Source: Pontibacter russatus (GTDB taxonomy: Bacteria > Bacteroidota > Bacteroidia > Cytophagales > Hymenobacteraceae). From it: DNA of 64,000 nt. Shown here piece after piece: positions 1-64,000 of the stretch. The stretch spans positions 1,922,001 to 1,986,000 of the forward strand of contig NZ_CP047984.1 in assembly GCF_009931655.1 (NCBI RefSeq). The letters run 5' to 3'. Both the position numbers and the translations under genes were made by a program. The notes under the pieces are model-generated. The model did no database searches and was not told the DNA's origin. It saw only the letters and a list, made by a program, of their open reading frames with translations. Every line of letters begins with the position of its first letter. The first letter of the stretch is position 1.

Positions 1-58
1 GTTCGGCCAGTTTCTGGCCCAGCAGGCCGTTGGAGCCCGTAATCAGGATTCGCTTCAT
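1..58 (-). CDS. NAD(P)-dependent sugar-nucleotide reductase/epimerase, N-terminus only
   Basis: Only the first 19 codons lie in the window, and the rest runs off the left edge. The translation begins MKRILITGSNGLLGQKLAE. This is the first beta strand and TGxxGxxG dinucleotide-binding loop of an extended short-chain dehydrogenase, most like RmlD (dTDP-4-dehydrorhamnose reductase) and related NAD-dependent epimerases. The start is 6 bp downstream of the stop of the cyclophilin gene on the same strand, so the two are probably co-transcribed. The exact substrate cannot be decided from this fragment. Confidence 0.6.
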   Translation of the reverse strand, partial: MKRILITGSNGLLGQKLAE

Positions 59-64
59 ATGCGC

Positions 65-712
65 TTATTTCTGCAGGGTTTGGGTGCTGTAATCGTAGTC
101 GTACTTCCGGGCTATCTTTTTTCGGCTCACGTTTTCCACCGTCACTTTCATTTTAATGTCTGTCAGGGGTCGGTCGCGGCCATCGGCCGGTTGCGCCGCA
201 ATCTTATCGATCACGTCCAGCCCGTCCACCACCTGTCCGAACACCGTGTATACGCCGTCCAGCATGGGGGTGCCGTCGTGGTTCTCCACGATATAAAACT
301 GCGAGCCGCTGGAGGCTTTGGAGGGGTTCACCCTGTCGTCCTGGCGGGCGGCGGCCACGGCACCGCGCACATGCTTGTGGGCCGGGCTGATTTCAGAGGG
401 CACCGTATAGCCCGGGTTGCCCGTCCCGTCGTTCCGGGGCTCGCTGTCTTTGGTGTTGGGGTCTCCGCCCTGTATCATGAATCCGTCGATGACGCGGTGA
501 AAGGTGGTGCCGTCATAAAAGCCTTCTTCCGCCAGTTTCAGGAAGTTGGCTTTGTGCTGTGGCGTGTCCTCAAAGAGCACCAGCTTTATCTCGCCCTGCG
601 GCGTTTCGATGGTCACCAGTTTGTCTTTGCCTTTTGGTTGCTGCGCCAATACAAGGGCAGGCGACAAAATCCCTATCAAGGCTATAAGGGCGATGCTTTT
701 GAGCAGTTTCAT
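65..712 (-). CDS. Periplasmic cyclophilin-type peptidyl-prolyl cis-trans isomerase
   Basis: This 215-residue protein has a clear Sec signal peptide (MKLLKSIALIALIGILSPAL, then VLAQ) followed by a single cyclophilin domain. Diagnostic cyclophilin segments are present: FHRVIDGFMIQGGDP around residues 71-85, SGSQFYIV around 135-142, and VFGQVVDGLDVID near 157-169. Cyclophilins catalyse cis-trans isomerisation of Xaa-Pro bonds, and the signal peptide places this one outside the cytoplasm, so it is probably an envelope-protein folding factor. The central insertion after GDP (TKDSEPRNDGTGNPGYTVPSE) is typical of bacterial PpiA/B-like members. A Bacteroidota -7 element lies about 60 bp upstream, and the partial reductase gene follows closely downstream. 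Confidence 0.93.
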   Translation of the reverse strand: MKLLKSIALIALIGILSPALVLAQQPKGKDKLVTIETPQGEIKLVLFEDTPQHKANFLKLAEEGFYDGTTFHRVIDGFMIQGGDPNTKDSEPRNDGTGNPGYTVPSEISPAHKHVRGAVAAARQDDRVNPSKASSGSQFYIVENHDGTPMLDGVYTVFGQVVDGLDVIDKIAAQPADGRDRPLTDIKMKVTVENVSRKKIARKYDYDYSTQTLQK

Positions 713-1149
713 TTGCTGTAAAATCTGTATAGTGAGCCGTTCTTTTACCTGGATACAGTTATCAGGTTTTCAAATTTAAGCCTTTTTAGCACTGCATCGC
801 AATTTGGTGGCATTTTCTGCGGCTTTTTCAGAACGCGTTCGGAGCAACAGGCTGGCATCAACCGGTTTATATATCCCTGTATTCCGGTGTAGCCTGTGCC
901 GCCTGTGAAGACGGCACAGGCTATATATAAGTATCATATGTAAGTACCATGCATGGGCAGGTTTTCCGGTGTCAGCTGGCTTTATGCACATCAGGTGCAG
1001 CACATCAGCCCGCTGCTTTGTCTCCGCCGCTCAGTTGTGATATATGAATCGCTTATTGAACTTCTGCAGGTAAATCAGGTACATTTTTCAGTTTTCGGAC
1101 AGAGTTGTTTATATTTAAGATAATCACAAACCAAAAAATAAATTTCCTG
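713..1149. other. Divergent intergenic region with a 12-bp hairpin
   Basis: This gap separates the divergent cyclophilin and AGCS symporter genes. I see no convincing coding sequence in it. A 12-bp perfect inverted repeat (TAGCCTGTGCCG at 890-901, its complement at 912-923) is followed by TATATA and could be a terminator or an attenuator-like hairpin of unknown ownership. An AT-rich stretch at 1098-1140 containing TATATTTA probably holds the symporter promoter, although its match to TAnnTTTG is imperfect. Confidence 0.5.
771..778 (-). promoter_or_regulatory. Bacteroidota -7 promoter element for the cyclophilin gene
   Basis: On the minus strand this reads TAAATTTG, matching the Bacteroidota sigma-ABfr -7 consensus TAnnTTTG. 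A TTG trinucleotide lies about 21 bp upstream, a plausible -33 element. The implied transcription start leaves a leader of roughly 50 nt before the cyclophilin ATG at 712. Confidence 0.55.
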
Positions 1150-2706
1150 ATGACGAAAACGATACTGTTCACAGTACTTTCCCTCATTTCTAGCAACAGC
1201 CTTTCAGCACAGACACCGGCAGCAGCACCCGCTCTTTCCATCGATGAAAAAATAGACGCCGCCGTAGCCCCTACCGCGCAGTTCATCTCCGACATCATTT
1301 TTTATGAAGTAACCATCGCCGGCGCTTCAATTCCGCTTATCCTGATCTGGTTGCTGGCGGGGGCTGTGTTTTTCACGGTTTACCTTGGCTTCATCAACAT
1401 CCGGGGCTTCAGGCACGCCCTCGACATTGTGCGCGGCGGGTACGACCAGCCCGATGCCCCCGGCGAGGTGTCGCACTTCCAGGCGCTCACGGCTGCCGTG
1501 TCGGGTACGGTGGGCCTGGGCAATATAGCCGGGGTGGCCATCGCCATCTCCCTGGGCGGTCCGGGCGCTACTTTTTGGATGATTATGGCCGGTGTGCTGG
1601 GCATGTCGTCTAAATTTGTATCGTGTACGCTGGGCGTGAAGTACCGCGACGTGCATGCCGACGGCACCGTGTCGGGCGGCCCGATGCAGTACCTGAGCAA
1701 AGGCCTGCGTGAGAGGGGCATGGGCAAGACCGGCAAGTTTCTGGCGGGCTTTTTTGCGCTGATGTGCATCGGCGGCTCCATCGGGGCGGGCAACATGTTT
1801 CAGGTGAACCAGGCCGCGCAGCAGTTCGTGAGCGTGACGGGTGGCGAGGCCTCCTTCTTTGCCGCCGGCAACGCCTGGATCTTCGGCCTGATTATGTCGG
1901 TGCTGGTGGGGCTGGTCATCATTGGCGGCATGAAGAGCATCGCGCAGGTGACGGAGAAGATAGTGCCCCTGATGTGCGGGATATATGTACTGGCCGCTAT
2001 CGTCGTGCTGTTGACCAACATTACGGCCATTCCCGCCGCGTTTGTCGCCATTTTTGAAGGAGCGTTTACCGCCAGCGCCGTGGGCGGCGGCCTGGTAGGC
2101 GTGATGATGCAGGGCCTGCGCCGGGGGCTATTCTCGAACGAGGCCGGGATTGGCTCGGCCGCCATTGCACACTCGGCCGTCAGAACCGGCGTGCCCGTGA
2201 CGGAAGGTTTTGTGGCCTCGCTGGAGCCGTTTATCGACACCGTGATTGTGTGTACCATGACGGCCCTGGTGATTGTGGTGACGGGCGCCTACACCCTCGA
2301 CACCGGTGACGGCATCGCCCTGACCTCCGCCTCCTTTGCCACGGTTATCAGTTGGTTCCCGCTGGTGCTGACGGGGGCTGTTATCCTCTTTGCCTTCTCT
2401 ACCATGATCACCTGGTCTTATTACGGGCTGAAGTCCTGGACCTACCTTTTCGGAAACACCCGGGTGGCTGACATCAGTTTTAAGGTGATTTTCTGCATTT
2501 TCGTGGTGCTGGGCGCCTCCATGCAGCTGGGCAGCGTGGTGGCTTTCTCGGACGCGATGCTGTTTGCCATGAGCATCCCCAACATGATCGGCTTGTATAT
2601 CCTTGTTCCCACCGTGAAGCGGGAGATGCAGGCATTCCTGGTATATGCCCGGTCTTCCAAAAAGGCGCCTTTGACCGAGCAGGCCGTGGAAACCGCACAG
2701 GCTTAA
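1150..2706 (+). CDS. Sodium:alanine (AGCS family) symporter
   Basis: This polytopic inner-membrane transporter of about 518 residues belongs to the alanine/glycine:cation symporter family (AlsT/AgcS), which imports neutral amino acids with Na+. Family signatures are evident: [20 protein letters not shown], the [13 protein letters not shown] loop, [15 protein letters not shown], and [16 protein letters not shown]. The open frame reaches upstream to 1105, but I place the start at 1150 ([12 protein letters not shown]), because that gives a proper signal-like N-terminus ending SLSAQ. Such an N-terminal extension before the first transport helix is common in Bacteroidota AGCS proteins. The gene stands alone and ends ahead of a 54-bp palindrome shared with the convergent hemC. 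Confidence 0.93.
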
Positions 2707-2759
2707 GCTTTTAAGCCGTTAGATGTCAAACGCAAAACGTTAGACTCAGCCGTGGGCAT

Positions 2760-2813
2760 CCTATATAAGCAGGGAGCGCAGCCATATATGGCTGCGCTCC
2801 CTGCTTATATAGG
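2760..2813. terminator. 54-bp perfect palindrome, bidirectional terminator
   Basis: The two 27-bp arms are perfectly complementary with no spacer; the centre is CATATATG and both ends are CCTATATA/TATATAGG. It lies between the convergent symporter gene and hemC. Its position and GC-rich stem suggest a bidirectional intrinsic terminator, but the tail is TTATATAGG rather than a T-tract. Confidence 0.75.
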
Positions 2814-2828
2814 GAATACCTTGTTATG

Positions 2829-3782
2829 TTATGCTTCGCTGCGCTGTGCTTTAATGCTTTGCAGGATAGCGTCGCCGCCCTGATTCAGGATAGTGGTGGC
2901 CAGTTGCTCGCCCAGTTGCTCCGCTTTCTCCGCCGGGCCCGTCAGGGTTTCCTGCAGCAGCGTTTGCCCATCCAGGCTTATCAGGCCGCCTGTAATACGG
3001 ATGTCCCCGTTTGCCAGCGTTGCCAGCGCAAAAGAGGGAATACTGCAGCCGCCTTCCATCGTGCGGAGAAAGCCGCGCTCGGCCAGCAGGCATATATGGG
3101 TGTGGGCGTGGTCCAGCGCCTGTTGGATAGCCTGCTTCAGCTCCGGGTCGAGATTCCTGGCGCACTCAATGGCGACGCTGCCTTGTCCGGCGGCGGGCAC
3201 AAACTCATGCTCCGGAAACGTGTACACGATCAGGTTGTCGTAGCCCATGCGGTAAACACCGGCATAGGCCAGCATGAGCGCATCAAACTGCCTTTCCTCC
3301 AGCTTGCGCAGGCGCGTTTGCAGGTTTCCCCTCGACTCGGCTGTGGTCACGTTCGGGTAGTACTTCTTCAGCAGGGCTCTGCGGCGTGTGGAGGAAGTGC
3401 CGATTACCGCGCTGCTTTCCCGTTCCAGCTTAAAATTGGGGTCAAAGCTCAGGATGACGTCGTTCACCTGCTCGCGCTCCATGAAGGCCACCAGTTCCAG
3501 ATCGGCCGGGATGGTGGACTGCACGTCTTTGGCGCTGTGTACCGCAATCTCCACTTCCTTCTCGCGCAGGCTCACCTCCAGTTCTTCCGTGAAGACGCCC
3601 TTGGAGCCGATCTTGTCCAGCGACTTGTCCAGCACCTGGTCTCCTTTGGTGCTGATGATGACCAGTTCCGTTTTCAGTCCGGCCGCCTGCAGCTTCTCGG
3701 CAGCCGTCTCGGCCTGCCACAGCGCCAGCTTGCTACCGCGCGTGCCGATGCGGATAATCTTATCTGTTATATGCTCAGCCAT
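2829..3782 (-). CDS. hemC: Hydroxymethylbilane synthase (porphobilinogen deaminase)
   Basis: HemC condenses four porphobilinogen molecules into hydroxymethylbilane in tetrapyrrole/heme synthesis. The 317-residue length is normal. Visible motifs include IRIGTRGSKLALWQ at the N-terminus, SKGVFTEELE, AVHSAKD (substrate-binding Asp region), GTSSTRRRALL, and RGNLQTRLRKL. The dipyrromethane-cofactor cysteine lies in EGGCSIPSFA near residue 241; the usual continuation is EGGCQVP, so the local context is slightly divergent but the Cys is retained. No other heme genes are adjacent. The promoter was not clearly identified; the upstream gap contains TATA-rich DNA and an inverted repeat. Confidence 0.96.
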   Translation of the reverse strand: MAEHITDKIIRIGTRGSKLALWQAETAAEKLQAAGLKTELVIISTKGDQVLDKSLDKIGSKGVFTEELEVSLREKEVEIAVHSAKDVQSTIPADLELVAFMEREQVNDVILSFDPNFKLERESSAVIGTSSTRRRALLKKYYPNVTTAESRGNLQTRLRKLEERQFDALMLAYAGVYRMGYDNLIVYTFPEHEFVPAAGQGSVAIECARNLDPELKQAIQQALDHAHTHICLLAERGFLRTMEGGCSIPSFALATLANGDIRITGGLISLDGQTLLQETLTGPAEKAEQLGEQLATTILNQGGDAILQSIKAQRSEA

Positions 3783-3836
3783 ATATAGTTTCTGTTATTT
3801 ATATCTGATGCGCGATGCGCTTTAACTGTTGAATGG

Positions 3837-3884
3837 TTGATTGTTTATCTTTCGTCATGTCTGAAGCAACCATTAAACAATCAA
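3837..3884. repeat. Empty intergenic inverted repeat (11-bp arms)
   Basis: TTGATTGTTTA at 3837-3847 is mirrored by TAAACAATCAA at 3874-3884. The 26-bp spacer contains CATGTCTGA followed by CAACCATT, and the same two words occur in the same order in the gap upstream of rdgB (7474-7494). The sequence fills most of the hemC/delta' gap. No gene lies inside. Confidence 0.55.
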
Positions 3885-3901
3885 TAACTAACAATGAACC
3901 A

Positions 3902-5026
3902 TCACCCCTTACGCAGATATCCGGCCATCTGTATCGAGCTGTCCACGAATACCATCTTCGGGTTGGCGTTCCGCTCGATGTGGTAATGCGCCTGGCTTAG
4001 TTCTTCGGCCAGTTGCCCGGCGTTGGCTTCTGTGATGAGTTTCGAGAACTTCTGCACAAAGTCCAGCTCTGCGGGCGGCAGGAAGGATATCAGGGAGCCG
4101 TCCACGCCGAAAAGCATCACTTTCCGGAACAGGTTGAGCGCATATAGCAGGAAGTTTTTCTGGTTCTCGCGGCCCAGCGCCTGAAACCTGTCGCTCATGT
4201 CAATCACTTCCCCGAACTTGTGGCTGTAGCAGTGGCGCATCCACTCGGTGAAGAACGAAAAGTAATCGCTGCTGATTTCGGAGGTCAGTTTGGCGGCGGC
4301 GTTCAGGTTGCCCTCTGCCAGCTGCGCCACCTGGTAGGCAGTGGTCTGGCCGGAGTTGAATTTCTGCTGCAGGTATTCCATTACCTCCTGCTCCGTGAAG
4401 TTGCGCACCCGTATCATCTGCGTGCGCGAGGTGATGGTGGCCAACAGCTTCTCCGCCGCCTGCGACACCAGCAGAAACAGCGTCTGGGCGGGCGGCTCCT
4501 CCAGCAGTTTCAGCAGGGCGTTTGCCGCCGATGGGTGCATCAGCTCCGGCAGCCAGATCACAACAATTTTATAGGCGCCCTCAAAGGCCTTCAGCGATAC
4601 CAGCTTCACGAGTTGGCGGCTTTCTTCTTTTGAGATAATGCCCTGCTTGTTCTCCGCGCCTATATACTGCATCCACTCGTTCAGCCCCTGGTACGGGCTG
4701 GCCAGGATAAACTCGCGCCACTCCTGCAAAAACCTGTTGCTCAGCGCGTCCTTGCTCACCGATTTGGTGGTGGTGACCGGCATCACGAAGTTGAAGTCGG
4801 GGTGTACCAGTTTGTTCATCTTGGTGCAGCTGCCGCAGGTGCCGCAGGAGTCGGCTGGCTGCCTGTTTTCGCAGTTTAGATAGGTGGCATAGGCCAGCGC
4901 CAGCGCCAGGTTCGCGCCGCCCTCCTGCCCCAGAAACAGCTGCGCGTGCGCCACGTGGTTCTGCTGCACCGATTTCAACAGCATTTCCTTCGTTTCCTGA
5001 TGCCCTATGATATCCGCGAATTGCAC
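3902..5026 (-). CDS. holB: DNA polymerase III subunit delta' (clamp-loader subunit)
   Basis: This 374-residue clamp-loader AAA+ protein begins IIGHQETKEMLLKSV and carries the zinc-finger pattern C-x8-C-x2-C-x2-C (CENRQPADSCGTCGSC, about residues 52-67). The SRC-like segment appears as ITSRTQMIRVRNFT, and NALLKLLEEPPAQTLFLL is the classic DnaX/HolB sensor-1 region. The P-loop position reads LGQEGGANLALA and lacks the Walker A lysine, as expected for delta', which does not hydrolyse ATP. It acts in loading the beta clamp at the replication fork. The gene stands apart from its neighbours on the same strand, separated by repeat-rich gaps. Confidence 0.88.
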   Translation of the reverse strand: MQFADIIGHQETKEMLLKSVQQNHVAHAQLFLGQEGGANLALALAYATYLNCENRQPADSCGTCGSCTKMNKLVHPDFNFVMPVTTTKSVSKDALSNRFLQEWREFILASPYQGLNEWMQYIGAENKQGIISKEESRQLVKLVSLKAFEGAYKIVVIWLPELMHPSAANALLKLLEEPPAQTLFLLVSQAAEKLLATITSRTQMIRVRNFTEQEVMEYLQQKFNSGQTTAYQVAQLAEGNLNAAAKLTSEISSDYFSFFTEWMRHCYSHKFGEVIDMSDRFQALGRENQKNFLLYALNLFRKVMLFGVDGSLISFLPPAELDFVQKFSKLITEANAGQLAEELSQAHYHIERNANPKMVFVDSSIQMAGYLRKG

Positions 5027-5210
5027 TTTTATAAATTACGAATTAATAATTACGAATGGAAGTAACATGCAGGACTATATGGTGTAATGGTCCAATTGTT
5101 AAATGGCTGTTTCCGGGATAATCAAATTCAACAATTTAACAATCAACAACCAACAATGCAGCCACTAAACCATTTAACAATCAGCAATAAATAAACAACC
5201 AACAATCAAC
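5027..5210. repeat. Low-complexity repeat-rich intergenic region
   Basis: The gap is built from short AT-rich words: AATTACGAATTA and AATTACGAAT as adjacent direct copies (5035-5058), and an inverted pair ATTGTTAAAT (5095-5104) / ATTTAACAAT (5134-5143). These are followed by many AACAATC, AACAACC and TTTAACAATC words up to the stop of the GlmU-like gene. It has no coding potential. It resembles the gaps at 3833-3900 and 7421-7567. Confidence 0.6.
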
Positions 5211-6404
5211 CTACCAAATCCGGTGCTGCTGTGTCTGCTCGAAAATGTCTGACATCATGGCTTCCTCCACCTCGTCGAAAGGGATGCGGCGGCGCTCCAT
5301 CACCTTTGCGGCCACCTCCAGGGCTTTCCGCAACTGGTATGTTTCGAAGCCCGCAGCGCCGCCCCAACTGAAGGACGGGATGAATGTGCGCGGATAGCCC
5401 GCGCCGAAAATATTGGCGCTTACGCCCACCACCGTGCCCGTGTTAAACATGGTGTTGATGCCGCACTTGCTGTGGTCGCCCATCATCAGGCCGCAGAACT
5501 GCTGCCCGGTGCCTTTGTAGGCACCGCTGGCGTAGTTCCATATCTTTACCTCGGCATAATTGTTCTTCAGGTTGGAGGTGTTGGTGTCGGCGCCCAGGTT
5601 GCACCACTGCCCTATCACCGAGTTGCCCAGGTAGCCGTCGTGTCCCTTGTTGCTGTAGGCCATGATTACCGAGGCGCTCACCTCGCCGCCCACCTTGCAA
5701 AAGGGGCCAACGGTGACATCGCCGCGCATTTTGGCGCCCATGCTCACATAGCTGCCCTCGCACAGCGCGAACGGCCCCCTGATGAGCGCTCCCTCCTGCA
5801 CCACCGCGTCTTTGCCTATATATATCGGGCCGTTCTCTGCGTTCAGCACGGCGGCCCGTATTTTAACGCCCTCCTCTATGAAGATATTCTCCTCTGCATA
5901 CACGATCGTGTGCCTGTCGTTCACCGGCTGGCTCTGCCGCCCGGCCGTCAGCACCTGGAAGTCGCTGCGGATCTGCTGTCCGTTCTGAAGAAAGATATCC
6001 CATAGTTCCCGTATAACAGTACACTGGCCATCTATCTGCCTGCCTGAGGAAATGGAAGAAGTCAAATCTGCCAGGGTATGCACCTCCAGATTATCGCCGT
6101 TCGCCGCCACCAGTGTCTCACCGCAATACAGGGCCTCGCCGATTTTAAGGCCGCGGACAGCCTCCAGCAACTGCTCGTCGGGGCACACTGCCCCGTTTAT
6201 ATATAAATTGGTCGTGCCAAAAATAGTGTTGAACTTTGGCTGCAGGTAGGGCTGCGTGAGGTACGACACGGCTTCGCCCAGCCGTATGCCCCACTTCTCT
6301 GCTATCGTGAGGATTCCCACCCGGAGATCTGCCACGGGCCTGGTGAAAGTGAGCGGCAGCAGGTTCGGCCGGATGGCGGGATCGTCAAAGAGGATAATGT
6401 TCAT
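5211..6404 (-). CDS. GlmU-like putative sugar nucleotidyltransferase (alternative bacterial GlmU type)
   Basis: This 397-residue protein has an N-terminal nucleotidyltransferase-like region that lacks the canonical LxAGxGxRM loop and instead begins IILFDDPAIRPNLLPLTFTR. The C-terminal half has left-handed beta-helix (hexapeptide) repeats, for example the segments around IYIGKDAVVQEGALIRG and GPFCKVGGEVSASVIM. It matches the Bacteroidota-specific GlmU family thought to act in UDP-GlcNAc supply. The loss of the usual N-terminal loop means the uridylyltransferase role is inferred from the family, not seen in motifs. It lies immediately downstream of rpmE2, separated by a terminator. Confidence 0.8.
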   Translation of the reverse strand: MNIILFDDPAIRPNLLPLTFTRPVADLRVGILTIAEKWGIRLGEAVSYLTQPYLQPKFNTIFGTTNLYINGAVCPDEQLLEAVRGLKIGEALYCGETLVAANGDNLEVHTLADLTSSISSGRQIDGQCTVIRELWDIFLQNGQQIRSDFQVLTAGRQSQPVNDRHTIVYAEENIFIEEGVKIRAAVLNAENGPIYIGKDAVVQEGALIRGPFALCEGSYVSMGAKMRGDVTVGPFCKVGGEVSASVIMAYSNKGHDGYLGNSVIGQWCNLGADTNTSNLKNNYAEVKIWNYASGAYKGTGQQFCGLMMGDHSKCGINTMFNTGTVVGVSANIFGAGYPRTFIPSFSWGGAAGFETYQLRKALEVAAKVMERRRIPFDEVEEAMMSDIFEQTQQHRIW

Positions 6405-6415
6405 AGCGGCAAAAA

Positions 6416-6460
6416 TAAAAAAGTCTCCCCGATAATTTCAGGAAGACTTTTCATTTAAAC
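6416..6460 (-). terminator. Terminator downstream of rpmE2
   Basis: On the minus strand, AAAAGTCTTCC pairs with GGGAGACTTTT, enclosing a short loop, and is followed by a T-rich tail. The hairpin sits between the rpmE2 stop and the start of the GlmU-like gene, so the latter may depend on read-through or its own promoter. Confidence 0.6.
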
Positions 6461-6481
6461 GTTTTAACCGCAAAAAGCCGC

Positions 6482-6727
6482 TTATTTCTTCTGATAACGC
6501 TGCTTGAACTTGTCGATACGGCCCGCAGTATCCACAAACAGGTTTTTGCCAGTGTAGAAAGGGTGCGAAGCAGAAGAAACCTCGACCTTGATGACAGGGT
6601 ACTCTTTGCCGTCTTCCATGGTGATGGTTTCATCAGAGGTCATGGTAGAGCGCGTGATGAACTTGTAGTCGCTGGAAGTATCCTGAAAAACCACCTCTCT
6701 GTATGCTGGGTGAATGCCTTTTTTCAT
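6482..6727 (-). CDS. rpmE2: 50S ribosomal protein L31 type B
   Basis: This 81-residue protein is L31 type [21 protein letters not shown] at the start, [20 protein letters not shown] in the middle, and a basic C-terminus (FKQRYQKK). It has no cysteines, so it is the zinc-independent paralog rather than the Zn-ribbon L31. It is a small 50S subunit protein bridging to the 30S head. In many bacteria the zinc-free form replaces the zinc form under zinc limitation. No Zur box was recognised upstream. A -7 element TAAATTTG is present about 40 bp before the start. Confidence 0.95.
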
Positions 6728-6767
6728 TATTATAAACGTTAATTAACCTTAATTCTGAATCGGACTG

Positions 6768-6775
6768 CAAATTTA
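6768..6775 (-). promoter_or_regulatory. Bacteroidota -7 element for rpmE2
   Basis: TAAATTTG on the minus strand fits TAnnTTTG and lies about 41 bp upstream of the rpmE2 ATG. A clear TTTG -33 box is not visible, though a T-rich segment is present at a suitable distance. Confidence 0.5.
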
Positions 6776-6858
6776 ACAACATTTCCGGAAAATAAAGCGC
6801 TATATGCCAAATAATTTTGCAGGAAGCTCAATTCCGATGCCCGCTGCAAATATCTTCT

Positions 6859-6866
6859 TAAATTTG
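6859..6866 (+). promoter_or_regulatory. Bacteroidota -7 element for the phosphoribosyltransferase gene
   Basis: TAAATTTG matches TAnnTTTG and lies 39 bp before the ATG at 6905. It forms a divergent pair with the rpmE2 promoter about 85 bp away. Confidence 0.5.
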
Positions 6867-6904
6867 CCTTCGCCACCTGTTGCCCAACCGTAGCCCCGAC
6901 ACCT

Positions 6905-7420
6905 ATGACACCATCCCCGAACCACCAGAACCTGATACTGGACAAGACGCAAATCGAGCAGAAGATTACGCGCATGGCCTACCAGATATACGAGCAGAAC
7001 TTTGAGGAGCCGGAACTCGTGCTGGCGGGCATCCACCCCAACGGCTATACCCTGGCCGAAATGCTGGCCCGGAAACTTCGGGAAATAGCCGCCCTGGAAG
7101 TGCATTTGCTGCGCGTGACCTTGAACAAGACTGCCCCGGTAGAGGTGCCCGTTACTTTGGAGCCAGCCCATATCTCCCTGGTCGACAAGGTTGTGGTGCT
7201 GGTGGACGACGTGCTGAACACCGGCCGGACGCTGGCCTACACGCTCAGCTCTTTCCTGCCGCACATGCCCAAAAAGGTGGAAATCGCCACACTCGTAGAC
7301 CGCCACCACCCGCGCTACCCCGTCGCCTCCACCTATACCGGCTACTCGCTCGCCACCACCCTGAACGAGCACATCATGGTACACCTGGATGAGGAAAACT
7401 ACGGGGCGTATCTGAATTAA
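6905..7420 (+). CDS. PyrR-like phosphoribosyltransferase family protein
   Basis: This 171-residue type I phosphoribosyltransferase has the PRPP-binding loop VVVLVDDVLNTGRTL (about residues 96-110). The C-terminal segment LVDRHHPRYPVASTYTGYSL resembles PyrR (LVDRGHRELPIRADYVG). PyrR proteins bind UMP to control pyr mRNA attenuation and have weak uracil phosphoribosyltransferase activity. Here there is no adjacent pyr gene and no recognisable pyr attenuator, so a regulatory role is only a possibility. It is divergent from rpmE2 and followed by a repeat-rich gap before rdgB. Confidence 0.75.
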   Translation: MTPSPNHQNLILDKTQIEQKITRMAYQIYEQNFEEPELVLAGIHPNGYTLAEMLARKLREIAALEVHLLRVTLNKTAPVEVPVTLEPAHISLVDKVVVLVDDVLNTGRTLAYTLSSFLPHMPKKVEIATLVDRHHPRYPVASTYTGYSLATTLNEHIMVHLDEENYGAYLN

Positions 7421-7567
7421 TGGCTTGATTATTAAATTGCTGGTTGATGATTGCTGGTTGCTATATATACCACCATGTCTGAGACCAACCATTTAACCAT
7501 ATAGCCATTTAACCATTCAACAATTCAACAATTAGCAAACAGTAACTAACTACCAGCAGTCAACAAA
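7421..7567. repeat. Repeat-word intergenic region (ATTTAACCAT family)
   Basis: The sequence contains two copies of CCATTTAACCAT (7489-7500 and 7505-7516), two adjacent TTCAACAA words, and left-hand GATTGCTGGTTG words of roughly complementary composition. It also carries CATGTCTGA...CAACCATT, shared with the hemC/delta' gap. It has no coding potential; it probably belongs to the same class of intergenic repeats. Confidence 0.5.
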
Positions 7568-8146
7568 ATGAAGAAACTTTGCTTTGCCACCAACAACAGG
7601 CACAAAACCGCCGAAGTGAGCCAGATGCTGGAGGGGAAGTTCGAGTTGCTGACACTGCAGGACATCGGCTGCCATGAGGAACTGGCCGAGGACCAGGAAA
7701 CGCTGGAGGGCAACTCGCGGCAAAAGGCGGAATATGTGTGGCAGCACTACCAGGTGAGCTGCTTCGCCGACGACACGGGCCTGGAAGTGGAAGCACTGGG
7801 CGGCGCACCCGGCGTTTACTCCGCCCGCTACGCAGGGCCGCAGCGCTCCGACAGCGACAACATCCTGCTCCTGCTGCAAAACCTGGCCCCGCACCACAAC
7901 CGCAGGGCCCGCTTCCGCACCTGCATCACCCTGATTCTGGACGGGCAGCAGCACCAGTTCGAGGGTATTGTGGAGGGCACCATCAGCACGGAGTGGCAAG
8001 GCAACAAAGGCTTTGGCTACGACCCGGTTTTTGTGCCCGACGGCCACGGGCGCACTTTCGCCGAAATGAGCCCGGAGGAAAAAAACGCCATCAGCCACCG
8101 CGGGCGGGCGGTGCGGCGGCTTGTCGCATTTCTCAAAGCACAGTAA
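7568..8146 (+). CDS. rdgB: dITP/XTP pyrophosphatase (RdgB/HAM1 family)
   Basis: This 192-residue house-cleaning nucleotidase hydrolyses dITP, XTP and ITP to monophosphates, preventing their incorporation into DNA. The family motif pattern is complete: CFATNNRHKTAEV at the N-terminus, SCFADDTGLEVEALGGAPGVYSARYAG in parts (catalytic Asp in ADDTGLEV), GFGYDPVFVPDG and FAEMSPEEKNAISHRGRA. The start ATG at 7568 follows the AT-rich repeat region directly. udk follows 121 bp downstream and is transcribed in the same direction. Confidence 0.95.
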   Translation: MKKLCFATNNRHKTAEVSQMLEGKFELLTLQDIGCHEELAEDQETLEGNSRQKAEYVWQHYQVSCFADDTGLEVEALGGAPGVYSARYAGPQRSDSDNILLLLQNLAPHHNRRARFRTCITLILDGQQHQFEGIVEGTISTEWQGNKGFGYDPVFVPDGHGRTFAEMSPEEKNAISHRGRAVRRLVAFLKAQ

Positions 8147-8237
8147 ATTTTGCTGCGCCATATAGGGGTATATATATCCGCCATATATGGGTATATATAA
8201 AAATCACCGGGCCTGTGGCCTTGTGCCGCTTTAATCT

Positions 8238-8245
8238 TAATTTTG
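8238..8245 (+). promoter_or_regulatory. Bacteroidota -7 element for udk
   Basis: TAATTTTG matches TAnnTTTG and lies 22 bp before the udk ATG, implying a short leader. The preceding gap is dense in TATATA words. Confidence 0.5.
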
Positions 8246-8267
8246 TATCCTGAAACCGTAGCTTCCA

Positions 8268-8888
8268 ATGCAAAAGCCATTCATCGTCGGGATAACAGGG
8301 GGCAGTGCTTCAGGGAAAACCACTTTTTTGAACAAACTGCTGACGTCGTTCGCACCCGAGGAGATTTGCCTGATCTCGCAGGACAACTATTACAAATCGC
8401 GCGAGCACCAGACCAAGGATGTGAACGGCATCGTCAACTTCGACCTTCCCTCCTGCATCGACGACGAGGCCTACGCCCACGACATTCTGAAAGTAAGCCA
8501 GGGCCAGACCGTTTACCGCACGGAGTACACCTACAACAACCCGAACGTGGTGCCGAAGCAACTGGAGTTCAGGCCGGCACCCATTGTGGTGGTGGAGGGC
8601 ATCTTCGTTTTTTACTTTGAGGAGGTGGCCAGGCTGTTGGACCTGAAGGTATATATAGACGCCAAGGAGCATATAAAGCTGCAGCGCCGCATTGTCCGCG
8701 ACCGCATTGAGCGCGGCTACGGCCTGGAGGATGTGCTGTACCGCTACACGCAGCACGTGGCCCCCACCTACGAAAAGTATATAGCGCCGTATAAAAACGA
8801 TGCCGACATCATCGTCCCGAACAACAACCACTTTGAGCGGGGGCTGGAGGTGGTCACGACCTTTTTAAACACGAAAGTAAAAGCATGA
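8268..8888 (+). CDS. udk: Uridine kinase
   Basis: This 206-residue P-loop kinase phosphorylates uridine and cytidine in pyrimidine salvage. The Walker A motif is GITGGSASGKTT (residues 8-19), followed by the family segment SQDNYYKSREHQTKD and FDLPSCID. VVVEGIFVFYFEEVARLLDLKVYID is the second conserved block, and RRIVRDRIERGYGLEDV is the lid. Its stop overlaps the start of the downstream K+ regulator gene (ATGA), indicating translational coupling. Confidence 0.95.
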   Translation: MQKPFIVGITGGSASGKTTFLNKLLTSFAPEEICLISQDNYYKSREHQTKDVNGIVNFDLPSCIDDEAYAHDILKVSQGQTVYRTEYTYNNPNVVPKQLEFRPAPIVVVEGIFVFYFEEVARLLDLKVYIDAKEHIKLQRRIVRDRIERGYGLEDVLYRYTQHVAPTYEKYIAPYKNDADIIVPNNNHFERGLEVVTTFLNTKVKA

Positions 8889-9577
8889 GGCACAAGTTTG
8901 CTGTAATCGGGCTGGGCATCTTCGGGAGGTCCATCGCTACCACGCTGGCAGAGCGCGGCGCCGAGGTAATCGCCATCGACAACAATGAGGACCACGTGGA
9001 GTCCATCAAAGACGAGGTGGCCTACGCCGTGGCACTGGACGCCACCGACATCCGGGCGCTGGAGGCGCAGAACATACAGGACATAGACGCCGTGATTGTG
9101 GCCATCGGCGAAGACTTTGAGGCCCTGCTGATCACCACGGCCAATCTTCAGGAACTGAACGTGAAGCGCGTCATCACACGCGCCTCCAACAAGCAGCAGC
9201 GGCGTATCCTGGAGAAAATGGGCGTGCAGGAAATCCTGTCGCCGGAGGGTGAGGTGGGCAAGACGGTGGCCGAGCGCCTGCTGCAGCCCAGCATCCGCAC
9301 CTTTCTGTCGCTGCCCGACAACTACGAGATTGTGGAGATAAACGCCCCGCGCAACATCGCCAACCGCAGCATCGCCAAAATCTCGCTCCGCGAGAAGTAC
9401 AACCTCAACCTCATTACCATCAAGCGTTCTTTTGAGGAGATACTGGACGGAAAGCCCACGCAGGTGGAGCACGTCATCGGCGTCCCGAAGGCCGACACCA
9501 TCATCTATCCTTCTGACATCCTGATTCTTATTGGCAAGAAGAACGACGTAAAGCGATTTATAGACATAAACCGCTGA
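8885..9577 (+). CDS. TrkA/KtrA-type potassium uptake regulatory subunit
   Basis: This 230-residue cytoplasmic protein has an RCK_N NAD(H)/nucleotide-binding Rossmann domain (FAVIGLGIFGRSIATTLAERG, residues 5-25) and a C-terminal RCK_C domain (roughly 140-225). Single-RCK proteins of this length form octameric gating rings on KtrB/TrkH K+ channels. No transmembrane K+ subunit is encoded nearby in the window. The 4-bp overlap with udk suggests co-transcription, although the functions are unrelated. KtrA/KtrC is the closest naming, but the partner is unknown. Confidence 0.88.
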   Translation: MRHKFAVIGLGIFGRSIATTLAERGAEVIAIDNNEDHVESIKDEVAYAVALDATDIRALEAQNIQDIDAVIVAIGEDFEALLITTANLQELNVKRVITRASNKQQRRILEKMGVQEILSPEGEVGKTVAERLLQPSIRTFLSLPDNYEIVEINAPRNIANRSIAKISLREKYNLNLITIKRSFEEILDGKPTQVEHVIGVPKADTIIYPSDILILIGKKNDVKRFIDINR

Positions 9578-9605
9578 GTATTTCCTTTTTTCAGATAAAA
9601 GACAT

Positions 9606-9613
9606 TACATTTG
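9606..9613 (+). promoter_or_regulatory. Bacteroidota -7 element before the small secreted protein
   Basis: TACATTTG fits TAnnTTTG exactly and lies 16 bp before the ATG at 9630, which implies a very short leader of about 10 nt. Confidence 0.5.
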
Positions 9614-9629
9614 CAAGTGAACATTGCAA

Positions 9630-9998
9630 ATGCCAAAGGCTAAATCCATATCCTGCCACGTAAAGCATCTCCTGATGTCTTTAACCCTGCTGTGGGCGCT
9701 CATGCTCAACGGCAAGGAAGTGGCGGCCTATGCCCCGGCGGCACAGCAACACAACGCACAGCAGCTGGCCACTGCGCCCGCCTCAGAACACAAGGCGGTG
9801 GTGAAGCAGAAAGTATCGCTGGAGGCGACGACCTCTTTCGTAGCCCTCAACCTGCAGCAGGCCGTGCTGCCGCTGCCGCAGCAGGCCGCCTTCCCTAACC
9901 CGACCGATGAGCTTTTGCCTGCCTACACCGCTGTGCCTCCCGGCGCTGGCTTCGTGGCCCGACTTTTCCCTATCATCATTCAGCCCAACGCCCCGTAA
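9630..9998 (+). CDS. Small secreted or membrane-anchored hypothetical protein
   Basis: I do not recognise a family. From the ATG at 9630 the product is 122 residues. It has a basic N-terminus and a hydrophobic segment (KHLLMSLTLLWALML) that looks like a signal peptide or anchor, followed by an Ala/Gln-rich low-complexity middle and a Pro-rich C-terminus ending IIIQPNAP. The frame also has an upstream TTG, but ATG with the TACATTTG promoter just before it fits better. It is transcribed toward secDF, with a 193-bp gap between them. Confidence 0.5.
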   Translation: MPKAKSISCHVKHLLMSLTLLWALMLNGKEVAAYAPAAQQHNAQQLATAPASEHKAVVKQKVSLEATTSFVALNLQQAVLPLPQQAAFPNPTDELLPAYTAVPPGAGFVARLFPIIIQPNAP

Positions 9999-10191
9999 GC
10001 GGCACTTTCCCTTCGTTTACACCTCTCCCTTGCGCTGAAGTGTGCTGTGCCTGCCGGCCAATAATATGCCGCCCAAGGAACGCATCGCGGTCTATATGCA
10101 TTTAGGCTATATAGGCTTATATATCAAGCAGCGGGAGAACCATGGATTTCATTATTTCACACATCCCTTTTTTATTATTTCTTAAAAACCA

Positions 10192-13100
10192 ATGCGGAAC
10201 AAAACGTTAATAATCGTTCTGACGGCGATTGTATCGGCACTCTGCCTCTACTACCTGTCGCTTTCCTTTATTGCCCGCAGTGTGCACAACAAGGCTGAGC
10301 TATATGCCACGAACGCACAAGGCGAGGTAAACCCGGTAAAACTGCAAAGCTACCTCGATTCTGTCTGGAAGGAGCCCGTGTTCCTGGGCATGACTTACCA
10401 GGAGATAAAAGAGAACGAGCTTGGCCTTGGCCTCGACCTGAAAGGCGGCATGCACGTGGTGCTGGAGGTTTCTCCTGTGGAGATCATCCGTTCCATGTCC
10501 GGCAACAGCAAAGACCCCAGCTTTCTGAAGGCGCTGGACCGCGCCCAGGAACTGCAGAAAAACAGCCAGGCGCGTTTCACCACGCTTTTTGCCGAGGCTT
10601 ACCGCGAAATTGAGCCCAATGGCCGCCTGAGCGCTATCTTCTCTAACACCGCCAACCGTGGCAAGATCAGCTACGAGTCTACGAACGAGGAGGTGCTGGA
10701 TGTGATTGAGACAGAAGTGGAAGACGCCATCGACCGCTCCTTCAACATCCTGCGCACGCGTATCGACAAGTTTGGCGTAAACCAGCCAAACATTCAGCGC
10801 CTGAAGGGTACAGGCCGCATCCAGATAGAGTTGCCAGGCATCGACAACCCGGAGCGCGTGCGCAACCTGCTGCAGGGCATGGCCAACCTCGAGTTCTGGG
10901 AAGTGTGGACGCCCCAGGAGTTCAGCCCTTATTTCATGCAGCTCGGCCAGTACCTCGACCAGCAGCAGCAGGCCGGGAAACTGAACCTGGCCGCCGCAGG
11001 CACCAAAGCCAGCCAGCAGGACGCCCTTGACTCGGCAGCCACTGCGCCAGCCACTGTGCAGGATGCCACCCAGGATGTACTGGCAAAGGCCGCCACTGGC
11101 GACTCTACGGCAGCCGGCGACTCCGCCGCCATTGCCGCTGCCACCCCAACCGACACTAACGCCGCCCTGCTTGATACTGCCGCCACGCCACAGACAGGTG
11201 TACTGGCCAGCCTCTTCACGCAGATGCCAAGCGGCATAGGCGCCAATGTGCGCGACACGGCAAGGATAAACGACATTTTCGACCGCCCTGAAGTGCGCGC
11301 CATCTTCCCGCCGAACATGAAGTTCCTGTGGGGGGTAGAGTCTGTGACAGGTGAGAATAACCAGGAGTTTGTGGAGTTCTACGCCATCAAGAAGGGACGC
11401 GGCGGCAAGGCGCCGCTCACGGGTGATGTGATAAATGACGCCCGCCAGGACTTTGACCAGCTGGGCCGCCCGGAGATAAGCATGACGATGAACCCGACCG
11501 GTGCCAAGAAGTGGGCCAAGCTGACAGGTGACAACGTCGGACGCCAGGTAGCCATCGTGCTGGACAACTATGTATACTCTGCCCCGGTGGTGCAGGGCGA
11601 GATAACAGGTGGAAGCTCTTCCATCTCCGGTAACTTTACTGTGGAGGAAGCGCAGGACTTAGCCAACATTCTGAAAGCAGGTAAAATGCCGGCCCCTACC
11701 ACTATTGTGGAAGAGGCCGTGGTAGGTCCTTCGCTGGGCCAGGAAGCCATCAACCAGGGCCTTATCTCTACGCTGGCCGGGTTCCTGATCGTGGTGGTGT
11801 TCATGATCGCGTACTACAGCCGCGGCGGCCTTATTGCCGATATTGCCCTGCTTTTCAACGTGTTCTTTATTCTGGGCGTGCTGGCACAGTTTGGCGCCGC
11901 CCTCACCCTGCCCGGTATCGCCGGTATCGTGCTGACGCTGGGGATGGCCGTGGACGCGAACGTGCTGATATTCGAGCGCATGCGCGAGGAGAACGCCAAA
12001 GGGCTGCCGATGCGGGAGATCATCAACAAAGGCTATGAGAAAGCCTTCAGCAGTATCCTCGATGGCAACGTCACCACCTTCCTGGTGGGCTTTATCCTGT
12101 ACTACTTCGGCTCCGGCCCGGTAAAAGGCTTCGCCATCACCATGATGATCGGTATTGCGACCTCTTTCTTCACGTCTGTGTTTATTTCCAGGATCTTCAT
12201 CGAAAGCGCGTTCAAGAACAGTGGAAAGCTTTCCTTCTCCACCTCCCTGGCTGACAAGATGTTCCGGAACGTGAAGTTTGATGCCATGAAGCTGAAGAAG
12301 CCCGCTTATGCTTTCTCGCTGGGAATAATTGTGTTTGGTTTCGTGGCCATGTACATCAACGGCGGCCCCAACCTGGGCGTTGACTTCAAGGGCGGGCGCT
12401 CTTACGTGGTTCAGTTCGACGAGGCTGTTCCGGCTTCTGACGTGCGCAGTGCCCTGGTGGACGAGTTCCAGGAGGCGGGCACCGAGGTGAAGACCTACGG
12501 CGCCTCTGACCGCCTGAAGGTTACCACCAGCTGGCTGGCCGATGATGAGAGCACCAAGGCCGACGAGCAGGTGCTTGCGGCCCTGATGAGTGGCCTGCAG
12601 GAATACAATAACCTGAACCCGGAGGTGCTGAGCTCTTCTAAAGTAGGGGCCACTATGGCCGACGATATTCAGAACACAGCCCTCATCGCCATCCTGCTTT
12701 CGCTGATTGGCATTTTCATCTACGTGATGTTCCGCTTCAGCAAGTGGCAGTTCTCGCTGGGTGGCGTGGTGGCCTTGCTGCACGACGCTCTCATGATTAT
12801 CGCCGTGTTCTCCATCTTGGACCTGTTTGGTATTTCTTATGAGATGGATCAGGTGTTCATCGCTGCGGTACTCACCATCATCGGTTTCTCCATCAACGAC
12901 ACGGTGGTAATCTTCGACCGCGTGCGGGAATACATGCACGACAACCCGCGCACCCATATCAGGCACCTGATCAACCCGGCCCTGATCAGCACCTTCAGCC
13001 GTACCATCATCACGTCGCTGACGCTGCTGGTGGTAGTAATCGTACTCTTTATCTTCGGGGGCGAGGTGCTGCGAGGCTTCTCACTGGCCATGATCATTGG

Positions 13101-13212
13101 TGTGGTTGCCGGTTGTTACTCCTCTCTTTTCATCGCTGCGCCAATCGTGGTAGACACCGTGAAGGAAGAAGAAGTGACATCCGCACCGCAGGTTGCACAC
13201 AAGGTTCGCTAA
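10192..13212 (+). CDS. secDF: Fused protein translocase subunit SecDF
   Basis: This 1006-residue fusion of SecD and SecF uses the proton-motive force to help pull preproteins through SecYEG. An N-terminal anchor helix (ALCLYYLSLSFIA) precedes the P1 periplasmic region (GLGLDLKGGMHVVLEV). The SecD membrane half carries AGIVLTLGMAVDANVLIFER, and the SecF half begins near residue 700 with GPNLGVDFKGGRSYVV and carries IIGFSINDTVVIFDRVREYM. Fused SecDF is the rule in Bacteroidota. An Ala/Thr/Asp-rich low-complexity insertion of about 75 residues (roughly 260-335) interrupts the periplasmic domain. A strong intrinsic terminator follows. Confidence 0.96.
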   Translation: MRNKTLIIVLTAIVSALCLYYLSLSFIARSVHNKAELYATNAQGEVNPVKLQSYLDSVWKEPVFLGMTYQEIKENELGLGLDLKGGMHVVLEVSPVEIIRSMSGNSKDPSFLKALDRAQELQKNSQARFTTLFAEAYREIEPNGRLSAIFSNTANRGKISYESTNEEVLDVIETEVEDAIDRSFNILRTRIDKFGVNQPNIQRLKGTGRIQIELPGIDNPERVRNLLQGMANLEFWEVWTPQEFSPYFMQLGQYLDQQQQAGKLNLAAAGTKASQQDALDSAATAPATVQDATQDVLAKAATGDSTAAGDSAAIAAATPTDTNAALLDTAATPQTGVLASLFTQMPSGIGANVRDTARINDIFDRPEVRAIFPPNMKFLWGVESVTGENNQEFVEFYAIKKGRGGKAPLTGDVINDARQDFDQLGRPEISMTMNPTGAKKWAKLTGDNVGRQVAIVLDNYVYSAPVVQGEITGGSSSISGNFTVEEAQDLANILKAGKMPAPTTIVEEAVVGPSLGQEAINQGLISTLAGFLIVVVFMIAYYSRGGLIADIALLFNVFFILGVLAQFGAALTLPGIAGIVLTLGMAVDANVLIFERMREENAKGLPMREIINKGYEKAFSSILDGNVTTFLVGFILYYFGSGPVKGFAITMMIGIATSFFTSVFISRIFIESAFKNSGKLSFSTSLADKMFRNVKFDAMKLKKPAYAFSLGIIVFGFVAMYINGGPNLGVDFKGGRSYVVQFDEAVPASDVRSALVDEFQEAGTEVKTYGASDRLKVTTSWLADDESTKADEQVLAALMSGLQEYNNLNPEVLSSSKVGATMADDIQNTALIAILLSLIGIFIYVMFRFSKWQFSLGGVVALLHDALMIIAVFSILDLFGISYEMDQVFIAAVLTIIGFSINDTVVIFDRVREYMHDNPRTHIRHLINPALISTFSRTIITSLTLLVVVIVLFIFGGEVLRGFSLAMIIGVVAGCYSSLFIAAPIVVDTVKEEEVTSAPQVAHKVR

Positions 13213-13242
13213 GAGCCATATATAATCCGATATAAACCAGAA

Positions 13243-13272
13243 AGCCCGGCGCAAATGCACCGGGCTTTTTTT
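13243..13272 (+). terminator. Intrinsic terminator of secDF
   Basis: AGCCCGG pairs with CCGGGCT around a GCGCAAATGCA loop and is followed by seven T residues. It lies 31 bp after the secDF stop and is one of the few terminators here with a canonical T-tract. Confidence 0.85.
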
Positions 13273-13527
13273 AGGTTTTGAGGATAGGGCTTATATAGGA
13301 GTCTGCGGTTTTAAAGCCTGGTGACCCTCGCCGGTGCGAATGTCTCGCTTTCTCTTGCCTCGTAAGGCTGGAGGGAGCACTTTCATATATGATGCATGAT
13401 CTTTTGTGGTGTCAGGTCACGGCCTGCCCCTACTAAGAATATGGAATTAAAAGGCACGGCTGCCGCCGGCACTGGCCGAGCAGCGCAATTATTGTTCCGA
13501 GGGTATATATAACAAGGCAGCGTCTAC
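13273..13527. other. Intergenic region between convergent secDF and nfu
   Basis: I see no coding sequence, tRNA-like fold or repeat family member. It contains two TATATA words and ends at the paired-arm terminator that precedes nfu. Confidence 0.4.
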
Positions 13528-13589
13528 AGCCCTATATAAATCAGGAAGCCAGCCTCTTACGGGGCTGGCTTCCTGATTTATATAGGGCT
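13528..13589. terminator. Bidirectional terminator with 27-bp perfect arms
   Basis: Left arm 13528-13554 and right arm 13563-13589 are perfectly complementary around an 8-nt loop. The outer ends read AGCCCTATATAAA and TTTATATAGGGCT. It lies 29 bp beyond the nfu stop on the minus strand and also faces secDF, so it could serve both. Its tail is TTTATATAGGGC rather than a T-tract. Confidence 0.7.
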
Positions 13590-13618
13590 TGGTTGTAAGA
13601 AAGGCTTGCTTCTGCTAA

Positions 13619-14230
13619 TTACAGCGTCACGCCATCCGCCACCACTTCTTTTACTTCAGGCACCATGCGCTTCAGCAGGTTCTCGATACCGGCCTTCAGG
13701 GTAACCGTGGCCGACGGGCAGCCGCTGCAGGAACCCTGCAGGAATACCGTCACCACGCCGTCGTGGTACGACTTGAAGGTGATGTTACCGCCGTCCTGCT
13801 CCACGGCTGGGCGCACGTAGTTCTCCAGCAGGTCAATCACTTTTTTGGAGATCACGGTGTCTTCCGCGGAGGCGCTGCTGTCGGTGGTGGCCGTCTCAGG
13901 CTTGCTCGCCGAGAAGCCCTCGTTGAAGGCGGGCCCGCCAGCCTCTATATATGACTTCAGGAACGTACGCAGTTCTGGAATCAATTTGCTCCACTCGAGG
14001 TCGGAACTCTTGGTAACCGTCACGAAGTTACTGGCGATAAACACACGCGAAACATAGTCGAAGTTAAAGAGCTCCTGCGCCAGCGGCGACTCCAGGGCGC
14101 TCTCCAGGGTCGGATAATCCACGCTCTGGCCTTCCGGCAGCAGCTGCGCGTTCATCACAAACTTCATTGACTCGGGGTTGGGGCTGGCTTCTGCATACAC
14201 AGAAACTACTTTCTCTTTATTTTCTATCAT
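13619..14230 (-). CDS. Nfu-type iron-sulfur cluster scaffold protein
   Basis: This 203-residue protein joins an N-terminal Nfu_N domain (about residues 8-95; NPESMKFVMN) to a C-terminal NifU/Nfu domain (about 125-203). The latter has the cluster-ligating CxxC in GSCSGCPSA and the family segment RPAVEQDGGNI. Nfu proteins carry and deliver [4Fe-4S] clusters to apo-enzymes. A flexible Ser/Thr-rich linker (TATTDSSASAED) separates the domains. The gene is monocistronic, with a bidirectional terminator just downstream. Confidence 0.93.
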   Translation of the reverse strand: MIENKEKVVSVYAEASPNPESMKFVMNAQLLPEGQSVDYPTLESALESPLAQELFNFDYVSRVFIASNFVTVTKSSDLEWSKLIPELRTFLKSYIEAGGPAFNEGFSASKPETATTDSSASAEDTVISKKVIDLLENYVRPAVEQDGGNITFKSYHDGVVTVFLQGSCSGCPSATVTLKAGIENLLKRMVPEVKEVVADGVTL

Positions 14231-14554
14231 GGGATTCTACGTTTAATATTAAAACCTATGGCTATACCTGAAAGTTTCCAAAAATAGTTAATATTTATGA
14301 AAAGCAGCAATGCGCCCGCTTAGCCGCAGCCATCACCAAGGCGTGCTTCATCCGAAAAATTATCCTGTTTGCGTCGCCTGTAGCCGCCTTGCCTTATCTC
14401 TCGCTCCGGTGCCCGGCCACATTCTGGCGCCTGCATATGGCGCCGCCGCACAACCCCAACGCGCACAGTAGCTTCCGGTAGCTATTTTCCTCAGAAAACG
14501 TATCTTTGCCCTGCAATAAAACCTGAACGGACGTAACCCCGCACATTTTTATAT
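14231..14554. other. Divergent intergenic region, nfu / NhaD
   Basis: I see no gene in this 324-bp gap. It holds the -7 element of the antiporter gene at 14501-14508 and, near the nfu start, an AT-rich stretch (TTTAATATTAAAA) that is a plausible nfu promoter without a clean consensus match. Confidence 0.5.
14501..14508 (+). promoter_or_regulatory. Bacteroidota -7 element for the NhaD-type antiporter
   Basis: TATCTTTG matches TAnnTTTG and lies 47 bp upstream of the ATG at 14555. A T-rich segment (TATTTTCC) about 20 bp further upstream could serve as the -33 region. Confidence 0.5.
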
Positions 14555-15943
14555 ATGCTAATCAACTTTATTCTGCTGGCGCAGCCCCCGCACGCGCTTC
14601 CTCTTCTACTTATCATACCTTTCCTGCTTCTAATTGGGATGATTGCCGCCGGGCCGATCTTCTTTGGCCATTTCTGGGAGCACAACTATAAGACTGTGGC
14701 CGTTACCCTGGGCCTGGCCGTGCTCGCCTATTACCTGCTTGTGCTGCAGGATTACCATATGCCCGTGCATACGCTGGCAGAGTATGTTTCTTTTGCCGTG
14801 TTGCTGAGTTCACTATATATAGCCGCGGGCGGTATATACATCAACATCAACGCGAACGCCACGCCGCTCATGAACGTGGCGCTGGTAGCGGTTGGGGCCG
14901 TGCTGGCTAATTTTGTGGGCACCACGGGTGCCTCGCTCCTGCTCATCCGCCCGTTCATCCGCCTGAACGTACACCGCATCAAGCCTTACCAGATCATCTT
15001 CTTCATCTTTATCGTCAGCAACGCCGGGGGTTTGCTCACGCCGCTTGGCGACCCGCCGCTGTTCATTGGTTTTCTGAAGGGCGTGCCGTTTTTCTGGACG
15101 CTCCAGCACCTGTTCGTGCCCTGGCTGGCGGCTGTCTCAGTACTCTGCCTTATCTTCTTTTTACTTGACAGGCGCAACAAAGAGCACTTCAGGCCAAATC
15201 CGGATGTGGAGGCCAAAAACCGGGAGAAGACGGAGTGGCACGTCACCGGCAAGCGCAACCTGATCTGGCTGGGTGTGGTCATCGGCGCTATTTTCCTGGA
15301 CCCGAATGTGGTGGAGGGGCTGCCATATATAGCCTACGACGGCGGCAAACTCTCGTTCCTGCGTGAGATCATCCAGCTGTCGGCGGCCTTTATGTGCTAC
15401 CGGTACTCCAGCAAGACCGCCCTGGCGGGCAACCAGTTCAGCTTCGGCCCGATTCTGGAAGTGGTGTTCCTGTTTTTCGGTATTTTCTTCACCATGATGC
15501 CCGCCCTGCAGCTTTCTGCCGCCATTGCCTCGGCTCCGGAGTATGCGCGGTTCATCACGCCGAACTTCCTGTACTGGGCCACAGGCTCCCTTTCCGGCTT
15601 CCTCGACAACGCCCCGACCTATGCCAACTTCCTGTCGCTGGCCATGGCCAAGTACGACATGGCGCAGAACAGCGTGGTGGAGGTGCGGCAGTTTGCCCTG
15701 GGCACCGGGCCCGCCGGGGCAGAGACGATTGTGCTGCTGGAGGCTGTCTCGCTGGCCTCCGTGTTGTTTGGCGCTTTCACCTATATCGGTAATGGGCCAA
15801 ACTTTATGGTGAAGGCGATAGCCGAGAGTGCTGGTATTAAAATGCCGTCTTTCTTCGGCTATGTCATTCGCTACTCCATCCCGTTCCTGCTGCCCGCCCT
15901 GCTCCTGGTGTGGTTCCTGGTGGTGCATCTGCGCTTGTTTTAG
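14555..15943 (+). CDS. Sodium:proton antiporter of the NhaD/ArsB-like superfamily
   Basis: This 462-residue protein has about 11-12 hydrophobic segments. Segments diagnostic of the NhaD/CitMHS ion-transporter superfamily include FVGTTGASLLLIRPFIR, FIFIVSNAGGLLTPLGDPPLFIGFLKG and GFLDNAPTYANFLSLA (the last near residues 352-367). NhaD proteins expel Na+ or Li+ in exchange for H+. The start at 14555 gives a membrane-embedded N-terminus without a cleavable signal. The gene is monocistronic and closed by a 26-bp-stem terminator. ArsB-type transport is the main alternative, but no ars genes are nearby. Confidence 0.85.
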   Translation: MLINFILLAQPPHALPLLLIIPFLLLIGMIAAGPIFFGHFWEHNYKTVAVTLGLAVLAYYLLVLQDYHMPVHTLAEYVSFAVLLSSLYIAAGGIYININANATPLMNVALVAVGAVLANFVGTTGASLLLIRPFIRLNVHRIKPYQIIFFIFIVSNAGGLLTPLGDPPLFIGFLKGVPFFWTLQHLFVPWLAAVSVLCLIFFLLDRRNKEHFRPNPDVEAKNREKTEWHVTGKRNLIWLGVVIGAIFLDPNVVEGLPYIAYDGGKLSFLREIIQLSAAFMCYRYSSKTALAGNQFSFGPILEVVFLFFGIFFTMMPALQLSAAIASAPEYARFITPNFLYWATGSLSGFLDNAPTYANFLSLAMAKYDMAQNSVVEVRQFALGTGPAGAETIVLLEAVSLASVLFGAFTYIGNGPNFMVKAIAESAGIKMPSFFGYVIRYSIPFLLPALLLVWFLVVHLRLF

Positions 15944-15953
15944 ACACACAGCC

Positions 15954-16009
15954 CTATATAAACCGGAAGCGCCGCCCTATTAGTAGGGCGGCGCTTCCGG
16001 TTTATATAG
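15954..16009. terminator. Bidirectional terminator with 26-bp arms
   Basis: Arms 15954-15979 and 15984-16009 are perfectly complementary around a 4-nt loop (TTAG). The outer ends are CTATATAAACC and GGTTTATATAG. It follows the antiporter stop by 10 bp. The antiporter gene and aroC converge here, but it is 190 bp from aroC. Confidence 0.75.
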
Positions 16010-16202
16010 ATTTATGTTTATATATAGATGTTCACAATATCCGTAGCTGTTTCCCGTATTGTTACGAAAGGCTATGTATGCTAACCCGCATGTCAAGCTT
16101 CTGTTATCACTATTATCAAATAGCGCCTGCAAACCTGTTCAACACCCTAACGGCCTGATTATGTGGACTTATATACCGACAGGCACCACTGCGGGAAAGT
16201 AA

Positions 16203-17282
16203 CTACAGTTTGCTCGCCTGCTGGCGCATCATAAAGTCGGCGAGCACGAGCGCGGCCATGGCATCCACAATCGGCACGGCGCGGGGCAGCACGCAGGGGT
16301 CATGGCGGCCTTTGCCTTTCAGGGTGATGTCTTCCCCGGTGTCGTTGATGGTTTGCTGCGGCTGCAGAATGGTGGCCACCGGCTTAAAGGCCACGTTGAA
16401 GTAGATGTCCTGGCCGTTGCTGATGCCGCCCTGTATGCCGCCGGAGTGGTTGGTGCGGGTGCGGACTTTACCCTCGGCATCGGTATAGAACTCGTCGTTG
16501 TGCCCCGAGCCGCGCATCTTCACCCCCTCAAAGCCGCTGCCGTACTCAAAGCCCTTCACGGCGTTGATGCTCAGCATGGCCTTGCCCAACTCGGCGTGCA
16601 GCTTATCGAACACAGGCTCGCCCAGACCGGCCGGCACGCCCTGTATCACGCAGCTCACCACGCCGCCAATGGTGTCGAGGCTGTCGCGGGCGTCCTCTAT
16701 CAGGCTGATCATCTCATCTGCTGTGGAGGCGTCGGGGCAGCGCACGATGTTGGCGTCTATCTGATTCAGGTCGAGTTCGGTGTAGGGTTTGTCCAGCTTG
16801 ATTTTGCCCACCTGCGACACATAAGCCCTGATGCTGATACCGTGCTTCTGCAGCAATTTGGCAGCCAGCGCACCTGCGGCCACACGGGCCACTGTTTCGC
16901 GGGCCGAGCTGCGGCCTCCCCCCCGGTAATCGCGTGTGCCGTATTTGGCGGTGTAGGTATAATCGGCGTGCGAAGGGCGGAAAGCGTGCTGTATATGGCT
17001 GTAGTCGTGGCTGTGCTGGTCTTTGTTGTTCACCACCATGGCAATGGGCGTGCCCTGCGTCTTTTCCTCAAACACGCCCGACAGGATGGTCACTTTGTCC
17101 TCTTCCTGGCGCGGCGTCGTAATCTTCGACTGGCCCGGGCGGCGGCGGTCCAGGGCATGCTGAATCTCGGCGGCGCTGATGTCCAGCCCGGCGGGGCAGC
17201 CGTCTACTATCACGCCCACAGCCGCGCCGTGCGACTCGCCAAACGTTGTGATTCGGAAAAGTTTTCCGTAGGTATTGCTCAT
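16203..17282 (-). CDS. aroC: Chorismate synthase
   Basis: AroC converts 5-enolpyruvylshikimate 3-phosphate to chorismate using reduced FMN, the last shared step of aromatic amino-acid synthesis. The 359-residue length is typical. Signatures are complete: [14 protein letters not shown] at the N-terminus, [34 protein letters not shown], and [18 protein letters not shown]. The start lies 2 bp after the stop of the batD-like gene on the same strand, so the pair forms an operon whose promoter is upstream of batD. Confidence 0.97.
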
Positions 17283-17284
17283 GT

Positions 17285-18727
17285 CTATTTTTTTAAGAAA
17301 ACGAAGGCCGACACCGCCAGCAGCACCAGCAGGATGATGTTGGTATAGCGCTTTATCCTGTCCAGCAGGTGCATGTTCACCAGCGTGTTGTCTTCGTTTT
17401 GGATGATGTTATAAAAAGATCCTAAGTCTCTGGTTAAGGCCACGGCCATGCTGTTGTCGCTGCGGCCAGCCACCTGCACCTGCAGCGAGGGCCGCAGGGT
17501 GTCGTAGGCGGCGGTGGTGGGGTTAAAGTATATCCAGTGCATCGTCTCCCGCAGGTTATACTGCCCGGCCTGGCGTGGCAGCACCGCGTACGAAAAAGAC
17601 TTGGCGCCAACCACACGTCCGGCGCGCTTCGTTACGTCCTGCCGCACATTCGGCGGGTAGAACTCCAGCCCTGGCGGCGCCTCCGGCACTGGCGGCATGA
17701 TGGCCGATAGATTCCCCTCCCCTTCCACCTCGAAAAGATAGGTAAAACTCTTGTTCACGGCCACTTTTTTCTCCGACAGGCTTTCATGCAGCCGGTAATC
17801 GCCCACGGGCACCACGTCGCGCAGCGGGTGCGGCGGCAGTTCTCTCACCGGTATCACCCGCTCCCGCGAATAGAATATCTTGTAGCCCTCCTGCCGGTCC
17901 TGCGTCAGCAGGCTCGGGTGCCTGGCCACCTTGTACTTGATCATCTGCAGTTTCAGTTGCGGAAAGCGGAGCGGCTCCAGGCTCAGCGGGAACAGCACGG
18001 CCTCATACAGCTTGAACCGAAGATAAGGCTCGCCCTGCACCGTTACGTTTTCAGGCGTAATCTCCGTGTAATCAAACGTTTCCTCCCAGGCATGCGGCTG
18101 CTGCATCTGCTTCAGAATTCCTGCCAGCTGGTCGGCAAAGTTATAGAAATCGAGCAGGGGCTGGTCTGCCTCCGCCAGGTAAAAGTACAGCACCACGTTG
18201 ACACCCTCGCCCACGAACACCTCTTTCTTGTTGGTGTAGATCGTCAGGAAGGCGTTGTCTTCCTTGTCCACGAACTCCGGCTCGTCTTCCACAGGCGGCT
18301 CGTCTATATCCTCCAGAATCAGGTTGGGCATGTTCAGGGCCTGGGGCGCATTGGCCTGCATGGGCGTCACTTTTACCGGCATCCCCTGCGACTGCACCAT
18401 CTGCCCGTTCACCCGCATCGAGAAAGGCCGCACCGCATATTCCCCTTCCTCCAGCGCCGCGTAATTCTGCACAATGGTCAGCACGGTGCTGGTTTTGCCG
18501 CCCGTGATGATGGTTTTGGTGGAGGAGTACCTGTTGCTCTTCTTAAAGCCCTCTATCTCCGGGAAGGGCGTGTAATCTTTCAGTTGCTGGTCCTGCAGTT
18601 TGATGGAGATGGTGTAATACTGGTTGATGGGCAGCGGGCTCTTGCCCAGCTCAATGCTGATTTGCTGTGCCCGGCCGGGCACAGCAAGCGCCGCACAGAG
18701 AGAAACAAGAAGAAGAAACGCCCGCAT
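17285..18727 (-). CDS. BatD-like membrane-anchored protein
   Basis: From the ATG at 18727 the product is about 480 residues. It has a signal peptide ([20 protein letters not shown]), a long extracytoplasmic region of beta-rich repeats, a single C-terminal membrane helix ([14 protein letters not shown]) and a short basic tail (LKK). Domain features such as [15 protein letters not shown] and [17 protein letters not shown] are those of the BatD (oxygen tolerance, Bacteroides aerotolerance) family. No batA, batB, batC, batE or MoxR genes are next to it, so it is an orphan BatD here, coupled to aroC. The frame extends upstream to 18772 without a signal peptide; the internal ATG is preferred. Confidence 0.8.
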
Positions 18728-18769
18728 ATATAACCCGAAATCAGCCACTAAGGTACGACTTGCACAAAA

Positions 18770-18777
18770 CAAATGTA
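18770..18777 (-). promoter_or_regulatory. Bacteroidota -7 element for the batD-aroC operon
   Basis: TACATTTG on the minus strand matches TAnnTTTG and lies 43 bp upstream of the batD-like ATG at 18727, which supports that start over the one at 18772. Confidence 0.55.
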
Positions 18778-19076
18778 CGAATAATAAAAATTAGAGCGTC
18801 CCCGCAAAATTCAGGCATCCGGCTATATAGGCGCGTCTGCGGGTAAAGATGAAGTATTCCTGACGATGCTTCCCATTCTAATCCGGCCTGCACTACTGAA
18901 AGGCGGCTGCCCCGCCTTATAACGGTGTTATGCCATCCTTATTTTTTTATACCTCCCTAAATCCGCCCCGAAAGCGCCGCCGTAGGTCTGCTACAATCAA
19001 AAGGAACTGGTGCCTTGGTTTTGGTTTCCGGGGCTTGCCAGCCGCCATATTATTTATCCATCTAAAAAGTAAAATT
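18778..19076. other. Divergent intergenic region, batD / ferritin-like genes
   Basis: I see no gene here. The plus-strand frame open from 18930 is rejected as a start because the internal ATG at 19077 begins the recognisable Tat-type N-terminus. A promoter for the ferritin-like pair must lie here, but I could not identify it confidently. Confidence 0.4.
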
Positions 19077-19808
19077 ATGAGAGAACAGACAAAGCCCGAA
19101 GAGAGAGAAGGAGGGCTGATGAAGTCCCTGGGCGGCCCCATGCAGCGGCGCACGTTTTTTAGGTATGCCGGTGCCACGGCAGCGGCCACTACCCTCCTGC
19201 TCACCACCTCCTGCGATGAGGATGACGAGGTGACTCCTCCCATGAACGACAAGGCCGTGGACTTAGGCTCCGGCGACATCGGTATTCTGAACTACGCCTA
19301 TGCCCTGGAGCAACTGGAGGCAGCCTTTTACACCGCCGTGGTAGCCGAGTCCGCATCGGCGCTCTCCGCGGATGAGATGATGGTGATGCAGGACCTGATG
19401 GCGCACGAGGTGGCGCACCGCGAGTTCTTCAAAGCCGCCCTGGGCAACAAGGCCATCCCGGACCTGGAGGTGGATTTCAGCTCCATCAACTTTAAAGACA
19501 AGAACAGCGTGCTGCAGACAGCCAAAACCTTCGAGGACCTGGGCGTGGCCGCCTATAACGGCGCGGGCAAGCTCTTTACGGACACCGGCGCAGGCCTGAC
19601 CTACCTCCTGATGGGAGGCAAGATTGTGTCGGTGGAGGCCAGGCACGCCGCTGCCATCCACGACCTCATCAGCGAAAATGCCAGGGCCTACGGCGCAGAG
19701 ATGGTGGACGCGAACGGACTCGACAGGGCCATGTCGCCGACGGAGGTGCTGGGCGCAGCAGGCGCTTTTATCGCCACAGAAATTAACTTCAGCAACTTAC
19801 CCAAATAA
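19077..19808 (+). CDS. Ferritin-like domain protein with Tat-type lipoprotein signal
   Basis: The 243-residue product carries a twin-arginine motif (RRTFFRYAG) and a hydrophobic stretch ending in a lipobox-like LLTTSC (about residues 22-45). It is therefore probably folded in the cytoplasm, exported by Tat and lipidated. The remainder fits the Ferritin_2 family (PF13668): a four-helix pattern with metal-ligand segments YALEQLEAAFYTAVV, AHEVAHREFFKAAL and SVEARHAAAIHDLI. Members are annotated as desiccation-related or hypothetical; iron chemistry is inferred from the E/H ligands. The paralog follows 17 bp downstream. Confidence 0.82.
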   Translation: MREQTKPEEREGGLMKSLGGPMQRRTFFRYAGATAAATTLLLTTSCDEDDEVTPPMNDKAVDLGSGDIGILNYAYALEQLEAAFYTAVVAESASALSADEMMVMQDLMAHEVAHREFFKAALGNKAIPDLEVDFSSINFKDKNSVLQTAKTFEDLGVAAYNGAGKLFTDTGAGLTYLLMGGKIVSVEARHAAAIHDLISENARAYGAEMVDANGLDRAMSPTEVLGAAGAFIATEINFSNLPK

Positions 19809-19825
19809 GCACAGGAGATACAGAT

Positions 19826-20626
19826 ATGAACATATTCAGAATTATACAGGAGATAGAGAAAGTGGACGGCGAGGTATATGACCGGTTTGCCTCCCGCCGG
19901 CAGGCTTTCAGCAGCCTTGGCAGCTTCGGGAAAAAAGTGGCGCTGGCAGCAGTTCCCATCGCCATGGGCACCATGTTTAAGAAAGCCTACGGCCAGTCGA
20001 CCAGCGGCATTGCGGATGTGCTGAACTACGCCCTGACGCTGGAGTACCTGGAGGCTGACTTTTACATGCAGGGCCTGGCGGCGAGCGGAGCCATCGCAAG
20101 CGAGAACATGGCCTTTTTTGAGGATGTGCGCGACCATGAGGTGGCACACGTGGCATTCCTGAAAACTGCCATCACCAGTCTGGGGGCCACGCCGGTAGAC
20201 AAGCCGACTTTTGATTTCTCAGCCGGTGGCGCTTTCCCCGACTGGAACTCGAACCCCGCCACCTACCTGGCGCTGTCGCAGGCATTTGAAGACACCGGCG
20301 TGCGCGCTTACAAGGGACAGGCAGCCAACCTGGTAGCCAGCAACGAGGTGCTGACGGCTGCCCTGCAGATACATGCAGTGGAGGCACGCCACGCGGCCAT
20401 CGTGCGCAGAATTCGCGGCCTGAAAGGCTGGATTACGAACGATGAGCGCGGTGCAGGAATGCCAGCCCCAACACAGGCCATATATGACGGCGAGGCCGAG
20501 ACGATGCAGGCCGGAGTGGATGTGCCTGCCGTGTCGGGTGTTGCCGCCGCCAGCGTAACGGAGGCTTTCGACGAGCCGCTGCCGATGGAAACTGTCCTGA
20601 ATGTCGCCTCCCTCTTTATAGCCTGA
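19826..20626 (+). CDS. Second ferritin-like domain protein, Tat-type
   Basis: This is a paralog of the preceding gene (266 residues). It has a weaker twin-arginine N-terminus (SRRQAFSSLGSFGKK) and a hydrophobic segment (VALAAVPIAMGTMF), with no lipobox cysteine. Ligand segments match the neighbour: YALTLEYLEADFYMQG, DHEVAHVAFLKTAI and AVEARHAAIVRRIR. The 17-bp spacing indicates an operon and, probably, a hetero-oligomer or a pair of periplasmic proteins, one anchored and one soluble. Such tandem pairs recur in Bacteroidota and Deinococcus. Function is not established. Confidence 0.82.
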   Translation: MNIFRIIQEIEKVDGEVYDRFASRRQAFSSLGSFGKKVALAAVPIAMGTMFKKAYGQSTSGIADVLNYALTLEYLEADFYMQGLAASGAIASENMAFFEDVRDHEVAHVAFLKTAITSLGATPVDKPTFDFSAGGAFPDWNSNPATYLALSQAFEDTGVRAYKGQAANLVASNEVLTAALQIHAVEARHAAIVRRIRGLKGWITNDERGAGMPAPTQAIYDGEAETMQAGVDVPAVSGVAAASVTEAFDEPLPMETVLNVASLFIA

Positions 20627-20644
20627 TCACCAGTATTTTTCCCA

Positions 20645-20680
20645 TATAAATAAAGCCGCCCTGTTGCGGCTTTATTTATA
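20645..20680 (+). terminator. Terminator of the ferritin-like operon
   Basis: TATAAATAAAGCCGC (20645-20659) pairs with GCGGCTTTATTTATA (20666-20680) around a CCTGTT loop. It lies 18 bp beyond the stop and again ends in TATATA. Confidence 0.8.
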
Positions 20681-20773
20681 TATAGCCAGCGCCTTTCCGC
20701 TCCCTGGTAAACATTCTTGATCTGCTACTGCTCTGCCTGCCACTGTCGCCACAGGCCTTGTTTCCATGCATGC

Positions 20774-21673
20774 TTATCCCTCCACCCCAAGCCGCTCTCT
20801 AAAGCCAGCGTTGCCCTGCAGGCCGCCGGTATGGATGGCGACAATGCGGCTGCCTTTGGGGAAGTAGCCCTGCCGGACCAGGTCGAAGAGGCCATAGAAC
20901 ATTTTGCCCGTGTAGATGGGCTCCAGCGGGATATGGTGTTGCTGCTGAAACGCATGCATGAACGCCAGCAACTCCGGCTTTACTTTGGCATAGCCGCCAA
21001 AGTGGTAGTCGGTGATGAGTTGCCAGTTGCTGAACTCCCGGCCGCTGTAGCCATATACCAGCTGTTTTATATCCTCCTGCAGAAAACCGCCTCCCTTCAG
21101 CGCAGGAAAACCCAGCACTTTCTTTTCCCCGGCCAGCCCGGCGATGATACCTGCCAGGGTTCCGCCTGTGCCCGAGGCGCAGCATATATAGTCGTAGTCG
21201 GCGGCGATGTCCTCTACAATTTCGGTGCAGCCTTTTACGGCAAAGTTGTTCGTGCCGCCTTCCGGAAGGATATATGGCTGATTGTACTGATCCGACAGTT
21301 CCTGCAAAAATTTGGGTTCAGCTTTCTGACGGTAAGTTTCGCGGGAGACATATTCTAACTCCATCCCGCAGGAGGCAGCGAAGCGTAGTGTCGGGTTCAG
21401 GGGCAGGTGCTCCTCCCCCCTGATAATGCCGATGGTGCCGAAGCCATACGCCTTGCCTGCCGCCGCCGTGGCCGCTATATGGTTGGAGTAGGCGCCGCCA
21501 AAAGTCAGCACGGTATGGTGGTGCAGCCGCTTTGCCTCCCGCAGGTTGTATTTCAGTTTGCGCCACTTGTTCCCTGATATCTCCGGGTGCAGCAGATCCT
21601 CCCGCTTTATATATAGCGCTACCTCTTGCTCCAGCAGCAGTGGGTCCTGTAGTTGTTGCAGCGGTGTTTCCAT
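20774..21673 (-). CDS. PLP-dependent D-cysteine desulfhydrase / ACC deaminase family enzyme
   Basis: This 299-residue fold-type II PLP enzyme has the cofactor lysine in SGNKWRKLKYNL (Lys near residue 36). Other family segments are LTFGGAYSNHIAATAA and, at the phosphate-binding loop, ASGTGGTLAGIIAGL. It is similar to bacterial D-cysteine desulfhydrases and 1-aminocyclopropane-1-carboxylate deaminases, which cannot be separated by eye. Both release ammonia and a 2-oxo acid. Monocistronic; upstream of it is the terminator of the YfhO gene. Confidence 0.87.
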   Translation of the reverse strand: METPLQQLQDPLLLEQEVALYIKREDLLHPEISGNKWRKLKYNLREAKRLHHHTVLTFGGAYSNHIAATAAAGKAYGFGTIGIIRGEEHLPLNPTLRFAASCGMELEYVSRETYRQKAEPKFLQELSDQYNQPYILPEGGTNNFAVKGCTEIVEDIAADYDYICCASGTGGTLAGIIAGLAGEKKVLGFPALKGGGFLQEDIKQLVYGYSGREFSNWQLITDYHFGGYAKVKPELLAFMHAFQQQHHIPLEPIYTGKMFYGLFDLVRQGYFPKGSRIVAIHTGGLQGNAGFRERLGVEG

Positions 21674-21804
21674 TTAAGAAAAAGGACATTAGTATCAGGT
21701 ATCCGGACATAAGACTTTCCACACTCCCTTCGATTGGCATTCAGAAGCTTGCGGTGTATCATGCCTTCAGATAGAGTAATTTAATTTTGTCCGGGCACTT
21801 ATCA

Positions 21805-21840
21805 AAAAGAAGCCCCAGCAACAGGCTGAGGCTTCTTTAT
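21805..21840. terminator. Terminator between YfhO and desulfhydrase genes
   Basis: AAAGAAGCC pairs with GGCTTCTTT, with an inner AGC/GCT, around an AACAG loop. It is oriented to stop the YfhO transcript (minus strand), where the stem is followed by TTTTTGA. Confidence 0.65.
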
Positions 21841-21895
21841 ATATAATATAGCTATTTCCAACCCGGAGCCCTGAACTCGGAACTCATAACTCAAT

Positions 21896-24340
21896 TCAGA
21901 CTTTCTCCACAATAGGTACCTCTGTCGGCTTTTTCTTGACGGCATAGGTGATGGCACCCACTATTACGAGCAGCAGCAGGATGGAAGATATCATAGAAAC
22001 GGTGTTGCCCAGGGTGTATGCCTTCGGCTCGAACTTAAACTCGATGGTATGCTTGCCTGCGGGCACCTGCATGGCCCGCAGGATATAGTCCGCTCGGAAA
22101 TGCTCCACTGGCTTTCCGTCGAGGTAGGCCTGCCAGCCGTCGGCATAGTATATCTCGGAGAACACCACCAATCCTTCCTCTGCCGCCTCGTATGCATATT
22201 TCAGATAGTTGGGCTGGTATTCGGTGAGCTTGATGGAGGCGTTCTCGGTAGCGTAGCTGTGGTCCTCGATCGGGAATTTGGTGACATCCACCACGGCTGT
22301 CGCGCCGGCATCAAACATGGTCAGGGCCTCCAGTTCCTCGTCCGGCGACTGCACCGGCTTCACCTCCTCCACGAACCAGGCATTGCCCAAAGCGCCCGGC
22401 ACGCGCTGCACCGGCTGCTTCGGGTCGCCTGTGATGGCGTAGCGGGTGTTCAGCATGCGGTACACCTCCAGGTTGTTCTGGGCTATATGGCGGTCGATGA
22501 CATCCTGGTAGCGGCGCAGTTTGGCCCCGTGGTAGCCCCCGATGGATTTGTGGAAGTAAGAAGTGCGGGCATCGTTGAACGGGTTAGGCAGGTAGATGAC
22601 GCGGTAACTCAAGTCCTTGTCCTGCAGGATGGCCTGATCGGCGGGCGTTGGCTGGAAATGCGTTGCCACCACATTGCGCTGAAAGTCGTTGCTGTTCAGG
22701 TAGCGCTTGTCCACCGCCCACAGATCCGCGAGCACCAGCAGCCCTACCCCGGCAATGGCCACATTGGCAGAAAGCTTGTTCTTGAGGTAGAGGTACAGCA
22801 GGCCCGCCGCCAGCACGATAAACACCAACGAACGGAAAGCGTCGGACCGCATCATGCTCTCGCGGTCGGCCCGGATGGCGTCGATGGGGAACTGCGCCTG
22901 AATCAATTGCTGGTCAGAGGCCCCCACAAAGCTGGCTGTTCCGGCAAAAAGCCACACCAGCAAACAGATACCGGCGGTGATGCCGCCCGAAATCAGCAGC
23001 TTCCTGTCCAAATCTCTGATGGCGCCTTTTTCGTTGATCAGCTTCCAGAGAGCCAGCAGCGCCAGGAACGGCATGGTGACCTGCGCAATCACGAGCGCCG
23101 ACGACACCGCCCTGAACTTGTTGTAGCCCGGAAAGTAATCGAACATGAAGAAGTTGAAGGCCTCGAAGTTTTTGCCCCAGGCCAGCACGATGGACAGAAT
23201 AGTACCCGCCACGAGCCAGCTCACCCAGCGCCTGTCCACGATAAAAATCCCCAACACAAACAGGAAGCAGACAATGGCGCCCACATACACCGGCCCGCTC
23301 GTGATGGGCTGCGGCCCCCAGTACATGGGCAGTCCCTGCGTCACAATCTGCTCGGCCTGCACCGGCGGCACGCCCATGCTGGTGAAGGCCTGGTAGGTTT
23401 CGGAGTCGGTGCCCAAGGATGCGCTGGAGCTGCCGCCAAAGAAATCCGGTATCAGCAGCGTCATCGTTTCGGTGATGCCATAGCTCCAGTTAAAGGCATA
23501 CTCGCGGTCCAGGCCGCTACCCACGTTCTCGCCGCTGTTCGGCTGGGTGAGTTCTGATTTGCCCCGGATGCTGTGCTCGCCGTACTCTGCAGTGGTATAT
23601 AGCCGCCCGAAGTTCACGCCCACCGCCAGAATGGCAGCCACGCCCAATACCAGCCCGCGCTTCAGCAGCTCCACGATGGTGCCGTGCCGGAGGGCATATA
23701 TAAGCTCCACAATACCAAAGATGATCACCAGCAGCAGCATATAGTACGTCATCTGCAGGTGATTGAAGTGCAGGTTCATGGTGAGGCCCACGGCAAACAG
23801 CGCGGCCCCAATCCAGAGGTTGCGGCGCAGCGCATATAGGAGGCCCGCCAGCACCATGGGGATATAGGCAATCGTGAGCGACTTGGTGTTGTGGCCCGCC
23901 TCTAAAATAATGATGTTGTAGGAAGTGAAGGCAAACGCCACTGCGCCCACCATGGCCAGCCACGAGCTCATGCCCATGGCCACCAAAAGTATATAAGCGC
24001 AAAGCAGCGTGATGAAGATGTTACCGGCCAGGGCTGGCAGGTCAAACGTCAGGATCTTGTGGATATAACCGGACCAGTCGCCGGAAAAGTGGGTGTTGAT
24101 CAGGTAGGCCGGCATGCCGCCGAACATTGAGTTTGTCCAGAGGGCCTCCTCGCCGGTCGCCTCACGGTAATCCTGAATCTCTTTGGCGCCGCCCTTGAAC
24201 TGGAGTATGTCGTGCTGGGCCAGGCCCTTGTCTTCAAAAAGAACGGGCGAGAAGTATACCGCCGTCAGGATCAGGAATATAAGAACAGCAATAAGATGCG
24301 GGAGCGCATCCCGCTTAAAGTCAAAGGAAGTAGTTGTCAT
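21896..24340 (-). CDS. YfhO family membrane protein
   Basis: This is a large polytopic protein of about 814 residues. It has many hydrophobic helices through residues 15-560 and a periplasmic C-terminal domain closed by a final membrane helix (MISSILLLLVIVGAITYA). Family-typical features include YFSPVLFEDKGLAQHDILQF near the N-terminus, FGGMPAYLI and an AGHNTKS loop. YfhO proteins are GT-C-like membrane proteins linked to glycosylation of lipoteichoic acid in Firmicutes; in Bacteroidota the substrate is unknown. An ATG 9 bp upstream (24349) is possible. It follows a DUF4834 gene, as is common in the phylum. Confidence 0.85.
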   Translation of the reverse strand: MTTTSFDFKRDALPHLIAVLIFLILTAVYFSPVLFEDKGLAQHDILQFKGGAKEIQDYREATGEEALWTNSMFGGMPAYLINTHFSGDWSGYIHKILTFDLPALAGNIFITLLCAYILLVAMGMSSWLAMVGAVAFAFTSYNIIILEAGHNTKSLTIAYIPMVLAGLLYALRRNLWIGAALFAVGLTMNLHFNHLQMTYYMLLLVIIFGIVELIYALRHGTIVELLKRGLVLGVAAILAVGVNFGRLYTTAEYGEHSIRGKSELTQPNSGENVGSGLDREYAFNWSYGITETMTLLIPDFFGGSSSASLGTDSETYQAFTSMGVPPVQAEQIVTQGLPMYWGPQPITSGPVYVGAIVCFLFVLGIFIVDRRWVSWLVAGTILSIVLAWGKNFEAFNFFMFDYFPGYNKFRAVSSALVIAQVTMPFLALLALWKLINEKGAIRDLDRKLLISGGITAGICLLVWLFAGTASFVGASDQQLIQAQFPIDAIRADRESMMRSDAFRSLVFIVLAAGLLYLYLKNKLSANVAIAGVGLLVLADLWAVDKRYLNSNDFQRNVVATHFQPTPADQAILQDKDLSYRVIYLPNPFNDARTSYFHKSIGGYHGAKLRRYQDVIDRHIAQNNLEVYRMLNTRYAITGDPKQPVQRVPGALGNAWFVEEVKPVQSPDEELEALTMFDAGATAVVDVTKFPIEDHSYATENASIKLTEYQPNYLKYAYEAAEEGLVVFSEIYYADGWQAYLDGKPVEHFRADYILRAMQVPAGKHTIEFKFEPKAYTLGNTVSMISSILLLLVIVGAITYAVKKKPTEVPIVEKV

Positions 24341-24382
24341 ATCTCTCAAAAACCTCGGAATAGAGGTTGAAAGATAGCGGTT

Positions 24383-24670
24383 TTATTTCACTTCTTCATA
24401 ATCGACGTACTGGCCGCCGTTGAAATCCCGCCGCTCCGGCTGCTCCGGTATATAGTCGATTTTCACGTTGCCCCTGGCCCTGCCGTTCTGCTGGCTGCCG
24501 TTTCCGTAGGCCTGTTGCTGGCCTTGCTGCTGGTGCATGTTGGTGTAGAAGAACGTGCCGTTGCGCACCTTCTTTTTGATGAAAATCCCCAACAGCCACC
24601 TAAACAGCACGGGTGCCACCAGCCGGATGAAGAAAATGATAAGAAGTGTGGTGAATATGAATTTGATCAT
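24383..24670 (-). CDS. DUF4834 family small membrane protein
   Basis: This 95-residue protein has an N-terminal membrane segment (FIFTTLLIIFFIRLVAPVLF), a basic amphipathic stretch (LLGIFIKKKVRNG), a Gln/Gly-rich linker and a conserved tail containing KIDYIPEQPE...GGQYVDYEEVK. This matches DUF4834, a Bacteroidota-specific family of unknown function. It is 42 bp upstream of YfhO and probably in the same operon. Confidence 0.8.
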   Translation of the reverse strand: MIKFIFTTLLIIFFIRLVAPVLFRWLLGIFIKKKVRNGTFFYTNMHQQQGQQQAYGNGSQQNGRARGNVKIDYIPEQPERRDFNGGQYVDYEEVK

Positions 24671-24774
24671 GGTTACGCTTGGTTATATGCTCAGCCTCCT
24701 GTAAAAACAGTACCCGCCTTTTACTTACAACTCTTTTGCCGGAAGTTTGTTATATGCCTTTTTGGCGGGTAAAG

Positions 24775-24782
24775 CAAAGATA
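24775..24782 (-). promoter_or_regulatory. Bacteroidota -7 element for DUF4834-YfhO
   Basis: TATCTTTG on the minus strand matches TAnnTTTG. The expected -33 position (about 24800-24805) falls inside the left arm of the inverted repeat that carries the DUF559 gene. Confidence 0.5.
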
Positions 24783-24791
24783 GGAAATTTT

Positions 24792-25276
24792 ACCTCCCCC
24801 TGCCCCCTCCTAAAAACAGGAGAGGAACTTCAGATATTTTCAAAAGCCGCAGTTATCTTTTGCAGTACTACTTGAGGTTGCTCAAATATTTCGCTGTTTC
24901 TGATGCGGATAACTTTGTAGCCAAGGTGCTGCAGTTCTACATCACAGGTTTTAGTGTCCTGAACCGAGCCATCCACCTCAACAACCAGTTTTTCCGCTGC
25001 ACAATAAAAATCAACGATACAGCTCCCATTACTATGCTGCCGCCTGCACTCTCGCCCACCTAACTTATGCTTCCTCAGGAGTCGCCACAGTTCCTCTTCC
25101 GCTGGCGTTTGGTTATTACGCAGCAATGCGCGCTACAGCCTCAAACCGGGCAAGCTATGTAACTGATCTTTCCGCATATAATCGTTCTTTGCTCTCTAAC
25201 ACAACCCGATCATATGCCTGTTCCACTCATACAAACAAAAACCCCCTCCTGTTATTAGGAGGGGGCAGGGGAAGGT
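24792..25276. repeat. Inverted-repeat cassette enclosing a DUF559 gene
   Basis: A 31-bp arm at 24792-24822 (begins ACCTCCCCCTGCCCCCTCCT) is repeated in inverted orientation at 25246-25276 with 2 mismatches. Each arm contains its own small hairpin (CTCCT...AGGAG). The only gene inside is the DUF559-type protein at 24830-25126. The left end is close to the DUF4834 promoter and the right end is in the first codons downstream of carB, overlapping its stop region. Confidence 0.7.
24830..25126 (-). CDS. DUF559 (Vsr-like endonuclease fold) domain protein, short and divergent
   Basis: This 98-residue protein opens with the family's MLRNNQTPAEEELWRLLRKH and continues GRECRRQHSNGSCIVDFYCA and KLVVEVDGS. 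DUF559 proteins share the PD-(D/E)XK nuclease-like fold of very short patch repair enzymes. Here the block after VDGS is about five residues shorter than usual and lacks the usual His and the Tyr-Asp...Arg ligands (it reads VQDTKTCDVELQHLGYKV), so catalytic ability is doubtful. The gene is enclosed by a 31-bp inverted repeat and looks like a small inserted cassette. Confidence 0.75.
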   Translation of the reverse strand: MLRNNQTPAEEELWRLLRKHKLGGRECRRQHSNGSCIVDFYCAAEKLVVEVDGSVQDTKTCDVELQHLGYKVIRIRNSEIFEQPQVVLQKITAAFENI

Positions 25277-28089
25277 TATTTACTCAGGTACAGATTCCTC
25301 TCCGAATATACCTTCGTGAAGTAGTCGTCTTCCAGGTCGTCAATAAAGTAGATGGCCTCGCCGGTGGATTTCATCTCCGGGCCGAGCTCCTTGTTCACTT
25401 CCGGGAATTTGTTGTAAGAGAACACCGGCACCTTGATGGCATAGCCGTGCTTGTAGGGATTGAACTCGAAGTCCTTAACCTTCTTCTCGCCCAGCATGAT
25501 CTTGGTGGCGTAATTTATATAGGGCTCGCGGTACGCTTTGGCGATGAACGGGAAGGTGCGCGACGCGCGCGGGTTTGCCTCGATGATATAGACCGTCTCG
25601 TTCTTGATGGCGAACTGGATGTTGATCACACCCACCGTCCGGAGCGCCACCGCAATTTTCCGGGTGTATTCATCAATCTGGTTCAGCACGTGCTCGCTCA
25701 GGTCGAACGGCGGCAGCACCGCGTAAGAGTCGCCGGAGTGGATACCGGCTGGCTCGATGTGCTCCATGATGCCGCATATATACACATCCTGCCCGTCGCA
25801 GATGGCATCGGCCTCGGCTTCGATGGCGTTGTCGAGGAAGTGGTCCAGCAGCACCTTGTTGCCGGGGTGGTCCTTCAGCAGGTCGATGACATGGGCCTCC
25901 AGTTCCTTCTCGTTGATCACGATTTTCATGTTCTGCCCGCCCAGCACGTAGCTCGGCCGCACCAGCAGCGGGAACTTCAGCTCCTTGCTCAGTTCCAGCG
26001 CCTCCTCCGCCGTCTCGATCACGGCAAACGGCGGGTATGGAATGCTCAGGTCGCGCAACAGCCTGGAGAAGGAGCCGCGGTCCTCGGCCAGGTCCAGCGC
26101 CTGGTAGCTGGTGCCGAAGATTTTGACGCCGAAGCGCTCCAGTTTCTCCGCCAGTTTCAGAGCCGTCTGGCCGCCGAGCTGCACAATCACGCCCTCCGGC
26201 TTCTCGTGCAGGATGATGTCGTATATATGCTCCCAGAACACCGGCTCGAAGTACAGCTTGTCGGAGATGTCGAAGTCTGTGGAAACCGTTTCTGGGTTGC
26301 AGTTGATCATGATTGTTTCGTAGCCGCACTCCCTGGCCGCCAGCACGCCGTGTACACAGCTGTAGTCGAACTCAATGCCCTGCCCGATGCGGTTCGGGCC
26401 GGAGCCCAGCACCACCACCTTCTTGCGGTCAGACACGATGCTCTCGTTCTCGCCATCGAAGGTACTGTAGTAGTAGGGCGTGCTGGCCGCGAACTCGGCG
26501 GCGCAGGTGTCCACCATTTTATATACCCGCGTGATGCCCAGTTCGGTGCGCACGCTGTGTACCTCGCTCTCCTTGCAGCGCAGCAGGTGCGCAATCTGGC
26601 GGTCGGCGTAGCCTTTCACCTTGGCCTCGCGCAGCAGCTCGGTTGGGATAGTGGTCAGGTTGTATTTCTCGATCTCTTTCTCCAGCATGTCCAGCTCCTC
26701 GATCTGGGCCAGGAACCACGGGTCTATCTTGGTGAGCTTCTGGATGGTGCTGGTCGGGATGCCGATGCGCATGGCGTCCTTGATGCTGAAGAGTCGGTTC
26801 CAGCTCGGATTTTTCAGGCTGTAGATCAGCTCATCGTAATTCGTCTTTTCCTTCCCGTCTGCGCCGATGCCGTTGCGTTTTATTTCGAGGCTCTGGCAGG
26901 CCTTCTGCAATGCCTCCTGGAAGGTGCGGCCGATGCCCATCACCTCGCCAACGGATTTCATCTGCAGGCCCAGCTTGCGGTCGGCACCCGGAAACTTGTC
27001 GAAGTTCCAGCGCGGTATCTTCACAATCACGTAGTCCAGCGCGGGCTCGAAGTAAGCGGAAGTCGTTTTGGTGATGGCGTTCTTCAGCTCGTCCAGGTTG
27101 TAGCCGATGGCCAGTTTGGCGGCGACTTTCGCGATGGGGTAGCCAGTGGCTTTGGAGGCGAGCGCCGAGGAGCGCGACACACGCGGGTTGATCTCAATCC
27201 CGACGATGGTATCATCTTCGGGGTTCACGGAGAACTGCACGTTGCAGCCGCCGGCAAACTGCCCGATGCCGTTCATCATCCGGATGGCGAGGTCGCGCAT
27301 TTGCTGGTACACGGTGTCGGGCAGCGTCATGGCCGGGGCCACCGTGATGGAGTCGCCGGTGTGGACGCCCATGGGGTCGAAGTTTTCGATGGAGCAGATG
27401 ATGATGACGTTGCCGATGTTATCGCGCAGCAACTCCAGCTCGTACTCTTTCCAGCCCAGGATGCTTTGCTCGATCAGCACCTCGTGCGTAGGCGAGGCAT
27501 GCAGGCCGCGCGTCAGGGCCGCGTCAAACTCAGCCGGTGTGTTCACGAAGCCGCCGCCGTAGCCGCCCAGCGTAAACGAGGGGCGGATCACGAGCGGGAA
27601 GCCGATGTCCTGCGCGATCTCTTTGCCTTCCAGGAAGGAGGTGGCCGTTTCGCCGCGGCACACATTCACGCCCAGCTCCAGCATTTTCAGGCGGAACTGC
27701 TCCCTATCCTCAGTCGTCTCAATCGCTTTGATGTCGACCCCGATGATGCGCACGCCGTACTTTTTCCAGATACCGGCTTTCTCGCAGTCAATGGCAAGGT
27801 TCAGGGCCGTCTGGCCGCCCATGGTGGGCAGCACCGCGTCGATCTTGTGCTTCTCCAGAATCTCGACGATGTACTTTTTCTCCAGCGGCTTCAGGTACAC
27901 GTTGTCGGCCGTCACCGGGTCGGTCATGATGGTGGCGGGGTTGGAGTTGATGAGCGTTACCTCTATCCCCTCTTCGCGCAGCGAGCGGGCGGCCTGGGAG
28001 CCGGCGTAATCGAATTCGCATGCCTGGCCGATAATGATGGGACCAGAGCCAATAATGAGAATGGATTTGATACTGGTGTCTTTAGGCAT
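25276..28089 (-). CDS. carB: Carbamoyl-phosphate synthase large subunit lacking the MGS domain
   Basis: CarB makes carbamoyl phosphate from bicarbonate, ATP and glutamine-derived ammonia for arginine and pyrimidine synthesis. Starting at MPKDTSIKSILIIGSGPIII (28089), the protein is about 937 residues. It has two homologous ATP-grasp halves: MGGQTALNLA and FTLGGYGGGF in the first, NRIGQGIEFDYSCVHGVLA and VRPSYVLGGQNM in the second. It ends soon after LGPEMKSTGEAI, so the C-terminal methylglyoxal-synthase-like allosteric domain (about 130 residues in E. coli CarB) is missing. Similar short forms are known in Bacteroidota. No carA is adjacent. A -7 element lies 53 bp upstream. Confidence 0.95.
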   Translation of the reverse strand: MPKDTSIKSILIIGSGPIIIGQACEFDYAGSQAARSLREEGIEVTLINSNPATIMTDPVTADNVYLKPLEKKYIVEILEKHKIDAVLPTMGGQTALNLAIDCEKAGIWKKYGVRIIGVDIKAIETTEDREQFRLKMLELGVNVCRGETATSFLEGKEIAQDIGFPLVIRPSFTLGGYGGGFVNTPAEFDAALTRGLHASPTHEVLIEQSILGWKEYELELLRDNIGNVIIICSIENFDPMGVHTGDSITVAPAMTLPDTVYQQMRDLAIRMMNGIGQFAGGCNVQFSVNPEDDTIVGIEINPRVSRSSALASKATGYPIAKVAAKLAIGYNLDELKNAITKTTSAYFEPALDYVIVKIPRWNFDKFPGADRKLGLQMKSVGEVMGIGRTFQEALQKACQSLEIKRNGIGADGKEKTNYDELIYSLKNPSWNRLFSIKDAMRIGIPTSTIQKLTKIDPWFLAQIEELDMLEKEIEKYNLTTIPTELLREAKVKGYADRQIAHLLRCKESEVHSVRTELGITRVYKMVDTCAAEFAASTPYYYSTFDGENESIVSDRKKVVVLGSGPNRIGQGIEFDYSCVHGVLAARECGYETIMINCNPETVSTDFDISDKLYFEPVFWEHIYDIILHEKPEGVIVQLGGQTALKLAEKLERFGVKIFGTSYQALDLAEDRGSFSRLLRDLSIPYPPFAVIETAEEALELSKELKFPLLVRPSYVLGGQNMKIVINEKELEAHVIDLLKDHPGNKVLLDHFLDNAIEAEADAICDGQDVYICGIMEHIEPAGIHSGDSYAVLPPFDLSEHVLNQIDEYTRKIAVALRTVGVINIQFAIKNETVYIIEANPRASRTFPFIAKAYREPYINYATKIMLGEKKVKDFEFNPYKHGYAIKVPVFSYNKFPEVNKELGPEMKSTGEAIYFIDDLEDDYFTKVYSERNLYLSK

Positions 28090-28463
28090 TTGGATAGATA
28101 TGTGTAAATTGCCCAAAGTTAAGGCAAAATGTTAAGGGTGGCAAAGGTAAAATCGCTCTAATTGAAATTCGTTAAAAATTTCCCGCCTTCCCGTGTCATT
28201 CAGGCAGCGTATCCCGCAAAAAATTACTCCGCTGGTTTTCGTCCGGTGTCACTTGCGGCAGGCTCCGGTCCGCACTCCCTTATATATCCCCGGCGTAAAA
28301 TCCAGGATGGGGATATATATCCCAATGTCGTCAACTCCGGCCCTTCTTCCCGGCTTGTGCCCTACAGTTGCCAGGTGCAGTTTGAAGTCCTGCTACAGGG
28401 GCATTGCGCCACACAACCGGTCAGACCTGCGTAAACACGAAGACAAACTTAAACCCGGCCACC
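28090..28463. other. Divergent intergenic region upstream of carB
   Basis: The gap holds the carB promoter and otherwise nothing I can name. It is rich in TATATA words (28280-28320). No pyrimidine- or arginine-responsive leader was recognised. Confidence 0.4.
28142..28149 (-). promoter_or_regulatory. Bacteroidota -7 element for carB
   Basis: TACCTTTG on the minus strand matches TAnnTTTG. It lies about 53 bp upstream of the carB ATG at 28089, in support of that start. Confidence 0.55.
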
Positions 28464-28685
28464 ATGGAAGCACCAAAAGAAGACGACATCATCACGAACG
28501 CGGACGAGAGCAAGCGCCTGCCCGACGAGAACCCGGAGCCGCTGACAGGCACGAAAAAAGAAGAAGCGGACATATTGGATAAAGAGTATGAGGGCAAGGA
28601 AAAAGCAGGTAATGTAGCGGCCAAAAACGAGGAGGACACCCGCAAACTGGACGGCAGCAACGCCAACAACCTACGCACCAAGTAG
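28464..28685 (+). CDS. Small charged hypothetical protein
   Basis: This 73-residue protein starts MEAPKEDDIITNADESKRL at 28464; the frame is open 60 bp further upstream but the preceding residues look like leader sequence. It is very hydrophilic, rich in Glu, Asp, Lys and Asn, without Cys or a membrane segment, and probably intrinsically disordered. I do not recognise it. Comparable short acidic proteins are common in Hymenobacteraceae. A GC-rich hairpin follows. Confidence 0.55.
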   Translation: MEAPKEDDIITNADESKRLPDENPEPLTGTKKEEADILDKEYEGKEKAGNVAAKNEEDTRKLDGSNANNLRTK

Positions 28686-28705
28686 GTGAGCATATAGATC
28701 AACGG

Positions 28706-28761
28706 GGCACAGGGGCAGCGGCCGCAAGGCATATGCTGCCCGCGGCGGTGGCCCCTGTGCC
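28706..28761 (+). terminator. GC-rich inverted repeat after the small charged protein
   Basis: GGCACAGGGGC (28706-28716) pairs with GCCCCTGTGCC (28751-28761) around a 34-nt loop. Only a short A-rich tract follows and there is no T-tract, so termination is inferred from position. Confidence 0.45.
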
Positions 28762-28907
28762 TCCCAAAAACCTTGCTTAACCAGGCATTATCCGCCCGAA
28801 CAGCAGTATTTTCTGCTTAAAGCGGCGTCTAAAACAAGTAAGGGTATTTGTTATTAAAGTGGTAATTAGTAATATTAGTATATGTAAATACCTAAAAGCC
28901 GCCACCA

Positions 28908-29309
28908 ATGGTCCTTTTCGACGCGGAGTACATACACCTCGAATATTACACGGCGCACCACGTACTGGTAAGCCAGTGGTACGGCAGTTGCAGCAGTGGG
29001 GAATACCGGGATGCGGTGATGAGGGCTTCCCGCTATATCTGGAAAATGAACATCCCTTTTGCCATATCCGACAGGCGTCTGCTCCACGCCCTTTCCAGGG
29101 ATGATCTCCGCTGGACCGTAACAGAGTTCCTGATGGAGTTCAGACAGCTCCCGCTGAGGCGCTTCGCCATTATCAACTATTTCGACGAGGCGGCGGCAGA
29201 TCAGTTGCACTATTTCCTGCACAACAAGCGCTACCCCATTCCTTTCGAAACACAGGTATTCGAGGATTTGACCTCAGCTTATGAGTGGCTGGTGTCGGTA
29301 GAGGCATAG
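28908..29309 (+). CDS. Conserved hypothetical protein, STAS/SpoIIAA-like candidate
   Basis: This 133-residue soluble protein starts MVLFDAEYIHLEYYTAHHVL and has alternating beta/alpha composition. In order it resembles the short STAS/SpoIIAA-like proteins of Hymenobacteraceae: a MVLF(D/E)xEY start, a central RRFAIINYFDEAAAD, and a final TQVFEDLTSAYEWL (the FxxxxxAxxWL ending). The identification is by general shape, not by a decisive motif. No partner anti-sigma factor or kinase is adjacent. An AT-rich stretch directly upstream (28850-28890) probably contains its promoter. Confidence 0.6.
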   Translation: MVLFDAEYIHLEYYTAHHVLVSQWYGSCSSGEYRDAVMRASRYIWKMNIPFAISDRRLLHALSRDDLRWTVTEFLMEFRQLPLRRFAIINYFDEAAADQLHYFLHNKRYPIPFETQVFEDLTSAYEWLVSVEA

Positions 29310-29634
29310 TCACATATATCCCTGTTTGCCAAAGCTTTTTGGTTTCCAGCCAATATGCCGCCTCTCGCTGCTCTCAGCACCTGCACTGTGCGCGCTGGCT
29401 ATATATAGCTTTCATGCTCCTCCTCAATTTCCCGCTGCGCTCGCGCAGTTCATATGGCTGCATGAAAGTAGGCGGCCATGTATGAACCGCGCTGGCCTTT
29501 GAGGTGGCAAAGGAGCATGCAAGTGTCCGAAGCTTGCGTACGGCGGCGGTGTCGGATTGCACACAATTTGCCTATATTGCCCTTCGGAAGTTATCGCTAT
29601 CCTGGCCTGCCACCCTTCTTCACCTGACGCCGCC
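29310..29634. other. Intergenic region with nested weak inverted repeats
   Basis: I see no convincing gene. CATGCTCCT (29413-29421) is mirrored by AGGAGCATG (29511-29519), and GTTCATA/TATGAAC words lie between them, giving a possible extended hairpin of about 110 nt. It could be a structured leader or a degenerate repeat. A TATATTG near 29573 is a weak -7 candidate for the acyltransferase. Confidence 0.35.
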
Positions 29635-30987
29635 ATGCTCTACCTCATCCTGAAACTTATATATAAACTTGGGCTGTGGGTCTTTTTCCGGCGCTTTGAG
29701 GTGCGCAACCGCCACCTGATGCCAGACCGTGGGCCGCTCCTGGTCGTCTCGAACCACCCCAACACATTCATGGACCCGATTGTGACGGCTTCGCTGCTGC
29801 GCCAGCCGGTTTATTTTATCGCCAAGAGCACGTTGTTCGGCTCTGGGCTCCAAAACCGGATGCTGCGCCAGATGCACCTGATCCCGATCCACCGCCGCGA
29901 GGACAACCCCGGCCAGGCCATAAGCAACGAGGAAGCCTTTGCGGCCAGCTCCGTGGCGCTGCAGCAGCACAAAACACTGCTCATCTTTCCGGAGGGGAAC
30001 AGCTTTAACCAGCGGCGCCTGCGCAAGATCAAGACCGGCACCGCCCGCATTGCCCTGGAAGCCCTGTCGGCTGGCGCTGCGGACCTGCGTATTCTGCCGG
30101 TGGGACTCAACTACACGGCCCCCACCCGCTTCCGAAGCGACGTGTTTGTAAACGTGGGCGAGCCGGTTGCGGTGGCTGAATACGTTGCGGCCTGCCAGCA
30201 GGACGGGCAGGAGACAGTGCTGGCCCTGACGGAGGAAATCAGGAAGCGCCTCGAAGGGCTCATCATCCACACGCCGACGGATGAGGAAGACGAACTGGCC
30301 CGGCAGGTGGAGATCCTGTACAAAGGCAGGCTGGCGGCAGACGCCCCCTCCGACGCCCCCGCGCACCTGCAGGATTTTCTGCTTACCAGGGCCATCGTCA
30401 GCAGCATCAACTACTTCAGCCAGAAAGACCCTGTGCGGGTGGCGGCGCTAAAACAGAAACTGGGCGACTATATGGAGCAGCTCCGGCGGCTGCGCCTGAG
30501 GGACGAGGCAATGGGCCTTCGCCGCGACACAGTGTTACAGCAGAGTTTGCTGCGCGTGCTGTTCCTGGTGTTGGGGCTGCCAGTATATGGCTACGGCCTG
30601 CTGCACAACTACCTCCCTTACATCATCCCGGCTAAAGCGGCCAGGGCGGCTACCCACGAGGAGGAATGGCACGCGCCCATCATGCTGACGGTCGGCATTT
30701 TCACATTTCCGCTGTTTTACCTGCTGGAGGTGTGGCTGGCGCGGGAGCTGCTGCAGCTCTCCTGGGCCTGGACAACCTTGCACCTGCTGAGCCTGCCGCT
30801 CAGCGGCTTTTTTACCCTGTACTACTGGGGCACGCTGCGGCGCACGCGGGAGCACTGGCTGCTGCTGCGCCTCTTCGTAAAGCGGCAGGACCTGGTAAGC
30901 AGCCTGCGGCGGCAGCGGCAGGAGATAGTAACGGAGCTGGAGGCGGCCAAAGCAGATTACCTGGCACAGGCCTCCCCTGATTCGTAA
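29635..30987 (+). CDS. PlsC-type phospholipid acyltransferase with C-terminal membrane region
   Basis: The 450-residue product starts at 29635 (MLYLILKLIYKLGLWVFF), with an N-terminal membrane segment. An acyltransferase domain occupies about residues 15-230, with SNHPNTFMDP as motif I, STLFGSG near motif II, and LLIFPEGNSFN as motif III. Motif I has five residues between His and Asp (HX5D) instead of the PlsC HX4D; the same spacing occurs in Sct1/Gpt2-type glycerol-3-phosphate acyltransferases. The C-terminal third holds three or so membrane helices (VLFLVLGLPVYGYGLL, IMLTVGIFTFPLFYLLEV, LLSLPLSGFFTLYYW). Acyl transfer in phospholipid synthesis is inferred from the family. Confidence 0.83.
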   Translation: MLYLILKLIYKLGLWVFFRRFEVRNRHLMPDRGPLLVVSNHPNTFMDPIVTASLLRQPVYFIAKSTLFGSGLQNRMLRQMHLIPIHRREDNPGQAISNEEAFAASSVALQQHKTLLIFPEGNSFNQRRLRKIKTGTARIALEALSAGAADLRILPVGLNYTAPTRFRSDVFVNVGEPVAVAEYVAACQQDGQETVLALTEEIRKRLEGLIIHTPTDEEDELARQVEILYKGRLAADAPSDAPAHLQDFLLTRAIVSSINYFSQKDPVRVAALKQKLGDYMEQLRRLRLRDEAMGLRRDTVLQQSLLRVLFLVLGLPVYGYGLLHNYLPYIIPAKAARAATHEEEWHAPIMLTVGIFTFPLFYLLEVWLARELLQLSWAWTTLHLLSLPLSGFFTLYYWGTLRRTREHWLLLRLFVKRQDLVSSLRRQRQEIVTELEAAKADYLAQASPDS

Positions 30988-31258
30988 TGACGCACTTTGC
31001 ACAGCCCGCTCCTCAAAGGGGGCTATATATAACTATATAGGTGGAAGAGTATATGGATTACATATATAATATGCCCTGATTTTTCCTGCTTCTCAGCCAG
31101 TTAAGCATCGACAGCGCTTTAATTTTATTGCACAATAAATAATAGCCTTTTTTTTTCCTGCCCCGTAAAAGGCTTATCCTAACTACAGTGATCAATTAAT
31201 TTCCTAAAGGTTAAAGCACTGTAGAAACGGGTTTAAAACGAAACAAATAATCATGACT

Positions 31259-31696
31259 ATGAAAAAGACTTTTGTAAATTTTTGCGCATCAACCCTGGTA
31301 GTGGGAGGCCTGCTATTTGGTTGCTCAACAACTGACACCACCACGGATTCCGAGGGAATGGATACGACAGATGACGAATACGGCACTACCACCGGCGCGA
31401 CTACCGAGGGTACCACCACAACCGGTACAACAACTGGAACCACGGATGGCACAACAACTGGAACCACGGATGGCACAACAACTGGAACCACGGATGGCAC
31501 AACAACCGGAACCACGGATGGCACCACAACAGGTATGACGACCGGCACCACCACGGGTATGACAACCGGAACAACTACGGGTACAACAACCGGAACAACT
31601 ACGGGTACAACCACCGGTACGACTACTGGAACTACTACCGGTACAACCACAGGTGGCACCACCTCCGGAACAACTGGTGGCTCTACCACCATATAG
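31259..31696 (+). CDS. Thr/Gly-repeat lipoprotein
   Basis: The product of about 145 residues begins MKKTFVNFCASTLVVGGLLF followed by GC, a lipoprotein signal with the lipidated Cys near residue 22. After an acidic segment (TTDTTTDSEGMDTTDDEY) the rest is almost wholly Thr and Gly: four copies of an 8-residue TTGTTDGT unit, then about 15 copies of a 4-residue TTGT/TTGM unit, ending GGSTTI. It has no domain fold that I recognise. A surface-exposed flexible stalk or glycosylation target is plausible (many Thr for O-linked glycans) but not shown. Repeats are also exact at DNA level. An alternative ATG lies 6 bp upstream. Confidence 0.75.
   Translation: MKKTFVNFCASTLVVGGLLFGCSTTDTTTDSEGMDTTDDEYGTTTGATTEGTTTTGTTTGTTDGTTTGTTDGTTTGTTDGTTTGTTDGTTTGMTTGTTTGMTTGTTTGTTTGTTTGTTTGTTTGTTTGTTTGGTTSGTTGGSTTI
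31424..31519 (+). repeat. 24-bp tandem repeat inside the Thr/Gly lipoprotein gene
   Basis: The unit (ACAACAACTGGAACCACGGA plus TGGC) repeats four times, nearly identical; the last copy has one C for T change. It is followed by a 12-bp ACAACCGGTACG-like series to about 31650. The exactness of the four copies suggests recent expansion and a likely length polymorphism. Confidence 0.85.
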
Positions 31697-31727
31697 CATA
31701 ACACGACTTACAGTTGACACACTGAAG

Positions 31728-31765
31728 GCAAAAAGGCAGGCACCGTATGGTTTTTGCCTTTTTGC
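31728..31765 (+). terminator. Terminator of the Thr/Gly lipoprotein gene
   Basis: GCAAAAAGGCA (31728-31738) pairs with TGCCTTTTTGC (31755-31765); the stem itself supplies a T-rich run after the loop. Confidence 0.65.
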
Positions 31766-31910
31766 TTTTAGCGGGTTTCAATCTTGCTCTGGCAGCAAAC
31801 AGAACTTGCCTTAAGCCCAGGCTATAGGTGCCGCTGCAGGAGCTTCGCTGCGCCACCCCGAGCCAACCCGGAGGAATGCGCTTAACGCTACTCTCTTCCA
31901 AGAACTGCCG

Positions 31911-33434
31911 ATGAAGTACCTGGAGCTATATTTTCGCAAAGTTTTCACGGTGGACCTGCGTGCGCTGGGCATCATGCGGATATGGCTGGCGGGTATTGTC
32001 TTGACGGACCTTGCCATCCGGGCTACCGACCTGGAGGCGCACTACTCCAACATGGGCGTGCTGCCGCTGCACGTGCTGCACCAGCACGTATGGCTGCCCT
32101 ACCTGTTCTCGTTCCATGCCATGAGCGGGCTGTGGCAGTTTCAGGCGGTGCTGTTCGCGCTGGCGGCAGTTTTTGCGGTTTGCCTGCTGCTGGGCTATAA
32201 AACGCGGCTGTCCACCATCTTGACCTGGCTGCTGCTGCTGTCGCTGCAGAACCGGAACCCGCTGATAGGGCAGGGCGGCGACGACCTGCTCCGGATGCTC
32301 CTGTTCTGGGGTATTTTTCTGCCCTGGGGCAGATTCTATTCCTACGACGCTACCCGAAAGCCGCCGCTTTCAGACACCTCTGTCAGCACCAGTTATTTCA
32401 GCGCGGCAACCGTGGCCTATATCGTGCAGGTCGGCATTGTGTACGTCAGCACCGCGCTGCTGAAAGACTCGCCGGAGTGGCACACCGACGGCACGGCCCT
32501 TTACTACGCCCTCAGCCTCGACCAGATTCTGATGCCCGGCGGCAGGCTCATATATCCTTATCCGGAGTTGCTGCGGGTGCTCACCCTGGGGGCTTATTAC
32601 ACCGAGTTACTGCTGCCCTTCCTGCTGCTCATCCCGTTTTACAATAACTTTTTCCGGGTGGTGGTGGTAGTGGTACTCGTGGGGTTCCACATTGGCATCA
32701 GCCTGACGCTTTTTGTGGGGCTGTTTTACCTCATCAACATCGCCTCGGTGGTGGGGCTGCTGCCGCGCCCGGTGATGGACTGGATTGACAGGCGGCTGCT
32801 TTCCTCTTTCAGGAGGCCTTACACCGGGCAGTTCCAGCACATCTTCAAGCGCCTCCGTCAGCCGTCGCTGCTTAGTGTGCGGGTAAGCCTAAACCGCCCA
32901 CTGGCGCCCCGCCACCTGTTGTCGCAGCTGCGCAACGGCTTTGTGGCGGTCGCGCTGCTGTACTGTGTGTGGTGGAACCTGAGCGGCACGCACCTTCCCC
33001 TATATAAACTGCCCGACAGCAGCAGGTGGTTCGGCTACATCCTGCGCCTCGACCAGCACTGGGGCATGTTTGCGCCCATTGTATTCCGCGACGACGGCTG
33101 GTATGTACTGGAGGGGCACACGGCCAGCGGCAAATCCATCGACCTGAACCAGCAGGGCAAGAAGGTGGACGAGGCGAAGCCCGCCTCGGTGATGGCGCTG
33201 TTTAAGAACGACCGCTGGCGCAAGTACTCCGAGAACTACCTGTTTGTGAGCAACGCCTATATGCGGCCCTACTACTGCAACTACCTGATGCGCCGCTGGA
33301 ACGAGAACCACCCCGACCAGCCTATCACGCAGTTGGAGGTGGTCTATATGAAGGAGCCCACCCTGCCTGATTACCAAGTGCCCACGCCCACGCGGGAGGT
33401 GCTTTGTATCTGCGCAAATGAGCCGGAAAAATAG
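31911..33434 (+). CDS. HTTM domain (vitamin K-dependent gamma-carboxylase-like) membrane protein
   Basis: This 507-residue protein has a horizontally transferred transmembrane (HTTM) domain. It begins with LRALGIMRIWLAGIVLTDLA and the helix-rich region continues to about residue 345 (examples: AVLFALAAVFAVCLLLG, AYIVQVGIVYVSTALLK, NRNPLIGQGGDDLLRMLLFW). The C-terminal part is a soluble region with FGYILRLDQHWGMFAP, typical of bacterial HTTM proteins. In animals the family includes gamma-glutamyl carboxylase; in bacteria the function is unknown. It lies between two short lipoprotein genes on the same strand. Confidence 0.87.
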   Translation: MKYLELYFRKVFTVDLRALGIMRIWLAGIVLTDLAIRATDLEAHYSNMGVLPLHVLHQHVWLPYLFSFHAMSGLWQFQAVLFALAAVFAVCLLLGYKTRLSTILTWLLLLSLQNRNPLIGQGGDDLLRMLLFWGIFLPWGRFYSYDATRKPPLSDTSVSTSYFSAATVAYIVQVGIVYVSTALLKDSPEWHTDGTALYYALSLDQILMPGGRLIYPYPELLRVLTLGAYYTELLLPFLLLIPFYNNFFRVVVVVVLVGFHIGISLTLFVGLFYLINIASVVGLLPRPVMDWIDRRLLSSFRRPYTGQFQHIFKRLRQPSLLSVRVSLNRPLAPRHLLSQLRNGFVAVALLYCVWWNLSGTHLPLYKLPDSSRWFGYILRLDQHWGMFAPIVFRDDGWYVLEGHTASGKSIDLNQQGKKVDEAKPASVMALFKNDRWRKYSENYLFVSNAYMRPYYCNYLMRRWNENHPDQPITQLEVVYMKEPTLPDYQVPTPTREVLCICANEPEK

Positions 33435-33584
33435 GTCCGGAAGCAGTGCTAGTATAGAAGAGGTTATATATGAGACAGGAAAACAGGAGAGGATTTGTAT
33501 ATAAAGCGCCCGGCGCAACGATAATAAACTATAAAACAATTAATAACGGACCATTCAAAAAAGCAAACCATTAAATAGAAAACG

Positions 33585-33818
33585 ATGAAGAAGACATATG
33601 TAATCCTGTTATCGGGAGCCATGCTGCTCAGCGTGGGCCTGCCTAGCTGCACCAGCGAGAACACGACCGGCGTGAACACGGAAACCAACGCTACCGAAGC
33701 CGAGGATATAAACAGCGGCGCGACGGAGGGGGACACAGACGCAGGAATGAGCGGCGAAAGTGGCACAGGCAGCGACACCGCCAGCACAACGACACCCCCC
33801 ACAGACAATGACATGTAA
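33585..33818 (+). CDS. Small Thr/Ser/Glu-rich lipoprotein
   Basis: The 77-residue product has a lipoprotein signal (MKKTYVILLSGAMLLSVGLP then SC; lipidated Cys at about residue 22). The mature part is low complexity and acidic, made of Thr, Ser, Gly, Glu and Asp (TEGDTDAGMSGESGTGSDTA). It resembles a short, non-repetitive relative of the Thr/Gly lipoprotein at 31259, which also begins MKKT and shares TT and TG words. No catalytic function is expected. A clear terminator follows. Confidence 0.7.
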   Translation: MKKTYVILLSGAMLLSVGLPSCTSENTTGVNTETNATEAEDINSGATEGDTDAGMSGESGTGSDTASTTTPPTDNDM

Positions 33819-33838
33819 AAAGGAGCAGAAACCCTGAC

Positions 33839-33878
33839 AACAGCAAAGGGAGGTCCGTTAGAACCTCCCTTTGCTGTT
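33839..33878 (+). terminator. Terminator after the small lipoprotein gene
   Basis: AACAGCAAAGGGAGGT (33839-33854) pairs perfectly with ACCTCCCTTTGCTGTT (33863-33878) around an 8-nt loop. Confidence 0.8.
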
Positions 33879-34003
33879 GTTCAAAGCCATATAAAAACAG
33901 CCCGGAAAGCTCGTTTCAGGCAAATCTATATGGCTGATATGTCTGAGCTTGCTTATGAAATGGCTTTAGCTAAAACATTATCTGCATTTCACTCCGTCGG
34001 GCT

Positions 34004-34450
34004 TTACTCACCATTGTCCCGGAGGGCATAGCCTACGGCTGCGGCTACCAGGCCGCCCAACAGGTAATACCCTACCGACAAGGCCTGTGTTTCGGTGGTT
34101 TTGTTGCTAGGCTCCTCACCCAGCCCCAGCGGACCGGGCAACAGCACCGCGCCTGCCCCGGCGGCGGCACCTAACACGGCTCCCCGCCACCAGGCTCCTT
34201 TGCCGGAACCGGCCATGCTGTAATACAGCGAGTTGGAAACCACATCGCCCACCAGGGCCCAGGTATGTAGCTTCTCCTCGTCCTGCGGTGGCGTGGCACC
34301 GGCCTTCTGCATGAGCTTGGAAATAGAGCGCATGCCCAGCACGTCCATGCGGGGCGCATCAGGGTTAAAGCGCCGCACCGTTTCGTGTACCGCCGTTACC
34401 ACGCAGGCGCCTGCCAGCCCACCCGCGAAAGCTTTGAGTATGTCGTTCAT
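34004..34450 (-). CDS. Conserved hypothetical membrane protein
   Basis: I do not recognise a named family. The 148-residue product starts MNDILKAFAGGLAGACVVTAV and has Gly/Ala-rich hydrophobic segments near residues 8-24, 85-107 (GAVLGAAAGAGAVLLPGPLGL) and 124-142 (SVGYYLLGGLVAAAVGYAL). A soluble stretch with PDAPRMDVLGMRSISKLM lies between. It is probably an inner-membrane protein with glycine-zipper-like helices. It precedes the DUF3616 gene end by 68 bp, and the two are on the same strand. Confidence 0.55.
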   Translation of the reverse strand: MNDILKAFAGGLAGACVVTAVHETVRRFNPDAPRMDVLGMRSISKLMQKAGATPPQDEEKLHTWALVGDVVSNSLYYSMAGSGKGAWWRGAVLGAAAGAGAVLLPGPLGLGEEPSNKTTETQALSVGYYLLGGLVAAAVGYALRDNGE

Positions 34451-34517
34451 CGTTCTGTGTTTTCGTTTGTATATTTAGCCTGTATAGTCCGCTGCGCTGC
34501 ATAAGGTTTCAGCAGGA

Positions 34518-35606
34518 TCACCTAACCAGCCGGATGATGTCGGCAAGCACCCCATCGGCCCCCACCTTCCGCGCGTCGACGGGGCTGTCGAACACCACCA
34601 GCGCGTGCTGCTCGTCATATATAGCGAGGCCCTCTGCTTTGTCTTTGCCGGAGTCTGCGTCTTTTCCGTGCGGCACCTCGCACAGGCGCTCCAGTTCCTT
34701 TGCGTGGACCATGCATTCCTGCTCGGTCCGGCGGGTTGCGCCGGGCCAGCGGTATATGGCTATCACCCCATCCTGGTCCATGGTGGGTCCGGCCAGTATG
34801 TACATATCCTCCCCGAAGATGCGCAGTTCGCGGATGCCCTTGCCCCTCAGGTGCAGGAAGTGCTTTTTGTAAGGACGGTCCTCCGTCAGTTGCTTCAAGT
34901 GCAGCTGGCCCTTTTCGTCTTCCTCGGTCTCCACCTCCAGCACAATGGCCCAGCCCCGCAGCACAGGCCCGCGCAGCCCGATAAAGATGCGCTCCCCGCT
35001 GGTGGTCAGCCCCTCCACATCAAAGCCATTGTCTTTGCCGGGAATGGTCAGGAAGGGGGCGATGTGCTCGTCCTGCTGCAGCACGTCCGTCAGCAGGCTG
35101 CTGGTTTTGCTCCCGTGCAGCTGGGCCGCCCGCAGCACATGGCCGGGCTTATCCGGGTCTTCGCACTGCTTGTGCAGTTCGTATTGCCCGGTTTCCTTGT
35201 TCAGCAAAAAAGGGATGCGCGCCAGCAGGTAGCGGTTGGGGTCGTTCTGTATTTTAGCCAGGCGCTTCATCTGCTTTTTAACGGAGTCGTGGCTGCGCGG
35301 CTTCTTGCGCTTCAGGCTGTGCGAGCCTATGATCCATATATAATGGCCGGTGGTGGCCATGCCCTCAATGTCAATCTCGCTGTTGTCGCCGTCCGGCAGT
35401 TCCAGGTACTCCCGCAGGTCGAAGGACTGGTGATGGCCAAAGGAGCCGTCGCTGAAAGTCAGGCGCTCGATGGTGGTGCGCTCGTCGCAACTCAGCCACA
35501 GGTTGTCTCCAGTGCGCAGGCCCGTGGAGAGGCCGTCGCGCACGTGCTTACCCGCCGGGTTCAGGCACTGGGCGGCATCAAACCGGATCGTAATCTTTTC
35601 TGTCAT
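34518..35606 (-). CDS. DUF3616 domain-containing protein
   Basis: This 362-residue protein fits the DUF3616 family, a predicted beta-propeller. It has repeats around IDIEGMATTGHYIWIIGSHS, FDVEGLTTSGERIFIGLRGP and RELRIFGEDMYILAGPTMD, and the N-terminal SDGSFGHHQSFDL and terminal DAGKDKAEGLAIYD-like element (seen as DSGKDKAEGLAIYDE). No signal peptide is visible, so it is likely cytoplasmic. The role is unknown; similar proteins are sometimes linked to phytase-like propellers. It is transcribed with the downstream membrane protein. Confidence 0.83.
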   Translation of the reverse strand: MTEKITIRFDAAQCLNPAGKHVRDGLSTGLRTGDNLWLSCDERTTIERLTFSDGSFGHHQSFDLREYLELPDGDNSEIDIEGMATTGHYIWIIGSHSLKRKKPRSHDSVKKQMKRLAKIQNDPNRYLLARIPFLLNKETGQYELHKQCEDPDKPGHVLRAAQLHGSKTSSLLTDVLQQDEHIAPFLTIPGKDNGFDVEGLTTSGERIFIGLRGPVLRGWAIVLEVETEEDEKGQLHLKQLTEDRPYKKHFLHLRGKGIRELRIFGEDMYILAGPTMDQDGVIAIYRWPGATRRTEQECMVHAKELERLCEVPHGKDADSGKDKAEGLAIYDEQHALVVFDSPVDARKVGADGVLADIIRLVR

Positions 35607-35705
35607 CTACTTCGTGTTGTGTTCTGAGTTATATAACCGTTGCGCCGCCTGGGTGTTCAGCCTTTCCGGCTACCCCACCGGCGCCCCGTTGCTTTAAAAC
35701 AGAAA

Positions 35706-35726
35706 AGCCGGGACTTTTACCCGGCT
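35706..35726 (-). terminator. Terminator of the Ser/Asn-rich membrane protein gene
   Basis: AGCCGGG and CCCGGCT flank a 7-nt loop; on the minus strand the stem is followed by TTTTCTGTTTT, an intrinsic terminator for the gene at 35754. Confidence 0.7.
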
Positions 35727-35753
35727 CTCCTGTTCATTTTGCACAGCTGTAAT

Positions 35754-36215
35754 TTACTTCACCCGTGCGTCCACGGCAGAGCTGCCTGGCCTGTTGGCGC
35801 TGCTGATATAGCTGGTCGTGTTCTTGTTTTTCTTCTTAGAGCCAATCTTTTCCTTGGCGGTAGAGGTCAGGGCCTCGGCTTTGCTCTTGATTTTGTTCTT
35901 GTTCTTGGTGCCCAGCGCCAGCCACCCTGCCCCAAGGGCAAGCAGCGAGCCTCCCACCACCTTCTGCGTGGTTGTCAGCCCGTTGATTTTTTCGGCGATA
36001 GGCCGCGAGTATTTCTGCAGCATATCCTGGATGTTCTTCATGCTGTCCTGTCCAGATGTTGCCTGCTGGTTGCTTCTGCCCTGGGCAAACTGGCTATTGG
36101 CGCTTCCTGTTGAACCGGCGCTGTTAGTGGAATGCGAGGCGTTGCTGCCCGTGGAAGAATTGCTTTTATGCTGTCCACCAGTCTGTGCTGATGTGTTGTT
36201 CGGATTGTTTTCCAT
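35754..36215 (-). CDS. Ser/Asn/Gly-rich hypothetical protein with one membrane helix
   Basis: This 153-residue protein has a low-complexity N-terminal half (Ser/Asn/Gly/Gln-rich, residues 1-55), a predicted amphipathic stretch (DMLQKYSRPIAEKINGL), a single hydrophobic segment (KVVGGSLLALGAGWLALG, about residues 85-102) and a very Lys-rich tail (KNKNKIKSKAEAL...KKKNKN). I do not recognise it. The layout resembles small membrane-anchored basic stress proteins of Hymenobacteraceae. The start at 36215 has a TAAAATTG element about 35 bp upstream on the minus strand, a near match to the -7 consensus. Confidence 0.55.
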   Translation of the reverse strand: MENNPNNTSAQTGGQHKSNSSTGSNASHSTNSAGSTGSANSQFAQGRSNQQATSGQDSMKNIQDMLQKYSRPIAEKINGLTTTQKVVGGSLLALGAGWLALGTKNKNKIKSKAEALTSTAKEKIGSKKKNKNTTSYISSANRPGSSAVDARVK

Positions 36216-36432
36216 AGCTTTTGGTCTGATATGATGAATGACACAATTTTACGGCCCTTCCGCCACCCGTGGTTTCCCCCGGATTGAGCCAGAGCCTAAT
36301 CTATATTATCGTGAACCAAGGGATATAGTTACACCAAAAAACATATTTTTATATATGAACCTGCCAGCCACGTTCTTGGGGCAGCGGTGTCACCACACTC
36401 CAGGTCCTCACAAAAATCAGTGCAATACAGGC

Positions 36433-37218
36433 TCAGGGGCTGGCCGCTTTCCTTTCCCTCCGGTACGACATCACCTCCATCAGGCTGATGCCCACCAGCA
36501 GCCAAAGCGCCCCCAGCAGGAAGCCCGCCAGCACATCCGACAGGTAATGCACGCCCAGGTATACCCTGCTGAAACCCACGATGAGGATGAGCGCGGCCGC
36601 CAGCCACAGCACAAGCGCCCGGCGCGGGTGGGCGTAGTAGTGCCGGTACAGGAAGTAAGCCACCAGCCCGAACATGGCCATGACCGTGGTGGCGTGGCCG
36701 CTCGGAAAAGAGAAGTGCTCCACCACGTAGTAGGCCACATCGGAGGGGCGCTCGCGGCTGATGAACGTTTTGCCGTAGCGGGTTGAGATGCCGACACCAC
36801 CCAGGGCAAGCCAGAAAGCAAACAGCGCCACATAATGCCTCCGGTAGAGAAAGATGGCGGACACCAGGCCGCCTATAATGAAAACCGCCTCCTGCTCCCC
36901 CAACTGCGTGAAGCCATATAGGATTCTGCTCAGGGTGTCGGATCGCATCTTGTAGAGCAACGCCGTGAACTCCTTGTCCAGCGCCACGATCCACTCCATG
37001 TCCAGCACGCTCTCGGTCAGTTCCGACAGCAGGGCAATGTTCGCGGCGAAGGCCAGCGCCATCAGCGTGAGCGGCAGCCCGACAAATACTTTGGTGTTGA
37101 AGCGGTCGGCGATGAACTGCCACAGCCCCGGATAGCGCTGGCGCAGCCGCAGCACGAGCGGCTGCCGCTTTACCTTGCCGAGAGCCTGCTTCACATGGCT
37201 GGAGAGAGGGTTTTTCAT
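36433..37218 (-). CDS. PAP2-family membrane phosphatase
   Basis: The product of 261 residues from the ATG at 37218 (an ATG 21 bp upstream at 37239 is also open) has the three phosphatase motifs. These are KTFISRERP (KX6RP), FSFPSGHATT (PSGH) and SRVYLGVHYLSD (SRX5HX3D), with five or six membrane helices. PAP2 enzymes dephosphorylate lipid phosphates such as phosphatidic acid or undecaprenyl diphosphate at the outer face of the inner membrane. The substrate here cannot be told. It is divergent from the DUF4864 gene. Confidence 0.92.
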   Translation of the reverse strand: MKNPLSSHVKQALGKVKRQPLVLRLRQRYPGLWQFIADRFNTKVFVGLPLTLMALAFAANIALLSELTESVLDMEWIVALDKEFTALLYKMRSDTLSRILYGFTQLGEQEAVFIIGGLVSAIFLYRRHYVALFAFWLALGGVGISTRYGKTFISRERPSDVAYYVVEHFSFPSGHATTVMAMFGLVAYFLYRHYYAHPRRALVLWLAAALILIVGFSRVYLGVHYLSDVLAGFLLGALWLLVGISLMEVMSYRRERKAASP

Positions 37219-37356
37219 AGGATAGCGCTGATGGTACATATACGCAGCGGGGCTCCTTTGTTTACAGAACAGCTCTCCCGCCCTCTTACAGGTTTCCTAC
37301 ACTTCAAAGTGGCACTTCTTCACAACCCTGTCTGCCTAAATAAAGTACACATTTAT

Positions 37357-37917
37357 ATGAAGGGCAAAGATAAAGTGTTCGACTATATCATGTTTGTGTT
37401 GGGCTTGCTCCTGCTGATACTATTCTGGGTGCAGTTCCCGGCCATGCCCACTCTCGAGGACAGGCAATACGCCACCTACGCAATGCCCGACGCCATCGCC
37501 AGCTCGTCCTCCAAATGGACATATATAAAACCGGACAAGGCACTTTCGCCGCAGCAGGTCGTGAACATACAGTTGCAGGCCCTGCAGCAAAACGATCGCA
37601 GCGACAGCGGGATAATCACGGTGTTCAATTTCTCGTCGCCCCGCAACAGGCTGCACATCGGCCCGATCAACCACCTCCGGGTGCTGGTGCGCGACCCCGC
37701 CTACCAACCCATGCTAAACTTCAAAAGTTATAAAAAAGGCCAGCTTGTTGAATCTGACGGCACGGCCTACCAACTGGTAGTGATTGAAGGGCGCGACGGA
37801 CAAAAGGAGGTCTATATGTTCATCCTCGCGAAGCAGCGCAGGGGCGCCTACAAGGGCTGCTGGATGACGGAAGGCATCGCCCGCATGGACCAGGAACTGC
37901 TGACAAGCCTTACCTAA
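37357..37917 (+). CDS. DUF4864-like membrane-anchored protein
   Basis: The 186-residue product starts MKGKDKVFDYIMFVLGLLLL at 37357 (the frame is open to 37195, but that part overlaps the PAP2 gene on the other strand). One N-terminal membrane helix anchors an extracytoplasmic domain that resembles DUF4864, a SnoaL-like fold: QVVNIQLQALQQND, ITVFNFSSP, LVRDPAYQPMLNF and a C-terminal VYMFILAKQRRGAYKGCWMTEGI. The role is unknown. Confidence 0.65.
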   Translation: MKGKDKVFDYIMFVLGLLLLILFWVQFPAMPTLEDRQYATYAMPDAIASSSSKWTYIKPDKALSPQQVVNIQLQALQQNDRSDSGIITVFNFSSPRNRLHIGPINHLRVLVRDPAYQPMLNFKSYKKGQLVESDGTAYQLVVIEGRDGQKEVYMFILAKQRRGAYKGCWMTEGIARMDQELLTSLT

Positions 37918-38016
37918 GCAACGGCTATATATAAAACTGCATCCCAAAGCCTCCGAATGGTGCAACACCGCAAAGGAGCAATGGCAGCAGCGGAAAGCTT
38001 CGTTCCTGCCAATGAT

Positions 38017-38514
38017 TTATTCCGCTTCTTTCTCCAAATCCAGTTCCATCTTTATGTCGGCGCGCTGGTAGATGCTGGGCTGCATGGGCACTTCCACAAA
38101 ACCGAGGCGGGTATAGAGGCTGAGCGCCGTGGTGAGCCTTCGGTTGGAGAGCAGGAATAGCTTGCGGGCACCCAGCTTTCTGGCTCTCTCGACAATCCGC
38201 TCGCCCAGCAACCTGCCAATCCGGAGGCCCTGGGCCCGGGGCGTCACGGCCATCTTAGACATTTCATATATGCCCTCCTCCTCTTTCAGCAGAGCGCAGG
38301 CCCCCACAGGCTCCCCGTGGAACAGCGCGATGAGTATATGGCCCCCTTTGTTGATGATGTAGTTCTGCGGATCGCCGAGCGATTGCTCGTCGGCCTCCTC
38401 CATCACGAAGTACTTGGATATCCACTCGTGGTTCAGGTCGTAGAAAGCCTTGGCGTAGAAAGGGTTGTAATCCACAATCTGAATGGACGAGGGCATGGTA
38501 TAGTGCTGTGGCAT
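38017..38514 (-). CDS. GNAT family N-acetyltransferase
   Basis: From the ATG at 38514 (MPQHYTMPSSIQIVDYNP) the product is about 165 residues; an ATG at 38496 is also possible and the frame is open to 38601. The GNAT acetyl-CoA motif appears as MAVTPRAQGLRIGRLLGERI (RxxGxG/A-like), with a preceding strand EMSKMAVTP and a C-terminal YTRLGFVEVP. It transfers an acetyl group from acetyl-CoA to an amine substrate; the acceptor is unknown. It resembles small-molecule or MarR-associated GNATs in Bacteroidota. Confidence 0.83.
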   Translation of the reverse strand: MPQHYTMPSSIQIVDYNPFYAKAFYDLNHEWISKYFVMEEADEQSLGDPQNYIINKGGHILIALFHGEPVGACALLKEEEGIYEMSKMAVTPRAQGLRIGRLLGERIVERARKLGARKLFLLSNRRLTTALSLYTRLGFVEVPMQPSIYQRADIKMELDLEKEAE

Positions 38515-38577
38515 ATGGGATATATGTTTCGTCAGTAACCGCAAAGGTATATATACGTGGTCTCTTCTGCCACAAAA

Positions 38578-38621
38578 AACAGCGGCCCCGCAGGCATTCA
38601 CTCGCCTGCGGGGCCGCTGTT
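38578..38621 (-). terminator. Intrinsic terminator of the CHRD lipoprotein gene
   Basis: An 18-bp perfect stem (AACAGCGGCCCCGCAGGC with its complement) around an 8-nt loop is followed on the minus strand by GTTTTTTG, a proper T-tract. Confidence 0.85.
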
Positions 38622-38637
38622 CGCTTTATCTTTTTAT

Positions 38638-39132
38638 CTAATGAATAAGATTTCCCCGCAGTTCGCCACCTGGGTGGGTGCTGCTGTGGATGTTGAAATA
38701 CCATAGCCCGTTCAGCAACTGCTTCTCTTCCTCCTTGGTTAGCGCCCGGGTAGAGCCGGTCAGGGAGCCGGTGGAACTGCTTGTGAAGCCTTTTACATGG
38801 ATGATGACGCCTGCGTTCTGCTGCGGTGTGGCAGGACCATGGAAGTGCATGCCCAAGGTCTGATCATCGGAATTTCCCAGTGTCCAGGCGAGGTCATAGG
38901 TAATGATGCGGGTCTTGCTGTTGTAATACACGTTTATCAGCCCGAACCCATCCGACTGCACCATCGGCACCTCGTTCGCGCCCTTTAGCTGCACGCCCTC
39001 AAAGTTCACGTCGTTGTTCAGGAGATCATCTAAATTGATGTCGTCCTCGTCGCAGGCGGTCATAAAAGTGCCTAACAGTAGCATCAGGGCCAAAATTAGT
39101 CTGTGTCTGAGTAAATTTCGCTTTGTCTCCAT
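38638..39132 (-). CDS. CHRD domain lipoprotein
   Basis: The 164-residue product has a lipoprotein signal (MLLLGTFMTAC, Cys near residue 27) and an Asp-rich spacer (DEDDINLDDLLNND). One CHRD domain follows, with EVPMVQSDGFGLINVYYNS, MHFHGPA and WYFNIHSSTHPGGELRGNL. CHRD domains occur in chordin and in many bacterial surface proteins; their biochemical role is not known. It is likely exposed at the outer membrane. A strong terminator follows; the promoter was not clearly identified. Confidence 0.88.
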   Translation of the reverse strand: METKRNLLRHRLILALMLLLGTFMTACDEDDINLDDLLNNDVNFEGVQLKGANEVPMVQSDGFGLINVYYNSKTRIITYDLAWTLGNSDDQTLGMHFHGPATPQQNAGVIIHVKGFTSSSTGSLTGSTRALTKEEEKQLLNGLWYFNIHSSTHPGGELRGNLIH

Positions 39133-39287
39133 AGTTTTCCTTTTTAAGTGTTTAATTTTAAGCTGCTTATACTTACTAACACCTATATGAATTCGTTAGA
39201 AAAAGTACCATATTTTCCGTGAATCATATAAAAGTGAGCATCAACAGACAGCGGGTGGTGGTGCAGGCTTATATGGCTTGCATAAAA

Positions 39288-39308
39288 AAAGCGGGCATCG
39301 CCCGCTTT
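39288..39308 (-). terminator. Terminator of the MacAB-like efflux operon
   Basis: AAAGCGGGC and GCCCGCTTT flank a 3-nt loop; on the minus strand seven T residues follow, giving a canonical intrinsic terminator downstream of the adaptor gene. Confidence 0.85.
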
Positions 39309-39326
39309 CCTTTTTAACCTAAATGC

Positions 39327-40424
39327 CTATATATGCGCGATGCCCACATCCGGCACTTTCACCTTCTCCTCACGGCTCAGGCCCGATAACACTTCGATGT
39401 TGATGCCGTCTGAGAGGCCGGTCTTGATCATGCGCTTCTCAAATTTCTGCGGGGCCACCTCCACTTCCACAAAAGGTGCCTCCTTGTCGAACTGCAGCAT
39501 GCTCTCCTTGATGGCGATGACCTTCTCGCGCTTGTCCAGCACAATGTCGGCGTTGGCGCTGTAGCCCGCCCGGATAAAGTCTTTCTCGTCCAGCTGTACC
39601 TGCGCCCGAATCGGGAATTTGATGGAGCCTTCCTCGTCCACGCCTTTCGGCGCTATATACTCCAGTTTGGCATCAAACACACGGCCTTCGATGGCGCCGA
39701 TCGTCAGCACCAGGTCCATGTTCTCCTTCAGCTTGCCTACCTCCGATTCGTCGATCTCGCCTTCAAACACCAGGCTGCGCATATCGGCCACCGTGGCGAT
39801 GGTGGTGCCCTCGTTGAAGTTGTTGCGCTCGATGATGGAGGTCCCCACCTTTACGGGCACATCCAGCAGCATGCCGTCGATGGTGGAGTATACCAGGTTG
39901 GAAGACTGCTGGCCGCTTTTGCGGGAGGAGCCCTCGCGCACCAGTTGCAGGTTGTTTTCCGCGGCCTGCATAGCCTCCTGCTTCAGGGCGAAGTCTGCCT
40001 TGTATTTGCGGTATTCCTGCTCCGGTATCACCTTGCGTGCATAGAGTTGGTCGTAGCGGGCCAGTTCGCGCTTCGCCTCCTCAAAGTTGAGCTTGGCCGT
40101 CTGCAGGCTGGTTTCGGCGTTGTTCACGCTCACCATGTTCGGCACAATCCGGATTTTCGCCAGCAGTTGCCCCTTCTTCACCACCTGCCCGGCCTCCACG
40201 TGCAGCTCCTCCACAATACCCGACACCTGCGACTTCACCTGCACCTCCTTGCGCGGCACAATAGAGCCGGTGGCCACCGTCTTTTTCACAATGTCTGTCT
40301 CAAACGGGGCCTCCGTTTTATATACCACGGGGTCGGTGTTCGCCTTCTTGTAAAAATAGTAGCCCAGCCAGCCAGACAAGCCCAAGAACACCAAGACGAA
40401 AACCCCAAGCAATACCTTTTTCAT
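39327..40424 (-). CDS. Efflux periplasmic adaptor subunit (MacA/HlyD type)
   Basis: The 365-residue membrane-fusion protein has an N-terminal anchor (VLLGVFVLVFLGLSGWLGYYF). A biotinyl-lipoyl-like pair is seen in GSIVPRKEVQVKSQVSGIVE and HVEAGQVVKKGQLLAKI, with a coiled-coil hairpin (about 105-165) and a beta-barrel region (AGYSANADIVLDKREKV). It would link the inner-membrane ABC pump encoded upstream to an outer-membrane channel. No TolC-like gene is present here. It is the last gene of the operon ATPase-permease-permease-(four-helix bundle)-adaptor. Confidence 0.93.
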   Translation of the reverse strand: MKKVLLGVFVLVFLGLSGWLGYYFYKKANTDPVVYKTEAPFETDIVKKTVATGSIVPRKEVQVKSQVSGIVEELHVEAGQVVKKGQLLAKIRIVPNMVSVNNAETSLQTAKLNFEEAKRELARYDQLYARKVIPEQEYRKYKADFALKQEAMQAAENNLQLVREGSSRKSGQQSSNLVYSTIDGMLLDVPVKVGTSIIERNNFNEGTTIATVADMRSLVFEGEIDESEVGKLKENMDLVLTIGAIEGRVFDAKLEYIAPKGVDEEGSIKFPIRAQVQLDEKDFIRAGYSANADIVLDKREKVIAIKESMLQFDKEAPFVEVEVAPQKFEKRMIKTGLSDGINIEVLSGLSREEKVKVPDVGIAHI

Positions 40425-40858
40425 AATTCATTTATCAATTAACAATTATCATTTATCAGTTCGGATCCCCCTTACTTTTCGGATGCTGGCGAAAAGCATT
40501 CTGCCCAATTCATCGGCGTCTGCATATAGGCTCCTATCTTGTTTTTCGTCGTTAAAATTTGTGTCTTTCAGCAAGTCTAACCAGTACTTTGTTTCCAGGC
40601 ATCCTTTATAGGCGATGGACAACTTTGCTGAAAATTCCGCATCAGAAATAGCTCCATTTGCCTCGGCCACGTTTGCGCCGATGGATGTTCCGCTTCGCAG
40701 CAACTGTTTTGCAAGCACAAACTCTCTTTTTTCCTGCCCCAGATACTGGTGCGCTTTCACCACTCTTGTGGCGGAAGCATAAGCTTTCGCATATAGCACA
40801 TTCTCTTTTCCATTTATCATGAACGGTACTTGTTAAATGATCAATGATAAATGAATTA
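40424..40858. repeat. Inverted-repeat cassette with a four-helix-bundle gene
   Basis: TAATTCATTTATCA (40424-40437) and TGATAAATGAATTA (40845-40858) form a perfect 14-bp inverted repeat. Extra TTTATCA and TTAAC words lie just inside each arm. The left arm touches the start codon of the adaptor gene and the right arm covers the stop codon of the permease gene. The interior holds only the four-helix-bundle gene. Confidence 0.7.
40449..40820 (-). CDS. Four-helix-bundle protein (23S rRNA IVP-type)
   Basis: This 123-residue, mostly helical protein belongs to the TIGR02436 family. The signature is REFVLAKQLLRSGTSIGANVAEANGAISDAEFSAKLSIA. Relatives were first seen in intervening sequences of bacterial 23S rRNA genes and are also related to Avd of diversity-generating retroelements; the cellular function is unknown. 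It sits inside an ABC efflux operon between a permease and the adaptor, enclosed by an inverted repeat, and its DNA is less GC-rich than its neighbours (about 42% in a 60-base sample). A similar gene occurs at 61243. Confidence 0.9.
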   Translation of the reverse strand: MINGKENVLYAKAYASATRVVKAHQYLGQEKREFVLAKQLLRSGTSIGANVAEANGAISDAEFSAKLSIAYKGCLETKYWLDLLKDTNFNDEKQDRSLYADADELGRMLFASIRKVRGIRTDK

Positions 40859-42106
40859 CTCGTCGCGGAGCGCCACCACGGGGTTTACGCGGGCGGCTTT
40901 GGTGGCCGGAATCAGCCCAGCCAGGGCACCGGTGAAAACCAGCAGGACGGTGGCCGTGACGGCGATGCCCAGATTTACCTCCGGAATGCCGAAGAAGCCC
41001 GCCTGCACATCGAATTTACGCATGAAGTACTCTATCAAAGCGATAATGCCGGTGCCTGTGAGCAGCCCCATATAGCCTGCGAAACCCGTGATGACGATGG
41101 ATTCCTGGATGATGAGGCTGATGATGGACCAGGGCGTGGCCCCCAGCGCTTTGCGCACCCCGATTTCCTTCGTCCGCTCCTTCACCACAATCAGCATGAT
41201 GTTGCCCACCCCGATGATGCCTGCCAGGATAGTGCCGATGCTCACGAGCCAGCTGAACCCGGCAATGCCCGCGAACAACCCCTGCACCTCCTGAAACTCT
41301 TCTTCCACGTTCGCGGAACCAAAGGCTTTCAAATCTTCGGGGGCTACCTGATGGCGCTGCATCAGCAGGGCCTTCACCTTGTCTTCTATCACGGCGGCTG
41401 GCACACCGGGCTTCGGGATGAGGGCCATAAAGCCAACCTTGTTCACCTCGTTATATGTCTGCTGCAGCGTAGTGTGCGGTATATAAATCACCTTGGCGTC
41501 CTCCATCACATCCTCGCCTTTGCCCAGCGGCTCAAAGGTGCCCACCACCTGAAAGTAGCTGCCCTTGATGCTGATGTACTTGCCAATCGGCTTTTTTTCT
41601 CCCGGAAATAGCACCTCCAGCACCCGCGGCCCCACCACGGCCACTTTACGTTTCTCCTGTATGTCAATGCCGTTCACGAAGCGGCCGGTGGTTACCTTCA
41701 GCGGCTTCACCGAAAGCAGTTCAGGCGTCTCGCCATTCACGGTAAAGGCAGAGCTCTTGTCTTTGTAGTTCACCGTAAAGTCGCCCTGCAGCTGGTTGCT
41801 GGGTGCCACCACGCCTACCTCGGGAATATTGGCCTTGATGGCGGCCACGTCGTCATTCGTCATCTGGATGAAACGCCCGGCATTCAGGCCCATATAGGGT
41901 ACGCTGGTACGCTGCGTCCAGACAAAGACCGCGTTCTTGGCAATGTTGAATTCGCTCGTGATGCCGTTCTCCAGCCCTTTGCCCGCGCCCAGCAACACCA
42001 CCAGCATAAAAATGCCCCAGAACACACCGAAAGCCGTCAGCGCCGTGCGCAGCCTGTGCTTCTTCACGGTGTTATATATCTCGGTCCATTTATCGATGTC
42101 GATCAT
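40856..42106 (-). CDS. MacB-like ABC transporter permease (second copy)
   Basis: The 416-residue permease has an N-terminal cytoplasmic segment and first membrane helix (LRTALTAFGVFWGIFMLVVLL), a large periplasmic MacB_PCD domain (about residues 50-270), and three C-terminal helices of the FtsX domain (WLVSIGTILAGIIGVGNIML, FAGYMGLLTGTGIIALIEY, VTATVLLVFTGALAGLIPA). KERTKEIGVRKALGATPWSI is the FtsX signature loop. It is a paralog of the permease upstream and presumably forms a heterodimer with it. Confidence 0.92.
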   Translation of the reverse strand: MIDIDKWTEIYNTVKKHRLRTALTAFGVFWGIFMLVVLLGAGKGLENGITSEFNIAKNAVFVWTQRTSVPYMGLNAGRFIQMTNDDVAAIKANIPEVGVVAPSNQLQGDFTVNYKDKSSAFTVNGETPELLSVKPLKVTTGRFVNGIDIQEKRKVAVVGPRVLEVLFPGEKKPIGKYISIKGSYFQVVGTFEPLGKGEDVMEDAKVIYIPHTTLQQTYNEVNKVGFMALIPKPGVPAAVIEDKVKALLMQRHQVAPEDLKAFGSANVEEEFQEVQGLFAGIAGFSWLVSIGTILAGIIGVGNIMLIVVKERTKEIGVRKALGATPWSIISLIIQESIVITGFAGYMGLLTGTGIIALIEYFMRKFDVQAGFFGIPEVNLGIAVTATVLLVFTGALAGLIPATKAARVNPVVALRDE

Positions 42107-42129
42107 AGCTGTTGTAATTGTGAATGAGC

Positions 42130-42261
42130 GAATGAGTGATTGAGTGAATGTTAATTTTTAAATTATCGGATTCTAAATACCTGAGCATGCTTGGAGGCAA
42201 GAGCACAACCTGCCACAGTGGCTTTCCCTATATATTCACACATTCACTCAATGACTCATTC
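42130..42261. repeat. Empty inverted repeat between the two ABC permease genes
   Basis: A 21-bp arm (42130-42150) and its inverted partner (42241-42261) match with a single mismatch; words are GAATGAGTGATTGAGTGAATG-like. The 90-bp interior has no gene. The right arm ends about 10 bp from the stop of the upstream permease gene. Confidence 0.65.
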
Positions 42262-42272
42262 AAAATTTGAGC

Positions 42273-43517
42273 TTACTCCGCCCGCAGGGCTTCGATGGGC
42301 TTGATGTTGGCGGCTTTGAGCGCAGGCATGAGTCCGGCGATAGCGCCGGACAGCACCAGGATCACCGTGGCAGAGAGCGCTACGCTCAGGTCTACCTCAG
42401 GCGTGCCAAAAAACGCTAGCTCCGCCCCCGACGACACCAGCAGATACTCCAGCAGCGCCAGCACCCCGGTGCCTGCCAGCAGGCCCATATAGCCCGACAA
42501 GGCCGTAATCACCACCGACTCCTGCAGAATCAGGCTCACAATCGAAACAGGGGTTGCCCCCAGCGCCTTCCGGACTCCAATCTCGCGGGTGCGCTCCTTC
42601 ACAATAATCAGCATGATGTTGCTGACCCCTACAATGCCCGCTATCAGGGTGCCGATGCCCACCACCCAGACGAAGATGCGGATGCCGCTGAACAGACCCA
42701 TCACTTTCAGGTACTCCGCCTCAGTGTTCTCCACGCCCAGTGCCATATCGTCGCTCTCCGAGAATTTGTGCCGCTGTGCCAGCAGTGTGCGCAGCCGGTC
42801 TTCCATATCCTTTGCCGCAACGCCCTCCTGGGCGGTAAGGGCCATCATCTGCACGAGATTGGGCTGGTTAAAAGCGCCCTGCAAAGTAGAGAAAGGGATA
42901 TAGGCACGTTCCTCGCGGCGTCCGCTGTTGTTGCCGCGCGCCTTAAAAGTGCCCACCACTTTGAAATGAATGCCCCGGATGTTCACATACTCTCCTATCG
43001 GGTCCTGTTCCTTAAAGAGCACCGTCGCCACCTGCTCTCCCAGCACCACCACCTTGCGTTTTTCTTTTTCATCGTAGTGGTTCAGCAGGCGCCCGCGGTA
43101 AGGCCGCTCCCCGTTCAGATCCAGGAAATCCGGCTCGGTCCCGAACACCTGGTACGACCCGTTCTGGTCTTTGTAGTTGATAGTGTACTCGCCCCACACG
43201 CGGTTGCGGGGCGCCAAGATATTCAGATCAGCCACCTCGCGCTCTATGGCGCGGAGGTCCTCGTTTGTGAGCTTTATCTCGCGGCCCGGCTTCATGCCTT
43301 TGTGCGCCACCGCGGTTTTGCCGCTCCAGACGTAGATGCTGTTTTTGGCGCCGTCGCCGAAGCGGTTATATACCCCGTTCTCCAGCCCCTTGCCCGCGCC
43401 CAGCAACAGCACCAGCATGAAGATGCCCCAGAACACACCAAAGGCCGTCAGGAACGTGCGCAGCTTGTTTTTCTGCATCGTTGCCCCTATTTCCTGCCAT
43501 TTATCAAGGTCGAACAT
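42273..43517 (-). CDS. MacB-like ABC transporter permease (first copy)
   Basis: The 414-residue permease has the same architecture as its downstream paralog: MFDLDKWQEIGATMQKNKLR then TFLTAFGVFWGIFMLVLLL, a MacB_PCD-type periplasmic domain, and an FtsX C-terminus with KERTREIGVRKALGATPVSI. The two permeases share obvious N-terminal and C-terminal identity while the periplasmic domains differ more. They would work with the ATPase encoded next door to export peptides, lipoproteins or macrolide-like compounds; the substrate is unknown. Confidence 0.92.
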   Translation of the reverse strand: MFDLDKWQEIGATMQKNKLRTFLTAFGVFWGIFMLVLLLGAGKGLENGVYNRFGDGAKNSIYVWSGKTAVAHKGMKPGREIKLTNEDLRAIEREVADLNILAPRNRVWGEYTINYKDQNGSYQVFGTEPDFLDLNGERPYRGRLLNHYDEKEKRKVVVLGEQVATVLFKEQDPIGEYVNIRGIHFKVVGTFKARGNNSGRREERAYIPFSTLQGAFNQPNLVQMMALTAQEGVAAKDMEDRLRTLLAQRHKFSESDDMALGVENTEAEYLKVMGLFSGIRIFVWVVGIGTLIAGIVGVSNIMLIIVKERTREIGVRKALGATPVSIVSLILQESVVITALSGYMGLLAGTGVLALLEYLLVSSGAELAFFGTPEVDLSVALSATVILVLSGAIAGLMPALKAANIKPIEALRAE

Positions 43518-43569
43518 GGGTTTGATTGTTAAATTGTTGGATTGCTGATTGTTGGTTGGCTATTAGCGG

Positions 43570-44295
43570 CTAATGGCCAGTCGCGACGGCAGCACTGTTT
43601 GATTCAACTGCCTCCGTGTGCAGGCCGCGGTCATCGTTCACAATCAGGCCGTCTTTGAGGCGGATGATGCGGTGCGTCTGGTCAGCTATATCGTTCTCGT
43701 GCGTCACAATCACCACGGTCATGCCTTTGCGGTTCACGTCTTTGAAAATGTCCATCACTTCGTAGGAGGTCTGGGTGTCGAGGGCGCCGGTCGGTTCGTC
43801 GGCCAGGATGAGTTTGGGCTGCGAGATAAGCGCCCGCGCGATGGCCACCCGCTGCTTCTGCCCGCCCGAAAGTTCGTTCGGTGAGTGCTCCGCCCAGTCT
43901 TTCAGGCCCACCATGTCGAGGTACTCCAGCGCCAGTTTGTTGCGCTGCTTGCGGCCCACCTGCTGGTAATAAAGCGGCAGGGCCACGTTCTCCATCGCAT
44001 TTTTGAACGAGAGCAGGTTGAACGACTGAAACACGAAGCCCAGAAACTTGTTGCGGTAGTAAGCCGCCTTGGTGGCCGACAGGTTTTTGATGCGGGTGCC
44101 CGCGAGCGTGTATTCGCCCATATCGTAGTCGTCGAGGATGCCCAGAATGTTGAGCAGCGTGGACTTGCCGGAGCCCGAGGAGCCCATGATGGACACGAAC
44201 TCGCCCTCACGCACGTGCATGTCAATCCCCTTCAGCACATGCAGCTTGTTTTGCCCCACGGCATAATACTTCTGGATGTTGGTGAGTTGTATCAT
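43570..44295 (-). CDS. MacB/LolD-type ABC transporter ATP-binding protein
   Basis: The 241-residue ATPase has Walker [10 protein letters not shown] (residues 39-47), Q-loop VFQSFNLL, signature [15 protein letters not shown] and Walker [13 protein letters not shown], followed by the H-loop VTHEND. It belongs to the MacB/LolD/FtsE group that pairs with FtsX-fold permeases. It is the first gene of the five-gene efflux operon; the start is at 44295 and no clean -7 consensus was found upstream. Confidence 0.94.
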
Positions 44296-44762
44296 AGGCG
44301 GCTTGGTGGCGATAGTCCTCTATTTAACGGTAGTTTGTTATACAAGGTACCACACTTTTATATTATTTGCTGATGCTATTATATATAACTCCTGAATATA
44401 TCGACCTACAGCGATGCTAACTCGACAAACCCGCCGTTTCTGATGATACTTTTTTTTGCGACAGCCTCGCCAATTCTATATGCAACAGTGAAAGCTCATT
44501 TAGGGAAACAGAGGATTTGTAGAGGGTAGATGCCAAATGCACAGGAAGGGTTGCCTAAGCTATATATAATTTTGAGTCGGGGCTACCCAGGATAGCCACA
44601 ACCTGTTGCGGAGAAAGGGCCGCCAAATGAAAACTCCTTCAATTCGCACAGAAGTTTACAACAGGTTTATGTGTTTGAGTGGCACAACACAACCCTTAAT
44701 TTACTTATATTGAACCAATTACAATACAAGACCAAGCAAAATAAATCTCCGTCTCTGCCAAC
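44296..44762. other. Divergent intergenic region upstream of the efflux operon
   Basis: This 467-bp gap carries no gene I can support. It is AT-rich at both ends, and contains TATATA words and two partly complementary CAACCTGTTG / CAACAGGTT words (44601-44670) of unknown meaning. It must hold promoters for the efflux operon and the gene at 44763. Confidence 0.4.
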
Positions 44763-45335
44763 ATGTTCTCCGCGCAACTCCCTGCCCCTGTTCTGTTTCA
44801 CCCGCTCAAGCACCATCTCGGCTATATAAAAGATTTTATAGCGCAAAGCCCTTCAACTTCCGAAGCCGAACTTAAAGCAGCGTTACAGACCATCGGCAGT
44901 TCGCAGCTGGATTTATACAGGGGTCCGCTGCCGCAAGGGCAAATTGCGCAGGAGGTGTTGCAGTATTTGGCCGAACGCCACCTGCAGCATCCGGTGCTTT
45001 ACCAGGAATTTCTGCTTGCCACCGGCACGTCTTACCGCCTCCTCACGCTCTCCGACAAATCAGACTGGGTGCTGCGCTGGGGTGTGGTGGAGGCGCGGCA
45101 TGTACACCTGCACCCCGCCCGACACTCCAGGCACACCCTGCGCGTGAAAGCGAACGTGCTGAAAACAGCCATAGCCGCAGCCATTGCCGCAAAACGGCGT
45201 GGCGAAAACCCCTATATGTATGCGCAATATATAAATGAGGTGCGTGCCGCGTGGGTGGCGCTGCCGCCTGTGAAAGATGCCGGCTCAAGCGAAAGCCTCC
45301 GTCATATGCTCGCGCTGCTGGCTGCGGATATATAA
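44763..45335 (+). CDS. Hypothetical protein
   Basis: I do not recognise a family. The 190-residue product starts MFSAQLPAPVLFHPLKHHLG and is largely helical by composition (AELKAALQTI, AQEVLQYLAERHL). It has a central beta-like segment with SDWVLRWGVVEARHVHLHPAR and a basic helix (KANVLKTAIAAAIAAKRRGE). No signal peptide or membrane helix is present. Its stop codon lies inside the left arm of its terminator. Neighbours give no functional hint. Confidence 0.55.
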   Translation: MFSAQLPAPVLFHPLKHHLGYIKDFIAQSPSTSEAELKAALQTIGSSQLDLYRGPLPQGQIAQEVLQYLAERHLQHPVLYQEFLLATGTSYRLLTLSDKSDWVLRWGVVEARHVHLHPARHSRHTLRVKANVLKTAIAAAIAAKRRGENPYMYAQYINEVRAAWVALPPVKDAGSSESLRHMLALLAADI

Positions 45336-45368
45336 AAGGCGCCACGGTGGGGTAGCGCCTTTTATATA
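45329..45368 (+). terminator. Terminator overlapping the stop codon of the hypothetical gene
   Basis: TATATAAAAGGCGC (45329-45342) pairs with GCGCCTTTTATATA (45355-45368). The TAA stop at 45333-45335 lies in the left arm. It may also serve the convergent pentapeptide gene. Confidence 0.75.
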
Positions 45369-45379
45369 TAGCCTGTAAC

Positions 45380-46168
45380 TTACCTGTCCCTGCTTTGCAA
45401 GGCAGTCAGCGAAACAGATTTATCGTTCAGTTTGGTGTACTTGAAGTCGTCGCCACCCCGGAAGTCGGCTCCCCTGATGTTGAAGGTGTCTGCTATTTTG
45501 GCGTACTTGAAGTTGGCCGTGCCGTCGAATACCGCTCTCTGGAAGTTTACGCCCTCCTGAAACTTGGTGTACTTGAAGTTTGCCTCTTCCTCAAAAGTGG
45601 CCCCGGCAAAGCTGACATCCTCCGGAAAATCGACATACTTGAAGTTGGCCTCCTCCTCAAAGCGCACGTTGCTGAAGTTCACGTCCTTTGCAAACTTGCT
45701 GTACTTAAACAGCGCCTCCTCCGAGAAACGGCTGCCGACAAAGGATGCTTTTCCATCAAAACCTGAGTACTTGAAAGCGCTCTCCTGCTCAAACCTGCAG
45801 TTCTCGAACAGCACGTCCCGCTCAAAGTTGGTGTTATATACCTCGTTGGCGTTGCCGTTAAAAACTCCAGAACCCTCGGTATCGGGGTTGTAGTAGGCCA
45901 GCACATCGCCTTTGAAGGTGCAGTTAACAAAGGCGACCGGAGCCGTCACGGTGCTGACGTACTCTTTGGAGTCGCTGTTTCCCTGCTTCCGCTTCATGTT
46001 CTGCAGCCTCGTCATATCCAGGTTTCCCGTTATCTCGGCATTCCTGTAGGAGACGGCCTCGCCGCGGTTCAGCTTTTCAATAATTTCTGAGGCAGTTACC
46101 CTTTTCTGTGCCCACGACAGCAGCGGCAACAGCAGTAAAACGAAAACGATTTGTGCTTTTCTCATCAT
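45380..46168 (-). CDS. Secreted pentapeptide-repeat protein
   Basis: The 262-residue product has a signal peptide (IVFVLLLLPLLSWAQ, cleavage near residue 21) and a right-handed beta-helix domain from about residue 85 to 250. Repeats follow the A(D/N)LXX pattern with Phe at the central position, and every fourth turn carries a nearly fixed FKY block (SAFKYSGF, ALFKYSKF, ANFKYVDF, ANFKYTKF, ANFKYAKI, DDFKYTKL). This regular period of about 20 residues suggests a uniform surface strip. Pentapeptide proteins of this secreted type have no assigned function. Confidence 0.87.
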   Translation of the reverse strand: MMRKAQIVFVLLLLPLLSWAQKRVTASEIIEKLNRGEAVSYRNAEITGNLDMTRLQNMKRKQGNSDSKEYVSTVTAPVAFVNCTFKGDVLAYYNPDTEGSGVFNGNANEVYNTNFERDVLFENCRFEQESAFKYSGFDGKASFVGSRFSEEALFKYSKFAKDVNFSNVRFEEEANFKYVDFPEDVSFAGATFEEEANFKYTKFQEGVNFQRAVFDGTANFKYAKIADTFNIRGADFRGGDDFKYTKLNDKSVSLTALQSRDR

Positions 46169-46268
46169 AGTTTTGGTTAAAGGTTCTGATTCCTGCGAAG
46201 GTGTTCAGCCAATAGATGAGGTGGCGGGAACAAAGGTTGCCTGCCGCTCCGCAAATTTTTGATAAGCT

Positions 46269-46463
46269 CTACTGCCGCTCTCCTGCCTCCGCTGCGGGCG
46301 GCGCCGGAGCCTCCGGCACTGCAGGAGGCGCTACCTGCTCCTGGCTTGCTCTTTCCTGGTCTTTTCTATCCTGCTCAGACACTTTCGCCATGCCCAGCAT
46401 CACGGTTACGAACAGCAGCACGGTCAGAAGCAGGCCCAGCAATAGTTTATTACTCATGTTCAT
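46269..46463 (-). CDS. Small membrane protein at the end of the GntR-ABC operon
   Basis: From the ATG at 46463 the product is about 64 residues: a single helix (NKLLLGLLLTVLLFVTVMLG) followed by a charged segment (KVSEQDRKDQERASQEQ) and a Pro/Ala/Glu-rich tail. I do not recognise it. It lies 45 bp after the GntR regulator gene on the same strand and may be its co-transcribed partner. Confidence 0.5.
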   Translation of the reverse strand: MNMSNKLLLGLLLTVLLFVTVMLGMAKVSEQDRKDQERASQEQVAPPAVPEAPAPPAAEAGERQ

Positions 46464-46508
46464 GTTTTCTTGCTTTAAAAGGATGGACATTTATATATTC
46501 CCCTGTAC

Positions 46509-46880
46509 TTACTGCACATTCAGCTCCGGCTTCTCTTTGATGTATGCTTTCAGGTCGTCGAGCTTGATGCCCAGCAACTGCATGGTTTTGAAGAACACCG
46601 GCAGGTCCTCTTCCAGGAACTGCTCCCGCTTGATGGCGATGGTTCTCTCAAAGCCGTCGTCGGCCAGGAAATAACCAATGCCCCGCTTGTTATAGATGAT
46701 GCCTTTGTCCTGCAGGTAGTTGAACGTGCGCATGGTGGTATTTGGGTTCACCTCAAACTCCACGGCCATGTCGCGGATGGAGGGGATTTTGTCGCCGCTG
46801 TCCCATTTCTTCTTCAGGATGTTCTCGAAGAAGCGGTTCGCGATCTGTAGATATATGGCTTGATTCTCTTTGAACTCCAT
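46509..46880 (-). CDS. GntR family transcriptional regulator, YtrA type
   Basis: The 123-residue product has an N-terminal winged helix-turn-helix (GDKIPSIRDMAVEFEVNPNT then TMRTFNYLQDKGIIYNKRG, residues 32-70) and only a short helical C-terminal tail instead of a ligand-binding domain. This is the YtrA subfamily pattern. YtrA regulators repress their own ABC operon. Here the gene is the fourth of the operon and starts 1 bp past the permease stop. The palindromic site at 48677-48700, just downstream of the operon promoter, is the probable operator. The frame extends upstream to 47072 but overlaps the permease and is unlikely. Confidence 0.88.
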   Translation of the reverse strand: MEFKENQAIYLQIANRFFENILKKKWDSGDKIPSIRDMAVEFEVNPNTTMRTFNYLQDKGIIYNKRGIGYFLADDGFERTIAIKREQFLEEDLPVFFKTMQLLGIKLDDLKAYIKEKPELNVQ

Positions 46881-46881
46881 C

Positions 46882-47619
46882 TTACACCTGCCTTTCTTTA
46901 AGTTTGAAATACGAAACCAACAACAGAAACGGCGCCAGCACCCACCAGAACAGTAGCGGGATAATGTTAGCAAATATATACTCTGCCGTTTCCCTGAACT
47001 CCTCGCTCGGGCCACCCCCATAGTTACTGTGCCCAAACAGCAGGTAGCCAAGGCCGGCACTATAAGCCCCAATCAACATCGCCACCACAATCAGGGCCAG
47101 CAGCGTCTTCAGGCAGTTGTTGCCCCGGAAGGTGGTCGCTCCCAGGAAGAACACCGCCTGCGTGACCATATATACTCCCACACAGTTGAAGAAAACTTCA
47201 TCAAACAGGGAAGGCAAAGCCTCCACGTTGCCAGCTATCAGTGAGCTGAAAAAGGAGAGCAGCAACATCATCAGCCCGGCCACCAGCACATAGAGCGGCG
47301 AAGTGATGAGCCAGGCGGCCAGCAGCTTTTCGGTGGCCGACACGGGCAGCGTCAGGAACATATAGCTTTTCTGCGGGGCGTGCATCTCGTCAAACACTTT
47401 GCTGGTGAAGATATAGCCGCCCAGCATAAACACCACAAGGTACAGGTTGCGCAGTTTCAGGACGGTGTCGGCATCACTGTCAATCGAAGCAAACAGCGCA
47501 GAGGTGATCAGCAGCAGGCCCAGAATAGCCGCGATGGCAATCCACATGGTGCTGAAGTTCAGGTAAAGCTGCCTCCTCAAAAAGAAGCCCAGCCGGTTCA
47601 GGTTCAGTTCAGTGTTCAT
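46882..47619 (-). CDS. ABC transporter permease (ABC-2-like)
   Basis: The 245-residue protein has six membrane helices: AIAAILGLLLITSALFASI, LYLVVFMLGGYIFTSKVF, LLAAWLITSPLYVLVAGLMM, VFFNCVGVYMVTQAVFFLGA, LLALIVVAMLIGAYSAGLGY and IPLLFWWVLAPFLLLVSYF. It is the likely membrane partner of the ATPase encoded at 47811. Similar permeases accompany YtrA-type regulators in Bacteroidota and Firmicutes. The substrate is unknown; drug, peptide or cell-wall precursor export has been suggested for relatives. Confidence 0.8.
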   Translation of the reverse strand: MNTELNLNRLGFFLRRQLYLNFSTMWIAIAAILGLLLITSALFASIDSDADTVLKLRNLYLVVFMLGGYIFTSKVFDEMHAPQKSYMFLTLPVSATEKLLAAWLITSPLYVLVAGLMMLLLSFFSSLIAGNVEALPSLFDEVFFNCVGVYMVTQAVFFLGATTFRGNNCLKTLLALIVVAMLIGAYSAGLGYLLFGHSNYGGGPSEEFRETAEYIFANIIPLLFWWVLAPFLLLVSYFKLKERQV

Positions 47620-47623
47620 CGTT

Positions 47624-47821
47624 TTATTTTGTAGGAATGGTTAGGATAACGGAATCGTTGACAATGCCCTGCAGCACCAGCTCCAGGGGGTAGGTATAAT
47701 CTACATGCCCTGTTTCTACCAGCAGGGCGCAGCTGACGGCTATGACCGCTATCAGCGGGGAGCCTGCCTTCAGGCACAGGTGCATTAGCTGTTGGCGCAG
47801 CTTTTTCAGGTTAGTATTCAT
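47624..47821 (-). CDS. Small membrane protein within the GntR-ABC operon
   Basis: From the ATG at 47821 the product is 65 residues: a basic N-terminus (MNTNLKKLRQQLMHLCLKAG) and one hydrophobic segment (SPLIAVIAVSCALLVETG). Its start overlaps the ATPase stop by 11 bp and its stop precedes the permease start by 4 bp, which indicates real translation within the operon. It has no recognised family. Confidence 0.55.
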   Translation of the reverse strand: MNTNLKKLRQQLMHLCLKAGSPLIAVIAVSCALLVETGHVDYTYPLELVLQGIVNDSVILTIPTK

Positions 47822-48662
47822 ATTTGTAGTTGGCAAAATGTGCGTTTATCCCGGCAGCGTTCTTCACGACGCCATTGAACAGCAGTTCCAGGTCCACGCG
47901 CGCGTCGTGGCCAGGTATGTTTTTCACGATGCCCGCCTTCCGGCCCTGCATCTCCTCGGCGTACAGCACCTCGTCTGCGGGCACACCGGCCAGGTTGTAC
48001 TCGAAGGCCAGCTTTTCTGATATCTCGGCCATGTTGCGGTTAAAGATGATGTCGCCGTGCTCCAGCACCACCACGTTGTCGATCAGGTTTTCGAGGTCGC
48101 GCACCTGGTGCGTGGAGATGATGATGGTTTTTTCCTCATCCAGGGAGGCCGCCATTATTTTCCGGAACTGGCTTTTGGAAGGAATGTCCAATCCGTTGGT
48201 CGGCTCGTCCAGGATCAGCAGGCGCGCGTTTGTGGCCAGGCCGAAGGCAATCAGGAACTTCTTTTTCTGCCCGTAAGACAGCGTGGAGAGCTTTGCCGCT
48301 TCGTCCAGCTCAAACTCGGCCAGGTACGCCTGCAGTTGGTTGTAGCTGAATTTGGAGTAGAACACGCCATTGGTTTTCACATAGCCGTTCAGGCTGACGG
48401 GCGGCAGGTTAAACTCCTCCGGTATCAAATATATATCCTCCAGCATGGCGGGCTGGCGCGCCGGGGCATCGTAGCCGAGCACGGTACACTCGCCGCTGTC
48501 CGGGAAAAGCAGGCCTGAGATGAGCTTCAGCAACGACGACTTGCCCGCGCCGTTTTTCCCCAGCAGGCCATATATAAAGCCCGGCTCCAGGGTCAGGTTC
48601 AGGTTCTCGAAGAGGGGTTTCTTCTTCTTGTACCTGAAGTGAATGTTCTTTAACGCTATCAT
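47811..48662 (-). CDS. ABC transporter ATP-binding protein of the GntR operon
   Basis: The 283-residue ATPase has Walker A GKNGAGKSS (residues 35-43), signature LSYGQKKKFLIAFGL (Tyr in place of the second Gly-adjacent residue), Walker B LLILDEPTNGLD and an H-loop IISTHQVRD. A C-terminal extension of about 70 residues follows. It is the first gene of the operon and is preceded by a clear promoter and operator. Related systems respond to antimicrobial or envelope stress. Confidence 0.9.
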   Translation of the reverse strand: MIALKNIHFRYKKKKPLFENLNLTLEPGFIYGLLGKNGAGKSSLLKLISGLLFPDSGECTVLGYDAPARQPAMLEDIYLIPEEFNLPPVSLNGYVKTNGVFYSKFSYNQLQAYLAEFELDEAAKLSTLSYGQKKKFLIAFGLATNARLLILDEPTNGLDIPSKSQFRKIMAASLDEEKTIIISTHQVRDLENLIDNVVVLEHGDIIFNRNMAEISEKLAFEYNLAGVPADEVLYAEEMQGRKAGIVKNIPGHDARVDLELLFNGVVKNAAGINAHFANYKYEY

Positions 48663-48676
48663 AGTTTTACCTGGTT

Positions 48677-48700
48677 AGTGTATTAGTTACATAGTACACT
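48677..48700. promoter_or_regulatory. Probable YtrA-type operator
   Basis: This 24-bp sequence has AGTGTA and TACACT half-sites separated by 12 bp, with a near-perfect longer symmetry (GTGTA-T-TA ... TAGTACAC, one mismatch). It lies between the -7 element and the ATPase start, covering the expected transcription start. The layout matches YtrA-family operators, and the operon encodes a YtrA-type regulator. Confidence 0.7.
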
Positions 48701-48701
48701 A

Positions 48702-48709
48702 CAAAGGTA
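48702..48709 (-). promoter_or_regulatory. Bacteroidota -7 element of the GntR-ABC operon
   Basis: TACCTTTG on the minus strand matches TAnnTTTG. A TTG lies exactly 19 bp upstream (near 48729-48732), the usual -33 spacing, so this is the best promoter in the window. Confidence 0.7.
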
Positions 48710-48829
48710 AAAATGGTTTTGGTATTTCCAACAACCCGTTGAAATAATTTTTGAATGGTTTCTAAAATAAGCAGGTGCTTGTAAGAAATAGTAGTTGAGA
48801 GGATATAGGAGCAACAATAGCCGTTCTGA

Positions 48830-49021
48830 AGACCTCCCAGCCTGCGCACCTGCCCCGAAGCATTTCGGGGGCTCCTGCGCGTGTCTGGGATATATAGCTT
48901 CGGCTTTTGACACAAAAGCAGACCTCGCAGCGTGCGCAGCTCCTGCGAGCGTCTGGGGGAGGGAAAGGCTGTTGATCCGTGGCATTAGACGCTCGCGGGA
49001 CCTTCGGACACCGCGAGGTCT
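48830..49021. repeat. Intergenic repeat cluster of AGACCTCGC type
   Basis: Three related units are present: copy A (48830-48890, AGACCTCCCAGCCTGCGCAC...GTCTGGG), copy B (48920-48957, AGACCTCGCAGCGTGCGCAG...GCGTCT) and copy C in inverted orientation (48987-49021, AGACGCTCGC...GCGAGGTCT). B and C together form an imperfect long inverted repeat. AGACCTCGCAGG-type palindromes are frequent in Bacteroidota intergenic DNA. Confidence 0.6.
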
Positions 49022-49044
49022 ATCGCTGCGAGATATTCGTTACT

Positions 49045-49773
49045 TTACTTGTTGCGGAGTAAGGCAGCTGCGGCCTCGTCAAGAAACCAGTGAACGTCTC
49101 CCTGCTGCGGCTGCACCAGTTGGGCCGGATACTTGGTGATGTTACGCTCCCCTTCCAGCACCTGCTGCACGGCATTGGCTTTGCCCGCGCCATATACCAG
49201 GAATGCAACGTCCTTCGCCTGGTTGATGAGTGGCGCGGTCAGGGAGATGCGGTACACCTGCTTGCTCTCCAGGAAAACGGCCTTCACGCTGGCCGCCTGC
49301 TCCTGCAAAACGGGCGTGCCCGGGAACAGGGAAGCCGTGTGGGCATCGTCTCCCAGGCCGAGCAGTATCAAATCGAACCGTGCCGGATTTCCGTTGAAGT
49401 GTCCGTTTAGGCGTTTCTCATATGTCTCCGCCGCCTGCTCAGGGGGCAACATTGTATCGACCTTGAAAATCTGCGCTTCGGGTATATGGAGCGGGGCGAA
49501 CATCGCTTCCCTCGCCATCCGTGCATTATTCTCCGGGTCGTCGGCCGGAACATAGCGCTCGTCGCCGAAGAAAAAGTACACTTTGTCCCAGGCTACCTGC
49601 TGCCTGAACTCCTCCGAGGCAAGCAGTTCATATAGTTTTTTCGGAGAGTTGCCGCCTGACAGCGCCACGTTAAATTGCCCATGGTTTTCGATGGCCTCTC
49701 TTGCTGATTTCACAAAAAAAGCAGCCAGACCGGACAGCAGTTCGGACGTATCTTTATATATGTGCACCATCAT
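49045..49773 (-). CDS. pgl: 6-phosphogluconolactonase
   Basis: The 242-residue enzyme hydrolyses 6-phosphogluconolactone to 6-phosphogluconate. Signature segments are ALSGGNSPKKLYELL, FFGDERYVPADDPENNARM and LILLGLGDDAHTASLFPG. It follows zwf with a 3-bp gap, the usual order in bacterial pentose phosphate operons. It is the last gene of the tkt-rpiB-tal-gnd-zwf-pgl run. Confidence 0.96.
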   Translation of the reverse strand: MMVHIYKDTSELLSGLAAFFVKSAREAIENHGQFNVALSGGNSPKKLYELLASEEFRQQVAWDKVYFFFGDERYVPADDPENNARMAREAMFAPLHIPEAQIFKVDTMLPPEQAAETYEKRLNGHFNGNPARFDLILLGLGDDAHTASLFPGTPVLQEQAASVKAVFLESKQVYRISLTAPLINQAKDVAFLVYGAGKANAVQQVLEGERNITKYPAQLVQPQQGDVHWFLDEAAAALLRNK

Positions 49774-49776
49774 ATA

Positions 49777-51300
49777 TTATCCTTTTCTGTTTACCGGGAG
49801 CGTGAACCAGTGGAAGCCATCCCGCGCAATCAGGCCTTCGGCTACCTCCGGCCCCCACGAATCAGACGAGTAGTTCGGGAAGTTCAGGCTCTTTTTGGCT
49901 TGCCAGGCGTGCAGGATCGGCATCACCAGTTCCCAGGCTGCTTCTACCTGGTCGGCACGCATAAACAGGGTTTGGTCTCCGACCAACGTATCCAGCAGCA
50001 GGGTTTCGTAGGCTTCGGGCGCCTCGTCGGAGTAGGTTCCCTTGTAGTCGAACACCATGTCCACGGTGTTCAGGGTCATCTCCAGCCCCGGGCGCTTGGC
50101 CTGTAGCTGCAGCCGGATGCTCATCTCCGGCTGTATGCTGATGATGAGCCGATTCTGCTGCCAGGTTTCTGTTGCCTCCGGCGGAAAAATAGAATGGGGC
50201 ACGTCCTTGAACTGAATGGCAATGGTGGAGGCCTTCTGGTGCAAACGTTTGCCGGTCCGGACATAGAACGGGACGCCCTGCCAGCGCCAGTTGTCAATAA
50301 AGAAGTTGATGGCCACGAAGGTCTCTGTGTTGGACTCGGGGTCCACGCCGTCTTCCTCGCGGTAGCCGGGCACCTCCTTTCCCTCCATCCACCCCGGCCC
50401 GTATTGGCCCCGCACGGCATTCATGCGCACATCCTCGGCCGAAAAGCGCCGCATGGCATGGAGCACGTCCACCTTCCGGTTGCGGACCTCGTCGGCCGCG
50501 AAACTTGTCGGCGCCTCCATGGCAATCAGGCAAAGCAGTTGCAGCAGGTGGTTTTGCACCATGTCGCGGAGCGCCCCAGCCTCCTCGTAGTAGCCGCCCC
50601 GGTCACCTACCCCCAGTTGTTCCGTCACCGAAATCTGCACATGATCGATGAAGTTGCGGTTCCAGAGCGGCTCGAACAGCAGGTTGGCAAACCGGAAGGC
50701 CATGATGTTCTGCACGGTTTCCTTTCCGAGGTAGTGGTCGATGCGGTATATCTGTTTTTCCTCAAACAGCTCTCCCAGCAACACATTCAGATCCCTGGCG
50801 GATTCCAGGTCGCGGCCGAAAGGCTTTTCCACCACGATGCGGGCGTTGTCCGCGTTTTCGGCCAATTGGTGCTGCGCGATGTTCTTGGCAATGACCGGGA
50901 AGAAATTGGGCGCCACGGCCAGGTAGAAAATCACCAGCGCCTCCTGCTCCCATTCTGCCTGCAGTTGCCCGATGCGCTGGCCCAACTCCACATAGGTGCT
51001 TTCCTGCAACAGGTCCGCAACCTGGTAATGGATATGCCCACAGAACTGGTCCCACTGCTTCTTCTCAACTTTCCCTCTGCGCGAAAAGGTGTTCACTCCC
51101 TCCAGCAGGCTTTTACTGAACTCCCCGTCGGTGAGTCTGGTGCGGCCGGTACCGATTAAAGCAAAATCAGCGGGAAGCGAGTTCTCCAGAAACAGGTTAT
51201 ATATGGCCGGGGCAAGTTTGCGCTTGTTCAGGTCGCCGGTGCCGCCAAAGATGACAAAAATGGCTGGCTGCGTCTGTCTTGCGGATATGGTGGTATGCAT
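49777..51300 (-). CDS. zwf: Glucose-6-phosphate 1-dehydrogenase
   Basis: The 507-residue enzyme oxidises glucose 6-phosphate to the lactone, forming NADPH. The nucleotide-binding start FVIFGGTGDLNKRKLAPAIY and the catalytic RIDHYLGKETVQNI motif (His and Lys near residue 181) are intact; VVEKPFGRDLESA is present. The start ATG at 51300 has an AT-rich leader, and gnd lies 127 bp upstream on the same strand. Confidence 0.97.
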   Translation of the reverse strand: MHTTISARQTQPAIFVIFGGTGDLNKRKLAPAIYNLFLENSLPADFALIGTGRTRLTDGEFSKSLLEGVNTFSRRGKVEKKQWDQFCGHIHYQVADLLQESTYVELGQRIGQLQAEWEQEALVIFYLAVAPNFFPVIAKNIAQHQLAENADNARIVVEKPFGRDLESARDLNVLLGELFEEKQIYRIDHYLGKETVQNIMAFRFANLLFEPLWNRNFIDHVQISVTEQLGVGDRGGYYEEAGALRDMVQNHLLQLLCLIAMEAPTSFAADEVRNRKVDVLHAMRRFSAEDVRMNAVRGQYGPGWMEGKEVPGYREEDGVDPESNTETFVAINFFIDNWRWQGVPFYVRTGKRLHQKASTIAIQFKDVPHSIFPPEATETWQQNRLIISIQPEMSIRLQLQAKRPGLEMTLNTVDMVFDYKGTYSDEAPEAYETLLLDTLVGDQTLFMRADQVEAAWELVMPILHAWQAKKSLNFPNYSSDSWGPEVAEGLIARDGFHWFTLPVNRKG

Positions 51301-51427
51301 AGGTATACGTGCGAAAGAAGCTAAAAAGATATGTCCGGTGTGCAGGCCCGGCTATATATGGCACCGTACACCGAAAAAAAGGGGAATGCCAAGCTATATA
51401 GGATATGCTGGCACCTTGCCCCTGTTT

Positions 51428-52876
51428 TTAATCCAAGGCATCAGGAAGCCAGGCCGAGTGAACAAAGATGCCTTCCCTGCCAATCACTTCGTAGGTGTGG
51501 GCGCCGAAGAAATCGCGCTGCGCCTGAATGAGGTTGGAAGGCATGGAGCCGTTCCGGAAGTTGTCGAAGTAGCTGAGCGTGGCCGCAAAGGCAGGCGTGG
51601 CGACACCCGACAATGCGGCAGCGGCCACCACTTCGCGCATGCCGGGCGCTGTTTCCTGCACCAGCCCTTTTATATAGGGGTCGAGCAGCAGGTGCGGCAG
51701 CTCCTTGTTCTGCTGGTAGGCAGTGTATATATCCTCCAGAAAGGCTGCCCGGATGATGCAGCCGCCCCGCCATATCTTCGCTATCTGGTCCAGTTGGAGC
51801 TGATAGCCGTAGGCAGCGGACGCCTTGGCCAGCAGATGCATGCCCTGCGCATAGGTGGTGATCATGCTGAAGTAGAAGGCCTGCTCCAGGTACTGCAGCG
51901 TTTTATCCCGTCTTTCGGTTGCAAACCGGTTGGGCTGCTCCACGGTATATAGCGCATCGGCTTTCACCCGCAGCTCCTTGTACTTCGATAAGTCGCGCAT
52001 CGCCACGGCCACGTCAATGGTCGGCACGGGCAGCTCCAGATCCATGGCCACCTGCGAGGTCCATTTGCCGGTTCCCTTGGATCGGGCCACATCATATATA
52101 TCATCTATCAGGAAACTTTCGGTGCCCGGTTCTTTGAAGGCGAAGATGTCACGCGTAATCTCCAGCAGGTAAGACTGCAGGCGGCCTTCGTTCCATTGGG
52201 CGAACAACCGGTGAATGGACGCATTATCCATCTGAAGCCCTTTCCGCAGGATTTCGTAGGTTTCGGCTATCAGCTGCATCAGGCCATACTCAATGCCGTT
52301 GTGTACCATTTTCACGAAGTGCCCCGCGGCCCCAGGCCCTATATAGGTAACGCAGGGTTCGTTGTTTACCCTGGCCGCAACCGCTTCCAGGATAGGCCTC
52401 ACAATTTCATACGCCTCTATGTCGCCGCCCGGCATCATGCTGGGGCCTCTGCGCGCGCCTTCCTCGCCCCCGGAAATGCCCATCCCAAAGAAGTGAAACC
52501 CCTTGGCCTCTAAGGCCGTGTCGCGCCTGGTCGTGTCGGTGAAGTGCGAGTTTCCGCCGTCTATCAGAATGTCGCCCTGGTCGAGCAGCGGCAGGACTTC
52601 CTCAACCACACTGTCCACAATCGGCCCCGCCGGAACCAGCATCATGATCGCCCTCGGCTTTTTCAGGCTGTTTACAAAATCGGGCAGGCTGGCGAAGCCC
52701 TCCACCTGATAGGGTGCTCCCTCCTGCTTCAGCGCGTCTACTTTCAGGGTGTCCTTGTCGTAGCCCGCCACCGCGAAGCCACTGTCTGCGATGTTGAGCA
52801 ATAAGCTGCGGCCCATGGTGCCCAGGCCAATCATTCCGAAAACGTTGCCTGTGTTGCTGTTCTGATCGGGGTTCAT
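51428..52876 (-). CDS. gnd: 6-phosphogluconate dehydrogenase (decarboxylating)
   Basis: The 482-residue enzyme converts 6-phosphogluconate to ribulose 5-phosphate, CO2 and NADPH. Motifs include GMIGLGTMGRSLLLNIADSG (nucleotide binding), MGISGGEEGARRGPSMMPGG and YIGPGAAGHFVKMVHNGIEY (catalytic Lys), plus IWRGGCIIRA. The length indicates the long NADP-type form. tal is 51 bp upstream. Confidence 0.97.
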   Translation of the reverse strand: MNPDQNSNTGNVFGMIGLGTMGRSLLLNIADSGFAVAGYDKDTLKVDALKQEGAPYQVEGFASLPDFVNSLKKPRAIMMLVPAGPIVDSVVEEVLPLLDQGDILIDGGNSHFTDTTRRDTALEAKGFHFFGMGISGGEEGARRGPSMMPGGDIEAYEIVRPILEAVAARVNNEPCVTYIGPGAAGHFVKMVHNGIEYGLMQLIAETYEILRKGLQMDNASIHRLFAQWNEGRLQSYLLEITRDIFAFKEPGTESFLIDDIYDVARSKGTGKWTSQVAMDLELPVPTIDVAVAMRDLSKYKELRVKADALYTVEQPNRFATERRDKTLQYLEQAFYFSMITTYAQGMHLLAKASAAYGYQLQLDQIAKIWRGGCIIRAAFLEDIYTAYQQNKELPHLLLDPYIKGLVQETAPGMREVVAAAALSGVATPAFAATLSYFDNFRNGSMPSNLIQAQRDFFGAHTYEVIGREGIFVHSAWLPDALD

Positions 52877-52927
52877 TGTGTGTTGCTTTGCGTGATGAGT
52901 TATATATTCCTGTGGTTTCTGCAGCTC

Positions 52928-54043
52928 TCAGGACTTGCCCGAAGCCATCACTTTCTCCTTTTGCTGGCCTATCGCCTCAAGCAGCTTGTCGTACGGCTTG
53001 TTAAACTTCTCAATCCCCTCGTCTTCCAGCCGCTGCGTGATGTCGTCCAGGCTGATGCCGGCCTCCTCGAGCTGCGCCAGCGTGCGGGTGGCTTTGTCCA
53101 GGTCGTCTTCCAGGGTGTTTGCCGCGTGCCCGTGGTCCTTGAACGCCGCCAGGGTATCCAGCGGAATGGTGTTCACGGTGTCGGGCCCTATCAGCGCCTC
53201 CACGTATTTGGTGTCTGCAAAATCGGGGTTCTTGCTGCTGGTGCTGGCCCAGAGCAGGCGTTGCGGCCTGGCTCCTTTTGCCTCCAGCTTTTTGAAGCGC
53301 TCGCTGCTGAATATCCTTTTATATAGCTCGTAGGCTTTTTTAGCGGAGGCAATCGCCACCTGGCCATACAGCTGGTTCAGCCCTTTTTCCTTCAGCAGGG
53401 GGTCGACGATCACATCAATGCGGCTCAGGAAGAAACTCGCCACCGAGGCTATATGATCTATCCGCTGGTTCTGCTTCAGGCGGTCTTCCAGGCCGGAGAT
53501 ATAGGCGTCTGCCACTTCTTCGTAGCGATTGAGGCTGAAGAGCAGGGTGATGTTAATGTTGATGCCTTCGCTGATGCAGGTGCGGATGGCGGGCAGGCCC
53601 TCCGCCGTGCCGGGTATTTTGATCATCACGTTCTCGCGGTCCACCGCCTTCCACAGCTCCCGCGCCTGCCGGATGGTTCCTTCCGTGTCGCGGGCCAGGT
53701 GCGGCGACACCTCCAGGCTGATATAGCCGTCGGCTCCTCTCTCTTCTTCCTCATATACCGGCTTAAACAGATCGGCCGCCCGCTTGATGTCGCGCACGGC
53801 CAGGCGGTAAAACACGTCTTCGTTGCTTAGGTTCTCCCGGCTCAGTTCTTTTATGTCGGCATCATAGTCGGAGCTGCTGCTGATGGCCTTCTCGAAGATG
53901 GCCGGATTGGAGGTAACGCCCCGCACGCCATCCTCGTCCATCAGCCGCTGCAGCTCACCGGTATCCATTATCCGGCGGTCAATAAAGTCCAGCCAGATGC
54001 TTTGGCCGAAGTCATGGATGCGTTTTACATGATTTTTTTCCAT
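52928..54043 (-). CDS. tal: Transaldolase (long form)
   Basis: The 371-residue enzyme has a TIM-barrel pattern. It begins VKRIHDFGQSIWLDFIDRRI, contains GVTSNPAIFEKAI, and carries the Schiff-base lysine in NVMIKIPGTAEGLPAI (about residue 138). SLNRYEEVADAYISGLE and ASVASFFLSRIDVIVD complete the match. It is the roughly 370-residue transaldolase type also found in Actinobacteria and Cyanobacteria. It starts 3 bp after rpiB. Confidence 0.95.
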   Translation of the reverse strand: MEKNHVKRIHDFGQSIWLDFIDRRIMDTGELQRLMDEDGVRGVTSNPAIFEKAISSSSDYDADIKELSRENLSNEDVFYRLAVRDIKRAADLFKPVYEEEERGADGYISLEVSPHLARDTEGTIRQARELWKAVDRENVMIKIPGTAEGLPAIRTCISEGININITLLFSLNRYEEVADAYISGLEDRLKQNQRIDHIASVASFFLSRIDVIVDPLLKEKGLNQLYGQVAIASAKKAYELYKRIFSSERFKKLEAKGARPQRLLWASTSSKNPDFADTKYVEALIGPDTVNTIPLDTLAAFKDHGHAANTLEDDLDKATRTLAQLEEAGISLDDITQRLEDEGIEKFNKPYDKLLEAIGQQKEKVMASGKS

Positions 54044-54046
54044 GGT

Positions 54047-54502
54047 CTACCTTAGTTCTTTATTTTCGAGCTGTTGTACTTTCTGCAACCTTCTCAGGTG
54101 CCGTTCGGCGCCCGTAAACTTTGCCTCCAAAAAAGCGACGATCAATTCCTGGGCGGCATTGACGCCCGTGACGCGCCCGCCGAGGCAAAGGAGGTTCATT
54201 TCATCGTCTTCCACGCCCTGGTGCGCCGAAAAGTGCTCGTGGATCAGGGCTGCCCGCACCCCCGGCACTTTGTTCGCCGCTATGGCGGCCCCCACGCCGC
54301 TTCCGCAGATGGCGATTCCCCGCTCCACGTGCCCGGCAGCCACCGCCCTGGCCAACGGCACCACAAAGTCAGGATAATCATCTGCATTATCCAGTCTGGT
54401 GGCGCCAAAATCTGTCAGTTTATACCCTACCCCGGTTAAAAAGGGGCGGATGACCTCTTTCAGGTCATATCCGCCATGGTCTGCCGCTATCCCTATTTTC
54501 AT
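54047..54502 (-). CDS. rpiB: Ribose 5-phosphate isomerase B
   Basis: The 151-residue isomerase interconverts ribose 5-phosphate and ribulose 5-phosphate. It begins MKIGIAADHGGYDLKEVI and contains the active-site cysteine in ICGSGVGAAIAANKVPGVRAA (split here at residues 69-85) and LCLGGRVTG. The C-terminus is mildly extended. It is 68 bp downstream of tkt. Confidence 0.96.
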   Translation of the reverse strand: MKIGIAADHGGYDLKEVIRPFLTGVGYKLTDFGATRLDNADDYPDFVVPLARAVAAGHVERGIAICGSGVGAAIAANKVPGVRAALIHEHFSAHQGVEDDEMNLLCLGGRVTGVNAAQELIVAFLEAKFTGAERHLRRLQKVQQLENKELR

Positions 54503-54570
54503 TTTTCAATGGCTTGATTCGTTGTGTTAATATATAGCCCAAATATGGCCGGTGGCTTCTTGCTGCATCG

Positions 54571-56577
54571 TCAGGACAGCAGCGCTTTGGCCTGTTTCAC
54601 CACGTTCTCTACCGTAAACCCGAATTCCTCGAACAGATCCTCCGCCGGCGCCGATTCGCCGAAGGTGGTCATGCCGATGATGCGGCCCTCGTCGGTGACG
54701 TATTTGTGCCAGCCCAGCACGGAGCCCGCCTCCACCGCCAGCCTTTTCCGCAGGCCTTTTGGGAATATCTTTTCCTTGTACGCCGCGTCCTGCCTCTCGA
54801 AAAGCTCCCAGGAGGGCATGCTGATCACGCGCGCGGCAATGCCTTCCTGCCGCAGCTTTTCCTGCGCCTGCAGCACCAACGTTACCTCAGAGCCGGTGGC
54901 TATCAGCAGCACCTGCGGCTCGGCGGCATCAGAAAGGATATAGGCGCCCCGCTCCAGTTCCGTTGCCTTGGCATACTTTTCCTGGTCCAGCACGGGCAGC
55001 CCCTGCCGGGTGAGCACTAGGGCAACAGGCCCATCGGCGTGCTCCAGCGCCACACGCCAGGCTTGTACGGTTTCATTGGCGTCGGCCGGGCGCAGCACAA
55101 TCAGGTTCGGGATAGACCGCAGGGAAATAAGTTGCTCCACGGGCTGGTGCGTGGTGCCGTCTTCCCCCAGCCCGATGCTGTCGTGGGTGTATATAAATAT
55201 CGGTTTTATTTTCATGATGGCCGCCAGCCGGATCGGGGGCCGCATATACTCCGAAAAAATAAGGAAGGTGGCCCCGAACGGAATCAACCCTTTGGTGACG
55301 GCCATGCCGTTCAGCACGGCGCCCATGGCATGCTCCCGGATGCCAAAGTGGAAGTTGCGCCCGCCCGGGTTCTCCGCCGAAAAGGAGTCGACGCCTTTCA
55401 GGTCGGTGCCGGTGGACGGGGAAAGGTCTGCGGAACCACCCAGCAGGTTGGGCAGTTTCCCGGCAATGGCATTCAGCATTTTGGCAGAGGCTTTGCGCGT
55501 GGCGATGTCGCCTTCTTCGGGTCTGAAAACCGGCAGATCGGCTTTCCAGCCTTCCGGCAGCTTTCCGCTCCGCAGCAGCTCATACTCTGCCGCCATATCC
55601 GGGTATTTTGCTTTGTAGGCCTGGTACAGCTCGTTCCACTTTTGCTCTTTGGCTTTCCCCGCCGCCCCTTTCTCCCGGTAATAGCGCAGCACTTCATCCG
55701 GCACCTCAAACGACTTGTTGGGGTCGAACCCGAGGTTTTCCTTCACCAGCTTTACTTCCTCCGCCCCCAGCGGCGACCCGTGCGCCTCAGCCGAGTCTGA
55801 CTTGTTCGGACTCCCGAAGCCGATGTGCGTGCGCACTTTTATCAGCGACGGGCGCTGTGTTTCTTCCCGGGCTGTGCGGATGGCTTGTGCCAGCGCCTCC
55901 AGATCGTTGCCATCCTCCACCACCTGCACGTGCCACTTGTAGGCCTCAAAGCGTTTGGCCACATCCTCGTCAAAGGCCAGGTCCGTGCTTCCTTCGATGG
56001 ATATATGGTTGTCGTCGTACAGGTAGATGAGGTTGCCCAGCTGCAGGTGCCCCGCCATGGAGGCCGCCTCGGCCGTCACACCCTCCATCATATCCCCGTC
56101 GCTGCAGATGGCATATACCTTATAGTCAAAGAGGGGGAAATCCGGTTTGTTGTAGCGGGCAGCCAGGTGCCGCTGGGCGATGGCGAACCCGACGCCGTTG
56201 GCGAAGCCCTGCCCCAGCGGGCCGGTGGTTATCTCGATGCCTTCCGTGAGGCCGTACTCCGGGTGCCCGGGCGTTTTGCTGTGCAGCTGCCGGAAGTTCT
56301 TGAGGTCGTCCAGCGAAAGGTTGTAGCCGGTGAGGTACAGGTAGCAGTACTGCAGCAGGCACCCGTGGCCGGCAGACAGGATGAACCTGTCGCGGTTGGC
56401 CCAGTCAGGGTTTGCCGGGTTGTAGTGCATGGCATCCGTCCAGAGCACATGGGCCATGGGCGCTGCCCCCATCGGCATGCCGGGGTGGCCGGAGTTGGCC
56501 TTCTGTACCGCATCTGCCGCTAATACCCGTACTGTGTTGATGGCTTCTCGTTCCAGCGATTGATTTTCTACACCCAT
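54571..56577 (-). CDS. tkt: Transketolase
   Basis: The 668-residue thiamine-diphosphate enzyme exchanges two-carbon units in the non-oxidative pentose phosphate pathway. It carries SGHPGMPMGAAPMAHVLW, the ThDP-binding GDGDMMEGVTAEAASMAGHL-like block (seen as CSDGDMMEGVTAEAASMAGH) and GSADLSPSTGTDLKGV. The C-terminal third has THDSIGLGEDGTTHQPVEQL and the transketolase-C domain. It is the first gene of the pathway cluster after the glucokinase gene. Confidence 0.97.
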   Translation of the reverse strand: MGVENQSLEREAINTVRVLAADAVQKANSGHPGMPMGAAPMAHVLWTDAMHYNPANPDWANRDRFILSAGHGCLLQYCYLYLTGYNLSLDDLKNFRQLHSKTPGHPEYGLTEGIEITTGPLGQGFANGVGFAIAQRHLAARYNKPDFPLFDYKVYAICSDGDMMEGVTAEAASMAGHLQLGNLIYLYDDNHISIEGSTDLAFDEDVAKRFEAYKWHVQVVEDGNDLEALAQAIRTAREETQRPSLIKVRTHIGFGSPNKSDSAEAHGSPLGAEEVKLVKENLGFDPNKSFEVPDEVLRYYREKGAAGKAKEQKWNELYQAYKAKYPDMAAEYELLRSGKLPEGWKADLPVFRPEEGDIATRKASAKMLNAIAGKLPNLLGGSADLSPSTGTDLKGVDSFSAENPGGRNFHFGIREHAMGAVLNGMAVTKGLIPFGATFLIFSEYMRPPIRLAAIMKIKPIFIYTHDSIGLGEDGTTHQPVEQLISLRSIPNLIVLRPADANETVQAWRVALEHADGPVALVLTRQGLPVLDQEKYAKATELERGAYILSDAAEPQVLLIATGSEVTLVLQAQEKLRQEGIAARVISMPSWELFERQDAAYKEKIFPKGLRKRLAVEAGSVLGWHKYVTDEGRIIGMTTFGESAPAEDLFEEFGFTVENVVKQAKALLS

Positions 56578-56620
56578 GATTCTGTGTGGCTTATATACCG
56601 GCGCAAGCCAAGTCCCGCGC

Positions 56621-56681
56621 CCCTCAGTATTCGTACGCGGTGGTGTTCAGAATGATTTGTGCCTGCGTCAAATACTGAGGG
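56621..56681 (-). repeat. Inverted repeat between ppgK-like gene and tkt
   Basis: CCCTCAGTATT (56621-56631) and AATACTGAGGG (56671-56681) are complementary, extended by GCGC on either side, with a 39-nt spacer. It lies in the 149-bp gap between two genes on the same strand and may be a terminator or processing hairpin. No promoter was recognised. Confidence 0.5.
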
Positions 56682-56726
56682 CGCGCCTGAATTATAGGCA
56701 CTTGCCCCACATGCGTGGCGCTGCCT

Positions 56727-57458
56727 TCACTTCTCCGTCCCCACAAACTCGTCCTGCCACAGCATGGCGCCACCCTTTATACCGTCCCGGTTAGAGATGA
56801 TGCTGACATTCTCGTTCAGGGGGAAGCTGAGTTTGCTGGCATTGCCCCCGCTTATATATAAATAGTCGTAGTTGAAGACAGTGATCAGGATCTGCAGCAC
56901 TTTCTGCATCCGGGTGTTCCACTTCTCCACCCCGACCTTTTCCAGCGCCGCGTCGCCTATATACTGGTCGTAGTCTTTGTGCTTGGTGACGGGGTGGTGG
57001 GCCAACTCGAGGTGGGGCAGCAGGAAGCCGTTGTGCAGCAGCGCCGTGCCGAAGCCGGTGCCCAGGGTGATGACAATCTCGAAGCCCCTGCCCTGCACCA
57101 CGCCCAGGCCCTGCAGGTCAGCGTCGTTCACCACCCGCACCGGCCTTTGCAGCAGGTTCGTCAGCTCCTGGCGCAGGTCTGTTCCCCTCCACTCCCCGGT
57201 GCCCAGGTTGGGCGCGGTCATCACAACGCCCTCTTTCACATAGCCCGGAAACCCGACCGACACCCGATCGTAAGGCGGGAATTCCCTGACAAGTGTGGCA
57301 ATAGCCTTCAGTACATTTTCTGGTGAGGACGGCGAAGGGGTCTCTATTTTGGTGTAGCTTGTCTGAAGCTCCCCTGCCTGGTTCAGAACGGTGGCTTTGA
57401 TGCTTGAGCCTCCGATGTCGATGGTTAAGATGTGTAGTTCGTCCGTGATTTCTTTCAT
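56727..57458 (-). CDS. ppgK: ROK-family glucokinase, polyphosphate glucokinase-like
   Basis: The 243-residue product starts at 57458 (MKEITDELHILTIDIGGSSI); the upstream frame to 57515 lacks a sensible N-terminus. ROK features: the phosphate loop DIGGSSIKATVL, the catalytic Asp in VVNDADLQGLG, and GTGFGTALLHNGFLLP. The segment YDQYIGDAALEKVGVEKWNT then RMQKVLQIL is like polyphosphate:glucose phosphotransferases of Bacteroidota. It phosphorylates glucose to glucose 6-phosphate, feeding zwf. It precedes tkt and is divergent from GH15. Confidence 0.82.
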   Translation of the reverse strand: MKEITDELHILTIDIGGSSIKATVLNQAGELQTSYTKIETPSPSSPENVLKAIATLVREFPPYDRVSVGFPGYVKEGVVMTAPNLGTGEWRGTDLRQELTNLLQRPVRVVNDADLQGLGVVQGRGFEIVITLGTGFGTALLHNGFLLPHLELAHHPVTKHKDYDQYIGDAALEKVGVEKWNTRMQKVLQILITVFNYDYLYISGGNASKLSFPLNENVSIISNRDGIKGGAMLWQDEFVGTEK

Positions 57459-57860
57459 AAAACCGTGTACGGGAAGCAGAGGGCAGATGGATATACAGTT
57501 GTGGCGGCGCGACACTTTCTGCGCAGCAACGCCCCCGCTCAGGCAGAGGCTGCCGATCTTATATATAGCCGCCTCAGAAAAAAACGCAAAATGTTATGGG
57601 GCCCCGCTAGCCGGAAAACAGCCGGTGTGTGAGGGGAAGCACGGAGAAGGCGTGCCAACGATTGGCTGAAGGGGGCTTATGCGGCGGAACACTTCCAGTG
57701 GTTTAGCAGTACCCCTATATAGCCTCCGCAAAAAGCTGCGGGCACGACACGCGCCGACCTTCCAACTATATAGATATAGGGCTGTCCCTGATTTTTACTT
57801 CAAATCCGGAAAGCTATATATAAATCGGGGAGGAGCGGCCGGACCTATATACATGCGAAT
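57459..57860. other. Divergent regulatory region between glucokinase and GH15 genes
   Basis: I see no gene in this 402-bp gap. It has several TATATA words (57560, 57715, 57770, 57815, 57848) and AT-rich tracts; no clean TAnnTTTG was found for the GH15 gene. It presumably holds the promoters of both. Confidence 0.45.
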
Positions 57861-59684
57861 ATGAAAGAATACCAACCAATTGAAGATTACGGTGTGATAG
57901 GCGACCTGAACTCGGTGGCCCTGGTGAGCATACGCGGCTCCATTGACTTCATGTGCTTCCCGGACTTTGATTCCCCCTCCATATTTGCCGCGCTGCTGGA
58001 CAATGAAAAGGGGGGATATTTTAACATACATCCTTTGCTGGAGGACATCAACCACAAACAACTTTACCTGCCGGAAACCAACGTGCTGCTCACCCGCTTC
58101 CTCTCCGAGGAAGGCGTGGCCGAAATCACGGACTTTATGCCGGAGGAGGAACAGTACGGCGGGAAAGAAATCATCCGGCGGGTGGCCTGCATCAAGGGGA
58201 AGATGCGCTTCAAAATGGAGTGCTGCCCCCGCTTCAATTACGCCCGCTCCCCCCACACCGTCACGCAAATCAGCGAGAACGAGCTTATCTTCAGCGGGCA
58301 GGGCGAGGCGCAGCTGGTGATCCGCCTCCGGAGCAGCGTGCCCCTGCAGCACCGGCAGGGCGATGCCTACGCCGAGTTTACCTTAGAGACAGGCGGTATG
58401 GCCGATTTCCTGCTGGAGCAGGTAGGCGATGCCGCCCCCGCCCCCGAAGACCTGCGGGGCTTTGTAGAGCAAAGCCTTTTTGACACCATCCACTTCTGGA
58501 AAAACTGGGCCAACAAATGCAACTACCGGGGCCGTTGGATGGAGACGGTACACCGCTCGGCGTTGGTGCTCAAACTGATGACCTCCTACCGATATGGCTC
58601 CATCGTGGCAGCACCCACTTTCGGACTGCCTGAGGACATGGGCGGAATGCGCAACTGGGACTACCGCTACACCTGGATCCGGGATGCCTCCTTCACCGTG
58701 TATGCGTTCATCAACCTGGGGTACAGAAAAGAAGCCTCCGCCTTTATGAGATGGGTGGAGAAGCAGTGTGACGACATTGGCGAAGCGGGCCGCCTGCGCC
58801 TGATGTACACCGTAGACGGCCGCAAGGATCTGAAGGAGATAGAGCTCAACCATCTGGAGGGCTACAAAGGCTCGCGTCCCGTGCGCATTGGCAACGGCGC
58901 CTACGACCAGATACAGCTGGACATATATGGCGAGCTGCTGGACTCCGTGTATCTCTACGACAAGCACGTGGAGCCCATCTCCTACAGCTTTTGGCTGAAC
59001 CTCTCGCGCCAGGTGGAGTGGGTGTGCGACAACTGGCACCTGGAGGACGAGGGGATATGGGAGGTGCGCGGCGGGAAAAGGCAGTTCCTTTACTCCAGGC
59101 TGATGTGCTGGGTGGCCATCGACAGGGGCATGCGCATTGCCCACAACCACTCGTACCCCCTTCCACCCCACTGGCGGGAAGCACGCGACCAAATCTTCCA
59201 TACCATTCACAACGACTTCTGGGACGAGGAACTGCAGGCCTTCGTGCAGTACAAAGGCGCCAAAACCGTGGACGCCGCCACCCTGCTCATGCCGATCATC
59301 CGCTTCATCAGCCCCACCGACCCGCAGTGGCTCTCCACCCTCCGCCGCATCGAGGAAGAGCTGGTGTCTGACTCGATGGTGTACCGCTACCGGCCGAATG
59401 AGGAGGTGGAAGGGCTGACAGGGGGCGAAGGCACTTTCTCGATGTGTACCTTCTGGTACGTGGAGTGCCTGGCGCGGGCCGGGCAACTCGACAAGGCCAC
59501 GCTCTTTTTCGAAAAGATGCTGGGCTTTGCCAATCACGTGGGGCTATATGCCGAGCAACTGGGAGTAAAGGGCGAGCACCTGGGCAATTTCCCGCAGGCT
59601 TTCACGCACCTGGGCCTCATCAGCGCCGCGCTCAGCCTGAACAAGGAACTGAACAAATGGGGCGATAAAGATAATATTCTGTGA
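57861..59684 (+). CDS. Glycoside hydrolase family 15 (glucoamylase/trehalase-like)
   Basis: This 607-residue protein has an N-terminal beta-sandwich region (MKEYQPIEDYGVIGDLNSVA) and a C-terminal (alpha/alpha)6 barrel. The barrel motifs are GMRNWDYRYTWIRDASFT (about residues 258-275) and GGEGTFSMCTFWYVE, whose Glu is the expected catalytic base, with VRIGNGAYDQIQLDIYGELL in between. No signal peptide is present, so it acts in the cytoplasm on oligosaccharides or trehalose. GH15 includes glucoamylases and trehalases; which one is not determinable here. It is divergent from the glucokinase/pentose phosphate operon, so glucose released could enter it directly. Confidence 0.9.
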   Translation: MKEYQPIEDYGVIGDLNSVALVSIRGSIDFMCFPDFDSPSIFAALLDNEKGGYFNIHPLLEDINHKQLYLPETNVLLTRFLSEEGVAEITDFMPEEEQYGGKEIIRRVACIKGKMRFKMECCPRFNYARSPHTVTQISENELIFSGQGEAQLVIRLRSSVPLQHRQGDAYAEFTLETGGMADFLLEQVGDAAPAPEDLRGFVEQSLFDTIHFWKNWANKCNYRGRWMETVHRSALVLKLMTSYRYGSIVAAPTFGLPEDMGGMRNWDYRYTWIRDASFTVYAFINLGYRKEASAFMRWVEKQCDDIGEAGRLRLMYTVDGRKDLKEIELNHLEGYKGSRPVRIGNGAYDQIQLDIYGELLDSVYLYDKHVEPISYSFWLNLSRQVEWVCDNWHLEDEGIWEVRGGKRQFLYSRLMCWVAIDRGMRIAHNHSYPLPPHWREARDQIFHTIHNDFWDEELQAFVQYKGAKTVDAATLLMPIIRFISPTDPQWLSTLRRIEEELVSDSMVYRYRPNEEVEGLTGGEGTFSMCTFWYVECLARAGQLDKATLFFEKMLGFANHVGLYAEQLGVKGEHLGNFPQAFTHLGLISAALSLNKELNKWGDKDNIL

Positions 59685-59740
59685 ATGCCATCGCATCCCA
59701 TATATGGCAAAGGCCTATATGCCAACGGCAGGTAAATGAA

Positions 59741-59782
59741 ATAACCAGCGCGCCCCCTCAATTGAGGGGGCGCGCTGGTTAT
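59741..59782. terminator. 42-bp perfect palindrome, bidirectional terminator
   Basis: ATAACCAGCGCGCCCCCTCAA is followed directly by its exact complement, with no loop. It lies between the convergent GH15 and lpd genes, 56 bp and 26 bp from their stops, and is flanked by TATATA words. Confidence 0.8.
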
Positions 59783-59807
59783 ATATGGATGAAAGAGTAC
59801 GCAGCTT

Positions 59808-61220
59808 TTATATGTGGATGGCGCGGTTCTCCGTCGCGGCCAGGCAAGCCTCTTTCATGGCTTCGGCGTAGGTGGGGTGCGCGTGGCTCATGCGGGCCAC
59901 ATCCTCGGCGGAGGCGCGGAACTCCATCGCTGTTACCGCTTCGGCTATTAAGTCGGCAATGCGCGGGCCGATCATATGCACCCCAATGATCTCGTCCGTC
60001 TCTTTGTCTGCCAGTACCTTCACGAAACCGTCGGTGTCCATCGAGGCTTTGGCACGGCCGGAGGCTTTGAACGGGAACGAACCAACCTTATAGGCGCGGC
60101 CCTGCTCCTTCAGTTGCTCCTCGGTATAGCCTACGCCTGCCACTTCGGGCCAGGTATAGACCACCCCCGGAATCAGGTTGTAGTTGATGTGCGGCTTCTG
60201 CCCCACGATCTGCTCGGCCACCAGCACGCCCTCTTCCTCGGCTTTGTGCGCCAGCATGGCCCCGCGCACCACGTCGCCGATGGCATATATACCGGGCACG
60301 TTTGTTTCGAGGTGGTCATTTACGGCAATCATGCCGCGCTCGCCCATCTGCACCCCGGCGTTCTCCAGGCCAAGCCCCTCGGTATAGGGTTTGCGGCCAA
60401 CAGATACCAGCACGTAGTCGCCCTCAAATGTCACTGTCTCGCCTTTCGGGTTCTCTGCGGTTACAGTCATCGTTTCGCCAGCATTGGTGGCGCCGGTCAC
60501 TTTGTGGTTGAAGAAGAACTCAAAGCCCAGCGTCTTTTTCAAAATGCGCTGCAGCTCCTTGCCCAGTGCGCGGTCCATGGTCGGGATGATGGAATCGAGG
60601 TACTCCACCACCTGCACCTTGGCACCGAGGCGGGCATATACCGACCCCAATTCCAGGCCAATCACGCCGCCGCCGATGATGATCAGGTTCTTGGGCACCT
60701 CCGTCAGCGTCAGCGCCTCTGTAGATGTGATGATGCGCTTTTTGTCGATGGGCAGGAACGGCAGGGACGATGGCTTGGAGCCGGTCGCGATGATGGCCTT
60801 GTCTGTTTCGATTTGCTGTTCTTTTCCCTCGGCATCGGTAATTCTGATGGTGTTCCTGTTCACGAAAGAGCCAAGGCCGTAGTACGTGTCGATCTTGTTC
60901 TTCTTCATCAGGAAGGCAATGCCATCGTTGTTCGACTTCACCACCTCGCCTCTGCGCTTGATCATCTGCTGGAGGTTCACCTGCAGGTTGTCCAGCTCGA
61001 TGCCATGCTCCTTGAACGTATGGGCCGCATTGTGGAAATGCTCCGAGGAGTCGAGCAGCGCTTTGGAAGGGATACAGCCCACGTTCAGGCAGGTGCCTCC
61101 CAGTACATTGTATTTCTCTATAATCGCGGTTTTCAAGCCCAGTTGGGCGCAGCGTATCGCCGCCACATAGCCCCCGGGACCCGAACCGATAACGGTTACG
61201 TCGTATTTCACTTCGTTCAA
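59808..61220 (-). CDS. lpd: Dihydrolipoyl dehydrogenase (E3)
   Basis: The 470-residue flavoenzyme reoxidises dihydrolipoamide in 2-oxo acid dehydrogenase complexes. It has FAD-binding VIGSGPGGYVAAIRCAQLG, the redox-active disulfide GGTCLNVGCIPSK (residues 41-53), an NAD-binding IIGGGVIGLELGSVYARLG and the dimerisation motif MSHAHPTYAEAM. It follows the E2 gene on the same strand, and the cassette with a four-helix-bundle gene separates the two. Confidence 0.96.
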   Translation of the reverse strand: MNEVKYDVTVIGSGPGGYVAAIRCAQLGLKTAIIEKYNVLGGTCLNVGCIPSKALLDSSEHFHNAAHTFKEHGIELDNLQVNLQQMIKRRGEVVKSNNDGIAFLMKKNKIDTYYGLGSFVNRNTIRITDAEGKEQQIETDKAIIATGSKPSSLPFLPIDKKRIITSTEALTLTEVPKNLIIIGGGVIGLELGSVYARLGAKVQVVEYLDSIIPTMDRALGKELQRILKKTLGFEFFFNHKVTGATNAGETMTVTAENPKGETVTFEGDYVLVSVGRKPYTEGLGLENAGVQMGERGMIAVNDHLETNVPGIYAIGDVVRGAMLAHKAEEEGVLVAEQIVGQKPHINYNLIPGVVYTWPEVAGVGYTEEQLKEQGRAYKVGSFPFKASGRAKASMDTDGFVKVLADKETDEIIGVHMIGPRIADLIAEAVTAMEFRASAEDVARMSHAHPTYAEAMKEACLAATENRAIHI

Positions 61221-61702
61221 GTTAAGAGTTAAAAGTTATGAGTTAAGAGTTGTTCTTTTTTGAAATAAGAATGATGCTACTTAACATCTTTTGCAACTCA
61301 ATACAGTCTTTGTGAATACTTTCAAAGGCTGCTGTTTCAATTAAATTAACTGCTTGTAGCAGTCTTAACCAATAGCTTGTTTCCCGTGCTTCTTTCAGAG
61401 CAATTTGTAGCTTATGAATGAAATCTGGTTTGGATTGCGCCGCTATAGCTTCTTCGGTATTAGCTCCCATAGATGTTCCGCTTCTTACCAGTTGCTTTGC
61501 AAGTATAAACTCCTGCCTTTGGTCTTTTAGGTATAAATAAAGCTTGGTAATCCGGATGGCGAACTGAAATGGTTTTTGAGCTACAATGCTATCAGCCATA
61601 CCTTTATAGTTAAAAGATTAGAGTTAAGAGTTAAAAGTGAATTACGAAAATTTTATGTTTTTTCCGCACTCACTCTTAACTCATAACTTCTAACTCTTAA
61701 CT
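61220..61702. repeat. Inverted-repeat cassette with a four-helix-bundle gene
   Basis: A 31-bp arm at 61220-61250 (AGTTAAGAGTTAAAAGTTAT and 11 more) is repeated in inverted orientation at 61672-61702 with one mismatch. A further related direct copy lies at 61616-61639. The left arm touches the first codon of lpd and the right arm ends 21 bp from the stop of the E2 gene. It contains only the four-helix-bundle gene and is AT-rich (about 35% G+C in a 60-base sample). Confidence 0.75.
61243..61599 (-). CDS. Four-helix-bundle protein (23S rRNA IVP-type), second copy
   Basis: The 118-residue helical protein has the family core QEFILAKQLVRSGTSMGANT, then KLQIALKEARETSYWLRLLQA. It is related to but clearly different from the copy at 40449 (similar at the RSGTS(I/M)GAN centre only). 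It lies between E2 and E3 of the 2-oxoglutarate dehydrogenase complex. AT-rich codon use, unlike the neighbouring metabolic genes, suggests acquisition from elsewhere. Function is unknown; related to Avd and IVP proteins. Confidence 0.9.
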   Translation of the reverse strand: MADSIVAQKPFQFAIRITKLYLYLKDQRQEFILAKQLVRSGTSMGANTEEAIAAQSKPDFIHKLQIALKEARETSYWLRLLQAVNLIETAAFESIHKDCIELQKMLSSIILISKKNNS

Positions 61703-61723
61703 GCGCTTATTGTGCAGGCGTTG

Positions 61724-63325
61724 TTAGACGCCAAGCAATAAGCGCATCGGGTCTTCCAGCAGCTCTTTTACGCGCACCAGAAAGCTCACCGACTCGCGGC
61801 CATCGATGATGCGGTGGTCGTAAGACAGGGCCAGGTACATCATAGGCCTGATTTCCACCTGACCGTCGATGGCCACTGGGCGCTGCACGATGTTGTGCAT
61901 CCCCAGTATGGCCGACTGCGGCGCGTTGATGATCGGCGTCGACATCATAGAGCCGAACACACCGCCGTTGGTGATGGTGAAGGTACCGCCCGTCATCTCC
62001 TCTATTGACAGCTTGCCGTCGCGGGCTTTTTTGGCCAGCCGGACTACCTCTTTCTCGATACCGTCCAGCGTCAGGCTCTCTGCATTGCGGATAACCGGCA
62101 CCACCAGGCCTTTTGGCGAAGAAACGGCAATCGACACATCGCAGAAGTCATTAAATATGATGTCGTTGCCATCGATCTGCGCGTTCACGGCCGGCCACTC
62201 CTGCAGCGCCACGGTGCAGGCCTTCGTGAAGAACGACATGAAACCCAGCCCCACTTCGTGCTTCTCCTTAAACTTCTCCTTGTACTTGGTACGGATGTCC
62301 ATGATCGGCTTCATATCCACCTCGTTGAAGGTGGTGAGCATGGCCGTGTCGTTTTTCACCTGCACCAGGCGGCGGGCCACTGTTTTGCGCAGCGAGCTCA
62401 TTTTCTCACGGCGCTGGTTGCGCTCTCCGGCGGCGGCAGGAGCCTCAGCAGCAGCATCCTTCTTTGGAGCAGGAGCTGTGGCTGGCCTGGCAGCGGTTTT
62501 TTGTGCGGCCACCGCATCTTCTTTGGTGATGCGGCCGTCGCGGCCCGTGCCCTGCACATCCGACGGGCTGATGCCTTTCTCAGAAAGAATCTTGCCAGCA
62601 GCCGGCGAAGGCGTGCCGGAGGCATAGGTCTGGTTGCCGTAGCCAGTGGCAGCAGCAGGCTGTGCCGCTGGTTGTTTGGAGGCCACTTGTTGCGTGGCGG
62701 CATCCTGCTTGGCGGCGGCCTGGGCATTTGCCTGCGTGGCACCGGCCCCGGCTATTATCTTGCAGATGGTGGCGCCTATCTCAATGGTGTCGCCCTGCTT
62801 GGCCACAATCTGCAACGTGCCGCTTGCCTCAGCCGGGAGTTCGAACGTGGCTTTGTCAGACTCCAGTTCCGCTATCACCTCGTCCATCTCCACGTGGTCA
62901 CCATCGTTCTTCAGCCAGCTGGCGATGGTTACCTCCGTGATCGACTCCCCTACGGTGGGCACTACCATTTCCACGGTTTCGCCGCCGCCCTGGGCCGCGG
63001 CAGGCGCTGCCGCTTGCTGTGGGGCAGCTGGTGCCGCGGTGCCGGAAGCTGCTTCGGCAGATGGGGCGGCTGGCGCTGGTGCTCCTGCGCCGTCCTCTTC
63101 GATGCGGCAGATGATGGCCCCCACGTCAATGGTTTCGCCCTCCTGGGCTATAATGCGTAAAATGCCTGCACCCTCGGCTGGCAGTTCGAATGTGGCTTTG
63201 TCAGATTCCAGCTCCGCAATCACCTCATCCATCTCCACTCGGTCGCCGTCTTTCTTTAGCCACTGGGCTATGGTCACCTCGGTGATGGACTCACCTACGG
63301 CAGGCACTTTAACTTCTAAGCTCAT
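61724..63325 (-). CDS. odhB: 2-oxoglutarate dehydrogenase E2 (dihydrolipoamide succinyltransferase), two lipoyl domains
   Basis: The 533-residue E2 has two N-terminal lipoyl domains (about residues 1-77 and 118-195), each with [14 protein letters not shown] (lipoyl-lysine in SDKA), separated by Ala/Pro-rich linkers. An E3/E1-binding domain follows ([20 protein letters not shown], about 248-270), then the catalytic core (about 300-533) with the active-site [10 protein letters not shown] near the C-terminus. Many bacterial succinyltransferases have only one lipoyl domain; here two nearly identical copies occur, with DNA-level similarity. It is cotranscribed with E1 and lies upstream of lpd. Confidence 0.94.
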
Positions 63326-63335
63326 ATGTATGTCA

Positions 63336-63372
63336 ATTACGAATTACAAATTATGGATTACGAATAATTGGG
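63336..63372. repeat. Short direct-repeat words between E1 and E2 genes
   Basis: AATTACGAATTACA and GATTACGAATAATT are adjacent imperfect direct copies, the same ATTACGAAT word seen in the delta'/GlmU-like gap at 5035-5058. No gene lies inside. Confidence 0.45.
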
Positions 63373-63415
63373 AAGGGTGTCTATATATAACCTGCATGGA
63401 TTCCTTCTTCCATAC

Positions 63416-64000
63416 CTATACCGAGAACGCGCGAGCAATGATTTCCTGCTGCTCTTTGGCGTGTACCTTGTTGTATCCTGTGGCAGGCGAGGCGCTTGCC
63501 TTGCGCGAGATAACGTCCTCTACCTGCCTGCGCATCAGGCGCAGAATAAAAGTCCACGCGCCCATGTTCTCCGGTTCTTCCTGTACCCAGTATATTTTCG
63601 CACCTGGATACTTCTCCAGTTCAGCAGCCAGCTGCACTTTCGGGAACGGCGCCAACTGCTCCAGGCGGATAAGGGCCACGTCCCGGCGGTTGTTCCTCTG
63701 CTGTTCCTCCAGCAGGTCGAAATAGACTTTGCCGGTGCAGAGCAATACTTTCTTCACGGAGGTAGTGTCTGCGTAACTATCCCCAATCACCTCCCGGAAG
63801 CTGCCTGACGTGAAATCCTCCACCGGCGAGCTCACCAGCGGATGGCGCAGCAGCGACTTAGGCGACATGTTGATGACCGGCTTGCGGAACGGCAGCGCCA
63901 GCTGACGGCGCATCAGGTGGAAGAAGTTGGCCGGTGTGGTGATATAGGTGACAAAGATGTTGTGCTCGGCAGCGAGCTGCAGGAAACGCTCCGGGCGGGC
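63416..64000 (-). CDS. sucA: 2-oxoglutarate dehydrogenase E1 component, C-terminal part
   Basis: The gene runs off the right edge; its last 194 residues are in the window. The reading frame is open through 64000 with segments RPERFLQLAAEHNIFVTYIT (beginning at the edge) then TPANFFHLMRRQL, KPVINMSPKSLLRHPLVSSP and VQEEPENMGAWTFILRLM. These are the C-terminal transketolase-like domain of the homodimeric E1, the thiamine-dependent decarboxylase that starts the conversion of 2-oxoglutarate to succinyl-CoA. It is immediately upstream of odhB, as usual for sucAB. Confidence 0.94.
   Translation of the reverse strand, partial: ARPERFLQLAAEHNIFVTYITTPANFFHLMRRQLALPFRKPVINMSPKSLLRHPLVSSPVEDFTSGSFREVIGDSYADTTSVKKVLLCTGKVYFDLLEEQQRNNRRDVALIRLEQLAPFPKVQLAAELEKYPGAKIYWVQEEPENMGAWTFILRLMRRQVEDVISRKASASPATGYNKVHAKEQQEIIARAFSV

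Follow-up and report, generated by a model that had tools for sequence, protein, structure and literature searches.

Four-helix-bundle genes within protein operons of Pontibacter and other bacteria lie between inverted arrays of seven-nucleotide words

Results

Bracketed genes in the window

The window analysed here is a stretch of 64,000 nucleotides from Pontibacter russatus, in which a small gene for a four-helix-bundle protein separates a MacB-like permease gene from a MacA/RND_mfp-like adaptor gene (Table 1). Its 123-residue product scores 97.8 bits against TIGR02436 (cut-off 24) and 93.8 bits against PF05635 (cut-off 33.8). The first-pass annotation of this DNA had placed a perfect 14-bp inverted repeat around the gene, with one arm at the ATG of the adaptor and the other over the permease stop codon, and this description proved exact: TAATTCATTTATCA occupies positions 40424-40437 and its exact complement positions 40845-40858, the left arm shares one base with the adaptor ATG (40422-40424), and the permease TAA (40856-40858) falls inside the right arm. 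The perfect repeat extends to 28 nt at 82% complementarity. A second bracketed gene of the same family had been reported near 61220, and is indeed present between the SucB and Lpd genes, its protein reaching 105 bits against TIGR02436 (cut-off 24) and 94 bits against PF05635 (cut-off 33.8). The two loci had been described as sharing one organisation with unrelated arms, and this holds for the gene and its placement at gene boundaries but not for the arms. Rather than being unrelated low-complexity sequence, these are arrays of 7-nt words; arms of different loci share this grammar of 7-nt units and are therefore not unrelated.

Table 1. Coordinates of the bracketed genes, their arms and their host genes in the window
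Feature	Position	Strand	Description	Basis
First element	40424..40858	-	Complete element with PF05635 gene, flanked by permease and adaptor genes	Arms, profile matches, 30 orthologous loci
First element, 5′ arm (gene orientation)	40831..40858	-	28 nt, permease stop codon inside; outer 14 nt (40845-40858) perfect	
First element, 3′ arm (gene orientation)	40424..40451	-	28 nt, 82% complementary to 5′ arm, inside lag-7 array 40420-40463	
First element, gene	40449..40820	-	Four-helix-bundle gene (S23p/IVP, PF05635, TIGR02436), 123 aa	Profile scores
Upstream host gene	40856..42106	-	MacB-like permease (MacB_PCD/FtsX)	Profile matches
Downstream host gene	39327..40424	-	MacA/RND_mfp-like adaptor	Profile matches
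Second element	61220..61702	-	PF05635 element between SucB and Lpd genes	Profile matches
Second element, 5′ arm	61672..61702	-	31 nt, 97% complementary	
Second element, 3′ arm	61220..61250	-	Inside lag-7 array 61216-61254	
Second element, gene	61243..61599	-	Four-helix-bundle gene, 118 aa	Profile scores
DUF559 cassette	24792..25276		Third bracketed gene (PF04480)	
DUF559 cassette, ORF	24830..25126	-		

When arms of the same geometry were scored at 2,541 positions along the window, the highest values fell at 61260-61285 (45), 24835-24860 (40) and 40460 (30), with all remaining positions at 25 or below. The 14-bp repeat is itself the third longest of seven perfect repeats in the window that are at least 12 bp long with 300-500 nt between their arms. 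At a threshold of 21/28 the 64 kb hold two arrays with a period of seven (lag-7 arrays) and no other, one in one arm of each element. We also observed a sole lag-8 array above threshold (7485-7540), which lies between two minus-strand ORFs and adjoins the start at 7492, just upstream, and is possibly the scar of an element with an 8-nt word. Matches in other genomes to the protein adjacent to this array are 35-61% identical, and most contain internal stops. A defence or phage origin for the four-helix-bundle genes was considered and rejected, as PADLOC and PHROGs gave no family for either window protein and no phage record was found for the related protein L177.

The third bracketed gene of the window, absent from the first-pass annotation, belongs to the DUF559 family (Table 1). 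Its arms are 34 nt long, 91% complementary and C-rich, and the genome has arm-like sequence at five further positions. Across the genus, 28 of 29 DUF559 loci have inverted arms (median score 74; one locus was dropped from this count), against 5 of 174 controls scoring at least 24, and the arms of these genus loci give no lag-7 signal. Bracketing of small genes by inverted repeats is not, then, unique to the PF05635 family. Both kinds of element place a small gene between inverted arms, but those of DUF559 cassettes are REP-like hairpins that are long, alike between loci and without the 7-nt period. The DUF559 cassette follows a REP-plus-gene plan and is of a different kind from the PF05635 elements.

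Arms across the genus and beyond

The host genome carries seven PF05635-family genes, all of which have word-like arms by eye with a different word each, and in six of the seven (not L006) the inverted-repeat score exceeds the maximum of 200 shuffles. The family was found in 47 of 50 genomes of the genus, giving 184 matches in total, of which we examined 99, mostly the best-scoring. Taking a complementarity score of at least 24 between left and right flanks as detection of arms, 92 of these 99 elements have inverted arms, compared with 18 of 1,584 positions shifted within those loci and 1 of 30 genes for HU, another small family whose loci are orthologous and so not independent. The first-pass annotation had proposed a check of this kind, anticipating an excess of flanking arms whose sequence differs by locus; we find both, and its argument for a mechanism rather than coincidence is supported by the excess over controls. 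Chance inverted repeats in AT-rich intergenic DNA, for which the AT-richness of the arms is the only favourable point, are refuted by the same controls, and we give that explanation practically no credence.

Autocorrelation of the pooled arms, computed for lags 1 to 23, peaks only at 7, 14 and 21; the lag-7 values are 0.47 and 0.46 for the two arms and 0.25 for control sequence. Arrays above the periodicity threshold, seen in 55 5′ arms and 74 3′ arms among the 99 genus elements and in 36 and 48 among 110 of the wider set, have a median length of 4.4-4.7 heptads, usually four to five units, an estimate which the threshold itself censors. In the genus, 75 lag-7 arrays fall within the 27.7 kb of the arm zone against 11 in 324 kb elsewhere; the corresponding figures for the wider set are 53 in 30.8 kb and 34 in 471 kb. 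The arms accompany the gene as arrays of a 7-nt, sometimes 8-nt, word (8-nt units occur in several Flavobacterium loci), and the two arms at a locus usually share one word, in opposite orientations. The architecture of an element with heptad arms is well supported.

Beyond the genus, the family is present in 220 of 296 genomes sampled from the window's phylum, which we take to be Bacteroidota, and only 16 of the first 30 loci from there reach the arm score of 24. Among loci from named records, arms were detected at 67 of 80, with 11 of 469 controls reaching the same score, although this set, mostly of Bacteroidota titles with Ignavibacteria, Gastranaerophilales and a few others, over-represents relatives of one query protein. 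In a second phylum, that of a Gastranaerophilales genome, which we take to be Cyanobacteriota, 103 of 244 genomes have the family. Three short loci were dropped there, and arms were detected at 24 of the remaining 27 (controls, 7 of 162). L289 and L226 are one and the same place, so this locus contributes to the set of 80 as well as to the 27, and loci L317-L346, which largely repeat the first phylum set, were left out of the counts. Of 28 plasmid records with a family match, most are cyanobacterial by name, and the plasmid-borne genes, where annotated, are mostly called 'S23 ribosomal' or 'four helix bundle protein'. On a Pseudanabaena galeata plasmid (L420) a four-helix-bundle gene lies between cas6 and cas4, with long GCTAAAA/AAAAGCC heptad arrays on both sides that are apparently direct rather than inverted. 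A Nostoc edaphicum plasmid (L421) carries a heptad-armed gene of this type in antisense between two annotated ribonucleotide reductase subunit genes.

Host operons and junctions

With gene strands called by the longest ORF, 86 of the 99 genus elements are co-directional with both neighbours (77 by a stricter rule), as are 116 of 137 elements in the wider set. Among 124 downstream proteins of the wider set there is one cluster of 28, thiolase by eye, and a GroEL-like group of 12 that counts one place (L289/L226) twice; smaller groups, also named by eye, resemble NuoD (following NuoC), the second half of MetH (following its first half) and NusA (following RimP). Core operons acting as hosts include SucB/Lpd, identified by profile, and MraY/MurD, NuoC/NuoD and the position upstream of GroEL, identified by eye. 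In both Flavobacterium columnare strains of a table in PMC5524665, a four helix bundle gene appears between guanylate kinase and adenylyltransferase genes, grouped with genes called phage elements.

One element (L007) was considered as an insertion inside a CusA-like RND gene, a reading that we rejected. Open frames are short, at 632-656 aa, in all 35 matches of at least 84% identity and similar, at 639-697 aa, in the five matches of 60-61%, but reach 982-1,515 aa in those of 31-38%. Every one of the 20 junctions read (L187-L206) shows the CusA-like subfamily as two separate genes, and the L007 element therefore lies in a two-gene junction. Six of these junctions hold a full element, ten a scar or other repeat (79-178 nt) and four a spacer (46-50 nt); the other palindromic repeat seen in them is of the GTCATTTCGAGC...GAGATGAC type.

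Sites, movement and turnover of the words

Single-linkage clustering of both flanks resolves the 99 genus elements into 14 sites. Mapped onto the protein tree, the site labels together require 13 changes, the fewest possible; eight of the sites are single clades, and S1, S2, S4 and S12 are not. Five S2 elements group with S9, so that a second arrival or an exchange at S2 is possible. The sister-clade position of S6 and S8 elements and the likeness of their words imply that an element once moved together with its arms. At the junction of the first element (site S8) we read 30 orthologous loci, out of 38 genomes with a permease match, and found six with a full element, six with what reads as a decayed remnant, mostly of the 3′ arm, and 18 with none; on the permease tree the full, remnant and empty states need 3, 6 and 7 changes, respectively. 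Taken together, the site tree and these junction states indicate that the elements are mostly old residents, inherited vertically for the most part and decaying in place, rather than fresh insertions.

One genome of the cyanobacterial phylum (G862) has 17 family matches, about ten of which are copies of one element. These are mostly 96-99% alike over their shared core (86-90% in the longest matches for L383) and ride in a repeat with 16-bp inverted ends (one mismatch). In copies of this type (L376-L384 and L388) the S23p element has been amplified inside a MITE-like repeat; the family match ends near position 82 in many of them, and L377 has other sequence there in its ORF. It could be argued that the arms are simply the terminal inverted repeats of an ordinary transposon or MITE moved by a transposase in trans. 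The G862 copies do demonstrate that passive carriage occurs, and the sister clades of S6 and S8 indicate that an element plus its arms can reach a new site. However, the ends of the G862 repeat lie outside the heptad arms, and the genus elements have ends that vary from site to site, too much for a single transposase to be likely to recognise them all; nor were recent copies between sites seen among the 99 elements at their 14 old sites. We therefore consider a transposon origin of the arms to be very improbable.

The G862 copies are also informative about the arms themselves. Ten copies have 4, 3 or 2 heptads on the 5′ side, and the five that are comparable on the 3′ side have 4 or 2. That near-identical copies differ by whole heptads is direct evidence that units are gained and lost, presumably by slippage. 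Such differences in unit number would equally be produced if the arms were a mutational by-product without function, the 7-nt arrays growing by slippage and template switching homogenising the inverted copies. Symmetric mismatches in the arms fit this explanation too, as does a proposal, quoted in PMC4679880, that 7 nt reflects polymerase contact. We find it unlikely, though a live alternative, as arrays are concentrated at the gene's two ends in the genus and the wider set alike, their polarity is fixed relative to the gene even when the element is antisense, and the DUF559 cassettes of the same genomes have inverted arms without a 7-nt period.

Turnover of the words can be followed at S1, a thiolase/acyl-CoA dehydrogenase junction (named by eye), where 24 orthologues with the same neighbours display at least four word families by eye and 23 of them, all but L025, have matching arms (score of at least 24). 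Complementarity within a locus and across loci was 31 and 17 at S1, 32 and 19 at S2, and 29 and 18 at S5. The two were not clearly different at S3 (30/28), S4 (14/16), S6 (32/34), S7 (26/27), S8 (21/24), S9 (27/27) and S10 (42/40), and little divergence of the word is the likely reason at these seven of ten sites. At S1 the two arms have switched words together with the element still in its original place, and the same is seen less clearly at S2 and S5. Words do not avoid one another within a genome (mean similarity 16.8 compared with 16.4 when shuffled, 179 of 200 shuffles being at or below the observed value), as strictly separate binding codes might be expected to do.

What keeps the two arms alike

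An alternative that needs careful consideration is that the arms are kept as an RNA stem, which RNase III would cut from the operon transcript, parting the host messages, with the element RNA then discarded. The elements share their gene family and architecture with the intervening sequences (IVSs) of 23S rRNA, which are reported to have a terminal stem of 28 bp and to be excised by RNase III (PMC4990558). The predicted folds of both window elements form a terminal stem, a long one in the second (z -4.4), and the prevailing co-direction of genus elements with both neighbours (86 of 99, or 77 by the stricter rule) also speaks for this explanation. On the other hand, the fold of the first element is no more stable than shuffles (z -1.0), and some elements are antisense. 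Under selection for a stem, single mismatches should be of the G-U rather than the A-C type, but the arms show no excess of G-U, the G-U and A-C counts being 118 and 108 in the genus and 106 and 141 in the wider set. Whole units were permuted in one arm at 34 of 99 genus loci and 18 of 110 wider loci, with 60 permutations each; the median score fell from 21 to 19 in the genus and stood at 16.8 against 17.2 in the wider set. Given that permutation barely changes the median, the shared word explains most of the complementarity. It does not explain all of it, since 12 of the 34 genus and 7 of the 18 wider loci equalled or beat all 60 permutations, and at those loci a paired stem is favoured. The mismatch and permutation tests led us to demote selection on an RNA stem as the sole keeper of the arms, and we rate this explanation as a serious but unlikely one. 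Evidence for exact pairing from identity in register 0 (0.89, against 0.64 at +/-7, in the genus) was also set aside, as that comparison carries a best-diagonal bias and is weakened by the permutation result.

The arms have, in addition, a polarity. G exceeds C in the 5′ arm of 70 of 94 genus elements, with 21 showing the reverse and 3 tied, and of 88 of 92 in the wider set; the first element and four of its S8 orthologues, with a C-rich 5′ arm, have the minority polarity. Nine elements are antisense to both neighbours, and in all seven of these with detectable arms, at three independent sites, the polarity is that of the element's own gene. Polarity thus follows the element gene and not host transcription.

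The protein itself is under strong purifying selection. Median dN/dS was 0.059 over 90 within-site pairs from all sites and 0.07 at S8 (three pairs). Rows with stops and pairs with pS outside 0.05-0.70 were left out of this analysis, and dS is often near saturation. The sole PDB match of the window protein is 2rld (five chains, E 4e-24), and a crystallised Xanthomonas homologue, XCC0516, is reported to be a toroidal homopentamer (PMC4990558).

Discussion

Our preferred account, held tentatively and at a little below even probability, is that these are S23p/IVP-type intervening elements of protein operons whose word-array arms are putative sites for the element's own ring protein. The identity of the element is given directly by its PF05635 gene and terminal inverted arms, here living in protein-coding operons, whereas binding of the arms by protein is an inference. 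The protein encoded by the element, which has homologues that assemble into pentameric rings, would recognise each heptad, and the selection it exerts, aided by slippage, may be what holds both arms on one word. Arm complementarity would then be mainly a by-product of the common word. Lodging between a stop codon and the next start may be tolerated because cutting or binding of the transcript at that position would harm neither cistron. The excess of arms, the lag-7 arrays, the persistence of the 14 sites, the turnover of words, the permutation medians, the polarity, the whole-heptad differences in G862, the low dN/dS, the five-chain 2rld match and the reported homopentamer speak for this account. 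Against it count the lack of word avoidance within genomes, the seven sites where own-arm complementarity does not clearly exceed that across loci, the loci that equal or beat all permutations, the 16 of 30 first-phylum loci, the minority polarity of S8 and the direct-looking arrays of the P. galeata plasmid. At four to five units, an arm could offer one heptad to each subunit, which is an attractive possibility. TRAP reads its triplets in such a manner, one per subunit.

Comparison with the 23S rRNA IVSs of Coxiella, Leptospira and others is instructive. Those described in PMC4990558 share a gene of the PF05635 family, a total length of about 430 nt and complementary arms of about 28 nt with the present elements, and both sit where a break in the RNA is tolerated. 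The present elements differ in lying between protein genes and in having arms of tandem 7-nt words that vary by locus; no Rfam match at the gathering score was found in 20 loci, 14 of them representing the genus sites, and hence no rRNA. The Coxiella IVS ORF is said to undergo reductive evolution (PMC4990558), in contrast to the strong purifying selection seen here. IVP ORFs in 16S and 23S rRNA insertions of CPR bacteria (PMC11270868) belong to the same protein family and occupy several insertion sites, but have rRNA hosts, and heptad arms are unmentioned in the parts of that paper available to us. PF05635 is also said to resemble, in sequence and structure, the Avd protein of diversity-generating retroelements (PMC10053308); unlike the Avd context, no reverse-transcriptase domain was found in 14 proteins, from some of the ORFs between 34518 and 47619 around the first element, that were scanned with Pfam.

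Heptamer repeats have been described independently of this protein family. Those of Xanthomonas (GGGAATC) and Nostoc (GGGGA(T/C)T) form arrays most often of four units that are mostly intergenic (PMC4692102), as are the arms described here. According to the same source, X. campestris has 70 convergent inverted heptamer pairs, arrays lie on average 28 nt from the 5′ neighbouring ORF, and groES is among the associated genes; its main text contains no S23, XCC0516, IVS or helix-bundle term. The homopentamer XCC0516 and the GGGAATC pairs come from the same species, X. campestris. TAACTGA heptamer repeats are reported from Beggiatoaceae, Cyanobacteria and some Bacteroidetes (PMC4679880), and the 3′ arms and scars of S8 are TAACTGA-like (CTGATAA phase, by eye) and lie directly upstream of a start codon, as in that report. 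The Beggiatoaceae repeats differ in being reported as direct, with one inverted case, and terms for four-helix, S23 or rRNA intervening sequences are absent from the text seen of PMC4679880. The unexplained Xanthomonas, Nostoc and Beggiatoaceae repeats look related to the arms described here. No description of heptad arms around PF05635 genes was found in the titles and abstract openings of the open-licence literature, and the architecture looks undescribed.

S23p/IVP genes are said in PMC4990558 to have no known function. They are common, and a 7-nt word that can be read and that evolves makes their function testable by binding or RNA-cleavage assays. These results also place heptad-arm elements inside core operons. 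A broader proposal, which we regard as doubtful though with an appreciable chance of being right, is that the S23p/IVP ring protein recognises a heptad particular to its locus on arrays at both ends of the element, each subunit taking one word much as TRAP takes its triplets, that this word system extends across Bacteroidota and Cyanobacteriota, and that such elements are the unrecognised source of the heptamers of Xanthomonas, Nostoc and Beggiatoaceae. If this is the case, then many of those heptamer repeats would be arms or scars of such elements, and one explanation would be offered for several repeat families that have been described separately.
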